Of a DNA stretch of 38,614 nucleotides, positions 1 to 38,614 are shown one piece after another. Source of the stretch: Bacteroidota bacterium (GTDB lineage: Bacteria; Bacteroidota; Bacteroidia; Flavobacteriales; JADGDT01). The position numbers and the translations under genes are program-made. The notes beneath the pieces were generated by a model, which did not search any database, was not told where the DNA came from, and worked only from the letters and a program-made list of their open reading frames with translations. Location: positions 1 through 38,614 of the forward strand of contig JBDLJM010000012.1 of assembly GCA_039714315.1 (NCBI GenBank), given 5' to 3'. Numbering within the stretch: the first letter of the stretch is position 1; each line of letters begins with the position of its first letter.

Positions 1-28
1 AACTTCGAGGTTTTTCAACCTCGAAGTT
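1..28. terminator. Hairpin at window edge, probable terminator of the SusC-type gene
   Basis: A perfect 12-bp stem (AACTTCGAGGTT, 1-12, pairing with 17-28) closes a 4-nt loop, 14 bases beyond the stop codon of the minus-strand receptor gene. A T-tract for the minus strand would lie outside the window, so termination is inferred from position. The stem core is shared with the htpG terminator at 11682-11717. Confidence 0.65.
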
Positions 29-42
29 TATAATACTGATTA

Positions 43-2562
43 TCATATGCCAATATTAAGTCCAAACGAAAATACTCTCGGTCTTAAATAAAAATCGGCT
101 CCATCTACTCCGCTGGCATGTTCGGGATCTACTCCTCTATAATTTGACAAAACAAAGGCGTTATTCACAGAAGCATCCAGCTTTACATTCAAATTATATT
201 TAGTAATATCTTCAAATATATAACTTAGGTTTATGAAGTCCATTCTAAAAAATGAAGCTTTCTCCACAAAATAGTTTGAATATCTTTGACTACCCTCAAA
301 TCCTGTTTCTAAAGTATTCTCCGATATATTATAAAACTCCTCATCTGTTGTATTTCCAACCAAATACCTTAATGCTCCGTTTGCATCAAAACTGTTATAA
401 ACAGAATTACCGATAGATGTGCGACCGGAAAAATACAACTCCCATGATTTATATTTAAAAGTATTGCTAAGACCAATTGTTACGTCCGGATTAACATTCC
501 CACTTTCTACCATAACTGAATAGCCATCATTATCCAAAACATAAGCCTCCTCTATCGGCTTATTATTAGAGTCATAAATCTGATCTAAAGCGTAAACTTC
601 ACCAATACTACCACCTGCTGTTATTCTGGGTTGTGGTCCAAAACCACTCCATGAAGCATCTACTATCTCATATTTAAAATCATCTGATATTTTATTAATG
701 TTTCTTGCAAGGTTCAGCCCCATATTCCATGCGAAGGTATTATTTGTTATGGCATCATAATTCAAGTGCAATTCTACCCCCTTATTATGTACTGTTCCCG
801 AACTCTCCAAAAAGCTACTACTATAGCCTGTACCTGAAATAATTGGTGCCATGAAAAACAAATTATCCACTGATTCATTATAATATTCTAATTTCCCTCT
901 TACCTTATTATTAGAAGTTGAAAATTTCACAGATGTTGTAAAGCCGGCTCTTTTTTCTAAATTTATTTCTGTATTTGAAAAAGCACCAAAACTATAAATT
1001 ACAAAAGGATTCAATAATTGACCGTAAGAAATTGTATAAACCAAATCATTAATAACTCCGTTATTCTTCATAAACCCTTCTTTGGCAATATCCCATCCTG
1101 CAGAAAATCCGTATGAACTAACATTTGATTTTTTTCCTCCTAAAAGAGAAAGTTCATCAATATGATATACTGCTTCAACAAAATACTTATCTAATAACGA
1201 ATATGACAAATTAAAATTCCAGTTCGACATAAAACGATCTGAATATGAGTTTTGGAAAGAAACTAATTCATCACGCGATTCAATATATGAATATTCATCT
1301 GACAATATGTGTCTGCTATATTTTGCAGAGAAAGAAATACAACTATTTATTGACTCAATATTTTTATTATATAACAATCCAATGTCAAACATTCTATTAA
1401 TTAATCCTTCGTCAATATCCTCATCATTATAGTAGCTAAACTCTGTCACTTCTTTATTCCATCGAACATCTGTATTGCTTTTTCTCTCAGAATAATACAA
1501 ATTAGAACTGATTGCCAACTCTTCGAACCCGTGTATATTATATTTAAACCCCAGTTTAGTATTAATAAAACTCATTTTACCGACGTCGGTAAAGTTCTCA
1601 TTAACATACAGTGGATTTAAAGAATAATAATGTTTAGGATCTGAAGAATTATGATTATAATCTCCATTTAAATCGTAAACAGGAATAGTTGGATTAAATT
1701 CTAAAGCCGTACTTATCGACCTATTGTATATCCTGTTTTGTTCCGAAAGCGAATAATTGGCACCAGCTGCAACTTCTAAGTGATCTTTAAAAAACTTTGG
1801 ATTTAGTGTTAATGATACATTTTTTCTTTTATAATCGGAATGACTTATTGTGCCTTTATCAACTATGGAGCTCATAGATAAATACACAGGTAATCCTTCA
1901 AAAGTACTGCTGATATTCGCATCTACTTTATGCGAGACAGAGGGGCTATACAAAGCATCCTGCCAGTTTGTATTCGCATTACCCAAAATAGAAGATACGT
2001 CCGCCCCCTCACGTTCATTTATTAAACTTCTATACCTGTCTGCATCCAATACTTTCCTATAATCAGATACATTATTTACAGCAACACTACTGTTTACATT
2101 TGCAGATATTTTATCTGATGCTGATTTTTTCAGATTAATTTCAACCACCCCATTTCGGGCAAATTTACCGTACTTTACGGAAGATGCAACATCCTTTAAT
2201 ACATTTACCGACTCAATATCATTTGGATTGATAAACTGTATACTCTTAACATCAATCAATGGCATACCATCTAATACTATCAACGGGTAATTATCATTTA
2301 GTAAAGAACTCTTACCTCTTATGATTAATTCGAACTTGCTCCCGGGCGAACCATCGCCTTGTATTACCTGCAAGCCTGTCACTTTCCCTAAAAACAATTC
2401 CTCGGGCGTAGTAATAAATCCTTTATTAAAATCTTCAGTGGCTATTTCTGCACCATGAGTAATTTTACTTGACAAGCTGTCAGAAACTTCTACAGGTGAA
2501 TCCTGAGCTGTGGAAAATACAGAGTAAATAAGCAGTACAAATACTGAGTAAAATTTCTTCAT
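43..2562 (-). CDS. SusC/RagA-like TonB-dependent outer membrane receptor, orphan
   Basis: Outer membrane beta-barrel predicted to import a substrate too large for porins using TonB energy; the substrate cannot be told. The 839-residue protein starts with a signal peptide ending FSTAQ (residue 20). A plug domain follows at about 35-145, with the family's LDGMPLID, NPNDIESVNVLKD and ARNGVVEI stretches, and then a barrel to the C terminus, where RGVDPEHASG matches the SusC-family ending. The N-terminal carboxypeptidase-like regulatory domain common in SusC proteins is absent, which makes it shorter than the usual roughly 1000 residues. I chose ATG 2562 over the upstream in-frame start at 2646 because it gives a clean signal peptide and because a TATATTTG promoter element lies between them. 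No SusD gene follows: a terminator-like hairpin comes right after the stop. Confidence 0.85.
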   Translation of the reverse strand: MKKFYSVFVLLIYSVFSTAQDSPVEVSDSLSSKITHGAEIATEDFNKGFITTPEELFLGKVTGLQVIQGDGSPGSKFELIIRGKSSLLNDNYPLIVLDGMPLIDVKSIQFINPNDIESVNVLKDVASSVKYGKFARNGVVEINLKKSASDKISANVNSSVAVNNVSDYRKVLDADRYRSLINEREGADVSSILGNANTNWQDALYSPSVSHKVDANISSTFEGLPVYLSMSSIVDKGTISHSDYKRKNVSLTLNPKFFKDHLEVAAGANYSLSEQNRIYNRSISTALEFNPTIPVYDLNGDYNHNSSDPKHYYSLNPLYVNENFTDVGKMSFINTKLGFKYNIHGFEELAISSNLYYSERKSNTDVRWNKEVTEFSYYNDEDIDEGLINRMFDIGLLYNKNIESINSCISFSAKYSRHILSDEYSYIESRDELVSFQNSYSDRFMSNWNFNLSYSLLDKYFVEAVYHIDELSLLGGKKSNVSSYGFSAGWDIAKEGFMKNNGVINDLVYTISYGQLLNPFVIYSFGAFSNTEINLEKRAGFTTSVKFSTSNNKVRGKLEYYNESVDNLFFMAPIISGTGYSSSFLESSGTVHNKGVELHLNYDAITNNTFAWNMGLNLARNINKISDDFKYEIVDASWSGFGPQPRITAGGSIGEVYALDQIYDSNNKPIEEAYVLDNDGYSVMVESGNVNPDVTIGLSNTFKYKSWELYFSGRTSIGNSVYNSFDANGALRYLVGNTTDEEFYNISENTLETGFEGSQRYSNYFVEKASFFRMDFINLSYIFEDITKYNLNVKLDASVNNAFVLSNYRGVDPEHASGVDGADFYLRPRVFSFGLNIGI

Positions 2563-2594
2563 AAATAAGGTGATAATTATTTTAATTGTTGCGA

Positions 2595-2602
2595 CAAATA
2601 TA
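2595..2602 (-). promoter_or_regulatory. Bacteroidota -7 element of the SusC-type gene
   Basis: Read on the minus strand this is TATATTTG, an exact match to TAnnTTTG, 33 bases upstream of the chosen start codon. No clear -33 TTTG is visible. It sits back to back with the miaA promoter. Confidence 0.55.
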
Positions 2603-2627
2603 TCTTTTAATATTAATTTCACCATCG

Positions 2628-2635
2628 TACTTTTG
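2628..2635 (+). promoter_or_regulatory. Bacteroidota -7 element of miaA
   Basis: TACTTTTG matches TAnnTTTG exactly. It ends 20 bases before the miaA ATG, with a TTTT (2605-2608) 19 bases upstream as a possible degenerate -33 element. The region 2595-2635 thus holds two divergent promoters. Confidence 0.5.
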
Positions 2636-2655
2636 TAGTAATTCAAAACAACACA

Positions 2656-3561
2656 ATGTCGAATAAATTAATAACAATAATAGGTCCGACTGCAATTGGC
2701 AAAACATCTTTAAGCATTGATATTGCTAATCATTTTGGGTGCGATATTCTTTCTTGCGATTCAAGACAGTTTTATAAAGAACTACTTATAGGTACAGCAC
2801 CGCCATCACCGGAAGAACAGGCTTTGGCTCCGCATCATTTTATACATGACAGATCAATTTTCGATGATTACAGTGTTGGTGATTATGAAAATGATGCTAT
2901 TGAATTATTGGACAAGATTTACATAGAAAAGGATAAGGCAGTTTTAATAGGCGGATCAGGGCTTTATGTTGATGCGGTTTTGAAAGGTTTCGATAATTTT
3001 CCGGATTTACCGGAAGAAATCAGACCTCAACTACAAAAGGATCTCGATGAAAAAGGCCTGGCGTTTCTTCAGGAAAAATTAAAAGAACTAGACCCCGAAT
3101 ACTACGGCATTGTTGATATTCAAAATCACCAAAGAGTAATAAGGGCTTTGGAAGTATGTATTGGAACCGGGAAAACATTCACTGAATTCAGAGTCAGAGA
3201 AAATAAAAAAAGAAACTTCGAACCGATTAAAATCGGGTTAAACATTGACCGTGAAAAACTTTACGAAAGGATAAACCTCAGAGTTGATTTGATGATGGAA
3301 GCCGGCTTACTGGAAGAAGCCGAAAAAATGTACCGGCACAAGCACCTTAACAGTTTGCAAACCGTTGGATATCGCGAACTGTTCAAATATTTCGATGGTA
3401 ATCATGATTTGGATTTTGCTGTTTCTGAAATTAAAAAGAACACACGTCGTTTTGCAAAAAGACAATTAACATGGTTTAGGAAAGACAAGGAAATTAAGTG
3501 GTTCGAGCCTAATCAGAAAGATGAGATTATAGAATATATCGAGAAAATGCTGGCATCATAG
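2656..3561 (+). CDS. miaA: tRNA dimethylallyltransferase MiaA
   Basis: Transfers a dimethylallyl group to N6 of A37 in tRNAs reading codons that begin with U, the first step to ms2i6A. The 301-residue protein has the P-loop GPTAIGKTS at 10-18, then SCDSRQFYK (substrate-binding Asp35), the GTAPPS segment, HHFIHD, GGSGLYVDAVLKG, QTVGYREL and the C-terminal KNTRRFAKRQLTWFRKD typical of MiaA. It is full length. The gene is divergent from the SusC-type receptor and is followed 32 bases later by the thioesterase gene on the same strand, with which it may be co-transcribed. Confidence 0.95.
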   Translation: MSNKLITIIGPTAIGKTSLSIDIANHFGCDILSCDSRQFYKELLIGTAPPSPEEQALAPHHFIHDRSIFDDYSVGDYENDAIELLDKIYIEKDKAVLIGGSGLYVDAVLKGFDNFPDLPEEIRPQLQKDLDEKGLAFLQEKLKELDPEYYGIVDIQNHQRVIRALEVCIGTGKTFTEFRVRENKKRNFEPIKIGLNIDREKLYERINLRVDLMMEAGLLEEAEKMYRHKHLNSLQTVGYRELFKYFDGNHDLDFAVSEIKKNTRRFAKRQLTWFRKDKEIKWFEPNQKDEIIEYIEKMLAS

Positions 3562-3581
3562 TTCTATATGCAAAACTAAAC

Positions 3582-3587
3582 AGGAGA
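3582..3587 (+). promoter_or_regulatory. Shine-Dalgarno-like AGGAGA before the thioesterase
   Basis: AGGAGA lies six bases before the ATG at 3594. Purine-rich ribosome binding sites are uncommon in this window, so it supports this start codon. Confidence 0.5.
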
Positions 3588-3593
3588 AATTAC

Positions 3594-4325
3594 ATGAAAA
3601 AGATAGACGACATATATACAAAAGACTGGAAAGTTGAATTTAACGATTGCTATTCAAATGGTAGAATAAGCTATGTAACACTTAGCCGTTTTTTACAGGA
3701 CACCGCAGGATATCATGCCGAAGAAGGTGGATTTGGAATGAAAGAAATGGTTGCCAATAATCAGTCATGGGTATTAACCCGATTCGCTATGGAAATTGAT
3801 AATTTGCCAAAGCTTAATGATATTGTGACTGTAAAATCATGGATAAGCTTTGTAAAAGGAGCTTTTTCCAACAGAGAATACGAGGTTTACACCAACAACC
3901 GGCTTATGGCAAGAGCCACATCGAGCTGGACAGTAATAAATTTTAAAAAGAGAATTGTTGAAACCCTGAAAATAGATTTGCACGAAGCAAGGTTTAATAC
4001 AGATATAGCCACTGAAAGAGCTGCTGAAAGAATTAGTTTAAAAGATAATTTTGAAAATGTATTTAATATAAGGGTAAGATTTTCTGCTCTTGATATGGTT
4101 CAACACGTTTCGAACTTAAAATATTTAGACTGGACATTCGACAATGTTGACCACGATAAAATATTAAAAAGCAGATTGAAGAAAATAACGGTAAACTACA
4201 TAAAAGAACTCAACCTCGATGATGATGTTTCTGTTTCAACATCTTTCGAAGGCAGCACCCAGATAATAAAAATGGATAAAAATTCGGATAAAACGTGTTT
4301 TGCAGCTAAGATGGAGTGGATATAA
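3594..4325 (+). CDS. Acyl-ACP thioesterase family protein (FatA/FatB-like)
   Basis: Predicted cytoplasmic hydrolase that releases free fatty acids from acyl-acyl carrier protein. The 243 residues fit the bacterial acyl-ACP thioesterase family, with two tandem hotdog folds. The first (about 5-135) carries VEFNDCYSNGRISYVTLSRFLQD, SWVLTRFAMEI and SSWTVINFKKR. The second (about 150-243) carries VRFSALDMVQHVSNLKYLDW, in which the Asp, His and Asn resemble the catalytic region of the plant enzymes. It follows miaA by 32 bases. The family call rests on these blocks, and the chain-length preference cannot be read. It ends 16 bases from the convergent DUF1543 gene. Confidence 0.85.
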   Translation: MKKIDDIYTKDWKVEFNDCYSNGRISYVTLSRFLQDTAGYHAEEGGFGMKEMVANNQSWVLTRFAMEIDNLPKLNDIVTVKSWISFVKGAFSNREYEVYTNNRLMARATSSWTVINFKKRIVETLKIDLHEARFNTDIATERAAERISLKDNFENVFNIRVRFSALDMVQHVSNLKYLDWTFDNVDHDKILKSRLKKITVNYIKELNLDDDVSVSTSFEGSTQIIKMDKNSDKTCFAAKMEWI

Positions 4326-4341
4326 TGATTCACTCCCTTCA

Positions 4342-4602
4342 TCATAATGAATAATTATCATTTACCTGAAATTCATCCTCTTCTCCGGATGTTTTCTCAA
4401 GGTTAATCTTATATCCGTCAACCATACTTAGCTTCTGGGTGCCATCTACATGAACCTCTTCTGCATCCCATTTTGTTTTGGCCAGTTTTCTAGCTTCAAC
4501 TTCGTCTTTTGCTACTACAAAAACTAAATTATGGTCCTCCATAAGGTGGTTCTTTCTAATTTTTCCGCCTAACAAAACTGCAAAAAGATTTAAATCATTC
4601 AT
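4342..4602 (-). CDS. DUF1543 domain protein
   Basis: Small 86-residue soluble protein of unknown function. The sequence FAVLLGGKIRKNHLMEDHNLVFVVAKDEVEARKLAKTKWD followed by EVHVDG and VDGYKINL has the shape of the DUF1543 family (LLGG...HD..FVV...W...HVD...VDGY). It is the last gene of a minus-strand cluster, 34 bases after the FecE-like ATPase, so it may be co-transcribed with an iron or cobalamin importer. This placement does not prove a transport role. The very acidic C-terminal tail is probably disordered. Confidence 0.7.
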   Translation of the reverse strand: MNDLNLFAVLLGGKIRKNHLMEDHNLVFVVAKDEVEARKLAKTKWDAEEVHVDGTQKLSMVDGYKINLEKTSGEEDEFQVNDNYSL

Positions 4603-4636
4603 ATTAGAAATATATTATTATTAAAATTTAGTTTTA

Positions 4637-5647
4637 TCAATTAAACTCAGGAAAAAACAATTTATTTAAACTCCCTATCAGTTCTTTAATTGATTTGTAT
4701 TCTGCAATCTTCACATCCTCTTCAGATAAACTCCAAACTTTTTTTTCATTTACCCTGTCAATTTCAAGTGTGTATTTAGAATCAATATCTACGCCATAAC
4801 CATTCTTATAAAGAGCTTGTTTTGTCCAATAAACACTCTCATCATCTCCTTTTAAAACAAACGAAATACGGGATTCTCGTTTATAAAGAAACTTACCGCT
4901 AATGTAATCGAACTCAAAATTTGATGTCAAAAATGATTCTACAACCTTTTTGTCGAGTAAAAGATCTTCGGCAACACCACTTAGCATATTACCTTCATCA
5001 TCTATTACCCAAAGCATATCGGCATTTTGAAAGGCTAGCTCTATATCATGGGTAATAATGAAGATAGATTTATTATAGTCAATAGCTAATTTTCTAAGAA
5101 TTTCGAAAACTTTAAATTTATTTGAAACATCCAGATGAGCAGTTGGCTCATCCAGTAAAATTAAATCTGTATCCTGACATATTGCTCTTGCAATATTTAC
5201 TTTCTGCAACTGTCCATCAGAAAGTTCATTAATAATGTTATGACGAATATCCTCAATTTCACAAATTCTGATTGATTCATCAATTAGCTCTAAATCTCTT
5301 TTAGTGATACTACCCCGCCAGTTAGTATGTGGAATCCTTCCCAAAGAAACAAATTCCTCTACATTAATATGTTCAGTACGTACAACATCGGTTAATACTG
5401 CTGAAATTTTCCTGGCCCTGTCGGCAGCAGATATTTCTCTTATATCTTTACCGTTAATTAAAATATCACCCTTCAAAGGGTTCAGTACTCCTAAAACAGT
5501 TTTTAATAAAGTAGATTTCCCGGCACCATTTCGTCCCAAAAAACATGTAAGTTTCCCCCTTTCCAGCCTGGCATTTATATTATCCAGTACTAATGTGGAA
5601 GACTTCTTCGACTCATAACCTATTCTCAGATCCCTTAATTCTATCAT
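4637..5647 (-). CDS. FecE/HmuV/BtuD-type ABC importer ATPase with C-terminal extension
   Basis: ATP-binding subunit of an iron-chelate, haem or cobalamin importer. Visible motifs are Walker A GRNGAGKST (38-46), signature LSDGQ (142-146), Walker B LILLDEP (162-168) and the H-loop His200, all as in the FecE/BtuD class. The canonical ATPase ends near residue 250. Another 85 or so residues follow (about 252-336) that I cannot assign to a known domain; members of this class usually have about 250-270 residues. The gene begins two bases after the permease stop codon, so the two are almost certainly translated from one message. No substrate-binding protein gene is next to it. Confidence 0.88.
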   Translation of the reverse strand: MIELRDLRIGYESKKSSTLVLDNINARLERGKLTCFLGRNGAGKSTLLKTVLGVLNPLKGDILINGKDIREISAADRARKISAVLTDVVRTEHINVEEFVSLGRIPHTNWRGSITKRDLELIDESIRICEIEDIRHNIINELSDGQLQKVNIARAICQDTDLILLDEPTAHLDVSNKFKVFEILRKLAIDYNKSIFIITHDIELAFQNADMLWVIDDEGNMLSGVAEDLLLDKKVVESFLTSNFEFDYISGKFLYKRESRISFVLKGDDESVYWTKQALYKNGYGVDIDSKYTLEIDRVNEKKVWSLSEEDVKIAEYKSIKELIGSLNKLFFPEFN

Positions 5648-5649
5648 GC

Positions 5650-6681
5650 TTAATAAGATAATTTTCTACTTCTCCTCATCACCACTGCTATTACAAAAGG
5701 AGCCCCAAACAAAGAGGTTATAATATTTATCGGTATAACCTGATCTGCTATAATAAACTGTGTTAATATATCGAAGAACAACATTAACACTCCACCTAAC
5801 AACATTGTATAAGGTATCAACCTACCGTGATCCATCGTACTTAACATCGATTTTGCAATATGGGGAACTGCCAGCCCAATAAATGCAACAGGTCCTACAA
5901 TGGCAGTAACTCCACCGGCCAAAACACTAGCAACAATAAGGGTAATCCTTCTGACAACATTTACATTTATTCCTAATGTATAAGCATAATTCTCTCCTAT
6001 TGTAATTGCATTTAATCCTTTTGATATCCACAAAACAACTAATACACTTAAAATCAACAAAGTGTAGAGCAGGAGGATTTCCGACCATTCAGAACTTCCC
6101 AAACTCCCCATAGTCCAAATAATGTAATTTTTCAACTCCTGCTGGGTACTGAAATATTGCAATACTCCAATAATGGCAGAAGAAAAACTCCCTATCATTA
6201 CCCCTACTATCAATAGAGTACTCAGGTTTCTAACTCTCTCTGATACATAAAGAATAATTGCCATTACGAGTCCGGCACCTATAGTACCTGCTAATACAGT
6301 ATTGATATTTGAGAAAATTAATGGAAGACTTACTCCTACAGCCGAACTCATCATTATTGTGAAAGCCACACCTAATCCGGCTCCTGAACTAATACCCAGG
6401 ACAAATGGCCCCGACAAAGGATTTCGAAATATTGTTTGCATTAGTAATCCACTTAAAGGCAAAGCCATTCCGGCTACAAGAGAAGTGAGCATTTTTGGAA
6501 TCCGATAACTCCAGATAATCAAAGATTTAGGATGCGACTGCTCCTCATAATCCAAAAGTACACTTACAAACTCTTTTAGACTAAATTTTACACTTCCCAG
6601 AAAAACATCCAAAAAGATAAACAGAATCAACAGAGATATAAGTATTAATATTTTAGGTTCTACCTTTTTCTCAAAAATCAT
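5650..6681 (-). CDS. FecCD/BtuC-family ABC transporter permease
   Basis: Inner membrane permease of a type II ABC importer for siderophore-iron, haem or cobalamin. The 343-residue, strongly hydrophobic protein has about ten membrane segments. Family hallmarks are RIPKMLTSLVAGMALPLSGLLMQTIFRNPLSGPFVLGISSGAGLG (about 60-105), GPVAFIGLAVPHIAKSM (about 264-280) and the C-terminal IPINIITSLFGAPFVIAVV. It is the first gene of a three-gene minus-strand cluster and is preceded by a good promoter element at 6713-6720. Substrate is undetermined: no cobalamin riboswitch or Fur-like palindrome was recognised upstream. Confidence 0.9.
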   Translation of the reverse strand: MIFEKKVEPKILILISLLILFIFLDVFLGSVKFSLKEFVSVLLDYEEQSHPKSLIIWSYRIPKMLTSLVAGMALPLSGLLMQTIFRNPLSGPFVLGISSGAGLGVAFTIMMSSAVGVSLPLIFSNINTVLAGTIGAGLVMAIILYVSERVRNLSTLLIVGVMIGSFSSAIIGVLQYFSTQQELKNYIIWTMGSLGSSEWSEILLLYTLLILSVLVVLWISKGLNAITIGENYAYTLGINVNVVRRITLIVASVLAGGVTAIVGPVAFIGLAVPHIAKSMLSTMDHGRLIPYTMLLGGVLMLFFDILTQFIIADQVIPINIITSLFGAPFVIAVVMRRSRKLSY

Positions 6682-6712
6682 AAGCTGATATGAAGATGAT
6701 AAATTAAGGGAT

Positions 6713-6720
6713 CAAATGTA
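6713..6720 (-). promoter_or_regulatory. Bacteroidota -7 element of the permease operon
   Basis: Minus-strand TACATTTG matches TAnnTTTG and lies 31 bases upstream of the permease ATG. No clear -33 element is seen. Confidence 0.45.
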
Positions 6721-6769
6721 AGAAAGGATGAACGTAAAATTTACTAAAACTTAAAAAAATAACCCTGAG

Positions 6770-6790
6770 ATAATGCAAAACATTATTTTT
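6770..6790. terminator. Weak AT-rich hairpin after the PAS/GAF gene
   Basis: ATAATG (6770-6775) pairs with CATTAT (6781-6786) around a 5-nt loop. It is flanked by T-runs on both strands (TTTTT on plus, a T7 run a little further on minus). The position between the PAS/GAF stop and the permease promoter fits a terminator, but the stem is short. Confidence 0.3.
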
Positions 6791-6839
6791 GAATATTATC
6801 AGAATTACTTATTTGCAATGACATTTCATGAAGTAATTA

Positions 6840-9380
6840 TCAATCCAAAATCTCTTTATCCGGCAATTTCAGTCCCTCAATAAGATTTCTATTTTGAACC
6901 TTTAAAGCAATGAAAGTGGCATATGCACTCAACAGATTTTTTTCATAATCTTTCCACTTTCTCCTTTTGTTTTCTACTATAAAATATATAGCACCCCAAT
7001 TATCCTGTGATGTTTTTAGTGGGAAGCCCAAAAGAGACATTATTTTATGGTCTCTCAAATATTTTTTATGCTCCGGATTTAAATCCAGTTCTGCCAGGTC
7101 CCAATAGTACTTTCGCCATAAAGTATTTTTTTCTACAATATCTCTAACTTCAAAAGTTTTAAAGAAACAATCGTCTGTTCCCTGATAAATTCCGGAACTG
7201 CTAATCCAGCGGTAACTGTCATTATAATTTACCACCCCATCTTCGACTGAAAACTTGGATACAACTACTCTGGATACACCAAGAGCACTTCCAACAACAC
7301 CTAATGACTTTATAAAATCATAATCTTTTTCTAGTTCCAGCTGCGAAACATTAATTGATGATAAGAGCAATTCGAATCCTTTATTTTCTAACTCTAAGAC
7401 CTTCAAATCCGATATATCCTGTAAAGCTCCTTCTACACTCTCCACATCATCTCCTTCAACATTTACTTTCGAAGCAGAAAGTTTCAGCCATTTAATTTCA
7501 CCTGAATTTGTGATCATTCTAAATTCAATAAAATCAGAATAAGACTTATTGCTTCTAATATTATTTATGTAGTTCATCAACTCGCCAACATCATGACTTA
7601 ATACATAGTCAAACAAAAGGAACGCATTTTCGTAAATATCTATTTTTTCATTTTTATCATCAACTCCAATAATATCTAATAAATAATCTACACTGGAATT
7701 GTTAAGTTTTTTAGTCTTAAAATTAACTTTCCAGTCAAATATTTTTCCCTCCTGATAAAATGTACTTAGAGTGGAGTTAAAGTTTATATTATCTTCCTGT
7801 CGTTTTTTCTGAATAAGCCTTACAGCCAAATTATCAGCAACGTCCATTATTATTTTAAGATGTTCATCCTTGAAAAAATCAGCTCTGACATTTTCAGAAT
7901 CAATTATTCCCAATAGCTCTCCTTCAAATATTATCGGAACTGTTATCTCTGATAATGAAGGCTTATTCAGATAGTAGTAATCCGCATCCTTTGAATTATT
8001 AGCTACAACTTCGGATACCTGTGTTTTAACAACCCTGCCAATTACACCTGCTTTAGGTGAAAGAGTTTTGGGATAACTGGCCCTATTACTGCCTCTACGC
8101 GGTTCAATATAACCTCCACCATACTCAAGAATGCCGGTATTGTGATTATACAAATAAATAACTGTATCCTGAAGATTGAGCCTTTCAACTAATGATTTCG
8201 TCAGATCATTCAAAATAAGCGGAATAGTTGGTTGTCTTAACAGACTCAGAGAAAAATACTCGTTTAACAGCTTCCTCTTATCGTGTATAAGTTGCTCATC
8301 CTTAATATTTTTCTTTTCGGAAATATCTCTTAAATACCCTGTTCCCGTTAAAACATTATTTTCCGAATAAGACTCATTCCAATCAATTGTCACCCACCTT
8401 GACTTTTGCTGACTATCATTAATCCTAAATTCATTTTTCACACGACGTTCCGGTTCCGTCAAAGACAGAAAAAAGTAATGCAATCGAGCTCTTTCCATAC
8501 GGTCGAAACGACTAAACAACAGGTTTGAATCGTTCAAAATATGTTCTGCCGAAAGACCTAAAATATCCTTAATACCCTCCGAAACAAAAGTAAACTTCAG
8601 CTCATCATTATCTACTTCAAATTCAAATAATACTCCCGGAACAACTTCTGTTAGGTTTTTTAATCGTTTCTTTTCCTGTTTGAAAATCGCTTCATTTCTG
8701 CGAATGTGCGAAATATCTTCGAAAGATATATAAAAGTATTTCAGACCGTCATCAATTGCTGAACACTCTAACTTTAACGAATACATATCACCATCGAAAT
8801 TAAGGTCTGCAACTTTTGAAGATAACTCTCCTACTCTTGCTATTTCTACAAGATTTTCAATTTCTTCGGTAAAATTTTCCGGTAATAAATCATCTTCATT
8901 CCTATATAACTGCATAAAATCACTCCCTCTTTTGTTTAATGCAATTATTTTATTCTCATCAATTCCATATACCAATGAAGGGATTGCTTTATGAACAAAT
9001 AAATTTTTTGAATTAATAAATCTATTTACAAATGAGTCATCTGATTCTCTTCTAAACTCAAATTTAATGAGTAAAAGGTTTTGTTTTTCGAAGTTAAGTT
9101 TCGAATAGCTTTCTAAATAAATTAATGTATTCTCATCTACATGAACTTCTGAGGGAAGATTATTAACATCAATCTTACCATCATTATACATTGACAGAAA
9201 CTCGCGATGTAACTTTGGGGTATGCATAAACATCTCGAGCAGATTACTTTCGTAAGGGAGCTTATCAGAAATGATTTTTTTTAAAACGTCAGATATTACA
9301 ACTATATGACCACTATATTCAACCAGTACCAAAGGAGACTTGGAATATCTGATTAGGTCTAATAATGCAGCTTCAGCCAT
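6840..9380 (-). CDS. Multi-PAS/GAF sensory protein without output domain
   Basis: Soluble 846-residue protein, apparently built only from sensory modules. An N-terminal PAS-like segment (about 5-110) is followed by a second (about 125-230, ending YFYISFEDISHIRRNE). A third PAS with PAC ending GYLRDISEKK spans about 240-360. A GAF domain (about 375-530) contains SPKAGVIGRVVKT and ITVPIIFEGELLGIIDSEN. A further PAS ends GALQDISDLK (about 545-665), and a last GAF (about 680-835) contains GFPLKTSQDNWGAIYFIVENKRRKW. No transmembrane segment, HisKA/HATPase, GGDEF, EAL or DNA-binding region is seen after the last GAF, so the protein stops where a kinase would begin. No frame-shifted kinase remnant is found in the 158 bases downstream. 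It may act through a partner protein. Domain boundaries are estimates by eye. Confidence 0.8.
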   Translation of the reverse strand: MAEAALLDLIRYSKSPLVLVEYSGHIVVISDVLKKIISDKLPYESNLLEMFMHTPKLHREFLSMYNDGKIDVNNLPSEVHVDENTLIYLESYSKLNFEKQNLLLIKFEFRRESDDSFVNRFINSKNLFVHKAIPSLVYGIDENKIIALNKRGSDFMQLYRNEDDLLPENFTEEIENLVEIARVGELSSKVADLNFDGDMYSLKLECSAIDDGLKYFYISFEDISHIRRNEAIFKQEKKRLKNLTEVVPGVLFEFEVDNDELKFTFVSEGIKDILGLSAEHILNDSNLLFSRFDRMERARLHYFFLSLTEPERRVKNEFRINDSQQKSRWVTIDWNESYSENNVLTGTGYLRDISEKKNIKDEQLIHDKRKLLNEYFSLSLLRQPTIPLILNDLTKSLVERLNLQDTVIYLYNHNTGILEYGGGYIEPRRGSNRASYPKTLSPKAGVIGRVVKTQVSEVVANNSKDADYYYLNKPSLSEITVPIIFEGELLGIIDSENVRADFFKDEHLKIIMDVADNLAVRLIQKKRQEDNINFNSTLSTFYQEGKIFDWKVNFKTKKLNNSSVDYLLDIIGVDDKNEKIDIYENAFLLFDYVLSHDVGELMNYINNIRSNKSYSDFIEFRMITNSGEIKWLKLSASKVNVEGDDVESVEGALQDISDLKVLELENKGFELLLSSINVSQLELEKDYDFIKSLGVVGSALGVSRVVVSKFSVEDGVVNYNDSYRWISSSGIYQGTDDCFFKTFEVRDIVEKNTLWRKYYWDLAELDLNPEHKKYLRDHKIMSLLGFPLKTSQDNWGAIYFIVENKRRKWKDYEKNLLSAYATFIALKVQNRNLIEGLKLPDKEILD

Positions 9381-9775
9381 ATAAACTGTTATATTGAATT
9401 TTGGGTTAATAAACTGAACTCAAAAACAAATATCTTAAAAATAACTACTGTTTAAATTTATAATATTCATTTAGAGGTTCAACCGGTCTTAGATTAGCTA
9501 ATTTAACATTTTTCAACAAATAACAACACTTTTACACCTAATATAAAGGACTTTACATTTACCTAACATAGCATATATGAGGATACTGGTATTATTGAAA
9601 AACAATCTCTACAGGTAATAAGCCATAAATTCACATGTCAAAAACTGTCAGATATGTTTAAAAATCAATATCCATAAATGTAAATTATGACAATATGACA
9701 CCTGCAGCTATTTGGCATAAACTTTGAATTTTGCTGTTCAGATAAAATTTGACAAATAATTTAAATTACAATAAA
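9381..9775. other. 395-base intergenic region between the PAS/GAF gene and htpG
   Basis: This divergent region must hold promoters for both genes. No clean TAnnTTTG is found; a near match TAAAATTTG (9743-9751), with TTTG at 9723-9726, is the best htpG candidate. No CIRCE element was recognised. TGTCA occurs twice near 9637-9652 and TGACA twice near 9688-9702; their meaning is unclear. No RNA gene or reading frame of note is seen. Confidence 0.5.
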
Positions 9776-11659
9776 ATGGCAAAAGGAAAGATTAATGTTA
9801 CGGCAGATAATATTTTCCCGGTTATTAAGAAGTTTTTATACTCAGACCACGAAATATTTTTAAGAGAGTTAGTATCAAATGCAGTAGATGCCACCGAAAA
9901 GCTTAAACACCTTAGCTCTATGGGTGAATTTAAAGGTGAAGTTGGCGATACAAAAATTGATATTTCTATTGATAAAGATGCCAGAACACTTACTATAAAA
10001 GATCGTGGTATTGGTATGACTTCAGAAGAAGTTGAAAAATATATTACTGATATTGCCTTCTCGGGAGCAGAAGAATTCATGGAAAAATACAAAGATCAAA
10101 TGGACGGTAAAGATCTTATCGGACACTTTGGTTTAGGTTTCTATTCTGCATTTATGGTTGCTGACAAGGTTGAAATTTTCACTAAATCTTTCAAAGAAGG
10201 CAGTGAGGCTGTACGTTGGGAATGCGACGGGTCTCCGGAATATATTTTAGAGTCAACAGATAAGAAAGAAGACAGAGGTACAGAAATTGTATTACATATC
10301 GACAAAGATTCTGATGAATTTATTGAAAACCACAGAATTAGCGAACTGCTTAACAAGTATTCTAAATTTGTTCCGGTTGAGATAAAATTCGGAGAAAAAG
10401 ATGAAACTGTTAAGGAAGGTGAAGGCGATGATGCCAAGGAAACTACTGTTAAAGTAGACAATATCATCAACAACACTAACCCGGCATGGACAAAGGCCCC
10501 GGCTGATTTAAGTGACGAGGATTACAACAACTTCTATCGCGAATTGTACCCTTCTAATTTTGAAGATCCATTGTTTCACATTCACCTAAACGTTGATTAT
10601 CCTTTCAATCTTACCGGAATCCTATATTTCCCTAAGATTTCGAAAACTATGGATATGCAGAAGGATAAAATCCAACTGTATCAAAATCAGGTTTTCATTA
10701 CCGATAATGTTGAGAACATAGTTCCTGATTTCTTAAACATGCTTAAGGGTGTTATAGATTCTCCGGATATTCCTTTAAATGTTTCCCGTTCTTATTTACA
10801 GGCCGACGCTGCCGTAAAAAGAATTTCAGGACACATCACCAAGAAGGTTGCTGATAAGTTAAATTCAATGTACAAAAATGACAGAGAGGATTTCCAAAAG
10901 AAATGGGATGATATCAAAATCATTATCGAATACGGAATGCTTTCTGAGCAAAAATTCTATGACAGAGCTAAAAAATTCGCTCTTTATCCAACTATTGACG
11001 GTGAGTTTTTCACTTTTGAAGAGCTTACAGAAAAGGTAAAAGACAATCAGACTGATAAAGACGGAAATACTGTTATCCTTTACGCAGGAAATAAAGAAGC
11101 ACAACACGCATATATCGAGAGAGCAAAAGAAAAAGGCTACGAAGTATTATTACTTGATTCTCCAATCGTTTCTCACCTTATTCAGAAAATTGAAGGCGAA
11201 AACGAAAAAATTAAGTTTGCCCGTGTTGATGCTGATTCAATCGAAAAGCTTATCGATAAAAATGAAACAGTAATTTCTAAATTATCGAAAGAGGAAGAAG
11301 AAACTCTTAAGCCTGTTATCGAAGGAGCTATCAGCGATTCAAAATATACAATTCAGATGGAGGCTTTAGATTCTAAAGAACTTCCGTTTCTGGTTACTGT
11401 ACCCGAATTTATTCGCCGAATGAACGAACAGGCTCAAACCGGCGGCGGAATGATGGGAATGGGTCAGATGCCTGAAATGTATAATTTAGTAGTTAACACT
11501 AACAATGAATTGGTTTCTGAAATTCTTAGCGAAGAAGATGAAGAAAGAAAAGGACGCCTGGTTCGTCAGGGATTCGACCTTGCGAAACTTCAGCAAAATC
11601 TTCTTCACGGAGAAGAATTGACTAAATTCATTAAACGAAGTGTTGATTTGATTAAATAA
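9776..11659 (+). CDS. htpG: Molecular chaperone HtpG (bacterial Hsp90)
   Basis: ATP-dependent cytosolic chaperone. The 627-residue protein has the GHKL nucleotide-binding blocks FLRELVSNAVDATEKL, IKDRGIGMT and LIGHFGLGFYSAFMVADKVEI, then the middle domain (FPKISKTMDMQKDKIQLYQNQVFITDN, PLNVSRSYLQ) and a C-terminal dimerisation domain. A Gly/Met-rich stretch (TGGGMMGMGQMPEMYN) sits shortly before the end. The ATG at 9776 gives the usual start MAKGKINV; an in-frame TTG at 9749 would add nine unconserved residues and was not used. A strong terminator follows. Heat-shock control is expected for the family, but no specific operator was seen. Confidence 0.96.
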   Translation: MAKGKINVTADNIFPVIKKFLYSDHEIFLRELVSNAVDATEKLKHLSSMGEFKGEVGDTKIDISIDKDARTLTIKDRGIGMTSEEVEKYITDIAFSGAEEFMEKYKDQMDGKDLIGHFGLGFYSAFMVADKVEIFTKSFKEGSEAVRWECDGSPEYILESTDKKEDRGTEIVLHIDKDSDEFIENHRISELLNKYSKFVPVEIKFGEKDETVKEGEGDDAKETTVKVDNIINNTNPAWTKAPADLSDEDYNNFYRELYPSNFEDPLFHIHLNVDYPFNLTGILYFPKISKTMDMQKDKIQLYQNQVFITDNVENIVPDFLNMLKGVIDSPDIPLNVSRSYLQADAAVKRISGHITKKVADKLNSMYKNDREDFQKKWDDIKIIIEYGMLSEQKFYDRAKKFALYPTIDGEFFTFEELTEKVKDNQTDKDGNTVILYAGNKEAQHAYIERAKEKGYEVLLLDSPIVSHLIQKIEGENEKIKFARVDADSIEKLIDKNETVISKLSKEEEETLKPVIEGAISDSKYTIQMEALDSKELPFLVTVPEFIRRMNEQAQTGGGMMGMGQMPEMYNLVVNTNNELVSEILSEEDEERKGRLVRQGFDLAKLQQNLLHGEELTKFIKRSVDLIK

Positions 11660-11681
11660 AATCAATTATATTTTTTCATAC

Positions 11682-11717
11682 AAACCTCGAAGTATAGTTA
11701 CTTCGAGGTTTTTTTAA
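11682..11717 (+). terminator. Intrinsic terminator of htpG
   Basis: A perfect 13-bp stem (AAACCTCGAAGTA, 11682-11694, with 11699-11711) and a 4-nt loop are followed by a run of T. The stem core is the same as in the hairpin at 1-28. Confidence 0.9.
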
Positions 11718-11880
11718 TTAATAAAATGAAACGAGCATGAGCAACAATTTTCACATACAGAGGAATGACTATCTCATGCGAATACCATCTGACCGATGAA
11801 AAACAAATTGTAAACAGATGAAACAATTTATTCATAAATAACGTTTATCTTTAAATAAGATAATAATAAACAAACTTGGT

Positions 11881-12600
11881 ATGAATAGATTAAAGATATT
11901 ATTTATTACAATTATAATTGCACTTGCAATAAATGTTGAAGCTCAGGAAAAAGAAAACATCAGAACATTAGCCGTTCAGGGAAATGGTGAGATAAGTGTA
12001 AAACCCGATGTAGCAAACATTAATTTTATGCTTTCATCCGTAAATATGGATTTTGAGGAAGCAGTAGATGAATTAAATAAAAAAATAAACAAACTCACAA
12101 AATCACTGAAAAGGGCCGGAATAAAGAAAGAGGAAATATATTCTTCGAATTACACTATAAAAAAGGAATATCAGCACGATTATCAAAACAGAGAAAAAAC
12201 ATTTATCGGCTATAAGGTATCTCACTCAATAACTCTTCAAACCTCAGCAGATACAAAATCGGTGAACAAAGTTTTCGATGCCTTAATTTCAAGTTTAAAA
12301 GATGTAGAACTAACATTGAGCTTCGGAATAAAAAATACTGAACAAATAAAAAATGAGCTGATAAAAAAAGCCATCGAAGATGCGAAACAAAAAGCTTCGT
12401 TAATGGCTCAGGCATCAGGTGTTAAGTTATTGAAAATACAAACTATTAACTACCACAGCTCCCCTATTCATTTCAGATCCGGCACTAACTCAATGATGGT
12501 TTCAAAGAAGATGGAAGCTGATGTTGTAATGGTTGAAGACTTCAACCCTGCAAAGATTAAACAAAACACACAGGTAAATATTATTTGGGTGATAGAGTAG
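11881..12600 (+). CDS. SIMPL (DUF541) domain protein, exported
   Basis: YggE-like protein of the SIMPL family; family members are linked to oxidative-stress defence, but the molecular activity is not established. The 239-residue product starts with a signal peptide (MNRLKILFITIIIALAINVEA, cut near residue 21). The SIMPL domain follows: TLAVQGNGEISVKPDVANINFMLSS (about 30-55), a predicted helix LNKKINKLTKSLKRAGIKKEEI, YKVSHSITLQT, and KKAIEDAKQKASLMAQASGVKLLKI (about 160-185). Final location is likely the periplasm or a membrane surface. It precedes the antiporter gene by only 19 bases on the same strand, so the two probably share a transcript. Confidence 0.88.
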   Translation: MNRLKILFITIIIALAINVEAQEKENIRTLAVQGNGEISVKPDVANINFMLSSVNMDFEEAVDELNKKINKLTKSLKRAGIKKEEIYSSNYTIKKEYQHDYQNREKTFIGYKVSHSITLQTSADTKSVNKVFDALISSLKDVELTLSFGIKNTEQIKNELIKKAIEDAKQKASLMAQASGVKLLKIQTINYHSSPIHFRSGTNSMMVSKKMEADVVMVEDFNPAKIKQNTQVNIIWVIE

Positions 12601-12619
12601 TTTGAAATAAAATGACCCA

Positions 12620-13855
12620 ATGAACATTTTACTGACAATAGGGTTACTGCTAATCATAGGTTATTCGGCAGGTTGGTTGCTGGACAAAATAGGATTGCCT
12701 AAAATAATCGGTTACATTGTTACCGGAATAATTCTAAGCCCGAATACCACCGACTTTATTGATGGAGAATTTATTGAGAACACTTCCCCCCTCATGGATA
12801 TTTGTTTAACATTCATAGCCTTTGAGGTGGGAGGTGCTTTAAAATGGTCAAAAATAAAAAAACATGAAAAGGAAATTATAAGTATAACACTACTGGCTAG
12901 TTTTTTCCCATTTATATTAATTACAGCATCTATTATAGTTCTTGGATTTATATTTCCAGCAATACTCCCTCTGGCACCACTATCCCTAATACTGTTAGCT
13001 ATACTCCTGGGAGCTTTGTCGAGCCCCACCGACCCTACCGCTACATTTGCAATTATGCATCAATACAAGGCGAAAGGCAAAGTATCAGACACCATTATAG
13101 GTGTAGCTGCCCTTGATGATGTAATAGGTATTTTAATATTCAGTATTACCATTGGTGTTATTTCGATCACCAATGGAAACTATGAAGGTGTTTTTGGCAA
13201 CCCGATTGCATTTTCTATTTATCAAATAGGGCTAAGTATACTTATTGGTGCCGCCATTGGCTATTCATTTTGCCTGATCTCAAAAATTATAAAATCAATT
13301 AGTGAAGGCCAATGGGTTGTAATAGTTTTTTCGCTGCTTATTTTCTCTGCCGGTATTTCTAAATTATTAGACACTGACGAAATCCTTTCTTCAATGACTA
13401 TGGGAATGGTTGTAGTAAACCGCTGTAAAAAACAAAAAATTATTTTCAGGATTTTAGAGCGTTATACCGAAGAAATAATTTTCCTTTTCTTTTTCCTTCT
13501 CAGTGGTTTACATCTTGATATAAGCTCAATTCCCAAGGCAACATCTTTAATATTAATTTTTGTGATTTTCAGGACAGTTGGTAAGTATTTAGGAGTTAGT
13601 ACGGGAGCCCGAATGGTAAAAGCCGACCCTAAAATTGGCAAATACACTGCAGGAGGACTAATTCCCCAGGGAGGAATTGTTATCGGACTTGTATTGAGTA
13701 TATATCAGGATCCTCAATTCAAAGAAATTTCAGAAATACTACTGACTACAATAATGGGGGCGATAATTATTCACGAATTGATAGGACCTGTAATAACGAA
13801 AAATTCACTGAAGAAAGCCGGAGAGTTAAAAAAGAATAAGAAAAGACATAACTGA
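12620..13855 (+). CDS. Cation:proton antiporter (Na+/H+ exchanger family, DD motif)
   Basis: Integral membrane monovalent cation/proton antiporter. The 411-residue protein has about 11-13 hydrophobic segments. The unwound helix region reads GALSSPTDPTATFAI (131-144), and the ion-binding pair is Asp166-Asp167 in AALDDVIGIL, as in electrogenic members of the family. There is no C-terminal TrkA-N or USP domain; the protein ends in a short basic tail (KAGELKKNKKRHN). It follows the SIMPL gene by 19 bases. The transported ion cannot be told from sequence alone. Confidence 0.88.
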   Translation: MNILLTIGLLLIIGYSAGWLLDKIGLPKIIGYIVTGIILSPNTTDFIDGEFIENTSPLMDICLTFIAFEVGGALKWSKIKKHEKEIISITLLASFFPFILITASIIVLGFIFPAILPLAPLSLILLAILLGALSSPTDPTATFAIMHQYKAKGKVSDTIIGVAALDDVIGILIFSITIGVISITNGNYEGVFGNPIAFSIYQIGLSILIGAAIGYSFCLISKIIKSISEGQWVVIVFSLLIFSAGISKLLDTDEILSSMTMGMVVVNRCKKQKIIFRILERYTEEIIFLFFFLLSGLHLDISSIPKATSLILIFVIFRTVGKYLGVSTGARMVKADPKIGKYTAGGLIPQGGIVIGLVLSIYQDPQFKEISEILLTTIMGAIIIHELIGPVITKNSLKKAGELKKNKKRHN

Positions 13856-13950
13856 TTAAAAACTTAATCAAATAAAGTTTAAGGCAAAAGCATTTAACTT
13901 TTTTGTTTACCCCACACAAAGGTTCATTTAGGATGTTAATCAAATAATAG

Positions 13951-13958
13951 TAATTTTG
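13951..13958 (+). promoter_or_regulatory. Bacteroidota -7 element of the M1 peptidase gene
   Basis: TAATTTTG matches TAnnTTTG, 19 bases before the ATG. TTTA (13927-13930) lies 20 bases upstream as a near -33 element. Confidence 0.5.
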
Positions 13959-13977
13959 ATTACAACAAATACAAACA

Positions 13978-15921
13978 ATGAATAGCCCGGCACAATATAA
14001 GTTTCTAATTACCCTATTATTTCTGGCACAGGCAATATTTGCTCAGGTCAGCAGTAAGTTTGATAAAATCTGGCTGGATAATCTTGCAGCAACCGAATCA
14101 AAAAGTTTTAAAAACTCAAGCGATATTCCCACTTATCATACAGCTAATTACGACATAAAGTACCACAGACTTTCATTTTATATCGACCCTGACAATTACT
14201 TTATCGACGGAGAAGTAACAAGTTATTTTGTATTTAAAAACGAAAGTGACGAAATTAAATTTGATTTTACCGATCAGATTAATGTGGAAGAAGTAATCTA
14301 CAATAATAAGGTTATCAGTTTTTATCAATTGAACAACATTCTAACATGCGAATTACCATCATTGGCACCAAGAGGAATTCTGGATTCTATAAAAATAAAG
14401 TACAGTGGTAGTCCTCCGGCCGATAATGCTGCCTTCACAAAAAGTGAACATAACAACACTCCTATTATTTGGACATTATCAGAACCCTATGGAGCTAAAG
14501 ACTGGTGGCCATGCAAACAAGACCTCACCGATAAAGCCGACTCAATAGAAGTAATTATTTCGTCACCTAAAGAATACAGGTCTGTGAGTAACGGTTTATT
14601 AGTGAAAGAAGAAGTAATTGATGATAAAAGAGTCTGCAAGTGGAAACACAACTATCCTATTCCGGCCTACCTTATCGCAATAGCCACCACAAATTATGTC
14701 GACTTCACTATCGACTATGAAAGTATTGGAGGAAATATTATTCCTATCCAGAATTTTGTCTACCCGGAGAATGAATCAACCGTTAAAACAGAAACATATT
14801 ATACTACTGGGGTAATGAGCTTATTTGAAAATCTTTTTGAAATATATCCCTATAGTAAAGAAAAATACGGACATGCCCAATTTGGCTGGAATGGAGGTAT
14901 GGAACACTCAACAATAAGCTTTATGGGGAGGTTCGATCAGGACTTAATAGCGCATGAACTGGCCCATCAATGGTTTGGAGATAAAATAACATGTGCTTCG
15001 TGGCAGGATATATGGCTAAACGAAGGATTTGCAACATATCTGACCGGCTTAACTTATGAACATAATAAAGGTGATTTCAACGGTTGGTTAACAGGAACCA
15101 TAAATATAATAACTGAAGAGCCCGGAGGAAGTGTTTTTGTAAAAGATACTACTAATATTAGTGATATTTTTAGTGGCAGATTATCATATGCAAAAGGTGC
15201 TATGGTTTTACACTCCCTAAGATGGCTTATTGGTGATGATAATTTCTATAGCGCTATTAAGAATTATCTGAAGGACGAAAAACTTTCTTATTCTTATGCC
15301 AAAACTGATGATCTGAAAATGCATTTCGAAAATGTTTATGGTCAGGATTTGGATTATTTTTTCGACCAATGGATCTATTCCGAAGGCTATCCAAGTTACC
15401 AAATAGAATGGTATCAGGATAATGAATACAATCTGCTATTATCAATTAAACAGTCACAATCACATCCTTCGGTCACTTTCTTTGATATACCTGTCGAATT
15501 AAAAATAAAAGGCTACTCGGGCGAAGAATTACTTTACAGAATTGAGATTGACAGCAGTCACTATACCACAAAAAAGCTTATTGATTTTCCTGTTTCTGAA
15601 ATAAAATTCGATCCTAACAAATGGTTAATTACCAAGGATAATACGGTAAACTATAACCCAAATTTATCTCCCGAAAACACTACTATAAATAAATGGAATT
15701 CCTTTTTTAATGACGATGGAGAACTAATAATCAGATCGTACCACTATCCTATCGGTAATGTAAATATCAGACTGGTTGATATTAACGGAAAAAATATACT
15801 ATCCGAAATACTGAACTGCGATAGAAACCACATTATTAATCCCGGAAAGTTAAATAAAGGGATATACCTTTTGATCATAAATGAAAATGGAAAAGTTTAC
15901 ACCAATAAGATGATAAATTAG
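13978..15921 (+). CDS. Secreted M1 family metallopeptidase with T9SS sorting domain
   Basis: Zinc aminopeptidase-like enzyme secreted through the type IX system. The 647 residues comprise a signal peptide (cut near FAQ, residue 23) and an N-terminal beta domain with WTLSEPYGAKDWWPCKQD (about 165-182). The catalytic domain follows, with GGMEH (306-310) in the place of the classical GAMEN motif, the zinc site HELAH (326-330) and Glu349, spaced as HExxH-18-E. SYAKGAMVLHSLRW contains the likely transition-state Tyr. The last 75 or so residues (from about 572) form a type A sorting domain ending GKLNKGIYLLIINENGKVYTNKMIN. The GGMEH variant occurs in other Bacteroidota M1 proteins, so I take the enzyme as active. 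The gene stands alone. Confidence 0.92.
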   Translation: MNSPAQYKFLITLLFLAQAIFAQVSSKFDKIWLDNLAATESKSFKNSSDIPTYHTANYDIKYHRLSFYIDPDNYFIDGEVTSYFVFKNESDEIKFDFTDQINVEEVIYNNKVISFYQLNNILTCELPSLAPRGILDSIKIKYSGSPPADNAAFTKSEHNNTPIIWTLSEPYGAKDWWPCKQDLTDKADSIEVIISSPKEYRSVSNGLLVKEEVIDDKRVCKWKHNYPIPAYLIAIATTNYVDFTIDYESIGGNIIPIQNFVYPENESTVKTETYYTTGVMSLFENLFEIYPYSKEKYGHAQFGWNGGMEHSTISFMGRFDQDLIAHELAHQWFGDKITCASWQDIWLNEGFATYLTGLTYEHNKGDFNGWLTGTINIITEEPGGSVFVKDTTNISDIFSGRLSYAKGAMVLHSLRWLIGDDNFYSAIKNYLKDEKLSYSYAKTDDLKMHFENVYGQDLDYFFDQWIYSEGYPSYQIEWYQDNEYNLLLSIKQSQSHPSVTFFDIPVELKIKGYSGEELLYRIEIDSSHYTTKKLIDFPVSEIKFDPNKWLITKDNTVNYNPNLSPENTTINKWNSFFNDDGELIIRSYHYPIGNVNIRLVDINGKNILSEILNCDRNHIINPGKLNKGIYLLIINENGKVYTNKMIN

Positions 15922-15946
15922 AATTTAGATACCAGACTATAGATCA

Positions 15947-15966
15947 ACCTCTAACAGAGGTAATTT
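15947..15966 (+). terminator. Weak terminator-like hairpin after the M1 peptidase
   Basis: ACCTCT (15947-15952) pairs with AGAGGT (15956-15961) around a 3-nt loop, followed by AATTTT. It is short and has a poor T-tract. Confidence 0.35.
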
Positions 15967-16060
15967 TCAGACAAAAAAATACCCTGAAGATTTCTCAACA
16001 GGGGACTTTAAACTGAACCATATATAAACGACACTAACTTTACAGTATAGTATTTTATTC

Positions 16061-16230
16061 AAAAAAAATGTGGAAAATACCGACAGCATATTTATATTCG
16101 CACGCTTAAAAATGCTGACGGCCTCCCACTCTAACCAAAACTATAAACCAAAAGAACCATTTAAGCGTGCATTGTGATAAAGAACTCTAACTGATGATTT
16201 TTAACAAAGCAACTGTTTGTCTTTATCAAC
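16061..16230 (-). ncRNA. Candidate structured small RNA, family not recognised
   Basis: The minus strand shows a promoter at 16235-16266 followed by nested pairings. A 5' hairpin pairs 16220-16228 with 16175-16183 (9 bp, TCTTTATCA) and has an inner CAAA/TTTG stem (16205-16208 with 16216-16219). A second stem, GCACGCTTAAA, pairs 16160-16170 with 16100-16110 (11 bp). A third pairs 16112-16121 with 16080-16089 (10 bp, one mismatch): one arm lies in the loop of the second stem and the other beyond it, so the two form a pseudoknot or alternate. A T8 run at 16061-16068 may end the transcript. It does not look like tmRNA, RNase P RNA, SRP RNA or classical 6S. The ends are estimates, and a transcript from the other strand is possible. 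Confidence 0.4.
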
Positions 16231-16234
16231 GCTG

Positions 16235-16266
16235 CAAATATAAGATCATTTAATTAAGTGTACAAA
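16235..16266 (-). promoter_or_regulatory. Promoter of the candidate small RNA
   Basis: On the minus strand TTTG (16263-16266) is followed by a 20-base spacer and TATATTTG (16235-16242), a full match to the Bacteroidota -33/-7 pattern. No protein gene begins downstream on this strand; the next annotated feature is the convergent peptidase end. Confidence 0.6.
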
Positions 16267-16465
16267 CAACACTAAGTGTTTTTTTATCTCTCCTCTATTA
16301 TCAATTACTCTTTCATCATTATCAATCATATTTTCACCCCTTTTCTTTTAAATCAGAAGGGCAATTCTACAAATTTCAAAATATTGTTATTAAAAACTAT
16401 ACCCTCTAAAGAATAAAAATTATAATTTTACATTTTCAAACAACAAATTATTGCAAATAACAATT

Positions 16466-17551
16466 ATGAAAAATACAGCATTCAAACAAATTCATGAAAA
16501 ACTGGGAGCTAAAATGGTTCCTTTTGCAGGATTTTATATGCCTGTTCAGTATGAAGGACTGATAGCAGAACACCTAAACGTAAGAGAAAACGTCGGGGTA
16601 TTTGACGTTTCTCATATGGGAGAGTTTTTCGTTAGCGGACCTAAAGCATTTGAATTAGTTCAATATATTACATCAAACGATGTGTCCAAGTTAGAAAACG
16701 GCAATATTCAATATTCTTGTATGCCTAATAACGATGGAGGAATTGTTGATGATTTGTTGGTTTACAGAATCAATGAAGAAAAATACATGTTGGTAGTTAA
16801 TGGGGCTAACCTGGATAAAGACTGGGCATGGGTTTCTGGTAAAAATGAAGCTTACGGAGCTGATATTATCAACCTGTCTGATGAATATTCTCTATTAGCT
16901 GTACAAGGTCCCAAAGCTGCTGCTGCGCTTCAATCGCTTACAAATGTTGATATGGCGGGATTGAAGTACTATACATTCGAAATTGGAACATTTGCCGGTA
17001 TAGAAGATATTATTATTTCGGCAACAGGATATACCGGATCAGGAGGTTTTGAAGTATATTTCAAAAATGAACACGCCAACCATATGTGGGATAAAATTTT
17101 CGAAGCAGGAAAAGATTTTAATATTAAACCTATCGGACTTGGAGCAAGAGACACTTTAAGACTTGAAATGGGATTCTGTCTGTACGGAAATGATATTAAC
17201 GACACTACTTCTCCTCTTGAAGCAGGGTTGGGATGGATAACTAAATTCACAAACGACTTCAATAATTCGGAGTATTTAAAAAAGCAAAAAGAAGAAGGAA
17301 TAAAAAGAAGACTGGTTGCTTTCGAAATGGAAGGAAAAAGAGTTGCACGACACGGTTATGACATTGTTGATGCTGACGGAAATAAAATTGGAGAAGTAAC
17401 TTCCGGAACAATGGGCCCATCGGTAGAAAAATCTATTGGTATGGGATACGTTCCTAAAGAACTGATGAAAGCAGGTTCAGAAATCTTTATCCAGATCAGA
17501 AAAAATATTATTCCTGCCAAAGTGGTAAAATTACCGTTTTATAAGGGGTAA
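16466..17551 (+). CDS. gcvT: Aminomethyltransferase (glycine cleavage system T protein)
   Basis: Takes the aminomethyl group from lipoylated H protein to tetrahydrofolate, releasing ammonia. The 361-residue protein shows the T-protein hallmarks: FAGFYMPVQYEG, ENVGVFDVSHMGEFFVSGP, NIQYSCMPNNDGGIVDDLLVYR (the last with the conserved folate-site Asp), ISATGYTGSGGFEVYF, GLGARDTLRLEMGFCLYGNDI and the C-terminal GEVTSGTMGPSV and IGMGYV. I chose ATG 16466 (MKNTAF); an in-frame TTG at 16451 would add five residues. The gcvH and gcvP genes are not in the window, and a strong terminator isolates gcvT from deoC. Confidence 0.95.
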   Translation: MKNTAFKQIHEKLGAKMVPFAGFYMPVQYEGLIAEHLNVRENVGVFDVSHMGEFFVSGPKAFELVQYITSNDVSKLENGNIQYSCMPNNDGGIVDDLLVYRINEEKYMLVVNGANLDKDWAWVSGKNEAYGADIINLSDEYSLLAVQGPKAAAALQSLTNVDMAGLKYYTFEIGTFAGIEDIIISATGYTGSGGFEVYFKNEHANHMWDKIFEAGKDFNIKPIGLGARDTLRLEMGFCLYGNDINDTTSPLEAGLGWITKFTNDFNNSEYLKKQKEEGIKRRLVAFEMEGKRVARHGYDIVDADGNKIGEVTSGTMGPSVEKSIGMGYVPKELMKAGSEIFIQIRKNIIPAKVVKLPFYKG

Positions 17552-17568
17552 TAAGATTATAAGTACAC

Positions 17569-17611
17569 AGGCTGTATAAGAAGTTATAAATACAATTATA
17601 CAGCCTTTTTT
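17569..17611 (+). terminator. Intrinsic terminator of gcvT
   Basis: AGGCTGTATAA (17569-17579) pairs perfectly with 17596-17606, and a T-run follows. Confidence 0.88.
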
Positions 17612-17657
17612 AGCTATTATTCGTAAATTTATCAGAAAGAACAACCTTAAAATATAG

Positions 17658-18329
17658 ATGATTATGCAGATAAATAAATATATAGACCATACAGTCTTAA
17701 AAGCTACAAGTACAGAAAAAGACATAGTTGAGCTCTGTAATGAAGCGAAAGAATATAACTTTTATGCAGTTTGTGTAAATGGTTGTTATGTCCATTTGGC
17801 TAAAGAAAATCTAAAAAACACTGATATTTCTATTGCAGCAGTTATTGGCTTTCCTTTGGGTGCAATGTCGAAAGATGCAAAAGTTTTTGAAGCTAAAAAG
17901 TGTATTGAAGATGGTGCCAACGAGATAGATATGGTACTAAATGTTGGCTTATTAAAATCGGGGAAACATATAGAAGTAGAACAGGAAATTAGAGAGATAA
18001 AAGAAGCTATTGGCGATAATATACTCAAGGTTATTTTCGAAAATTGTTATCTGACAAAAGATGAGATAAGAATTGCAAGTGAACTTTCGGTAAATGCTAA
18101 TGCCGACTTTGTTAAAACTTCTACAGGCTTCGGTACTGACGGGGCTACTTATGAGGATGTACTGATTATGAAAGCAGCTGTTGACGGAAAAGCTCAGATT
18201 AAAGCAGCTGGTGGTGTTAGAGATCTGGAAACTGCCATGAAGTATATCGAAATGGGAGTTAACAGGTTAGGAACTTCTTCAGGTGTTTCATTGGTTACAA
18301 CAGGAAAAAGTAAAGAAGGTGAATATTGA
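17658..18329 (+). CDS. deoC: Deoxyribose-phosphate aldolase
   Basis: Splits 2-deoxyribose 5-phosphate into glyceraldehyde 3-phosphate and acetaldehyde in deoxynucleoside catabolism. The 223-residue class I aldolase keeps the Schiff-base lysine (Lys153 in FVKTSTGF), Asp91 in ANEIDMVLNVG and Lys182 in IKAAGGVRDL. The C terminus, NRLGTSSGVSLV, is the phosphate-binding segment. The start could be 17658 or the ATG two codons later (17664). It is flanked by terminators on both sides and so is probably a single-gene unit. Confidence 0.95.
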   Translation: MIMQINKYIDHTVLKATSTEKDIVELCNEAKEYNFYAVCVNGCYVHLAKENLKNTDISIAAVIGFPLGAMSKDAKVFEAKKCIEDGANEIDMVLNVGLLKSGKHIEVEQEIREIKEAIGDNILKVIFENCYLTKDEIRIASELSVNANADFVKTSTGFGTDGATYEDVLIMKAAVDGKAQIKAAGGVRDLETAMKYIEMGVNRLGTSSGVSLVTTGKSKEGEY

Positions 18330-18351
18330 TATATCATTTTAAAATACACAT

Positions 18352-18390
18352 AAAAAGCCCGGAGTTATTTTATTATCCGGGCTTTTTTTT
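18352..18390 (+). terminator. Intrinsic terminator of deoC
   Basis: AAAAAGCCCGGA (18352-18363) pairs with 18376-18387, and the T-run continues to 18390. Confidence 0.92.
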
Positions 18391-18513
18391 TAACAAATTT
18401 CTAAAAAAACAAAAACTTTACATCTAAATTCACTCGCGTAATCATCTGATTTTAAATACTTTATAGTAATTAGCCAAGTATTCACTAAATTTATATAAAC
18501 AAACTAAAATAAG

Positions 18514-18969
18514 ATGAAAAGATATTGCCCCTACAGGAAATTCCCTCCTTACAAGTATCTGCCGGGGAAAAATCCGGATCCGATTCGCAAAGGAGGATAC
18601 AGAGAATCAAAAAAAGACCCGATGGCAACAGCCATTACAAGAAACAACTATCAGGACAACGAAAACTACCGTTTCGCTATAGACCTGACGAATTACGGAT
18701 ACTACTGGGAAGCACACCTATATTATGAGGCTCTGTGGAATGCCCATAAACGTAAGGGGAGTATTGCCGATTTTTTTAAAGCAATGATTAAAATGGTTAC
18801 TTCCTCTTTTAAGGAAGAAGCAGGTAAAATAGAATCTTCGGGCAGACTACTAGAAGGAACCCTCAGCTTACTAAACTCACTCCCCGCTGATTTTAATTTA
18901 GGAATTAACATCAGCGAGCTCAGGAATCAATTAAATACTCGTGATAAGATACATATAGTGTTCGAATAA
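18514..18969 (+). CDS. DUF309-like protein, copy 1
   Basis: 151-residue cytoplasmic protein of unknown function. The central part (about 52-115) reads FAIDLTNYGYYWEAHLYYEALWNAHKR, matching the DUF309 pattern in which a Tyr/Trp-Glu-x-His helix pairs with an E-x-x-W helix. About 50 residues precede it, starting RYC, FPPY and GGYR, which are shared with the paralogue at 20422-20889 but which I do not associate with ordinary DUF309 proteins. The two paralogues flank the DEAD-box helicase gene. The protein was probably not acquired recently, since its base composition looks like that of its neighbours. The molecular role is unknown. Confidence 0.75.
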   Translation: MKRYCPYRKFPPYKYLPGKNPDPIRKGGYRESKKDPMATAITRNNYQDNENYRFAIDLTNYGYYWEAHLYYEALWNAHKRKGSIADFFKAMIKMVTSSFKEEAGKIESSGRLLEGTLSLLNSLPADFNLGINISELRNQLNTRDKIHIVFE

Positions 18970-19043
18970 TAAAAAAATCAAAGTCTGTTATTTCCAGAAA
19001 TAGGTTGCATATTTTTTAAAAATAAATGAACCTAGAATTAAGA

Positions 19044-20315
19044 TTACTTCCTAGGCTCGGTACCTCTGTGCTTTCTATAGCTTTTATTAGATCCGCCTTT
19101 TCGGGGCTTTACACCTCTGCGTGAATGATGATGTGGTTTATCAGACTTAGGTGAACTCTTTAATTTTTCATCAATATATTTTTCCAAATAAGGATGTTCC
19201 TCTATAACAGGAACTTTAAATCCTATTAATTTTTGTATATCACGTAAATACGCTTTTTCCTCCTCATCGCAAAAGGAAATTGCACTACCACTGGCTTTAG
19301 CCCTTCCTGTTCGACCAATACGGTGAACATAGGTTTCGGATATATTTGGTAATTCGTAATTAATAACATGCGAAAGTTCATCTACATCAATTCCCCTAGC
19401 CGCAATATCTGTTGCCACCAGAATTTGAATTTTACCTTCTTTAAAATTATTAAGAGCAAGTTGTCGGGCTTTCTGAGTTTTATTACCATGGATTGCGGCA
19501 GACTTTATTCCATCTTTATCCAATATCTTTACAATCTTATTAGCCCCGTGTTTTGTTCTGGAAAAAACTATTGCAGACTCTATTGAGTTCTCTTTTATAA
19601 GGTGCAACAACAACCTGGCTTTCCTCCTTTTATCTACAAAATAAACAGACTGTTCTACATTTTCTGCAGTTGTACGTTCAGGTTCTATTGTAACCTTCTC
19701 CGGGTTACCTAAAATCTTGTTTGACAATTTTACAATATCCGGCGGCATTGTTGCGGAAAAAAACAATGATTGCCTTTTGGGAGGAAGTTTAGAAATTATT
19801 TTGCGAATATCATGAATGAATCCCATATCCAACATATGGTCTGCCTCGTCTAAAACAGAAAACTGAATATCCTTAAGCGATATATACCCCTGATCCATAA
19901 GGTCCAATAACCTTCCGGGGGTTGCCACAAGAACATCCACACCATTTCTCAGGGCATTAACCTGAGTTCCCTGTTTCACTCCTCCAAAAATTACAGTATT
20001 CTTAATTCCCGTAAATTTCCCGTAGATAGTAAAGCTATCTGCAATCTGTATCGCTAACTCACGCGTAGGAGTAACCACCAATGCTCTAATTTTACGAGCT
20101 TTGTTTTTCCTGTAATCTGCAAGATACAATTGCTGTATTATCGGAATTGCAAATGCTGCTGTCTTTCCGGTCCCTGTTTGCGCACACCCCAATAAATCCC
20201 TACCCTTTAACAATATGGGTATAGATTGCTCCTGAACAGGAGTTGGATGAGTATAACCTTCAATCTCAAGAGATTTTAAAACAGGCTCAATAATTCCTAA
20301 CTCTTTAAATGTCAT
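19044..20315 (-). CDS. DEAD-box ATP-dependent RNA helicase (RhlE-like)
   Basis: RNA helicase likely to act in ribosome assembly, RNA decay or cold adaptation. The 423-residue protein has the Q motif (TPVQEQSIP), Walker A AQTGTGKT (45-52), PTRELA, the DEAD box (156-159 in VLDEADHML), SAT (187-189), ARGID and HRIGRTGR in order. A basic His/Arg/Lys/Ser-rich tail (last 40 or so residues, with HHHSRRGVKPRKGG) is suited to RNA binding. Among DEAD proteins the short linker and basic tail suggest RhlE, but the subfamily is uncertain. It sits between two DUF309 paralogues on the opposite strand. Its promoter overlaps the upstream region of DUF309 copy 2. Confidence 0.93.
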   Translation of the reverse strand: MTFKELGIIEPVLKSLEIEGYTHPTPVQEQSIPILLKGRDLLGCAQTGTGKTAAFAIPIIQQLYLADYRKNKARKIRALVVTPTRELAIQIADSFTIYGKFTGIKNTVIFGGVKQGTQVNALRNGVDVLVATPGRLLDLMDQGYISLKDIQFSVLDEADHMLDMGFIHDIRKIISKLPPKRQSLFFSATMPPDIVKLSNKILGNPEKVTIEPERTTAENVEQSVYFVDKRRKARLLLHLIKENSIESAIVFSRTKHGANKIVKILDKDGIKSAAIHGNKTQKARQLALNNFKEGKIQILVATDIAARGIDVDELSHVINYELPNISETYVHRIGRTGRAKASGSAISFCDEEEKAYLRDIQKLIGFKVPVIEEHPYLEKYIDEKLKSSPKSDKPHHHSRRGVKPRKGGSNKSYRKHRGTEPRK

Positions 20316-20333
20316 ATATTATAATTATGCTGA

Positions 20334-20341
20334 CAAAGGTA
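20334..20341 (-). promoter_or_regulatory. Bacteroidota -7 element of the helicase gene
   Basis: Minus-strand TACCTTTG matches TAnnTTTG, 18 bases before the ATG. No clear -33 TTTG is present. Confidence 0.5.
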
Positions 20342-20421
20342 GACTAATTAATCGGTGTAATGATTTATTAAAAAAAAATATTAATTTCGCCCATCAGTAA
20401 CTTAAAAGGTATTTAGCATTA

Positions 20422-20889
20422 ATGATACGATACTGTAGCAGCAAAGCATTCCCTCCATACTCCTTTATCCATGGATTAAACGTAAATCCAAATAAACCCG
20501 GTGGCTACAGGCAGCACCTAAATGATCCCGTAGCCGAACCTATTAATTTCGAATCTTTCTTTGAAAGTAAAGAATATCTTTTTGCTATCGATTTAATCAA
20601 TCATGGTTATTACTGGGAATCGCACGTTTACTTTGAAGCTATTTGGAATGCCCACTTAAGAGTTGGACCAATTGCAAATTACTGCAAGGCTCTTGTTAAA
20701 ATAGCTGCCGGAGCAATCAAATACGAACAAAACAAAAAAGAATCAGCAAACAGACTTTTTAATGGTGCAAGCGATATTTTTAATAGGTTACCTAATTCAT
20801 TTTTTTTAGGAATAACCATAGATAATTTGGTGCAACTTACCGAAAAATGGAAAACTGAAGGTCAACAGTTTATTGACCTTCGATTTTGA
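20422..20889 (+). CDS. DUF309-like protein, copy 2
   Basis: 155-residue paralogue of the protein at 18514-18969. Shared blocks include RYC, FPPY, GGYR, DP-A, FAID, L-N-GYYWE-H-Y-EA-WNAH, the KA/K helix, ES-RL and LGI near the end, so the relationship is clear by eye over the whole length. The DUF309 core is FAIDLINHGYYWESHVYFEAIWNAH. A likely -7 variant, TAATTTCG, lies just upstream near 20380. The last codons form a 9-bp hairpin that may act as a terminator, and the CotH-like gene converges eight bases later. Function unknown. Confidence 0.75.
   Translation: MIRYCSSKAFPPYSFIHGLNVNPNKPGGYRQHLNDPVAEPINFESFFESKEYLFAIDLINHGYYWESHVYFEAIWNAHLRVGPIANYCKALVKIAAGAIKYEQNKKESANRLFNGASDIFNRLPNSFFLGITIDNLVQLTEKWKTEGQQFIDLRF
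20857..20881. terminator. Hairpin inside the end of DUF309 copy 2
   Basis: GAAGGTCAA (20857-20865) pairs perfectly with 20873-20881 around a 7-nt loop, within the last 12 codons of the plus-strand gene. Plus-strand TTTT follows, and the minus strand has TTTT after the stem, so it can serve both convergent genes. Confidence 0.55.
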
Positions 20890-20897
20890 AAAGCTCA

Positions 20898-22430
20898 TTA
20901 ATTTACCAGAAGCTTCTTTGATGCTACCTTTAAACTAACTGGATCTATAATTTTAATTATGTAAACTCCATTACTTAGGGAGTTCAGATTTATTTTATTT
21001 ATTGAATTATCAATATCAACAGTATTTTGATAGACCTCCTGTCCCAGAGTGTTACGTATTGAAACATGAATACTTTTTATTCCGCAAATATCTGTACTAA
21101 TAGTAATAGTTCTCTCGTCATTTAGTGGTACCGGATAAACACTAATTGATGAATTAAATAATTCGTCAACAATCGAAAGATGAGACTGCTTTAATTGTTC
21201 TTTCGCTGAGTTTACACGTCTTTCTATGAATGGTTCTATTCCATACTTTACATGATTATCGGCATTCTCGGTATAGCTATCTTCAAATGTTTGGGTAGAA
21301 TATCCGAAGTCTAAAAGAAAATATATATCTGAGTAAATTGCTTCAGAAATAAGATCTTTATATGTATATGCAATATTCATCTGATAAGCAGTATTGAACT
21401 TTGTTTTAATAAAGTTATCTATACTTTGAGAATATAACTTTGCATATTTTTCTATGCCCAGAATCCTTCTGTATAAAGGTCTTTTTGCATCCCCGTGTTT
21501 CGCCCAATCATAAACATTTCTATCACTCCAATCTCTATCTATCCAGTCTATTCCTAAGGTATTATCAGTATCATAGGGAATATATTCAAACCAGCTTTTA
21601 TTGGGATTATAATACAAATAAAAATTATTGTTGTTATATGAGTATCCATCCCAATGCCCGGTTAATACCTCTATTGCAAGCTGCTTTACATAATCTTCAA
21701 CATTGAGATAGTTATTTATATTATTCTCAAAATCACTATCAGACGAATTTGACATAAAATAAATAAAAGCTTCCAATTTACTCCTGTCATTTTCATCTTC
21801 ATTGGTTTTCAACTCATAAATCTCATCATTATAAACCTCACCCGTATTAGCTACATCTGCGCCATATCCACACTTGTATAAATTACCTGTATCGTTACTA
21901 AACCTGCTCTTTAAAAACCTGGAATCTACTTGTTCTATACTTGAATACAAGCCCATGTAATTTGAATTAATATACAATTTTACATGGTTAACTCTCGCTA
22001 CCGGAATATTTGACTCTCTATATAAATTCATTACCATATGCTCGCGCACAGCAGAAGGATCATTTGTTTCAGCCTTAATATTCAACTTTTTTAATCCGAA
22101 GAAATACTGATCGTCCGTAAACTTTTCAAAATGCAATTTAAATGATTTCTTCTGTTTAGCTCTTGAAGTATTTCCTCTTAATCGTATACCTAAATCGAGA
22201 TAAGATATTTCCACACCATTGCTTCCTTTGTAAACAACTGTTGCATGTTGATATTCATCGCTCCAAATATTATCAGGGTGAACCATCCAATCATAATCAG
22301 CCTGGTCCATTGTTACTTCAATCGATGGCAGATAATCTTGAACATATTCTTCTCCAAAAACCGGATTATAATCTTGAGCAAATAGTAAACTAGATGTAAA
22401 TAATAGGAAATTTATTAATAAAGTCTTCAT
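20898..22430 (-). CDS. Secreted CotH-like kinase-fold protein with T9SS sorting domain
   Basis: 510-residue secreted protein. It has a signal peptide (cut near FAQ, residue 19) and a CotH-family domain (about 30-390) with IRLRGNTSR (82-90), KKSFKLHF, AVREHMVMNLYRE, YMGLYSSIEQVD, LTGHWDGYSYNNNNFYLYY (about 256-274) and PYDTDNTLG (285-293), the latter fitting the metal-binding Asp segment of the family. A type A T9SS sorting domain (about 430-510) ends LSNGVYIIKI...SKKLLVN. CotH of Bacillus is an atypical protein kinase of the spore coat. The target in Bacteroidota is unknown and may be a surface or extracellular protein. Its start is supported by a promoter element at 22484-22491. Confidence 0.88.
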   Translation of the reverse strand: MKTLLINFLLFTSSLLFAQDYNPVFGEEYVQDYLPSIEVTMDQADYDWMVHPDNIWSDEYQHATVVYKGSNGVEISYLDLGIRLRGNTSRAKQKKSFKLHFEKFTDDQYFFGLKKLNIKAETNDPSAVREHMVMNLYRESNIPVARVNHVKLYINSNYMGLYSSIEQVDSRFLKSRFSNDTGNLYKCGYGADVANTGEVYNDEIYELKTNEDENDRSKLEAFIYFMSNSSDSDFENNINNYLNVEDYVKQLAIEVLTGHWDGYSYNNNNFYLYYNPNKSWFEYIPYDTDNTLGIDWIDRDWSDRNVYDWAKHGDAKRPLYRRILGIEKYAKLYSQSIDNFIKTKFNTAYQMNIAYTYKDLISEAIYSDIYFLLDFGYSTQTFEDSYTENADNHVKYGIEPFIERRVNSAKEQLKQSHLSIVDELFNSSISVYPVPLNDERTITISTDICGIKSIHVSIRNTLGQEVYQNTVDIDNSINKINLNSLSNGVYIIKIIDPVSLKVASKKLLVN

Positions 22431-22483
22431 ATTTATGAGTTGGCTTACAGTTATTGTACAATATACACTTTGTATGTGTTTGT

Positions 22484-22491
22484 CAAATATA
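22484..22491 (-). promoter_or_regulatory. Bacteroidota -7 element of the CotH-like gene
   Basis: Minus-strand TATATTTG matches TAnnTTTG, 53 bases upstream of the ATG, leaving a leader of about 45 bases. Confidence 0.45.
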
Positions 22492-22728
22492 TATTTTTTC
22501 TCATGAAATTTATAATGAATCTAAAATTTAGATTTTTGAATTAATTCTTGTATGAATAATTTTATGTTTCGGTTATACCAAGTGTATTTTGATGTGTATT
22601 TGGTATTACATATTATCCCCATTTATTTTCATCCAGATTAAGGCAATGTTTTTCTTTTAATGGTGATTTCACATAAATATTTAGTATTTTTAAGAGTATA
22701 AGTAAACCTAATCACTAACAGAAAGAAT

Positions 22729-22950
22729 ATGGTCGATAAAAAACTAATAACTTTTCAGATATTTGACAATATAATAGATGCTCACATAATTGGTGCTAAG
22801 TTAGAGAGTGCGGGTATAGAATGTCATTACATTGGAGAAAATATGGCTTCTATTTATCCCGTTTTTAACGCTTCTATTGCAGGTATTCAATTGCAAATAA
22901 AACATAAGGACCTTATTAAGGCCCAATCTATCCTGGGAATAAAAAAATAA
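22729..22950 (+). CDS. DUF2007 family small protein
   Basis: 73-residue protein. The sequence LITFQIFDNIIDAHIIGAKLESAGIECHYIGENM followed by GIQLQIKHKDLIKAQSILG fits the DUF2007 family (putative signal-transducing protein), a small alpha/beta domain in which a helix carries the A-x-x-x-L-E-x-A-G-I pattern. It lies alone, convergent with the racemase gene eight bases downstream and divergent from the CotH-like gene. Function unknown. Confidence 0.78.
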   Translation: MVDKKLITFQIFDNIIDAHIIGAKLESAGIECHYIGENMASIYPVFNASIAGIQLQIKHKDLIKAQSILGIKK

Positions 22951-22958
22951 GCTAATTA

Positions 22959-24482
22959 TTAAAGATCATTCTCTTCTTTTTTTATCCCAAATTCTTCCAA
23001 CACATTATCTTCATCAAGTAAAGGAGCTTTCCACGAATTAACACCTAAATCCAGTTTCCCAAATTTAATTGGAAAGTTTAATAATGTTTCTTCATCTGTA
23101 TCTTTAAAAATCGCTCCCCTTTCCAGAAAGTGATTGTTATTAAGAACATCCTCCAAAGTAGAAACCGGTGTTAAACACATATCGTATTTTTTTGAAATTT
23201 CGGTCCACTCCGCTTTTGTTTTTCTCAGGAAAAGTTCAATCACCTGTGTTTTCAACCCATGTTTATGAGCTTCTTCAGGTAAAAGGTAAGCTTTCCATTT
23301 TTTCTTACCTACTGCATCACAAAATGTATTCCAGAATTTAGGCTCCAGGGCCCCCAAAGCCATCCAGCCGCCATCTTTAGTCTTATATACATCATAATTA
23401 GCAAGACCTCCCGAGAGAGGTGCTTTTTTATACAATCCAATATCATTTTCCCTGCTCTTTCTTGTAAAACTCATTGTCGTAAAGGGCAACAAAGCGTCTG
23501 TCATAGACAGATCTATATGCAATCCTTCTCCTGTATTCTTTACAGAATATAAAGCAGTTGTAACAGCTGTCAGCAACATATAGGATCCTCCGGCTATATC
23601 GGCCAGTTGAAAATCAGGAACAACCGGTTTACCGTCAGCATCCCTGTTTAAATCCAATACTCCGGAAGTAGCCATATAATTAATATCGTGCCCTGCTCTT
23701 GAGTATAACTCTCCAAATTGTCCATAACCACTAAGGGAAATCATTATTAATTTGGGGTTGATTTTTTTTAGACTATCGTAATCCAGATTTAGAGCTTTCA
23801 TAACACCTGGCCTAAACTGCTCTATCAATACATCAGATTTCTCTACCAGACTCAACAGTATGTTCTTATCCTCTTCTGAATATAAATCAAGAGCTACGCT
23901 CCTCTTTGATCTGTTTAACGCTAAATAATAAAGTGATTCTCCATTTTCTACAGGGGGATAAGAGCGAATAGGATCTCCATTTTCGGGATCTTCTATTTTT
24001 ATAACTTCTGCTCCCATCTGTCCCAGCATTTGTGTAGCCATAGGCCCGGGCAACAATCTGCTCAGGTCTAAGATCCTGACTCCGGTCAAAGGTCCTACCT
24101 TTTCGGGGCGTGAAATCTTCTTTTCTGCTTTTTTGAGAATATGTGATCCTTCCTGTTTTTTATATTTCCTGAAACATTTGGTAAACCTCAGCATTTCATT
24201 TATATCCGAAACTTTTACTTTGCCGGTTAGCAAGGCCAACTGTGGGTTTATTTCTCCTGTTTCAAGCTTTATATATGTTGATACATTTGACTTTACAATA
24301 CAATTTGCATCACCGGAAATTCCTTCATTTACTTCTACTTTAGAATCGTGAATTTTTACGCTGAATTTATGTGTATCTTTTATGTCCTTCAGTACAAAAT
24401 GAACAATAATATTCAGATTTCCTGCTTTTTCAGGGCGGAATCGTATAGGAAGACTTTGAAATAACTGATTAATTTTTCGCAT
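22959..24482 (-). CDS. SCP2-like domain fused to alpha-methylacyl-CoA racemase (CaiB/BaiF family)
   Basis: 507-residue fusion. Residues about 1-110 form an SCP2-like lipid-binding domain (GDANCIVKSN, LETGEINPQLALLTGKVKVSDINEMLRF). A linker rich in Lys/Glu leads to a CaiB/BaiF domain (about 130-507) with GVRILDLSRLLPGPMATQMLGQMGAEVIKIE. The catalytic pair is His265 (GHDINY) and Asp295 (LADIAGGS); their 30-residue spacing equals that of the mycobacterial alpha-methylacyl-CoA racemase pair, so racemase is favoured over CoA transferase. The likely reaction is interconversion of (2R)- and (2S)-methylacyl-CoA esters before beta-oxidation. It starts five bases after the acyl-CoA dehydrogenase stop, and its SCP2-like domain is a homologue of that enzyme's C-terminal domain. 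Confidence 0.88.
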   Translation of the reverse strand: MRKINQLFQSLPIRFRPEKAGNLNIIVHFVLKDIKDTHKFSVKIHDSKVEVNEGISGDANCIVKSNVSTYIKLETGEINPQLALLTGKVKVSDINEMLRFTKCFRKYKKQEGSHILKKAEKKISRPEKVGPLTGVRILDLSRLLPGPMATQMLGQMGAEVIKIEDPENGDPIRSYPPVENGESLYYLALNRSKRSVALDLYSEEDKNILLSLVEKSDVLIEQFRPGVMKALNLDYDSLKKINPKLIMISLSGYGQFGELYSRAGHDINYMATSGVLDLNRDADGKPVVPDFQLADIAGGSYMLLTAVTTALYSVKNTGEGLHIDLSMTDALLPFTTMSFTRKSRENDIGLYKKAPLSGGLANYDVYKTKDGGWMALGALEPKFWNTFCDAVGKKKWKAYLLPEEAHKHGLKTQVIELFLRKTKAEWTEISKKYDMCLTPVSTLEDVLNNNHFLERGAIFKDTDEETLLNFPIKFGKLDLGVNSWKAPLLDEDNVLEEFGIKKEENDL

Positions 24483-24487
24483 TATTT

Positions 24488-26032
24488 TTAAAACAATCTC
24501 TTAAACATCTTTGTAAACTTCATCATCTCCGCAAGGTTAGAAATCTTTATTTTCCCTGTCATTACGGCCATTTCAGGATTACGTTTCCCCAATTCAAGTT
24601 CCTCGTAAATCTTGTCTTTGGCTTTTACCTTACAGTCGGCTTCGCCTTCTAACCCATCCTTAACCCGGCAAATTCCATCCTTCAATGATACGGTAAATTC
24701 ACCTCCATTATCTCCCGAAATATCAAAGTGAAAAACTGTTGAATATCCATGAGCTTTTTCTTTTCTAACCCTGTTTGCCAAACTCCTGATAATATCGATT
24801 GCCTTTTCGGGTTTTTCACTAAACTCTTCTTCTATTTCGGCTTTTACTTCGTGTTTTGCCTCTCCCTTATAGGTAGACCTATACATCGTATCGTCTACAA
24901 CTATTTTGGCCAGAATTTCGGCCATTATTTCCGTTGTGCCTCCTACTATAGTACTCACCCGTGCATCGCGATATATTCTGCTTATCTCATAATCGTCCAT
25001 ATAACCAAAACCACCAAACATCTGTAAACATTCGTCTGCTACCTTCTTGGCCAGTTCCGAAGTTTTCATCTTTGCGATAGTACATTCTTTTACCAGATAT
25101 TCCTTTCTGTCGAATGCCTGTGCTATCTGATAGATATATGTCTTTGCCATTTCCACATCGGCATACAAATCTGTAATTCTGTGGCGTAAGACCTGAAATT
25201 TGTTGATCGGACGGCCAAACACATTACGCTCCTTCATATACTGTAATGTAATATCGATAGTATACTCACATGCCGCCACATTACCTATAGAGGCCATAAG
25301 CCTTTCGAGCTGAAAACTTTCCATTACATAAAAAAAGCCATGACCTTCATCGCCTATTAAATTCTCTTTAGGAACTTTAACATCTTCAAAGAAAATTTCG
25401 GCAGTAGCCGAACTGTGGTAACCAATCTTTTCCAATTTTGTTCTGCTAACTCCATCTGCATCCAAATCGACAACTATCAGAGATATTCCATTTATCCCAG
25501 CATTGGGATCGGTTTTCACAGCCAGGGTAATAAAATCGCCCTGATAACCATTTGTTATAAATATTTTGGACCCGTTTACCAGATAATGATCGCCCATATC
25601 ACTTGCAGAAGTACGAATACTCATAACATCAGATCCTGCACCCGGTTCGGTTATCCCCAATGCTCCCAGTTTATCCCCTGAAATTGCACCAGGAATATAC
25701 TTTTGTTTCAACAGCTCGCTTCCTGCTTCATAAAGATGAGCAAAAGCCATATAGCTCTGCACACCCGCTGAAGCTGCAAAACCCGCAGAGCCAACTTTAG
25801 CTGTTTCCTCCAGATATATCAACGAATACAGAAAATCGAGTTCCATACCCCCATACTTTTCAGGATACATCAAACCGAGATATCCCATATCTCCCATTTT
25901 CTTCCATATAGATTTAGGAATCGTTTTCTCCTTCTCCCAGGAGTTGATATTGGGAACTACTTCCTTCTGCAAAAACTCACGCAAACTCTCGCGGAACAGA
26001 TTGTGCTCTTCTGTGAAAATATGATTGTTCAT
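24488..26032 (-). CDS. Acyl-CoA dehydrogenase with C-terminal SCP2-like domain
   Basis: FAD enzyme that introduces the 2,3 double bond in acyl-CoA. The 514 residues comprise a standard dehydrogenase (about 1-385) with LGITEPGAGSD (124-134), FITNGYQGD (158-166), RNVFGRP and FGGFGYMDDYEI. The region 362-371 reads IVGGTTEIMA, so the Glu of the YEGT motif is missing. Glu256 in AACEYTI aligns instead with the helix-G base of long-chain and isovaleryl-CoA dehydrogenases. A tail (about 408-514) has the SCP2-like pattern GEADCKVK, LELGKRNPEMAVMTGKIKISNLAEMMKFTK. The ordinary family length is about 380-400, so the tail is an added domain. It heads a tight pair with the racemase and lies 387 bases after fadB on the same strand. 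Confidence 0.92.
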   Translation of the reverse strand: MNNHIFTEEHNLFRESLREFLQKEVVPNINSWEKEKTIPKSIWKKMGDMGYLGLMYPEKYGGMELDFLYSLIYLEETAKVGSAGFAASAGVQSYMAFAHLYEAGSELLKQKYIPGAISGDKLGALGITEPGAGSDVMSIRTSASDMGDHYLVNGSKIFITNGYQGDFITLAVKTDPNAGINGISLIVVDLDADGVSRTKLEKIGYHSSATAEIFFEDVKVPKENLIGDEGHGFFYVMESFQLERLMASIGNVAACEYTIDITLQYMKERNVFGRPINKFQVLRHRITDLYADVEMAKTYIYQIAQAFDRKEYLVKECTIAKMKTSELAKKVADECLQMFGGFGYMDDYEISRIYRDARVSTIVGGTTEIMAEILAKIVVDDTMYRSTYKGEAKHEVKAEIEEEFSEKPEKAIDIIRSLANRVRKEKAHGYSTVFHFDISGDNGGEFTVSLKDGICRVKDGLEGEADCKVKAKDKIYEELELGKRNPEMAVMTGKIKISNLAEMMKFTKMFKRLF

Positions 26033-26419
26033 TGTAGGTTAGTTTTTATTCTAAATAGAACATAATTTTACAGTATTAAATTACTTCATTTGTCCATTAT
26101 TTCAAAATAAAAGGAAAACATATATAATCCTGTGCTTAATCCTTCTTTTATTTTAAACATGATTATTAACTGTTCCATCCTGAAGAATTATAATTCATAA
26201 TGATTACCTATTCGAAGACCGGAAACTGTTTGTGCCAGGGATTATTCGCAAGTAATTATATTTTGTACTCATGATAACTTCGTAATTGAAGTGGCAGCCT
26301 TTTTTATTGAAAAAACAGTAAAACTTTTGCTTTGAGAGCGACCAAAGGAAGCTCCCCAAAGCAAATTTAGCTGAACATTTTTTCTATAAAAAGCTATAAC
26401 TGATATCCCGTATGGCATC
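26033..26419. other. 387-base gap between fadB-like and acyl-CoA dehydrogenase genes
   Basis: Unusually long for genes of one locus. It holds the hairpin element at 26326-26365, a small ACTTC/GAAGT hairpin (26277-26292) ahead of a T-run, and AT-rich sequence. No convincing TAnnTTTG promoter or reading frame is seen. The hairpins may end the fadB message, in which case the dehydrogenase-racemase pair must have its own promoter. Confidence 0.5.
26326..26365. repeat. REP-like palindromic hairpin
   Basis: TTTGCTTTG (26326-26334) pairs perfectly with 26357-26365. Inside, GAGC (26336-26339) pairs with GCTC (26351-26354), leaving an 11-nt loop GACCAAAGGAA. The wording GAGCGACCAAAGGAAGC resembles short palindromic repeats scattered in many bacterial genomes, so this may be a decayed copy. 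It could also act as a terminator. Confidence 0.45.
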
Positions 26420-28537
26420 CTAATAAAAATTAGAATTATTGTTTTTCATATCCTCCAACATTTGTGGGCTCTTAAACCTCTTACCAAAACCTTTTTCCAA
26501 TTCCCCAATCATCTTTACAAACTCCGACAGCCCTTTTCCGTCAATATAGCGGAATGGTCCCCCGAGAAATGGAGGGAAACCTAAACCGAAAATCGCTCCT
26601 ATATCTCCGTCGCGAGGACTTTCTATTATTCTTTCATCCAAACAGTAAACCGCCTCCAGAACCATTGTTGAAGCCATTCTTTGCTGAATCAACTCATCAC
26701 TTACCGAAGTATTATCAAAAGTGAAAAATTCATTCAAACCTTCATCAAGCTTACCTTTAATTTTTTTGCCTTTTTCGTATTTCAGGAAGCCTTTATTGTT
26801 TTTTCGTCCCTTGTATCCTTTTTCGAACATCTTCAACAGGACTCCGCTGATTTCTACCTCACGTTTATCGAACATCTCCTTTAATCCTCCTTTCATAATG
26901 TGGGCACCAACATCAATTCCAACCTCATCAATCAGTGTAATCGGTCCAACAGGGTATCCGAAATCTTTCATTGCTTTATCTATCTGCAGAGGCGGAACTC
27001 CTTCTTCCATTAAAAGTAAGGCTTCGTTGATAAAGGGAGCTAAAATCCGGGTTGTATAAAAACCGGGGCCATCCTTAACCACAATACAGGTTTTCCCCTG
27101 TTTTATACCTACATCCAAAGCTGTTGCTGTTACCCAATCGGCTGTTTTATCTGTTTTAATAATTTCGAGAAGCGGCATTTTAGGTACGGGAGAAAAATAG
27201 TGCATACCTATCACGTTTTCAGGATTTTTTGATCCTTTGGCAACATCGGCAATTGGCAATGCTGATGTATTTGTAGCTACAATAGTTTCCTCCGAAATAT
27301 TTTCCTCCAGTTCCTGAATAACCTTGTGTTTAATATTTAAATCTTCAAATACAGCCTCTATTACCAAATCTGTTGAATTAAATCCTTCGTAATTCTTTGT
27401 AAAGGCAATTTTATTCATTTTTGTTTCTGCATCTACAGACTTCAAAATTCTTCGTTTCACCTTTTTATTAAAGCTCTTCCACAGATTCTTATGTGCTTTT
27501 TCGAGTGATTCGTCAGAAATATCCTTTAGCACTATATCATAGCCTTTATTAACAGAAACCTCAGCTATCCCCTCGCCCATCAGTCCGGCACCAAGTACAG
27601 ATATATTATCTACCTTTTTTACCTTATCCTGAAGCGGATTTTTTTTCAATTCCGTCATTCCGAGGAAAATCTGAATCAATTCGGCTGATTCGGGGCTGAC
27701 CATTAAATCTGAAAATAAATTAACTTCATTTTCGATTGCTATATCCCGTTTGTTGGCCAGGCCGAACTTTACACTTTCAATTATTTTAAGAGGAGCCGGA
27801 TAATTACCACGTGTTTGTCGCATCACAGCTTTCCTGGCCTCCTTGTATATAACATTTTTAGTTATCGGATTACTTTCAAGTAATTTCTGAGCTGCTGTTC
27901 TTTTATCTTTTCTCTTAAACTTTTTACTGGCAATACTCTCTACCAGTTGTTTTGCTGAATCCAATAACTTCGATTTATCAACCAGCTTATCAACCAATCC
28001 TATTTTCTTTGCCTTTCCTGCAAAAATATTTTTTCCGGTAAGCATAATATCAAGAGAATTTTGCAAACCAACCAGACGCGGAAGTCTTACTGTTCCACCC
28101 ATACCAGGCAACAAACCGAGCTTTACCTCGGGCAAAGCCATTATTGTTGAAGGGTCGTCAGAAGCAACTCTACCTTTACAGGCAAGCGACAGTTCGGTTC
28201 CTCCCCCCATGCAAAAACCATGTATAGCCACTACTACAGGTTTTGATAAATCTTCAATTTTTTTCAGGATTGAATGTCCTGCTAATGCCGCTTCCTTAGC
28301 CTCCTGTTTATCATATCCGACAAAAGCCTTTATATCGGCACCGGCCATAAAACTTTTTTTCTTACTGATAATCACTCCACCAATTAGCGAAGAATCATTT
28401 TCAATCTTATCTATTATGCTTACAAAATGATCTAAAACATCAATCGTAAGAATGTTCGCTTCTGAATTTGGTTTATCAAGCCAGATAATTCCGATGTTAT
28501 TCTGTATTTCTAAGTATGGATATTCTTGTGTGATCAT
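26420..28537 (-). CDS. Enoyl-CoA hydratase/3-hydroxyacyl-CoA dehydrogenase (FadB/FadJ-type)
   Basis: Bifunctional beta-oxidation enzyme of 705 residues. The N-terminal crotonase half (about 1-200) has FMAGADIKAF and both catalytic glutamates, Glu115 in GGGTELSLAC and Glu137 in LPEVKLGLLPG. The C-terminal half begins with the NAD site LGAGLMGEGIA (315-325), followed by ATNTSALPI, the catalytic His446 (GMHYFSPVPKMPLLEII) with Glu458, and the FYTTRILAPFINEA segment. The order and length fit FadB/FadJ; which of the two cannot be decided. It is 153 bases from the thiolase gene, and a 14-bp tandem repeat fills part of that gap. With the thiolase, dehydrogenase and racemase it makes a complete beta-oxidation cycle, though acyl-CoA ligase is absent. 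Confidence 0.94.
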   Translation of the reverse strand: MITQEYPYLEIQNNIGIIWLDKPNSEANILTIDVLDHFVSIIDKIENDSSLIGGVIISKKKSFMAGADIKAFVGYDKQEAKEAALAGHSILKKIEDLSKPVVVAIHGFCMGGGTELSLACKGRVASDDPSTIMALPEVKLGLLPGMGGTVRLPRLVGLQNSLDIMLTGKNIFAGKAKKIGLVDKLVDKSKLLDSAKQLVESIASKKFKRKDKRTAAQKLLESNPITKNVIYKEARKAVMRQTRGNYPAPLKIIESVKFGLANKRDIAIENEVNLFSDLMVSPESAELIQIFLGMTELKKNPLQDKVKKVDNISVLGAGLMGEGIAEVSVNKGYDIVLKDISDESLEKAHKNLWKSFNKKVKRRILKSVDAETKMNKIAFTKNYEGFNSTDLVIEAVFEDLNIKHKVIQELEENISEETIVATNTSALPIADVAKGSKNPENVIGMHYFSPVPKMPLLEIIKTDKTADWVTATALDVGIKQGKTCIVVKDGPGFYTTRILAPFINEALLLMEEGVPPLQIDKAMKDFGYPVGPITLIDEVGIDVGAHIMKGGLKEMFDKREVEISGVLLKMFEKGYKGRKNNKGFLKYEKGKKIKGKLDEGLNEFFTFDNTSVSDELIQQRMASTMVLEAVYCLDERIIESPRDGDIGAIFGLGFPPFLGGPFRYIDGKGLSEFVKMIGELEKGFGKRFKSPQMLEDMKNNNSNFY

Positions 28538-28622
28538 TTTTTTTTAGATTTTTATTCCAAGTATTAACTTTAGAATTTAGACTTTCTGTCTATTATCTAC
28601 CGTAAAACATGGTAAGTTTTCC

Positions 28623-28692
28623 ACTTTTTTCTTTACTCTTTTTTCTTTCCTCTTTTATCTTTACTCTTTTATCTTTATTCTTTTATCTTTTC
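28623..28692. repeat. Five-copy 14-bp tandem repeat
   Basis: Consensus TCTTTTATCTTTAC on the plus strand. The units at 28651, 28665 and 28679 are nearly identical, and two diverged units start at 28623 and 28637. The last unit covers the thiolase stop codon (28691-28693). A similar pyrimidine tract ends the window (38579-38614). Confidence 0.85.
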
Positions 28693-29968
28693 AAACCCTC
28701 TTCAACAACATCGCATGTCCGTGTCCGCCCGCAGCACATGCCGCAATCATAGCCAGTTCCTTATCTTCGCGATGAAGTCTGTTTACAGCAGTTGTCAACA
28801 GTCTTGCTCCCGTGGCTCCAAAAGGATGCCCTAAAGCCAGAGAACCTCCATGGATATTTAATTTATCTAATGGTATTTCGCCTATGGCTTTTGATTTTCC
28901 CAGATTTTCTTTTGCAAACTTATCGGAATTCAGAACCTTTAAATTAGCAAGTAACTGAGCTGCAAAAGCCTCGTGATATTCAAATACTCCAATATCATTA
29001 AGCGATAATCCGGCAGCATCCAAAACTTTTGGTGTGGAATAAGCCGGACCTAATAATAGTTCATCTTTTGGGCTACGGGCTGTAAAAGTGAACTCTTCTA
29101 TATATGCTAATGGTTTCAAACCCATTGCCAGAGCCTTTTTTTCTGACATCAATAGCACTACAGCTGCTCCATCCGTTAAAATTGATGAATTAGCCGCAGT
29201 TAGAGTTCCGTTTTTCTTATCGAAAGCGGGGCGCAGTTTTGCTATCTTTTCTACAGTAGAATCAGCTCTATAAGTATTATCTTTCTTTACGATTTTATTT
29301 TTCGGAAAAGATGTTGTAGAACTTATTTCTTCATCCAAATAGCCCAATTTTTCTGCTTCACCTGCCAAATTATGACTTCTCACTGCAAAAATATCCTGTT
29401 CCTCACGTGTAATACCAAAATTAGCAGCCAGTCTGTCAGCATCAACTCCCATCGTGACTCCTGTTGTAAACTCAGTAATATCCGGGGTTACAGGTTTAAA
29501 GTCCGAAGGACGCAAGCTTGCAATAAATTTCAAACTGTCAACCGGTGATTTTATCTTTCGTGCGTTAAATAATTTTTTACGCATTTTCTTTGGAAAACCA
29601 ATTGGTATATCAGATGTGTTATCCGTTCCTCCGGCTATTACCACATCAGCCTGACCCAGCTTTATCATATTGGCAGCCTGTGCTATCGCTACATTAGCAG
29701 ATATACATGCCTGCGAAACAGTAATTGCGGGTATTGTTGCAGGTAATCCGGCAACTAACATCGATTCCCTGGCCACATTAGGTGTACGGACATTATGAAT
29801 TACCGTTCCCATAATTACCTGATCTACATCTTCACGCTTAATTCCACTTTTACTCAATAGACCACTAATTGCCGATGCCCCTAACTGGTAAGACATCATA
29901 TCCTGATAAAATGTACCTGATTTCAAGAATGGTGTTCTCGTTCCGGCTACAAATACAACTTTCTCCAT
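28691..29968 (-). CDS. Acetyl-CoA C-acyltransferase (FadI-type thiolase)
   Basis: Thiolytic cleavage of 3-ketoacyl-CoA, the last step of beta-oxidation. The 425-residue protein has the nucleophile Cys88 in VSQACISANVAIAQ, His381 in GHPFGATGARL and Cys411 in ACAAGGHGHAML. Blocks such as LRPAFDKKNGTLTAANSSILTDGAA, LGPAYSTPKVLDAAG and HEAFAAQLLANLKVL follow the FadI type more closely than the FadA type. It lies 42 bases after the TetR gene on the same strand, so it is probably transcribed from the TetR promoter. No SCP2 domain is attached here, unlike eukaryotic SCPx. Confidence 0.94.
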   Translation of the reverse strand: MEKVVFVAGTRTPFLKSGTFYQDMMSYQLGASAISGLLSKSGIKREDVDQVIMGTVIHNVRTPNVARESMLVAGLPATIPAITVSQACISANVAIAQAANMIKLGQADVVIAGGTDNTSDIPIGFPKKMRKKLFNARKIKSPVDSLKFIASLRPSDFKPVTPDITEFTTGVTMGVDADRLAANFGITREEQDIFAVRSHNLAGEAEKLGYLDEEISSTTSFPKNKIVKKDNTYRADSTVEKIAKLRPAFDKKNGTLTAANSSILTDGAAVVLLMSEKKALAMGLKPLAYIEEFTFTARSPKDELLLGPAYSTPKVLDAAGLSLNDIGVFEYHEAFAAQLLANLKVLNSDKFAKENLGKSKAIGEIPLDKLNIHGGSLALGHPFGATGARLLTTAVNRLHREDKELAMIAACAAGGHGHAMLLKRV

Positions 29969-30010
29969 TATCTGCTGTTAATTCGTTTATATACTAATAA
30001 AATTACTTTT

Positions 30011-30631
30011 TTATTTTGAGCAAATCCCCAATTTAATTGTACTATAAAATTCCCTGTAGAAATCACTTAACTCAATACCATAAGATTCTCTGATACTATC
30101 TCCCCGTAACCTCAACATTTGCAGTAGTCCTGTAGTCATAGCCCAAATACTTTTCGACAATACTTCAGGTTTAATATCTCCCCTGAGTGTACCATCCGAA
30201 ATTCCTTCCTCAATGGTTTTTATCATCATGGAATCTAACACATACAGGTTATTTAACGAATCTTCTCCTGTAATTTTATACTTATCCGCTTCGTAAATAG
30301 ATACAAACTCATGGTACTGTTCATACTTTAAGGCAAATTCGAAATAAGCCGATCCAAAAGCTTTGACCTTTTCATAACCATTCATCTCCGGCTTAATATT
30401 TTCCGTGATAATCTGTTCCAGTTTGCGAATAGCCTTTTTATTTATTTCTGATAGGATCTCCTCCTTTGAATCAAAATACTTATAGATAGTAGCCTTGCTA
30501 AACTCAGATAACCTGGCTACATCATCCATTGTAAAACTGTTAATTCCTTTTATAGAACATAATTTTTCAGCTGCCGCGATCATCTCTTCACGTCGAACTT
30601 CTTTTTCTCTGTCTCTTCTGCTTATACTCAT
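30011..30631 (-). CDS. TetR/AcrR family transcriptional regulator
   Basis: 206-residue DNA-binding regulator. The helix-turn-helix spans about 33-53 (FTMDDVARLSEFSKATIYKYF), typical of the family, and is followed by a variable ligand domain. It is the first gene of the beta-oxidation locus, so an acyl-CoA or fatty-acid responsive repressor, like FadR of Bacillus, is a reasonable inference. A 9-5-9 palindrome at 30639-30661, just before its start, suggests autoregulation and control of the downstream thiolase gene. Confidence 0.9.
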   Translation of the reverse strand: MSISRRDREKEVRREEMIAAAEKLCSIKGINSFTMDDVARLSEFSKATIYKYFDSKEEILSEINKKAIRKLEQIITENIKPEMNGYEKVKAFGSAYFEFALKYEQYHEFVSIYEADKYKITGEDSLNNLYVLDSMMIKTIEEGISDGTLRGDIKPEVLSKSIWAMTTGLLQMLRLRGDSIRESYGIELSDFYREFYSTIKLGICSK

Positions 30632-30638
30632 GGTTTCC

Positions 30639-30661
30639 TTAGTGAACTATCAGTTTACTAA
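30639..30661. promoter_or_regulatory. Putative TetR operator
   Basis: TTAGTGAAC, five bases, then GTTTACTAA: an inverted repeat with one mismatch in nine. It ends seven bases upstream of the TetR ATG and overlaps a minus-strand TACTTTAG that resembles a -7 element, so a bound repressor would block transcription of tetR and the thiolase gene. Confidence 0.6.
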
Positions 30662-30787
30662 AGTAATTATTTATGGCTAATAAAATAGTTTTAACAGAAA
30701 AATTCCTGATAAAGAAATAATAGCTATTCTTTACTAATTATAAACCGTAAAAATAACCAAAGCAATTATTTCTCTGATTATCAATTC

Positions 30788-30834
30788 AAAACCCGCTAAC
30801 ACACGTCTTTTTTCACGGGTATTAGCGGGTTTTT
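30788..30834. terminator. Terminator after the haem-binding gene
   Basis: AAAACCCGCTAA (30788-30799) pairs perfectly with 30822-30833. T-runs flank it on both strands. It lies 31 bases beyond the stop of the minus-strand haem-binding gene and separates that operon from the TetR locus. Confidence 0.85.
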
Positions 30835-30864
30835 CCAATTAGTATATTTCAGATAATTATATGA

Positions 30865-31314
30865 TTAATCAATTTCTAAATTGGCAAACCATTCTGAATA
30901 GCTTTCTAATTCATCCTCTCTAATAAAAGCTTCGGGGTGTTGCCCTAAATAATCATGTAGAGGCATCCATCTTCGCTTTATTAGATCAGATATTTTCTCA
31001 AGCTTCTTTCTTCTTTCAGATAAAGGATATTTTTGCCACTCTGAAAAGTTCAATTTATTTTTTCCGTCTTCCACATGACCAGAGATATACCATGAAACCG
31101 GTGAAATATCAGCATACCAAGGGTATTTAGTACTGTTAGAATGACAATCATAACATGCATTAGAAAGCATATTGCGGATATTTTGTGGAGTTTCAATATT
31201 ATTTACAAAAGAATGATCTGTAATTACTTCCCCATCATTCTTAGCAGGTCTTATAAACTGGATTCCGATAAAAACAACTAAAAAGAAATAGAAAATATAT
31301 TTTAATGGTTCCAT
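30865..31314 (-). CDS. Membrane-anchored haem-binding domain protein
   Basis: 149-residue protein with one N-terminal membrane segment (about 5-21) and a c-type haem site CYDCH (54-58), followed by SNSTKYPWYADISPVSWYISGHVEDGK. This block is typical of the small haem-binding domain proteins of Bacteroidota. It probably faces the periplasm and carries one covalent haem; its redox partner is unknown. It starts directly after the stop codon of the nitroreductase-like gene, and the last Arg-Arg codons of that gene (AGGAGG) form a Shine-Dalgarno-like sequence three bases before this ATG. Confidence 0.85.
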   Translation of the reverse strand: MEPLKYIFYFFLVVFIGIQFIRPAKNDGEVITDHSFVNNIETPQNIRNMLSNACYDCHSNSTKYPWYADISPVSWYISGHVEDGKNKLNFSEWQKYPLSERRKKLEKISDLIKRRWMPLHDYLGQHPEAFIREDELESYSEWFANLEID

Positions 31315-31944
31315 TTACCTCCTAATTACAAATTGATTATCAGGCATTCTCACTTTGGCCAAAGCTGCATATTTATCACTATTAAGGCGATATCCTACAG
31401 GCAGCACCAATACACTCTTTTGCCCCTCTTTATGCAGTTCTAAAAGTTCATCGTACTTCTCTGGCTGAAAACCTCCTATCGGACATGAATCTATATCTTC
31501 AACAGCACATACTGTAAGCAAATTACCTAGAACAATATGGGCCTGATTTGCTGCCCACTCATTTTTTTGCTCAGAATTCATGCCTGATAAAAATCCCTTT
31601 ATCATTTTAGACATTCCCTCCAGACTATCTTTGGTACGACCTCTTTGCTTTGACGTGAGTTCTACATATTCATCAACTTCATTATCGCCAATTTCAGCAT
31701 TTACCGTAATTACCAAAAGGTGTGATGCTTCTGCAACCTGTCTCTGACCCCATGAAAATTCTACAAGCTTTTCGCGTAAAGCCTTATTTTCGACCAATAC
31801 AACTTTTGCCGGTTGTAATCCGAAAGATGTAGCCGTTAGATTAGCAGCACTCAGAAGTTTACTTATTTGTTCGTCGTTTAATGCTTTTTCAGTATCAAAT
31901 TGCTTAACAGCATACCGCCAATTTAATTTATCTATAATCTCCAT
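31315..31944 (-). CDS. NAD(P)H-dependent flavin oxidoreductase (nitroreductase family)
   Basis: FMN-dependent oxidoreductase of the NfsB type, reducing nitro compounds or quinones with NAD(P)H. The 209-residue protein has RYAVKQFD (FMN-binding Arg and Lys), AANLTATSFGLQPAKVVLV, NQAHIVLGNLLTVCAVEDIDSCPIGGF and VLPVGYRL. I chose ATG 31944 (MEIIDKLNWRYAVKQFD); the in-frame start at 31998 would lie upstream of the promoter element at 31967-31974. It is transcribed with the haem-binding gene, with no spacer. Confidence 0.88.
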   Translation of the reverse strand: MEIIDKLNWRYAVKQFDTEKALNDEQISKLLSAANLTATSFGLQPAKVVLVENKALREKLVEFSWGQRQVAEASHLLVITVNAEIGDNEVDEYVELTSKQRGRTKDSLEGMSKMIKGFLSGMNSEQKNEWAANQAHIVLGNLLTVCAVEDIDSCPIGGFQPEKYDELLELHKEGQKSVLVLPVGYRLNSDKYAALAKVRMPDNQFVIRR

Positions 31945-31966
31945 ATTTTTTCTCTTATGATTGGGG

Positions 31967-31974
31967 CAAAAATA
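31967..31974 (-). promoter_or_regulatory. Bacteroidota -7 element of the oxidoreductase gene
   Basis: Minus-strand TATTTTTG matches TAnnTTTG, 22 bases upstream of the chosen ATG. Confidence 0.45.
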
Positions 31975-32114
31975 CAATGATTTTATGACCGGCATCATAT
32001 TAATTTCCTATACCGGAATAAATATATTTAATGTATCATAGAAAATGATAGGATATTGATTTACGCAGCTTATTTCCTAAAGATTAATTACGTAATAAAA
32101 ACAAATATTTACAC

Positions 32115-32142
32115 GTCTAACCTCTAATACCTAACACCTAAT
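32115..32142. repeat. Four-copy 7-bp tandem repeat at the uvrA stop
   Basis: Four heptamers of the form NNCTAAY (for example ACCTAAC, ACCTAAT) lie head to tail, and the last covers the uvrA stop codon (32138-32140). Confidence 0.75.
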
Positions 32143-34933
32143 AAAGCTTTTCTTTCAGGTATTTTGCAGTATACGTATCCGCTGATTCAAGCATTTCTTC
32201 CGGAGTACCTTCAAACAATATTTTACCACCGTCTACACCTCCTCCTGGACCTATGTCGATTAACCAGTCGGCAGATTTAGCCACGTCCAGATTATGTTCA
32301 ATCACAACTATTGTATGACCTTTCTCTATCAGCGCATTAAAAGATTTCAAAAGTTTTTTGATATCGTGAAAATGCAATCCTGTTGTAGGCTCATCAAATA
32401 TAAACAGTGTCTTTCCGGCTTTGGCTCCTTTAGATAAAAAGTAGGCAAGTTTCACTCTTTGGGCTTCTCCTCCCGACAGCGTACTGGAAGCCTGCCCTAA
32501 GTGGATATATCCCAAACCTACATCCTGCAATGGTTTAATTTTTTTACAAATTCTCAATTGCTCGTGTTTCTTAAAAAAATCTATTGCCTGATTTACGGTC
32601 ATATCAAGAATATCATATATTGTCTTATCCTCAAACTTCACTTCCAGGATTTCTTTTTTAAATCTTTTTCCTCCACAATCCTCACAGGTCAGATGAACAT
32701 CGGCCATAAACTGCATTTCTATCGTAACTTCCCCTTCACCCTTACAGGTTTCGCATCTTCCTCCTTCAACATTGAAAGAAAAATGTTTAGGCTTATAGCC
32801 CCGTGCCTGGGAAAGTTTAATATTAGAGAACAGGTCCCTTATTTCGTCATAAGCCTTTAAATACGTAACAGGATTAGACCTCGAAGATTTACCTATCGGA
32901 TTTTGATCTACAAACTCTACATTTTTTATCTCGCCTAAATCTCCATTTATTGAGCTATGATGACCGGCTTTTTCTCCATATCCTAAAATGTGTTTCTGCA
33001 CTGCGGGATATAAAATTCTTTTCACCAATGAACTTTTCCCTGAACCACTTACACCCGTAACTACAGTTAAACCGTGTAGAGGAAATTTAACATTTACATT
33101 CTTAAGGTTGTTCTCTCTTGCCCCTATAATCTCAATACTATCCTTAAAACTACGTCTCATTGCCGGGATTTCGATCTCCATTCTTCCCGTTAGGTATTTC
33201 GAAGTCAATGAATCTGCTTTCTCCAGTTGATCATGAGTTCCTTCGAAAACTACTTCCCCCCCATGAATTCCGGCCTCAGGTCCTATATCGATGATATAAT
33301 CGGCATATTTCATAATGTCTTCATCATGCTCTACCACTATCACTGTATTTCCTAAATCGCGTAACTTTTTAAGTACTCCTATCAGTTTCTCCGTATCTTT
33401 TGAATGTAAACCAATACTCGGTTCATCCAAAATATACATAGATCCTACAAGACTTGAACCTAAAGATGTAGCTAAATTTATCCTCTGCGATTCTCCACCG
33501 GAAAGGGTAGACGATGTTCTGTTTAAAGTCAGATAACCTAAACCTACATCAAGCAGGAATCCCAGTCTGGATTTTATTTCGGCAATAAGTCTTTTTGCTA
33601 CCTGAATTTCATATTTATTAAACTCTACCGAATCAATAAAAACCTTCAGTTCATTAAGTGGCATCTCTACTAATTCGGAAATACTCCTGCTTCCGATTTT
33701 AACATATTCTGCCTCCTTTTTAAGACGTTTTCCACCACACTCAGGACATATAGTTTTTCCCCTATAACGGGAGAGCATTACCCTATACTGGATTTTATAT
33801 GAATTTTCTTCAACCATTTTGAAGAAATCATTAATCCCATTGAAAGATTCACATCCTTTCCAAAGCAAAGCCTTATGCTCAGAACTCAATTCATAATAAG
33901 GCTTGTGAATTGGAAAACCTACTTTGTCTGCATTATCAATAAGTTGATATTTCCACTCCTGCATTTTCTCTCCCTTCCAGGCTACAACGGCATCTTCGTA
34001 AATACTTAAACCGGTATTTGGAATAACCAGATCCTGATCTATACCTATTACAGAACCGTAACCTTCACATTTTGGACAGGCCCCATAAGGATTGTTAAAA
34101 CTGAAAAGATGCGTATTGGGCTCAGAAAATTCCAAACCGTCAAGCTCAAATTTATTGGAGAAATTAGTTTTTGTGTTGGTTTTAACATCAACTATACAGC
34201 AAGTGCCGGCCCCTTCAAAAAATGCAGTTTGAACAGAGTCAGCCGTACGGTTCCAAAATCCTTCATCGTCCTTTACCACAATGCGGTCTACCACTAAAGA
34301 AAAATCGTGATAATTCTCAATATCATCCCGCTTTACAGCATCCTTGATCTTTATTATGTCTCCTTCAAATTTAATTCTGGAATATCCCTGCTGATCGAGT
34401 ATTTTAAGTGTTCCTAATACCGATCTTCCTTCCTTAATATGAACAGGACTGATAATTAGTACTTTTGAATTTAGCTCCATCAGTTTCAAAAAGTCTATCA
34501 CATTTGAAACCTCGTGTTTTTCCACTTCTTTACCCGAAACCGGAGAATAAGTCTTTCCAATTCTGGCATACAGCAACTTCAGATAGTCATATACCTCTGT
34601 AGATGTTCCAACAGTGGAACGCGGATTTGTAGAATTTACTTTTTGTTCTATCGCAATAGCAGGAGAAATACCCTTTATATAATCTACCTTTGGCTTGTTA
34701 AGCCTGCCTAAAAACTGTCTGGCATATGACGACAAGCTCTCAACATAACGCCTTTGCCCCTCGGCATAGAGAGTATCGAATGCCAGGCTGGATTTACCAG
34801 ACCCGGATAATCCGGTGATTACAACAAGTTTATTTCTGGGTATTGCTACATCTATCCCCTTCAGATTGTGTAACGAAGCTCCTTTAATAAGTATATTTTC
34901 CTTAGGTGATAACTTGTCGAAATTCTTTGGCAT
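32138..34933 (-). CDS. uvrA: Excinuclease ABC subunit A
   Basis: DNA damage-recognition ATPase of nucleotide excision repair. The 931-residue protein has two ABC modules: Walker A GLSGSGKSS (41-49), signature LSGGESQRI, then GVSGSGKSSLVKR and LSGGEAQRV. Zinc-binding cysteines are seen as CPKC (286-289), CPEC and the CETCKGEG/CEDCGGKRF module of the second half. The upstream CxxC that pairs with CPKC in E. coli UvrA is replaced by residues near 262-265 (FELD). I believe this is common in Bacteroidota. The promoter at 34952-34982 is among the best in the window. No LexA-like box was recognised. Confidence 0.96.
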   Translation of the reverse strand: MPKNFDKLSPKENILIKGASLHNLKGIDVAIPRNKLVVITGLSGSGKSSLAFDTLYAEGQRRYVESLSSYARQFLGRLNKPKVDYIKGISPAIAIEQKVNSTNPRSTVGTSTEVYDYLKLLYARIGKTYSPVSGKEVEKHEVSNVIDFLKLMELNSKVLIISPVHIKEGRSVLGTLKILDQQGYSRIKFEGDIIKIKDAVKRDDIENYHDFSLVVDRIVVKDDEGFWNRTADSVQTAFFEGAGTCCIVDVKTNTKTNFSNKFELDGLEFSEPNTHLFSFNNPYGACPKCEGYGSVIGIDQDLVIPNTGLSIYEDAVVAWKGEKMQEWKYQLIDNADKVGFPIHKPYYELSSEHKALLWKGCESFNGINDFFKMVEENSYKIQYRVMLSRYRGKTICPECGGKRLKKEAEYVKIGSRSISELVEMPLNELKVFIDSVEFNKYEIQVAKRLIAEIKSRLGFLLDVGLGYLTLNRTSSTLSGGESQRINLATSLGSSLVGSMYILDEPSIGLHSKDTEKLIGVLKKLRDLGNTVIVVEHDEDIMKYADYIIDIGPEAGIHGGEVVFEGTHDQLEKADSLTSKYLTGRMEIEIPAMRRSFKDSIEIIGARENNLKNVNVKFPLHGLTVVTGVSGSGKSSLVKRILYPAVQKHILGYGEKAGHHSSINGDLGEIKNVEFVDQNPIGKSSRSNPVTYLKAYDEIRDLFSNIKLSQARGYKPKHFSFNVEGGRCETCKGEGEVTIEMQFMADVHLTCEDCGGKRFKKEILEVKFEDKTIYDILDMTVNQAIDFFKKHEQLRICKKIKPLQDVGLGYIHLGQASSTLSGGEAQRVKLAYFLSKGAKAGKTLFIFDEPTTGLHFHDIKKLLKSFNALIEKGHTIVVIEHNLDVAKSADWLIDIGPGGGVDGGKILFEGTPEEMLESADTYTAKYLKEKLY

Positions 34934-34951
34934 AACTATTTAATTAATTTG

Positions 34952-34982
34952 CAAAGATAGGCTCCTAAGAGGCAAGTTCAAA
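34952..34982 (-). promoter_or_regulatory. Promoter of uvrA
   Basis: On the minus strand TTTG (34979-34982), a 19-base spacer and TATCTTTG (34952-34959) give a full Bacteroidota promoter, ending 18 bases before the uvrA ATG. Confidence 0.65.
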
Positions 34983-34993
34983 GCATAAAATAC

Positions 34994-35001
34994 TACCTTC
35001 G
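34994..35001 (+). promoter_or_regulatory. Possible -7 element of the DUF2062 gene
   Basis: TACCTTCG differs from TAnnTTTG at one base and lies ahead of the octamer array and the DUF2062 start. A similar TAATTTCG precedes DUF309 copy 2. Confidence 0.3.
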
Positions 35002-35009
35002 CCAAATCA

Positions 35010-35057
35010 ATGATTTAATGAGTTAATGATACAATGAATTAATAGCTGAATGATTTC
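35010..35057. repeat. Six-unit 8-bp tandem array covering the DUF2062 start codon
   Basis: Octamers of the form ATGANNNA begin at 35010, 35018, 35026, 35034, 35042 (degenerate, ATAGCTGA) and 35050. The last supplies the start codon of the DUF2062 gene. Each of the four upstream ATGs meets a stop within two or three codons. Confidence 0.8.
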
Positions 35058-35514
35058 AAAAATCAAAAATATAAGTCCTAAAAAAGTATTCAGGGAAATT
35101 TTCATGTCAAACAGCGACAATCCAAACAAGGTTGCTACTGCACTTGCGTTGGGTGTTTTTATCGCTATTGTTCCTATTTATGGTTTTCAGTCTGTTGTTG
35201 CAATTGGTCTTTCGCACTTATTCAAACTCAATAAGGCAATTGTTTTCGCAGCGACCAACATCAGTTGGCCTCCTATAGTTTTTGTTCTTATTTACGGAAG
35301 TTATCAAACGGGACATTTCATAAACTTTGGTAAGTTTGACTATCTGTTTGAATTTTCAAAGACTAATCTTAGTAATACTGATTTTTTAGGAGAAAAACTG
35401 TATCTATTTGTGATCGGAAGTGTTGTTTTCGGAATACTGTTTGCACTTACTACATGGATGACAACTATGATTGCCTTTACTTCAGTTAAAGCTGTAAAGA
35501 GCAAGTCTCATTAA
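35050..35514 (+). CDS. DUF2062 domain membrane protein
   Basis: 154-residue membrane protein with about three hydrophobic segments. NPNKVATALALGVFIAIVPIYGFQSVVAIGLSHLFKLNKAIVFAATNISWPP (about 24-76) fits the DUF2062 family: a helix with ALGVF-G--P--G-Q, then N and a P-containing loop. Function unknown; the family often sits near glycosyltransferases, but none is here. The chosen ATG lies in the octamer array; ATG 35104 (MSNSDNPNK) is an alternative that would leave the hallmark intact. It is divergent from uvrA and converges with the aspartyl protease gene. Confidence 0.75.
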   Translation: MISKIKNISPKKVFREIFMSNSDNPNKVATALALGVFIAIVPIYGFQSVVAIGLSHLFKLNKAIVFAATNISWPPIVFVLIYGSYQTGHFINFGKFDYLFEFSKTNLSNTDFLGEKLYLFVIGSVVFGILFALTTWMTTMIAFTSVKAVKSKSH

Positions 35515-35578
35515 TGTCTTATAATTTAAATTCAGACAGTAATTATAGAAATTCCAACAAACTAGATAACCAGTTTTT

Positions 35579-36856
35579 TTATATAGTTTTTCTTAAACGA
35601 AAAGTAACTTTTACCTTTTCCCCGTTTCTATCCAAAACGAGCTTAATTTTTTTCCTGTCACCTGTCCTGAATTTTGACATTATTTCGGGAAAAGTCATCG
35701 ATGCTGAACTTCCATAATTAATATGTTTCACAATATCTCCAACCATTACTCCGGCTTCCTCTGCGGGTGAACCTTCTCTCACACTTGACACTTCATAAAC
35801 AGGAAATTCAGGGTAAGGCATTTTTAATTCCATACCACTCATATTGTAATAAAATCCTTTTCTAAAATTACTTCCTTTTCTAAATGTTATTTTTTTATTG
35901 CCATAATCAATAAGTACCTTAAACTTACTCAAAGCGGCACCACCTATGCTTCCATTGCGTTCCTTATGCATCATTACATACGACACAGACGATGAATCGG
36001 GGTAAGAAACAGTAATATCTTCTAAAATTAAATCTCCAATATGAAGACCGGATATCCTGCTTCGTTTGCCAAAAATATCTCCACTGAGTCCACTACCGAG
36101 AAAATCATTTATGTATTTTTTTGGTTCTTCTATACCCTGATGAGAATTAATAAATAACCACAGAGCATCACTCCCTCCGGTATCGACTAATAATTTTACA
36201 GGAACTATTTTCTTTTCTGTATTGTTGTCAGACGGGTAACCCAACTCCACTTCCAGATTAACAAAAGGTTTTCCGCGGTGAAAAGTTAGTGGCTTGCTAA
36301 TATATTTTTTGCTTCTGGGATATTTAAATTTTTTGGGATCGTGTAGTTTTAAATACTGATTATCATAATTTATTTCTACAATAAAATCCCTGAAAAGATC
36401 AAAACCAATAATTCCATTAATATTATGTCCAAGCTTATTAGACAAATGGAAAATATCTTCGAGCAGGACTATAACTGTCTGATTATGATTTACAATATTA
36501 TCCCCAACATTTATTCGGTTATCATAGGCAATCAGAGCTTCAATTCCATCTCCCTGCCCCAGACCTTTAACTTCTATCTTTTTGTAATCTCTTATCTCTA
36601 TGGTATCAAACTGTGGAACATCGATAATTATAGGGGTCTTAACTCCTGAATCTAATATAAAATTCAAAGGCTTTGAACCATTTAATTGCAATTGAATTAT
36701 TATTTGATTGCCGGAAAATGTAAAAGGAATTCTTTCGTACTTAAGATCATTTTCCAAAAAATACAAATTAGGGGTAGATTGCGCAAAGGCTACACTAATT
36801 CCATAAAAAAAGAAGAAGAATATAGCAACAGTAGTATTTTTATAAATACCAGACAT
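35579..36856 (-). CDS. Exported retropepsin-like aspartyl protease with PDZ domain
   Basis: 425-residue protein with a signal peptide (hydrophobic run with five Phe, cut near FAQ, residue 26). Two retropepsin-like halves follow: FILDSGVKTPIII (Asp-Ser-Gly at 69-71) and LLVDTGGSDALWLF (Asp-Thr-Gly at 225-227), so an intramolecular pepsin-like active site is plausible. The PDZ domain is at about 340-420 (GSPAEEAGVMVGDIVKHINY). I chose ATG 36856 because it gives a proper signal peptide; an in-frame GTG at 36901 would add 15 charged residues before it. The substrate is unknown; location is periplasmic or outer membrane. Confidence 0.85.
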   Translation of the reverse strand: MSGIYKNTTVAIFFFFFYGISVAFAQSTPNLYFLENDLKYERIPFTFSGNQIIIQLQLNGSKPLNFILDSGVKTPIIIDVPQFDTIEIRDYKKIEVKGLGQGDGIEALIAYDNRINVGDNIVNHNQTVIVLLEDIFHLSNKLGHNINGIIGFDLFRDFIVEINYDNQYLKLHDPKKFKYPRSKKYISKPLTFHRGKPFVNLEVELGYPSDNNTEKKIVPVKLLVDTGGSDALWLFINSHQGIEEPKKYINDFLGSGLSGDIFGKRSRISGLHIGDLILEDITVSYPDSSSVSYVMMHKERNGSIGGAALSKFKVLIDYGNKKITFRKGSNFRKGFYYNMSGMELKMPYPEFPVYEVSSVREGSPAEEAGVMVGDIVKHINYGSSASMTFPEIMSKFRTGDRKKIKLVLDRNGEKVKVTFRLRKTI

Positions 36857-37199
36857 ACTCTTTATTTTCCTATGATTACGGATAATTTTCAATATTGTCA
36901 CCTAATTTTTTAATTATTAAATATAATCAGAAATAGTTATCATATATAAATTAAACTATGTTTTAACCCTAATTTAACATGTTCAGCATCATACTTCTTG
37001 AACGCTTATTTTCACCTTTCTACAATCTGATTTTACACATGATATACCGCATTAACATCGCACAGTAACTATCACTTAGCCAGAAGATTAGATCACAGCG
37101 TAATGATGTCATTTTTTTCAAAAAAAACCTTTATCTATTAAGATTTTTTTGCACTTTTGCGTCGCAAATAAACTTTATATAAACATACAAATAAAAAAG
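36857..37199. other. 343-base divergent region between the aspartyl protease and aminotransferase genes
   Basis: AT-rich, with no reading frame or RNA gene recognised. CACTTTTG (37152-37159), with TTTA 18 bases upstream, is a weak promoter candidate for the aminotransferase. No clear promoter for the protease was found. Confidence 0.5.
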
Positions 37200-38399
37200 A
37201 TGCCTAAGATATCTCAAAAAGGGGCAAATATGCCTCAATCTCCTGTACGTAAATTAGTTCCCTTTGCAGAAGCAGCAAAAAAAAGAGGTACTAAAGTATT
37301 GCACTTAAATATCGGCCAGCCTGATATTAAAACTCCTGAAGTAGCTATTGATGCAGTAAAAGAATTTGATATCAAAGTTTTGGAATACACTCATTCAGCA
37401 GGTTTTGAATCATATCGTGAAGGACTTTCCGGCTACTACAAACAATTCGATATTGATATTTCTAAAGACGAATTGATTGTTACTACAGGTGGTTCTGAAG
37501 CTATTTCTTTTGCATTGGGTAGTATTATGGACGAATCGGATGAGGTAATTATCCCAGAGCCATTCTACGCAAACTACAATGGTTTTGCTACTGCAAATGG
37601 TGTAAATGTTGTTCCTATCGAGTCTTCTATCGATACCGGTTTTGCCCTTCCTCCTATTGCAGAGTTCGAGAAAAAAATCAGCGATAAGACTAAGGCTATT
37701 ATGATCTGTAATCCAGGTAACCCTACTGGTTATTTGTATTCGGAAGAAGAATTAAATCAGTTGAAAGAAATCGTTAAAAAACACGATTTATTCTTAATTG
37801 CTGATGAGGTTTACCGTGAATTTACTTACGATGGTGAAGAACCTATTTCGGTACTTAACATCGAAGGACTGGAAGACAACGCTATTGTTATCGATTCAGT
37901 TTCTAAACGTTACTCTATGTGTGGTGCTCGTATTGGAGCAATTGTTTCCAAGAACAAAGAAGTTATGTCTACAGCAATGAAATTTGCTCAGGCACGTCTT
38001 TCTCCTCCTACATACGCACAAATTGCTTCTGAGGCCGCTTTGAAAACTCCAAAAAGCTATTTTGACGAAGTGAAAACCGAATACGTACAGAGAAGAAATA
38101 CTCTTGTTGAGAAATTAAATAATATTGAAGGAGTAAAAGTTCCTATGCCTAAAGGTGCATTCTATTGTGTTGCTGAATTGCCAATAGATGATTCTGACAA
38201 ATTTGCACAGTGGATACTTGAGGAATTCGACCTAAATGGAACTACTGTAATGGTATCGCCGGCTACAGGTTTCTATTCTACACCCGGATTAGGTAAAAAT
38301 CAGGTTAGAATTGCTTATGTTCTTAAGGAAGAAGATCTGATCGAAGCTACCGAAATTCTGGAAGCTGCCCTTAAAGTCTACCCCGGAATAGTGAAATAA
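37200..38399 (+). CDS. Class I/II pyridoxal-phosphate aminotransferase (AspC-like)
   Basis: Transfers amino groups between an amino acid and a 2-oxo acid; aspartate or a broad aromatic/branched substrate is likely but not decidable. The 399-residue protein has LNIGQPDIKTP, TTGGSEAISFALG (phosphate-binding loop), NPGNPTG (171-177), DEVYREF (202-208), the Schiff-base Lys236 in SVSKRYSMCGARIGA, and Arg365 or so in QVRIAYV as the carboxylate-binding Arg. I chose ATG 37200 (MPKISQKGANMPQSPVRKLVPFAE); the in-frame start at 37149 adds 17 residues that overlap the likely promoter. A terminator follows. Confidence 0.92.
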   Translation: MPKISQKGANMPQSPVRKLVPFAEAAKKRGTKVLHLNIGQPDIKTPEVAIDAVKEFDIKVLEYTHSAGFESYREGLSGYYKQFDIDISKDELIVTTGGSEAISFALGSIMDESDEVIIPEPFYANYNGFATANGVNVVPIESSIDTGFALPPIAEFEKKISDKTKAIMICNPGNPTGYLYSEEELNQLKEIVKKHDLFLIADEVYREFTYDGEEPISVLNIEGLEDNAIVIDSVSKRYSMCGARIGAIVSKNKEVMSTAMKFAQARLSPPTYAQIASEAALKTPKSYFDEVKTEYVQRRNTLVEKLNNIEGVKVPMPKGAFYCVAELPIDDSDKFAQWILEEFDLNGTTVMVSPATGFYSTPGLGKNQVRIAYVLKEEDLIEATEILEAALKVYPGIVK

Positions 38400-38450
38400 A
38401 AAACACTGTTTAGAATTAATACTATTTAAAGTTATTTTTTACAAAAATTA

Positions 38451-38479
38451 AGTCCTCTTCCCCAAGAGGGCTTTTTTTT
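38451..38479 (+). terminator. Intrinsic terminator of the aminotransferase gene
   Basis: AGTCCTCTT (38451-38459) pairs with 38464-38472 (one G-T wobble) around CCCC, followed by eight T. Confidence 0.85.
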
Positions 38480-38578
38480 ACCCTGAACTTGTTTCAGTGT
38501 TCAGACTATACTTTTTTTTTCAAATGCTTTCCCCCTTTAAGGTCAAAGTGTTTTTCCTCTATACTTCATTTCAAATAC

Positions 38579-38614
38579 TTCTTTTGTCTTTTTATCTTTT
38601 CTCTTTTGTCTTTT
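38579..38614. repeat. Pyrimidine-rich repeat tract running off the window
   Basis: Repeated TCTTTTGTCTTTT-like units, similar in composition and wording to the 14-bp array at 28623-28692. The end is outside the window. Confidence 0.6.

Follow-up and report, generated by a model that had tools for sequence, protein, structure and literature searches.

Two SCP2-tagged enzymes, an acyl-CoA dehydrogenase and a racemase-type protein, encoded side by side in a Bacteroidota beta-oxidation cluster

Two neighbouring genes of a beta-oxidation locus in an uncultured bacterium each encode an enzyme fused to an SCP2 domain, at the C-terminus of an acyl-CoA dehydrogenase (ACAD) and at the N-terminus of a CaiB/racemase-type protein. 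The locus lies in the window analysed here, which is a whole stretch of 38,614 nucleotides from a Bacteroidota bacterium (contig JBDLJM010000012.1, assembly GCA_039714315.1). This fusion pair is real and conserved, apparently undescribed in the open literature that we searched, and made of known parts. The two proteins probably work as a functional pair within the cluster, namely an enzyme of the alpha-methylacyl-CoA racemase type and a dehydrogenase of the LCAD/IVD type, both with SCP2 tags, and the best reading is that they would share a hydrophobic substrate.

Two SCP2 domains across a short gene junction

The features of the gene pair and of its cluster are collected in Table 1. The preliminary description had placed two SCP2-like domains face to face across the junction, and the profile search agrees: with a Pfam gathering cut-off of 21.3 bits for SCP2 (PF02036), the ACAD protein matches with 45.7 bits at residues 422-511 and the CaiB protein with 31.6 bits at residues 15-92, and 5 bases separate the genes. 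Given this spacing, the two genes are very likely cotranscribed. The similarity of the ACAD end to the CaiB start, seen at first by eye, was reproduced in a direct sequence alignment, in which the two domains, across 100 residues and a single gap, are 37% identical and 65% similar (E = 4e-25). Judged by sequence, a similarity of this level is not a chance one, and the two regions recover each other in what was a sequence-sequence, not a profile-profile, comparison. Across the whole 3.4 Mb genome there is no third SCP2 match, and the ACAD and CaiB copies are the only two.

Table 1. Features of the SCP2 fusion pair and the surrounding cluster (positions in the window)
Feature	Position	Strand	Remarks
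TetR-family regulator, head of cluster	30011..30631	minus	
FadI-type 3-ketoacyl-CoA thiolase	28691..29968	minus	
FadJ-type enoyl-CoA hydratase / 3-hydroxyacyl-CoA dehydrogenase	26420..28537	minus	upstream in cluster
ACAD gene, C-terminal SCP2	24488-26032	minus	514 aa ORF
Acyl-CoA dehydrogenase core, residues 1-381	24890..26032	minus	Pfam ACAD N, M and C domains
Charged, low-confidence linker, ACAD residues 382-408	24809..24889	minus	pLDDT under 50 at 382-399
SCP2 domain, C-terminus of ACAD (A-type)	24494..24808	minus	PF02036; model topology; groups with ACAD-linked SCP2s
Intergenic gap between ACAD and CaiB genes	24483-24487	minus	5 bases, from sequence
CaiB/racemase-type gene, N-terminal SCP2	22959-24482	minus	507 aa ORF
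SCP2 domain, N-terminus of CaiB protein (C-type)	24162..24482	minus	PF02036; fold match; groups with CaiB-linked SCP2s
CaiB/BaiF (CoA-transferase III) domain, alpha-methylacyl-CoA racemase type, residues 132-507	22959..24089	minus	PF02515, 334.5 bits

An SCP2-like fold, on which the earlier proposal depended, is predicted for both domains. The CaiB-side domain, folded alone in AlphaFold2, gave a model with the SCP2 order of helices and strands (mean pLDDT 87.6), which matches the SCP2 domain of human MFE-2 (1ikt; Z 14.5, rmsd 2.7, 109 residues) and further SCP2 structures. For the ACAD-side domain, the only criterion of fold was the succession of helices and strands in the full-length AlphaFold2 model, which is the same there, with pLDDT mostly about 77-90. 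The model also suggests that the ACAD tether to SCP2 is probably flexible, and this linker measures 11-59 aa in relatives.

Active sites of the two enzymes

The best solved relatives of the CaiB domain are structures of M. tuberculosis MCR (1x74 and 8rmw), which is a 2-methylacyl-CoA racemase. His265, Asp266, Asp295 and Glu380 are invariant in its relatives, fused (32 of 32) and unfused (37 of 37) alike, and H265, D295 and E380 align with the catalytic residues H126, D156 and E241 of MCR. By these residues the CaiB protein fits an alpha-methylacyl-CoA racemase, and epimerase activity is predicted. It is like MCR and human AMACR in its fold family and its catalytic His/Asp/Glu, and this putative racemase differs from them in the additional N-terminal SCP2 domain.

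The CaiB family also includes CoA-transferases, which score slightly below MCR against the window protein (2e-48 for YfdE vs 4e-50 for MCR). It is conceivable, though we consider it unlikely, that the protein is such a transferase: the SCP2 domain would take a free hydrophobic acid, CoA would be transferred to this acid, and ACAD-SCP2 would use the product as the first substrate of beta-oxidation. The family name (CoA-transferase III) and the closeness of the YfdE score suit this reading, as does the absence of an acyl-CoA ligase from those cluster proteins that were scanned; besides, free fatty acids can bind SCP2 (1pz4). Against it, the best solved relatives are structures of the racemase MCR, and 69 of 69 homologues keep the four residues that MCR leads one to expect (His, Asp, Asp and Glu).

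For the dehydrogenase, the best solved relatives are 2pg0, human LCAD and human IVD. The two human enzymes share 33-36% identity with the window ACAD and, like it, have the catalytic Glu at the 254/261 position (E243 in the window protein, E261 in LCAD, E254 in IVD), while the position of MCAD E376 is occupied by Gly364 and holds no acid. The E243-equivalent Glu is present in 24 of 24 fused ACADs, with Gly or Ala at the second (MCAD 376) position. The active-site residues thus fit an LCAD/IVD-type acyl-CoA dehydrogenase, a type that accepts branched chains; the putative window enzyme differs from LCAD and IVD in carrying a C-terminal SCP2 domain on its linker.

Surrounding cluster and host genome

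FadJ and ACAD are separated by 387 bp. In the Pfam scan, SCP2 was absent from the FadJ and thiolase of the cluster, so the architecture of MFE-2 or SCPx does not occur here. Consensus promoter matches in the region are no commoner than in shuffled sequence. The downstream CotH-family gene bears a type IX secretion sorting domain, a sign of a Bacteroidota host. Two intergenic stretches have relatives elsewhere in the genome. Between thiolase and FadJ (28618-28687) there is a tandem repeat with a 14-base period, purine-rich on the minus strand, and similar stretches recur at some 40 other places; between FadJ and ACAD (26235-26410) there is a dispersed sequence that contains the inverted pair TTTGCTTTGG...CTCAAAGCAAA; this sequence has several similar copies and is possibly MITE-like.

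The distribution of the cluster is patchy, as indicated by the few SCP2 matches in the genus and order and by a genus-mate (G001) that keeps the flanking nitroreductase and haem-binding genes, with no cluster beside them. SCP2 has no match in either of the two sampled species of the genus. In a sample of 396 genomes from the order, only five others match it (frames of 611-672 aa), and the three of these that were scanned turned out to be WS/DGAT or alkylsulfatase proteins, neither ACAD nor CaiB. SCP2-bearing proteins of 440-670 aa from the order and phylum surveys were also considered as ACAD or CaiB fusions and rejected, since the six scanned are fusions with R2-like oxidase or WS/DGAT, or an alkylsulfatase.

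Recurrence of both fusions

SCP2-CaiB was found in 38 other sampled genomes, most of which also encode ACAD-SCP2, so that the window and its relatives hold both fusions in one genome. Proteins of this kind that cover most of the query at 42-50% identity are encoded by about 30 of the 100 nearest relatives of the MAG VK_bin-4331 (there at 42-49%) and by about 8 of 315 class members, and in the fetched loci the dehydrogenase part of ACAD-SCP2 is mostly 50-59% identical to that of the window. In three loci (L166, L167 and L168) the two fusion genes are direct neighbours on one strand, in the order of the window. Beyond these cases they are kilobases apart (2.3-3.2 kb in L169 and L170) or on other contigs; several of the relatives are fragmented MAGs. 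No plasmid match was found for the ACAD-side SCP2, and a Natrinema plasmid match that seemingly reached into SCP2 was rejected as a spurious extension over the upstream gene.

Free-standing, singly fused and doubly fused forms were all seen among the sampled Bacteroidota genomes. L171 has ACAD-SCP2 and, after it, a CaiB gene without SCP2, and in G757 (L201) ACAD and SCP2 are separate ORFs in different frames, by true fission or assembly error. L011, from a MAG of an uncultured Bacteroidetes bacterium found by a scan with the window CaiB protein, has an unfused CaiB gene with a free SCP2 gene 8 bp upstream. Its gene order of clpS, SCP2, CaiB and WG-repeat gene is shared with L168, where clpS, ACAD-SCP2, SCP2-CaiB and the WG-repeat gene follow each other (7627-11230); L011 (5599-7529) is the same locus with the ACAD body and the CaiB-side SCP2 missing and a free A-type SCP2 left. 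Free-standing SCP2 genes also occur in other phyla shortly upstream of CaiB (L014, L015, L021, L022, L054 and L071) and in other Bacteroidota just downstream of it (L091-L094). Unfused FadI-FadJ-ACAD-CaiB clusters are found in L012 (Sediminicola) and L293 (G1153), and these relatives have the same active sites, therefore SCP2 is not essential to the chemistry. Tandem ACAD-SCP2 pairs were observed near an enoyl-CoA hydratase-like gene (L193:7760-11429, L195:7779-11215 and L200:12258-15714), which recall the paired ACAD subunits known in steroid degraders.

Co-occurrence of the tagged enzymes

A dehydrogenase-side SCP2 is present in 37 of the 38 genomes with SCP2-CaiB. Where CaiB is unfused, 8 of 31 genomes have it, and where CaiB is missing, none of 19 (SCP2 matches with E above 1e-7 were excluded from these counts). 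The contrast of 37/38 vs 8/31 has a Fisher p of 1.3e-10, which is uncorrected for relatedness and overstates the evidence, because related genomes are not independent. In the one exception (G1055), a nearby ACAD gene has a weak SCP2 match of 16 bits. The frames of the second SCP2 are 515-577 aa long in 28 of the first 33 genomes, and otherwise free-standing or broken; architecture was taken from frame length where loci were unfetched, and for 11 of the first 28 the DNA itself showed an ACAD-SCP2 protein.

Such co-occurrence of homologous domains on two partner enzymes, together with tethers of 11-59 aa, would also suit SCP2 domains that serve as assembly or membrane-contact modules, uniting the enzymes by like-with-like pairing or docking, with ligand binding secondary. 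We give this reading a rather small chance, smaller than that of a CoA-transferase: the SCP2 domains known so far bind lipids and are generally monomers, and ACAD-SCP2 beside unfused CaiB, as in G785, G790, G803, G815 and G827, is harder to explain by it.

History of the SCP2 domains

In a tree of 84 SCP2 domains, one clade (98/92) holds all ACAD-linked, CaiB-linked and associated free-standing domains, and its sister group is made up of free-standing SCP2s from other Bacteroidota (L125-L128). The sisters and all clade members with the motif covered lack one residue after the GK-K-S motif, a deletion not found in other SCP2s. From this clade and this deletion, both window domains trace on sequence grounds to a single ancestral SCP2. 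Within the clade, the window A domain groups with ACAD-linked SCP2s (91/77, weak) and the C domain with the CaiB-linked SCP2s of G942 and G974 (98/86, 97/93); the CaiB-linked domains mostly form one group, and the diverged SCP2s of tandem ACADs seem to fall near it.

The preliminary description had one SCP2 gene duplicated or split between its two neighbours. The single ancestor stands; the place does not, since the window domains group with same-position domains elsewhere, which makes the duplication an ancient one that took place away from this junction. It is thus highly improbable that the domains arose here by recent duplication or splitting of one gene: the two domains do face each other over 5 bp at 37% identity and in L011 a single SCP2 gene precedes the unfused CaiB by 8 bp, but the A domain goes with ACAD-linked and the C domain with CaiB-linked SCP2s (98/86) and not with each other, most genomes with both fusions keep the genes apart, and the L011 gene is better taken for a leftover of a fused ACAD-SCP2, rejected as an unfused ancestor by its A-type SCP2 (96/93) and its synteny with the fused L168.

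The fused ACADs form one clade (99/96), which includes two unfused members, G1153 and the split G757. They are best read as losses; searched with this SCP2 profile, the G1153 genome gave no match. The Bacteroidota CaiB relatives also form one clade (100/100), in which fused and unfused proteins are mixed. Free SCP2 genes near CaiB in Bacillota and others suggest that the SCP2-CaiB partnership predates the fusion.

Relation to known SCP2 fusions

The peroxisomal enzymes MFE-2 (HSD17B4) and SCPx (thiolase-SCP2) are alike in that SCP2 sits on beta-oxidation enzymes for branched-chain or sterol-derived acyl-CoAs, and the MFE-2 SCP2 fold matches the CaiB-side model. They carry it on a hydratase/dehydrogenase or a thiolase, whereas in the window it is on an acyl-CoA dehydrogenase and a racemase-type enzyme. 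SCP2 on enzymes of beta-oxidation is a known theme, of which the window shows another variant. An SCP2-type domain is also appended to alkylsulfatases and in WS/DGAT-SCP2, R2-like oxidase-SCP2 and SDR-SCP2-MaoC proteins, several of which have hydrophobic substrates, though with enzyme partners that differ from those of the window. The arrangement had been called unfamiliar, and no description of either fusion was found in the open-access literature searched, with subscription papers mostly outside the search; it is nevertheless widespread and not unique to the window.

Several of these other fusions were seen in our survey. A Bradymonadaceae MAG (L263:2241-4406) encodes, beside a thiolase, a protein of 721 aa with SDR, SCP2 and MaoC-type hydratase in this order, a bacterial enzyme resembling MFE-2, with SCP2 as its central domain. 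In Bacteroidota, L115, L116 and L119 encode proteins of about 440-470 aa in which an N-terminal SCP2 is joined to a ribonucleotide-reductase-small-chain-like (R2-type) domain. WS/DGAT acyltransferases with a C-terminal SCP2 occur in L120 and L122, in the window's own order, and a MAG labelled Deltaproteobacteria (L264:5179-6264) has an NADPH-dependent FMN reductase with a C-terminal SCP2.

Proposed function

The preferred reading, in which a tagged racemase-type enzyme and a tagged dehydrogenase work as a pair, starts from their MCR-type and LCAD/IVD-type residues. Racemase and then dehydrogenase are consecutive steps on a 2-methyl-branched acyl-CoA: the window racemase would interconvert the (2R)- and (2S)-2-methylacyl-CoA and the dehydrogenase would oxidise the (2S) form, so that the SCP2 tags may bind the substrate for both. 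The common substrate would be one bulky hydrophobic acyl-CoA, from an isoprenoid or methyl-branched acid or a sterol side chain. By binding the acyl chain, a tethered SCP2 could enrich it locally around the active site, or alternatively keep it from membranes and micelles; SCP2 is thought to play such a substrate-binding role in eukaryotic MFE-2 and SCPx. The domain may have spread between both enzymes by ancient duplication in a Bacteroidota SCP2 subfamily, presumably followed by losses and separation of the genes.

More speculatively, and with less confidence than we have in the pair itself, this could be a widespread Bacteroidota pathway in which a dedicated SCP2 subfamily hands a 2-methyl-branched acyl-CoA from racemase to dehydrogenase, an independently assembled analogue of the peroxisomal system.

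In conclusion, the joint recurrence of the two fusions in dozens of related genomes suggests that they are a bacterial counterpart of the carrier-tagged enzymes of the peroxisome. Peroxisome biology still asks why beta-oxidation enzymes carry fused SCP2 domains. If the proposal is true, two bacterial enzymes for consecutive steps, whose tags can be removed and whose relatives come in tagged, untagged and split natural versions, would allow direct tests of what the tag does, be it substrate capture, channelling or assembly. The pair further indicates that uncultured Bacteroidota may break down branched-chain or isoprenoid acyl-CoAs, a capacity so far undescribed.
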